From JAGLHV01 sp023132075 [NCBI: bacterium] (GTDB taxonomy: Bacteria; CBDUZB01; JAGLHV01), in the NCBI GenBank assembly GCA_023132075.1, contig JAGLYT010000092.1, positions 1 to 6,622 of the forward strand: a stretch of DNA of 6,622 nucleotides. Direction: 5' to 3'. The stretch's first letter is position 1, and the number at the start of each line of letters is the position of its first letter. A program made the position numbers and the translations under genes. Below the pieces are notes generated by a model. That model was not told where the DNA came from, searched no databases, and was given only the letters and a program-made list of their open reading frames with translations. Of this stretch, positions 1 through 6,622 are shown piece by piece.

Positions 1-828
1 AATAACGCACCGGATTCTGACTATAATATTTTTTATGTTGCCTCTGGTAACCGGCTGGCGTATGCCTGGACGGTAGAAACTTACACCACCCTGGCTGATT
101 GGCAAGCCTGTTATATATCTCCTGATGGAAATTCATTATCAGGAGACCCGAAATTCGTAACTCCCGGTACTGATTTTCATTTAAAATCCTTAAACGGCCA
201 CTGGACAACCGGCGGCTGGATTGACGACGATGAGTCCAGCCCCTGTATTGATAGCGGAACTCCTTATTCCGGTGGCACAGAGTATACTTATTATGCCAAT
301 GAAACTGAAGATAACGGGGATAGGGTTAATATGGGTGCTTACGCCAATACGGACCAGGCTTCACTCAGCGGGGGACTAAGTATTTCTATCGATTCTTCCA
401 TTTATGATTTTGGCACAGTACTTAAAGGAAGTACCAATATCATCGTAAGTTCCATTACAATTACCAATAATGGAGGAGTCAACGAACGCTATTCCCTTCA
501 TCTTGCTGCCCCTGCCGGCTGGACATGCGTTACTGATACTGCTCCCGGGGTGGAAGAGTTCCGTATGTGCGGTAATTTCCAAACTGCTACCGCACAAACC
601 AGCCATTTTGATATTGGGGGAACTTTTTCCGATGCTATCGGAACTACTCAGAGGGCATGTACTTCAGGAGATTTTGCCAAAGACGACGAAGGAGAGGGAG
701 CTAAAGGATATAATGTCCCCTCCGGCCAAGATAGATATTTATGGTTCAGGTTTGAATCACCGACCAGTACTACTTTAACCACACAACAAACTATAACTGT
801 AACTATAACGGCTGAACAACAGCCGTAG
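1..828 (+). CDS. Right-handed beta-helix surface protein, C-terminal part (5' end outside window)
   Basis: The frame is open from base 1 to the TAG at 826-828, giving 275 visible residues with no start, so the gene begins upstream. An ATG at 331 is internal and has no ribosome binding site. Residues 1-121 look like the last coils of a secreted right-handed parallel beta-helix protein: 'SDYNIFY', a 'TLADWQ' motif, 'GDPKF', 'DFHLKS', 'SPCIDSG' and the closing 'NGDRVNMGAYANT' are familiar from such proteins in environmental bacteria. Residues 126-275 form a separate beta-rich, Ig-like domain ('YDFGTVLKGST', 'SSITITNNG', 'GWTCVTDT', 'FRMCGNFQ', 'DRYLWFRFESP') that recurs at the end of the 1177-2211 product. 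It probably acts outside the cytoplasm. No catalytic residues are recognisable in this fragment, so no enzymatic role is assigned. Confidence 0.85.
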   Translation, partial: NNAPDSDYNIFYVASGNRLAYAWTVETYTTLADWQACYISPDGNSLSGDPKFVTPGTDFHLKSLNGHWTTGGWIDDDESSPCIDSGTPYSGGTEYTYYANETEDNGDRVNMGAYANTDQASLSGGLSISIDSSIYDFGTVLKGSTNIIVSSITITNNGGVNERYSLHLAAPAGWTCVTDTAPGVEEFRMCGNFQTATAQTSHFDIGGTFSDAIGTTQRACTSGDFAKDDEGEGAKGYNVPSGQDRYLWFRFESPTSTTLTTQQTITVTITAEQQP

Positions 829-839
829 GTGAATTTTTT
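808..839 (+). terminator. Terminator-like hairpin overlapping the end of the gene
   Basis: ACGGCTG (808-814) pairs with CAGCCGT (820-826) around the loop AACAA. A run of six T follows at 834-839, with more T-rich DNA to 860. The stem is formed by the last codons and the first base of the stop codon. The T run starts about seven bases after the stem, further away than in a textbook intrinsic terminator, so termination is likely but not certain. The same stem recurs at 2191-2209. Confidence 0.5.
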
Positions 840-864
840 CATTTTTTATTTCCGTTTTTTAACT

Positions 865-893
865 TTGATTTCAATTTATTATTTATATATAAT
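865..893 (+). promoter_or_regulatory. Predicted sigma-70-type promoter in repeat copy 1
   Basis: TTGATT (865-870) is separated by exactly 17 bases from a consensus TATAAT (888-893). The same arrangement is conserved in the second repeat copy at 2248-2276. Downstream lies an AAGGAAG ribosome binding site (916-922), but the matching ATG (925-927) is followed at once by TGA, so any product must start elsewhere, for instance at GTG 927. Confidence 0.6.
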
Positions 894-926
894 ACAAATG
901 AAATTTTACCCTTAAAGGAAGAAAAT

Positions 927-1049
927 GTGATTCTTCCAAGACCACACGATAAAAAGACAGGGAAATGGATTTTTTATTCAGAGAATGTTGAGACCGGCAG
1001 GATTGTGCAGATTGGCAAGAAATTTATGACTGAAGTTTGGGAAGAATAA
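927..1049 (+). CDS. Possible small protein, 40 aa, GTG start (hypothetical)
   Basis: A GTG at 927 follows the purine-rich AAGGAAG (916-922) by about four bases and opens 40 codons ending in TAA at 1047-1049. The product is hydrophilic and charged, beginning VILPRPHDKKTGKW and ending KKFMTEVWEE. It has no signal peptide or membrane segment, and I do not recognise a family. The predicted promoter at 865-893 lies directly upstream. The leader's ATG (925-927) overlaps this GTG but is followed directly by TGA, so the reading depends on the GTG. It could be a real small gene, the tail of a deleted gene, or chance. In the second repeat copy the same leader drives the S74 gene instead. Confidence 0.35.
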   Translation: MILPRPHDKKTGKWIFYSENVETGRIVQIGKKFMTEVWEE

Positions 1050-1176
1050 TTACCAAAATGATGATAGCGACTGCACTGATAGGCAATGAATTCCAACCTC
1101 AGCATTTGGATAACAGATTTAGTTGTAAACTATACATAAATATTACTAATAAATTCCATTTAAAAAGGGGAAAATA
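1050..1176. other. Intergenic stretch before the solenoid gene
   Basis: I see no convincing gene, hairpin or strong promoter here. Only the ribosome binding site AAGGGG (1165-1170), six bases before the ATG at 1177, is clear. Promoter-like hexamers (TTGGAT near 1107, TATACA near 1132) have poor spacing. Confidence 0.4.
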
Positions 1177-2211
1177 ATGACAAATTTCGAAAAAAAACTA
1201 AAATACTTACTTTTTATTGTTTTCTTGTTTTTTGCACGTCCACTTTATGCTAATTTTGAAATCAATGGGGCAACCGTAACCTTTAATAACAACACTGAAT
1301 TCAGGATTGTAGAAAATAGTGGCGATATAAGAATTAATAACGGTGCAATAAATTGTTCTCAGTCCCTAATTTTTCTTTCTGGAAACTGGGAAAATCAAGG
1401 TAGCTTTAATGCAGGAACATCCACAGTAACATTTGAGAATAATACAACGGCATCTACTGTCCTTGGCAACACTACTTTTTATAATCTTGCTTGCCAAACA
1501 GCAGGGAAAACAATATTTTTTACAACCGGTTCAACCCAGACAGTAACTAATCTTTTTACCTTAACCGGGGCAACCGGAAATCTTATTAACTTAAGATCTT
1601 CTGTTGATACCCAAAAATGGTATATAGATTTCCCCAATGGAAACCAAACAGTAGATTATATAAATGTAAAAGATTCTGATGCTCTTCATAATACTGTAAC
1701 CTGCTCTAATTCTACAAATTCAGGAAATAACAATTCCAACTGGATATTCGGCACCATTATTAGTATAAGCGTCTCTCCTTCCGGATATGATTTTGGCGTA
1801 GTTCTAAAAACCAGCACAAATGTAGCTACCAGCTCTATAACCGTCACCAATGATGGAAATGTAAATGAAAGATATTCCCTCCAACTTGCTGCCCCTACCG
1901 GTTGGATCTGCGTCACTGATACTGTACCCGGAATTGAAGAATTCCGTATGTGCGGTAATTTCCAAACGGCTACGGCACAAAGCAGCCATTTTGTTATTGG
2001 TGGAAGTTTTTCCGATGCTATTTATACCACTTCCCGAGTATGTTCTACAGGAGATTTTAGCAAAGATGACGAAGGGGAAGGAGCTAAAGGTTATAATGTG
2101 CCTTCCGGTCAAGATAGATATTTATGGTTCAGGTTTGAATCACCGACAAGTACAGGCTTAACTACGCAACAAACCATAACAGTAACTATAACGGCTGAAG
2201 AGCAGCCGTAG
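1177..2211 (+). CDS. Secreted beta-solenoid protein with shared C-terminal domain
   Basis: This 344-residue protein starts at an ATG preceded by AAGGGG at good spacing. Residues 1-25 are a Sec-type signal peptide: basic start (EKKLKY), hydrophobic core (LLFIVFLFFA) and a likely cut after PLYA. Residues 26-190 are rich in Asn, Thr, Gly and alternating beta strands, with motifs such as 'GNWENQGSFNAGTSTVTF', 'GNTTFYNL', 'GKTIFFTTGST' and 'YINVKDSDA'. These resemble the short beta-strand repeats of large adhesin-like solenoids, although only a few turns are present. Residues 193-344 are the domain shared with the upstream gene, with cysteines at 245, 259 and 289. The protein is expected at the cell surface or outside the cell. 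No enzyme motif is visible; adhesion or a structural role is inference. Confidence 0.85.
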   Translation: MTNFEKKLKYLLFIVFLFFARPLYANFEINGATVTFNNNTEFRIVENSGDIRINNGAINCSQSLIFLSGNWENQGSFNAGTSTVTFENNTTASTVLGNTTFYNLACQTAGKTIFFTTGSTQTVTNLFTLTGATGNLINLRSSVDTQKWYIDFPNGNQTVDYINVKDSDALHNTVTCSNSTNSGNNNSNWIFGTIISISVSPSGYDFGVVLKTSTNVATSSITVTNDGNVNERYSLQLAAPTGWICVTDTVPGIEEFRMCGNFQTATAQSSHFVIGGSFSDAIYTTSRVCSTGDFSKDDEGEGAKGYNVPSGQDRYLWFRFESPTSTGLTTQQTITVTITAEEQP

Positions 2212-2222
2212 GTGAGTTTTTT
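2191..2222 (+). terminator. Terminator-like hairpin overlapping the end of the solenoid gene
   Basis: ACGGCTG (2191-2197) and CAGCCGT (2203-2209) form the same 7-bp stem as at 808-826, here with loop AAGAG. Six T follow at 2217-2222. The loop has changed (coding Gln to Glu) while the stem is intact. Confidence 0.5.
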
Positions 2223-2247
2223 CATTTTTTATTTCCGTTTTTTAACT

Positions 2248-2276
2248 TTGATTTTGATTTATTATTTATATATAAT
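2248..2276 (+). promoter_or_regulatory. Predicted promoter of the S74 fibre gene
   Basis: TTGATT (2248-2253), a 17-base spacer and TATAAT (2271-2276) match the promoter in repeat copy 1, differing only in the spacer. Transcription would start near 2283, leaving a leader of about 40 bases with a strong AAAGGAGG ribosome binding site at 2305-2312, nine bases before the ATG at 2322. Confidence 0.65.
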
Positions 2277-2321
2277 ACAAATGAAATTTAAAAATTTTAC
2301 CTTTAAAGGAGGAAAAAGAAA

Positions 2322-4025
2322 ATGCTAAAGAGAATCACTACAGTATGGATTAAATTAATGGGAAGCAAAAAAGAAGTTCCAATTTTGTCAAAATCTAATC
2401 GGAGAAAATTTTTATGGCAATTAACTCTATTAAGTACGGGGTTGATTTTGGTCTTCTCCCAATCGCCCGGATTTGCCGGTGATATTGAAAACAAACTGAG
2501 CACAAACGATGGTTCAACTACATTTGAAGTCAGAGATTCCGTAGATTCTGTAGTTTCCCATATCGATTCCGACGGAAACGTAGTAATTAAAGGTGGATTA
2601 AGATTAGATTCAGCAGGTGTAGAATGCACCACCTCTGAAAACTTAATTGTTGACGGTAATGTCGGCATTGGAACGACAAATATTGAAGCCAAGTTGCATG
2701 TTGAATCAGATGCTACAAATTCTGCGGTATTTATAGCCAGCCACACAACTAATGGTTATGGATTGGTTGTTTCAACGAATGGCTGTGTTGGTATCGGGAC
2801 AAATAATCCAAGTACTGCATTAGATATCCAGGGGGGCCTTCTTGAGTATATGACTGTAAGGGCTATAGATGGCGAGAATAATGCGTCGTTATATGTAGGG
2901 TCTAGCCATTCATCTGTAGATAAGGCTTTGTATGTTAGACAAGATGCTGTTATAGGGCATGGACTATATGTAAGTGGATTTCAACATTATTTCGATGGTA
3001 ATGTCGGCATTGGGACAGAGAGTCCAGCAACTCCATTAGAAATTAAAGATACCTACACCACTGTGCAGGCATGTAAAGGAACCACCGCGGCATTATATGC
3101 AAATGCCAGCGACTCAAGTATAACTAGTGCTCTACAAATTAGTCATTCCGATCCCACACGGTATAGTATAGTTTCAGATGGAGGGGCACATTTTTTCAAG
3201 GGTAATGTCGGCATAGGAGATTGGCCGTACATCGGCGGGAGTTCAAAGTTACTTATTTCCGGGGATGTCCTCTTCAAGGGAATGTGCACCATAGGAGTAG
3301 AGGGACCTTGGATAGAAAGCCCTGGTTGTGACTTAAAAATTACTGCCGCTAATGGAAATCTGGATGTTGGTGGAAACTTGTATCTCTACGGTGGAAATGG
3401 ATGGCCTAATGCCGGCAATGTTATCCTTGCTCATAACAGTTCTACTTCTCAAGGCAATGTCGGTGTCGGAACAACGACTGTTGGAGCCAAATTGCACGTT
3501 GTATCAGATTCTACAAATTCGGCGGTATTTATCGCCAGTCACACAACTAATGGTTATGGATTGGTTGTTTCAACGAATGGCTATGTCGGTATTGGAACGA
3601 ATAATCCATCAGGAACACTGCATGTAAATGCTACTAACGGGATATATATTGACAATTTGGCTTCAAGCAATCAGGCGAGTGTGGAAATAGATCTGGCAAC
3701 AGGAAAACTAAGCTACATCGGTTCGAGCATAAGATACAAAAAAGATATAAGAGATTTAAAAATCAATTCAGAAGATGTATTTAAGTTAAGACCGGTAAGA
3801 TTCAAGTGGAAGAAAACGGATGAAGAGGATATAGGATTAATAGCAGAAGAAGTAAACGAAGTAATACCGGAATTGGTAAGATACGACAAAAAAGGAAAAC
3901 CGGCAACGGTGGAATACGAACTAATCTCTGTCTATTTATTAGAGGTGGTGAACCAACAACAGCAGAAAATATCGGCATTAGAGCAAAGAATTGCTGAAAT
4001 TGAAAAGAAGTTAAAGAAAATTTAG
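2322..4025 (+). CDS. Fibre-like exported protein with C-terminal peptidase S74 (endosialidase chaperone) domain
   Basis: The product has 567 residues and its start is fixed by AAAGGAGG at 2305-2312. The 26-residue polar N-terminus leads into SNRRKFLW (25-32), a twin-arginine-like motif, then a hydrophobic stretch to about 47 and a likely cut after GFA (52). Residues 111-440 form a Gly/Ser/Asn-rich stalk with six 'VGIGT'-type turns (near 113, 156, 228, 296, 380, 422), as in phage tail fibres. Residues 468-537 match the intramolecular chaperone domain: SSIRYKKDI, 'LRPVRFKWK', 'IGLIAEEVNEVIPELV'. In this family the domain guides trimer folding and cuts itself off using a Ser-Lys pair; here Ser468 and Lys473 have the right spacing. 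Residues 538-567 look like a coiled coil. A surface fibre or appendage is likely; its ligand is unknown. Confidence 0.85.
   Translation: MLKRITTVWIKLMGSKKEVPILSKSNRRKFLWQLTLLSTGLILVFSQSPGFAGDIENKLSTNDGSTTFEVRDSVDSVVSHIDSDGNVVIKGGLRLDSAGVECTTSENLIVDGNVGIGTTNIEAKLHVESDATNSAVFIASHTTNGYGLVVSTNGCVGIGTNNPSTALDIQGGLLEYMTVRAIDGENNASLYVGSSHSSVDKALYVRQDAVIGHGLYVSGFQHYFDGNVGIGTESPATPLEIKDTYTTVQACKGTTAALYANASDSSITSALQISHSDPTRYSIVSDGGAHFFKGNVGIGDWPYIGGSSKLLISGDVLFKGMCTIGVEGPWIESPGCDLKITAANGNLDVGGNLYLYGGNGWPNAGNVILAHNSSTSQGNVGVGTTTVGAKLHVVSDSTNSAVFIASHTTNGYGLVVSTNGYVGIGTNNPSGTLHVNATNGIYIDNLASSNQASVEIDLATGKLSYIGSSIRYKKDIRDLKINSEDVFKLRPVRFKWKKTDEEDIGLIAEEVNEVIPELVRYDKKGKPATVEYELISVYLLEVVNQQQQKISALEQRIAEIEKKLKKI
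2655..2810 (+). repeat. Internal 156-bp in-frame repeat, copy 1
   Basis: This encodes stalk residues 112-163 of the S74 protein and matches 3453-3608 without gaps (offset 798 = 266 codons). Bases 2742-2784 are identical to 3540-3582 (43 bases). Confidence 0.85.
3453..3608 (+). repeat. Internal 156-bp in-frame repeat, copy 2
   Basis: This encodes stalk residues 378-429, the partner of 2655-2810. It has scattered substitutions, including Cys155 in copy 1 versus Tyr421 here. Both copies carry two VGIGT-type (VGVGT/VGIGT) turns flanking the conserved 'SAVFIASHTTNGYGLVVS' segment. Confidence 0.85.
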
Positions 4026-4060
4026 TCCCAACATTGAATTATTCGTCCCAAACAAAAACC

Positions 4061-4184
4061 GGAATTTCATTAAGTATTTCGGTAGATTCTTCCTTTCCAG
4101 TACTAATGTAGCTACAGATTTGAATCACCGACAACTACACAACAGACCATAACCGTAACTATAACGGCTGAACAGCAGCCATAA
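4061..4184 (+). pseudogene. Decayed remnant of a third copy of the shared C-terminal domain
   Basis: Three pieces of the domain are joined after internal deletions. Bases 4061-4093 read GISLSISVDSS, like the domain start. Bases 4096-4114 match the 'STNVAT' region. Bases 4115-4184 run from FESPT to TAEQQP and a TAA stop, like the domain end, with a further short deletion after the 'SPT' codons. The frame is broken by a TAG soon after the first junction, and there is no start codon. The stem GGCTG-AACAG-CAGCC of the terminator hairpin survives, but the following T run does not. It starts only 35 bases after the S74 stop, so a gene with this domain probably once ended here. Confidence 0.75.
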
Positions 4185-4203
4185 AACATTTCACAAATTT
4201 AAC

Positions 4204-4232
4204 AGCAACTTATTTGCTTCTTTTAATTTTTT
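4204..4232 (+). terminator. Weak terminator-like hairpin between convergent genes
   Basis: AGCAA (4204-4208) pairs with TTGCT (4214-4218) around CTTAT, followed by a T-rich tail. The stem has only five base pairs. It would act on + strand transcripts from the S74 gene, opposite the converging argF. Confidence 0.35.
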
Positions 4233-5148
4233 ATTTCATTAATAAAGTTAAAATTGCTTTCTGCACATGGAGTCTGTTTTCCGCCTGGTCAAAAACCACG
4301 GAATGCGAACCATCTATCACCTCACCGGTAATTTCTTCTCCCCGATGAGCAGGTAAACAATGCATCACAATGAAATCTTTCCGTGCTTTATTAAGTAGTT
4401 TGTGATTAACCTGATAATTTTTAAAATCTTTTAACCTTTTTTTTCTTTCTTTTTCTTTACCCATTGATGTCCACACATCAGTATAAACTACATCCGCATC
4501 TTTTACTGCCAGATAAGGATTTTTAAAAAAATCTATTTTGCTGCCTGAAATCAAAGCATCTTTTTTAGCCATATTAACATATTTTTTTCCGAGCCTATAA
4601 CCATCCGGAATAGCCAGACTAATATTGACTCCCAATTTAGCTGCGGCAAACATTAAAGAATAACATACATTATTTCCATCACCGATAAAACAAATTTTTA
4701 AGTTTTTAAAACTCTTTTTTTTCTCCAGAATAGTAAAAAAATCCCCCAATACCTGACAGGGATGTTCCAAATCGGAAAGGCCGTTAATAACCGGAATATT
4801 CGCCGTTTTTGCCATTATTTCAATTTTTTTCTGGTCGTAAGTTCTAATCATTATTCCATTCACCCAGCGGGATAAGTTTTTAGCCACATCGGAAACCGCC
4901 TCTCTTTTTCCCAATTGTACATCCTCACTGGATAAATAAATGGTGTTACCTCCTAATTGAAGCATTCCTACTTCAAAAGTTACCCTGGTACGTAAAGAAG
5001 GTTTTTCAAAAATAATAGCCAAAATTTTCCCGGTCAAAGATTTATCACCTTTTTTTACCTTTTTCTCATATTTTAGCTTGCCGGTAAGAGCAATAATTTT
5101 TTCGAGCTCCTGTCTGGATAGAGAACCAATAGAAATTAAATTCTTCAT
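4231..5148 (-). CDS. argF: Ornithine carbamoyltransferase
   Basis: This 305-residue protein, normal length for the family, makes citrulline from ornithine and carbamoyl phosphate in cytoplasmic arginine biosynthesis. The carbamoyl phosphate loop is SLRTR (51-55, a common variant of STRTR). HPCQ (129-132) and the Rossmann-like 'ICFIGDGNNVCYS' (from 152) follow. The ornithine-specific DVWTSMG loop (224-230), the catalytic HCLPA (263-267, Cys264) and 'ENRLHVQKA' near the C-terminus are all present. The SMG loop argues against an aspartate or acetylornithine carbamoyltransferase. Its ATG shares ATGA with the stop of the upstream nucleotidyltransferase gene, and AAGGAG lies in the end of that gene, so the two are cotranscribed and probably translationally coupled. 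No other arginine genes are visible in the window. A catabolic role is possible but nothing here supports it. Confidence 0.95.
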   Translation of the reverse strand: MKNLISIGSLSRQELEKIIALTGKLKYEKKVKKGDKSLTGKILAIIFEKPSLRTRVTFEVGMLQLGGNTIYLSSEDVQLGKREAVSDVAKNLSRWVNGIMIRTYDQKKIEIMAKTANIPVINGLSDLEHPCQVLGDFFTILEKKKSFKNLKICFIGDGNNVCYSLMFAAAKLGVNISLAIPDGYRLGKKYVNMAKKDALISGSKIDFFKNPYLAVKDADVVYTDVWTSMGKEKERKKRLKDFKNYQVNHKLLNKARKDFIVMHCLPAHRGEEITGEVIDGSHSVVFDQAENRLHVQKAILTLLMK

Positions 5149-6191
5149 TTTCTTTTCTCCTTTTCCCCGCCATTAATTACCACTCCATTAAAAACAGAAA
5201 TATCTCCGGAAATATGTGCGGAATCACCCAAAATACAATTTTTTAATTCTACATTCTTATCGATGCAAACATTATTCCATATGATGCAATTATTTAAAAT
5301 TGCCCCCTCTTTGATGACCGAATAATCTCCGACGGTAGTCCCCGGTCCCAGACAAACATCCTTCTCTATTTGACATCTTTTACCAATTAAACATGGCCCT
5401 ACTATTCGGGCTGTTTTGTCTATTTTAGTTTCTTTTCCTACCCAAATATTTTCCGCATATTTTTCTCCGGACATACATATTTCTACCTTTCCCTCTAAAA
5501 CACTTTGCTGGGCTTTTTTATATTCGTTCAAATTTCCAATATCACACCAATATTCTCCCCTGACGTAACCAAAAATTTTTTCCCTTTTTTCCAAAAGCAA
5601 AGGCCATAAATCATGTCCAAAATCATAAAATTTGTTAGCGGGCATAAAGTTAAAAATTTCTTTTTGAAAAACATAAATCCCCGTATTTACAGTATTACAA
5701 AAAACATCTCCCCAGTTTGGTTTTTCTACAAATTTTTCAATTCTATTTTCATTGTCCACCATCGTAACACCGTATTCAAAACGGGTATCAACCTCTTTTA
5801 ACACCATTGTGCCCAATGCCTTCTTCTGACGATGAAATTCAATTACTTGGGTTAAATTAATATCGGTAAGTCCATCCCCGCTCATCACTAAAAATGTTTC
5901 GCCAAAAAAATCCTCTACCTTTTTTACTCCCCCGGCAGTACCCATTAATTCCTTTTCTACGGAATAATTAATTTTCATCCCCAAAGAAGATCCATCCCCA
6001 AAATAACCGGTAATCATTTCCGGGGCAGTGTACAAATTAATGGTTACTTCGGTAATATTATGTTTTTTTAATAATTTTAATGTATATTCTAAAACAGGCC
6101 TATTAGCCAAGGGCATCATCGGTTTAGGAACATTATAAGTCAAAGGTCTCAACCTCGTTCCAATTCCCGCAGCCATAATCATTGCTTTCAT
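5145..6191 (-). CDS. Sugar-1-phosphate nucleotidyltransferase (mannose-1-phosphate guanylyltransferase-like)
   Basis: The 348-residue product starts MKAMIMAAGIGTRLRPLT, the nucleotide-binding signature of the family, and continues with VPKP (Lys23), 'ELMGTAGG' (81-88), 'SGDGLTD' (104-110, metal-binding Asp), VEKP (155-158), 'NTGIYVF' (169-175) and 'WCDIGN' (215-220). Residues from about 244 to 341 form a left-handed beta-helix of hexapeptide repeats ('IVGPCLIGKRCQIEKDV'). The family transfers a nucleotide to a sugar 1-phosphate, giving GDP-mannose or a similar activated sugar for polysaccharide or glycan synthesis. The closest-looking relatives are annotated as mannose-1-phosphate guanylyltransferases, often fused to a phosphomannomutase domain that is absent here. 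The exact sugar and nucleotide are not certain. A longer frame opens at 6275, but the strong ribosome binding site and the family N-terminus fix the start at 6191. Confidence 0.88.
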   Translation of the reverse strand: MKAMIMAAGIGTRLRPLTYNVPKPMMPLANRPVLEYTLKLLKKHNITEVTINLYTAPEMITGYFGDGSSLGMKINYSVEKELMGTAGGVKKVEDFFGETFLVMSGDGLTDINLTQVIEFHRQKKALGTMVLKEVDTRFEYGVTMVDNENRIEKFVEKPNWGDVFCNTVNTGIYVFQKEIFNFMPANKFYDFGHDLWPLLLEKREKIFGYVRGEYWCDIGNLNEYKKAQQSVLEGKVEICMSGEKYAENIWVGKETKIDKTARIVGPCLIGKRCQIEKDVCLGPGTTVGDYSVIKEGAILNNCIIWNNVCIDKNVELKNCILGDSAHISGDISVFNGVVINGGEKEKRK

Positions 6192-6196
6192 AAAAA

Positions 6197-6206
6197 CCCC
6201 TCCCTT
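6197..6206 (-). promoter_or_regulatory. Ribosome binding site deciding the nucleotidyltransferase start
   Basis: On the minus strand AAGGGAGGGG lies five bases before the ATG at 6191. The upstream ATG at 6275 would add a 28-residue hydrophobic segment before the family's conserved N-terminus and has no comparable site. Confidence 0.8.
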
Positions 6207-6378
6207 CTTAATTAGTATTATCAAAAAATACGCATAGAAACTGCCTAACAAAATTACAACTATCTCTTTATACAATAGTCACAAATAGTTATATACTCAC
6301 TCCGTTCGTGTCATACATTGTCATAAACTATGTTTGGTTACTTTTTCAAACTCCCAACTTTTCCAAATCTTATGTCTG

Positions 6379-6500
6379 TTGTCTTTGTTCCGTTGTCTAT
6401 GGACTATCGACTGCTGGAGCAGAGCGAAAGCCTGTCCACCAGTTAGTAAGGTGGGTCTCGACAATCCGTAAGGCGGATGGACTATGGACTATTTTTTTTT
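6379..6500. repeat. GC-richer island of small hairpins and short repeats
   Basis: This non-coding island sits in AT-rich DNA. GGACTAT occurs three times (6401-6407, 6479-6485, 6486-6492). Hairpins include CTGC/GCAG (6411-6422), CCACC/GGTGG (6436-6454) and ATCCG/CGGAT (6464-6478). GTCC (6434-6437) can also pair with GGAC (6479-6482) to enclose the last two. Nine T follow at 6492-6500. It could be an intergenic repeat element found elsewhere in the genome, or the 3' end of a + strand small RNA with its terminator. I recognise no known RNA family. Confidence 0.45.
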
Positions 6501-6622
6501 GCGTGCCCAAGGGGTAAAATTATGTGTCTAGAAAAAAATATCTTTTGCCTTTATTTTTAGTCTTTTTCTTTTACCTTTATGCCTTTTTCTTTAATCCTTT
6601 AACCAATCTAAACCAATATAAC
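6501..6622. other. AT-rich non-coding end of window
   Basis: Long pyrimidine-rich runs on the + strand (CTTT-type) and stops in all frames; I see no gene. It may hold upstream sequences of the minus-strand operon, but no well-spaced promoter could be picked between 6192 and 6622. Confidence 0.35.

Follow-up and report, generated by a model that had tools for sequence, protein, structure and literature searches.

A C-terminal domain shared by exported proteins of unrelated bacteria, its conserved two-Ig partner, and a possible role in surface docking

Why do exported proteins with different bodies end in one and the same domain? The question is raised by two genes in the window, that is, the whole stretch of 6,622 nucleotides analysed here (contig JAGLYT010000092.1 of assembly GCA_023132075.1), for which a preliminary description had suggested a sorting or attachment tail. 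The relevant features are listed below.

1 to 828, plus strand: end of a large protein (its C-terminal 275 residues) with beta-helix-like body and C-terminal domain, truncated by the contig start
373 to 825, plus strand: copy 1 of the C-terminal domain (proposed docking role), from own-genome search and alignment
826 to 925: stop codon and 3' flank, matching 2209 to 2316 at the DNA level
1177 to 2211, plus strand: ORF of a 344-aa secreted protein, body and C-terminal domain
1177 to 1251, plus strand: predicted signal peptide, from a crude heuristic finder, cleavage after PLYA
1756 to 2208, plus strand: copy 2 of the C-terminal domain (proposed docking role), modelled as an Ig-like beta-sandwich with mean pLDDT 85
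2209 to 2316: stop codon and 3' flank, matching 826 to 925 at the DNA level
about 4115 to 4180, plus strand: remains of a third, decayed domain tail, from sequence comparison

The reported similarity of the two tails was confirmed by alignment. Specifically, no gap is needed to align the final 149 residues of the two proteins, which differ by 28 substitutions, and the 31-residue identical stretch, KDDEGEGAKGYNVPSGQDRYLWFRFESPTST, is the longest identical run between them. The second copy was recovered in the own-genome search with E = 1.1e-78, far beyond chance. The duplication extends beyond the stop codon, with ~100 bases of 3' flank near-identical, and this DNA-level sharing indicates that the tail is moved by recombination. 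It is not a recent event, since over the last 150 codons the two copies differ synonymously at 37 codons and non-synonymously at 29. As for the bodies, the contig-start protein matches Disaggr_assoc (PF08480, E 1.4e-6 in Pfam), and the body of the 344-aa protein matches nothing in Pfam at the curated cut-off; labels for bodies, such as DNRLRE or subtilase, are presumed from reading the sequences. The contig-start protein has a full-length paralogue, an 880-aa ORF at G000:C112:818-3460.

At the level of sequence, the tail is a real family that is unnamed in curated Pfam and NCBIfam. No curated match was found in either library. Among the collected ORFs having a stop, 68 of 69 carry the domain at the C-terminus, the sole exception being the weakest match; of the 70 distinct copies, a few lie in ORFs truncated at a contig end, and an open-ended duplicate is omitted from the 69. 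The domain ends large secreted proteins and also forms near-stand-alone small ORFs, with bodies ranging from none to >3,000 aa. It is thus, as had been proposed, a constant C-terminal module of exported proteins whose bodies vary, and the profile search found it at the extreme C-terminus of many secreted proteins from unrelated bacteria rather than mostly at internal positions. One tryptophan is invariant, and the last strand reads QTITVTIT in the window. The sub-threshold matches are mainly to generic Ig families (HYDIN-like, NPCBM_assoc, choice_anch_D). In the titles and abstract openings of open-licence papers on T9SS, WxL and donor-strand systems we found no description of the domain or its cluster, which is weak evidence of absence.

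The three cysteines described as invariant do correspond between the window proteins (245, 259 and 289 in the 344-residue protein; 176, 190 and 220 in the upstream fragment) but vary in the wider family. All three are kept in 5 of 23 aligned rows, every one a large-protein tail of this genus; in two other large-protein tails of the genus position 245 is Ala, and in one of them 289 is Ser as well, and outside the genus single cysteines occur, chiefly at position 289. A disulphide-stabilised anchor is ruled out by this variation, which is seen even within the genus. Of the fold that the preliminary description anticipated, the Ig-like part is predicted by the model, but a conserved disulphide is not borne out.

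The gene that best tracks the domain encodes a secreted two-Ig protein, hereafter the partner, and not the secretion or processing gene that had been expected. The small domain ORFs consist of hardly more than a signal peptide and the domain, and for 15 of 18 the partner is the next gene; among the three lacking this neighbour, one (in G005) has ~60 residues beyond signal peptide and domain. In a survey of 386 genomes, the own genome included, the domain was found in 20, the partner in 22 and both in 16, against 1.1 expected (Fisher p 4e-20, calculated with kinship ignored among genomes that are not independent). The co-occurrence result spans 11 family codes. The partner was not matched in four domain genomes (G088, G159, G215 and G228), nor the domain in six partner genomes. 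Weak matches are those to the domain in G159 and G210 and to the partner in G005, G211, G248 and G292, while those in G153 are partial. At least 8–10 domain copies each were matched in G005, G292 and G153, which are lower bounds with at most 10 of the 22–25 candidates scored per genome. The partner and domain profiles are unalike (profile comparison probability 6), a sequence search of PDB chains with both profiles gave nothing better than E 0.47, and a search for the partner in viral contigs, using a single peptide pattern, yielded six stretches and no confirmed relative.

These data bear on whether the domain is an ordinary Ig/ASH-like spacer that spread by recombination and has no docking function. 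The generic Ig families among its sub-threshold matches and the likeness continuing into the 3' flank would fit a spacer, yet internal copies would then be expected and nearly all copies are terminal; moreover, the domain is linked to one partner family and exists in small near-stand-alone copies. We consider a mere spacer highly improbable.

A further possibility is that the domain is another type IX secretion signal, recognised in the periplasm and exported via SprA, with PorV-family neighbours as shuttles. SprA is matched in 17 of the 20 domain genomes, versus 136 of the 366 genomes without the domain, an enrichment that this reading predicts and that weighs against the docking proposal made below. 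The genus itself has a divergent SprA plus canonical type A and CHU_C tails: two of its three genomes contain SprA-like ORFs, 1,734 and 1,757 aa long, in which several matches are collinear, SprA pieces lie on two contigs of the third (all in draft genomes and below the curated cut-off, the best at 65 of 200 bits), and each genome gives 14–23 type A tail matches. At 10 of 23 fetched partner loci, the stretch or contig that holds the partner also has PorV-family genes (L008 being contig C112), as detected with a profile from 5 motif-found seed ORFs (3 distinct); the two PorV-family ORFs checked against NCBIfam are both below the curated cut-off. The high copy numbers in G005, G292 and G153 also suit a sorting signal. 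However, the absence of known type IX signatures from the domain was upheld, none of the type A, type B and CHU_C models being matched: 23 members compared with Pfam gave no hit to TIGR04183/PF18962 or TIGR04131/PF13585 at E<=5, and the window protein and three small domain proteins gave none to the NCBIfam T9SS tail models. A known tail of class A/B is thereby ruled out by profile. In addition, the draft genomes G173, G175 and G311 have domain and partner and no SprA match, G311 also lacking any TIGR04183 or CHU_C match, and G173 and G175 having one TIGR04183 match each. The 136 SprA-matching genomes without the domain, the small copies that carry no cargo, and clusters in which other proteins bear canonical T9SS tails likewise speak against a new signal, which we judge unlikely.

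Type IX C-terminal domains do resemble the present one in that an Ig-like domain ends varied exported proteins and T9SS markers occur in most domain genomes; they differ in that our domain matches neither type A nor type B, has near-stand-alone copies and is present where SprA is undetected. A type C of T9SS C-terminal domain, the ChiA tail class (cl41395), is described in PMC10202324, and type B CTD proteins held by PorP-like partners in PMC9143113. With the latter, the clusters are comparable in that their possible base proteins have CHU_C/type B-like tails and PorV/PorP-family genes lie near some of them; this parallel concerns the base protein, not the window domain.

Of the original sorting-or-attachment reading, therefore, the terminal module on exported bodies stands, while a plain type IX tail is unsupported. 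The near-stand-alone small copies and the tracking by a two-Ig partner favour docking or assembly over sorting. The domain looks like a docking plug, because it is terminal on many secreted proteins and travels with a small copy and a partner. With moderate confidence, we propose that it is the C-terminal docking module of a surface assembly rather than a cleavable sorting tail. In this scheme, where physical docking, strand exchange, a chaperone role and the surface location are what we infer, exported proteins ending in the domain would be held in an assembly encoded by the conserved gene cluster. The small subunit would comprise signal peptide, N-terminal strand and domain; the two-Ig protein may act as a chaperone or adaptor; and often the cluster would also include a base protein ending in a T9SS-type tail, as well as a PorV-family outer-membrane protein. 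What emerges is the outline of a domain family and of its conserved partner, neither of which has a name in the curated libraries searched, together with a definite proposal as to which exported proteins of several uncultured lineages form a set. Should the docking role prove right, surface proteins of these genomes could be predicted from the tail, and the cluster would be a test of whether WxL loci, TasA/TapA and chaperone-usher pili follow one common logic of assembly.

The partner's predicted fold resembles both WxLIP and PapD-type chaperones. The partner model, built from three sequences, has modest confidence (mean pLDDT 69.6). It matches WxLIP 9i1y with Z 11.7 over 118 residues at 3.5 Å, covering one of the two Ig domains, and Caf1M, SfaE and FimC chaperones with Z about 10.6–10.8; WxLIP is the joint top VIA match, tied with ciliary ASH-type chains, and the best Foldseek matches are ciliary proteins. 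For the domain, the model contains seven strands, one of them C-terminal, so a missing strand is not supported by it. The structural matches of the domain are weak, with a best Foldseek E of 2e-3 (archaeal bundling pili) and no Z of 8, the top VIA row being the ASH domain of CEP192 (Z 7.6). Its Foldseek list includes many strand-exchange fibre subunits, namely archaeal bundling pili, CsuA/B, PapE, FimG and TasA. No WxL chain occurs among the 50 VIA rows for the domain, which excludes nothing.

The partner's likeness raises the question of WxL-type wall anchoring in diderms, with the domain as a diverged peptidoglycan-binding WxL and the partner as a diverged WxLIP. As described in PMC10599100 and PMC9772566, WxL loci have a three-part layout of small WxL, large WxL and WxLIP (DUF916/DUF3324) genes. 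A three-part locus of small and large domain proteins and a two-Ig protein is present here, and the terminal domain and the small protein of signal peptide plus domain are also alike. One of five partners matches PF06030 (DUF916, WxLIP_PGBD) weakly, at E 0.006 and 17.0 of 27.3 bits, below the cut-off. Nevertheless, none of the 20 domain genomes matches the WxL profile PF13731, the second W-x-L motif is absent from the domain, and profile comparison with five plasmid-borne WxL and five DUF916 proteins gave probabilities of only 44 and 57. WxL membership is ruled out on these profile and motif grounds. The present clusters also differ in having outer-membrane protein genes and a partner that, in seven aligned sequences inspected, has no hydrophobic C-terminal segment; homology to WxL is not demonstrated. 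We regard diderm WxL anchoring as distinctly unlikely. Among the six fetched plasmid loci, an annotated WxL gene adjoins the DUF916 gene in five, the sixth (L141) having none and being omitted from the profiles, and small and large WxL genes occur together only in E. mundtii.

Returning to docking, the small proteins offer a candidate element in their N-terminal strand. Both the signal-peptide finder and the strand matrix are our own heuristics and register a pattern of residues. The strand scores at least 6.6 in 14 of 15 small proteins evaluated; the matrix was trained on 12 of those 14, and the two untrained ones score 19.4 and 6.6. All 40 large-protein tails score at most 4.5, i.e. are without the strand. 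Scores of at least 11.7 were reached by 17 of 155 secreted ORFs (next best 6.1) and by none of 1,774 internal windows, and the 17 consist of 12 small domain proteins and five other cluster proteins. Some T9SS-tailed cluster proteins start with the same strand as the small domain proteins. It was found in none of six other T9SS-tailed proteins of G000 and G002 with a readable signal peptide (best 1.5), two of which are near-identical orthologues; these six were kept from 12 T9SS-tailed-looking ORFs in 20 control stretches, the six without a readable signal peptide being dropped. Exceptions are L124, with no clear strand, L123 (3.2) and a G005 protein (-9.1). Six evaluations failing the start criterion, including L123, L124 and the 201-aa protein of G292, are not counted among the 15.

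Most likely, the N-terminal strand of the small subunit or base protein would pack into the domain of the next subunit. More tentatively, we can envisage an usher-less donor-strand surface fibre of diderms, in which a T9SS-exported base protein provides the first strand, small proteins build the shaft, a WxLIP/PapD-like protein serves as chaperone, and large proteins ending in the domain are displayed as caps; such a fibre, if true, would tie together the designs of WxL, TasA/TapA and chaperone-usher systems. In TasA/TapA and archaeal donor-strand fibres, too, a small secreted beta-sandwich subunit has a strand after its signal peptide. PMC9674648 describes a TapA N-terminus resembling the TasA donor strand, and the second cluster protein whose N-terminus resembles the subunit strand is a further likeness. 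The present system has, in addition, a two-Ig partner and large proteins that end in a copy of the domain, strand exchange being inferred, and no TasA-family match is among the domain's Pfam hits. Chaperone-usher pili share a PapD-like two-Ig partner adjoining the subunit gene, a subunit with an N-terminal strand, and a subunit domain at the C-terminus of large proteins, as in two-domain adhesins. Unlike in those pili, no usher (PF00577) was matched in any of 24 genomes, with the E. coli control positive. The domain model itself counts seven strands.

The window's two proteins, whose tails are without the strand, would be terminal display proteins, comparable to FimH, which is displayed at the end of its pilus, and to the large WxL protein at its locus. 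The window genes do not adjoin the partner gene, which is on contig C112. The fetched stretch with the cluster also carries a large tail protein in G000, G002, G074 (a fragment), G153, G173, G311, L032, L033 and L034.

The draft genome to which the window belongs (G000; 1.87 Mb in 389 contigs, 86.7% completeness) carries on this contig, C382, the following features:

1-828: end of a beta-helix-like protein, carries the domain
1177-2211: secreted protein of 344 residues, carries the domain
2322-4025, forward strand: protein of 567 residues with a match to Peptidase_S74 (chaperone of endosialidase, PF13884)
about 4115-4180, forward strand: remnant of a decayed third domain tail, 3' of the S74 protein gene

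The first two proteins end in the same C-terminal domain, as the preliminary description had it: the copies align over 149 residues with no gaps and 28 substitutions, contain a 31-residue identical run, and have cysteines 245, 259 and 289 in common, while their DNA likeness runs about 100 bases beyond the stop codon. The genome holds five copies in all, plus the decayed remnant. The PF13884 match covers residues 468-520, near the C-terminus of the 567-residue protein (E 2.7e-11), which is tail-fibre-like and lies on a cellular contig.

Our best reading, with about as much confidence as doubt, is that this C-terminal domain docks proteins onto a surface assembly that appears not to have been described before. 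The window domain as query gave matches in 6 of 98 genomes (own included), and a 23-row profile matched 20 of 386 genomes. From all fetched loci (L-numbers) we gathered 70 distinct copies, 69 of which sit in an ORF with a stop. The expected recurrence at the C-terminus was observed, since the profile match ends within 20 residues of the stop in 68 of the 69 closed ORFs (≤5 residues in 56, 6-20 in 12); the single match far inside, in genome G159, is the weakest of all (domain E 3e-3) and probably due to chance. The bodies ahead of the domain vary, including Trp/Gly-rich repeats and one ORF of more than 3,000 residues; others we take, from their sequences, to be DNRLRE-like, beta-helix and subtilase-like (an ORF of 1,382 residues). 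That the domain serves such bodies as a plain spacer seems very improbable. The supposed invariance of the three cysteines did not extend to the family: of 23 aligned rows only 5 have all three, and these are large-protein tails, all from the window's genus. Genomes G005, G292 and G153 have at least 8-10 matching domain tails apiece, several terminating in LP, and 11 of the 28 tails listed for them lie in open frames of more than 2,000 residues; in each of these genomes, type A tail matches also exceed 100.

The domain is also found on 18 small ORFs of 167-245 residues, hardly more than a signal peptide and the domain; that of G005 (245 residues) has about 60 residues beyond these. In 15 of the 18 cases the neighbouring gene, no more than about 600 bases off, belongs to one partner family of secreted proteins of about 300 residues that read as two Ig domains (G000, G001, G002, G074, G148, G173, G175, G258, G298, G311, two in G153 counted on partial matches, and the MAG loci L032, L033 and L034); for those of L035, G005 and G292 it does not. 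The partner is a co-occurring gene, although not the secretion or processing gene that had been anticipated: it is present in 22 genomes, the domain in 20 and both in 16, spanning 11 family codes, against about 1 expected (p = 4e-20, which overstates the case because the genomes are related). Matches are weak in G159 and G210 on the domain side and in G005, G211, G248 and G292 on the partner side. Four proteins adjoining a domain gene or PorV-family gene combine a partial partner-like N-terminus with a CHU_C tail (L007 8465-10066, L121 3286-4896, L122 3488-5152, L131 2247-3590), and are possibly fused base proteins.

The structure predicted for the window domain from 14 sequences (mean pLDDT 85) is a seven-strand sandwich, in line with the Ig-like fold proposed earlier. 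Foldseek gave weak matches: archaeal bundling pili ranked first (E 2e-3), with TasA and many chaperone-usher pilins behind them, and no match in the VIA comparison reached Z 8. These matches suggest that the fold may be that of a fibre subunit. The partner model, from three sequences (mean pLDDT 69.6), resembles ciliary ASH/HYDIN-type domains, WxLIP and PapD-type chaperones.

Markers of type IX secretion (T9SS) accompany the domain in many genomes. The T9SS translocon SprA is commoner in domain genomes (17/20 vs 136/366), a divergent SprA occurs in all three genomes of the window's genus (best 65 bits vs a cut-off of 200) with 14-23 type A and 14-18 CHU_C tail matches per genome, and 10 of the 23 partner loci fetched also contain PorV-family genes (own contig C112 via L008). 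T9SS probably exports or anchors some cluster members in most of these genomes. The domain itself matched none of the T9SS tail models compared (type A, type B, CHU_C), and G173, G175 and G311 have no SprA match although domain and partner are present; we therefore conclude that it is probably not a T9SS signal, and a further type IX signal class is an unlikely explanation. A single type A match occurs in each of G173 and G175; in G311 (5.5 Mb, completeness 92%) neither the type A nor the CHU_C model found a match. Near the domain cluster of G311, where SprA was undetected, lie genes whose sequences read like EpsI and exosortase (L116 1976-3474).

The cluster has the gene layout published for WxL loci (PMC10599100, PMC9772566). 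Of 6 plasmid loci fetched, 5 have an annotated WxL gene adjoining a DUF916 gene, and one of them has small and large WxL genes together. PF13731 (WxL) had no match in the domain genomes and profile comparison with WxL and DUF916 gave probabilities of 44 and 57, so these sequence searches leave homology to WxL loci undemonstrated; no usher matched in 24 genomes searched. On these tests the cluster is laid out like WxL/pilus systems and is a member of none, and true WxL anchoring by the domain is quite unlikely. A shorter domain variant lacking the long loop, on large proteins adjoining a small domain gene (L032 188-1246, L033 3-1922, L034 4249-5766), recalls the shorter large-WxL domain reported in PMC9772566. 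G256 encodes two adjacent WxL-like secreted proteins (L135 92-745 and 843-1547) and has an SprA match above cut-off; these WxL-type proteins probably sit in a diderm.

Finally, 12 aligned small proteins begin, directly behind the predicted cleavage site, with a strand recognised by its sequence pattern, [IV]-x-[VIC]-[TN]-V-x-[ILP]. The accessory protein TapA of TasA fibres has an N-terminus resembling the TasA donor strand (PMC9674648); by analogy, the cluster's N-terminal strand may be arranged in a TasA/TapA-like manner. The strand scores at least 6.6 in 14 of 15 small proteins evaluated (12 of the 14 trained the matrix; the other two score 19.4 and 6.6) and is lacking from large-protein tails (40/40 score ≤4.5). 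Among secreted ORFs from the fetched loci, 17 of 155 score at least 11.7 (next best 6.1), a level that no internal window out of 1,774 attains. Five of the 17 lack the domain: a protein of 591 residues that belongs to the cluster and is shared by three genomes of a single genus (counted as one event), one of 243 residues in G298 and one of 180 residues in L032. The 591- and 243-residue proteins have T9SS-type tails (CHU_C, 34.5 bits vs a cut-off of 27, and TIGR04183, 35.7 bits vs 23, respectively). A further six T9SS-tailed proteins, from G000/G002 and with a readable signal peptide, lack the strand, all scoring ≤1.5.
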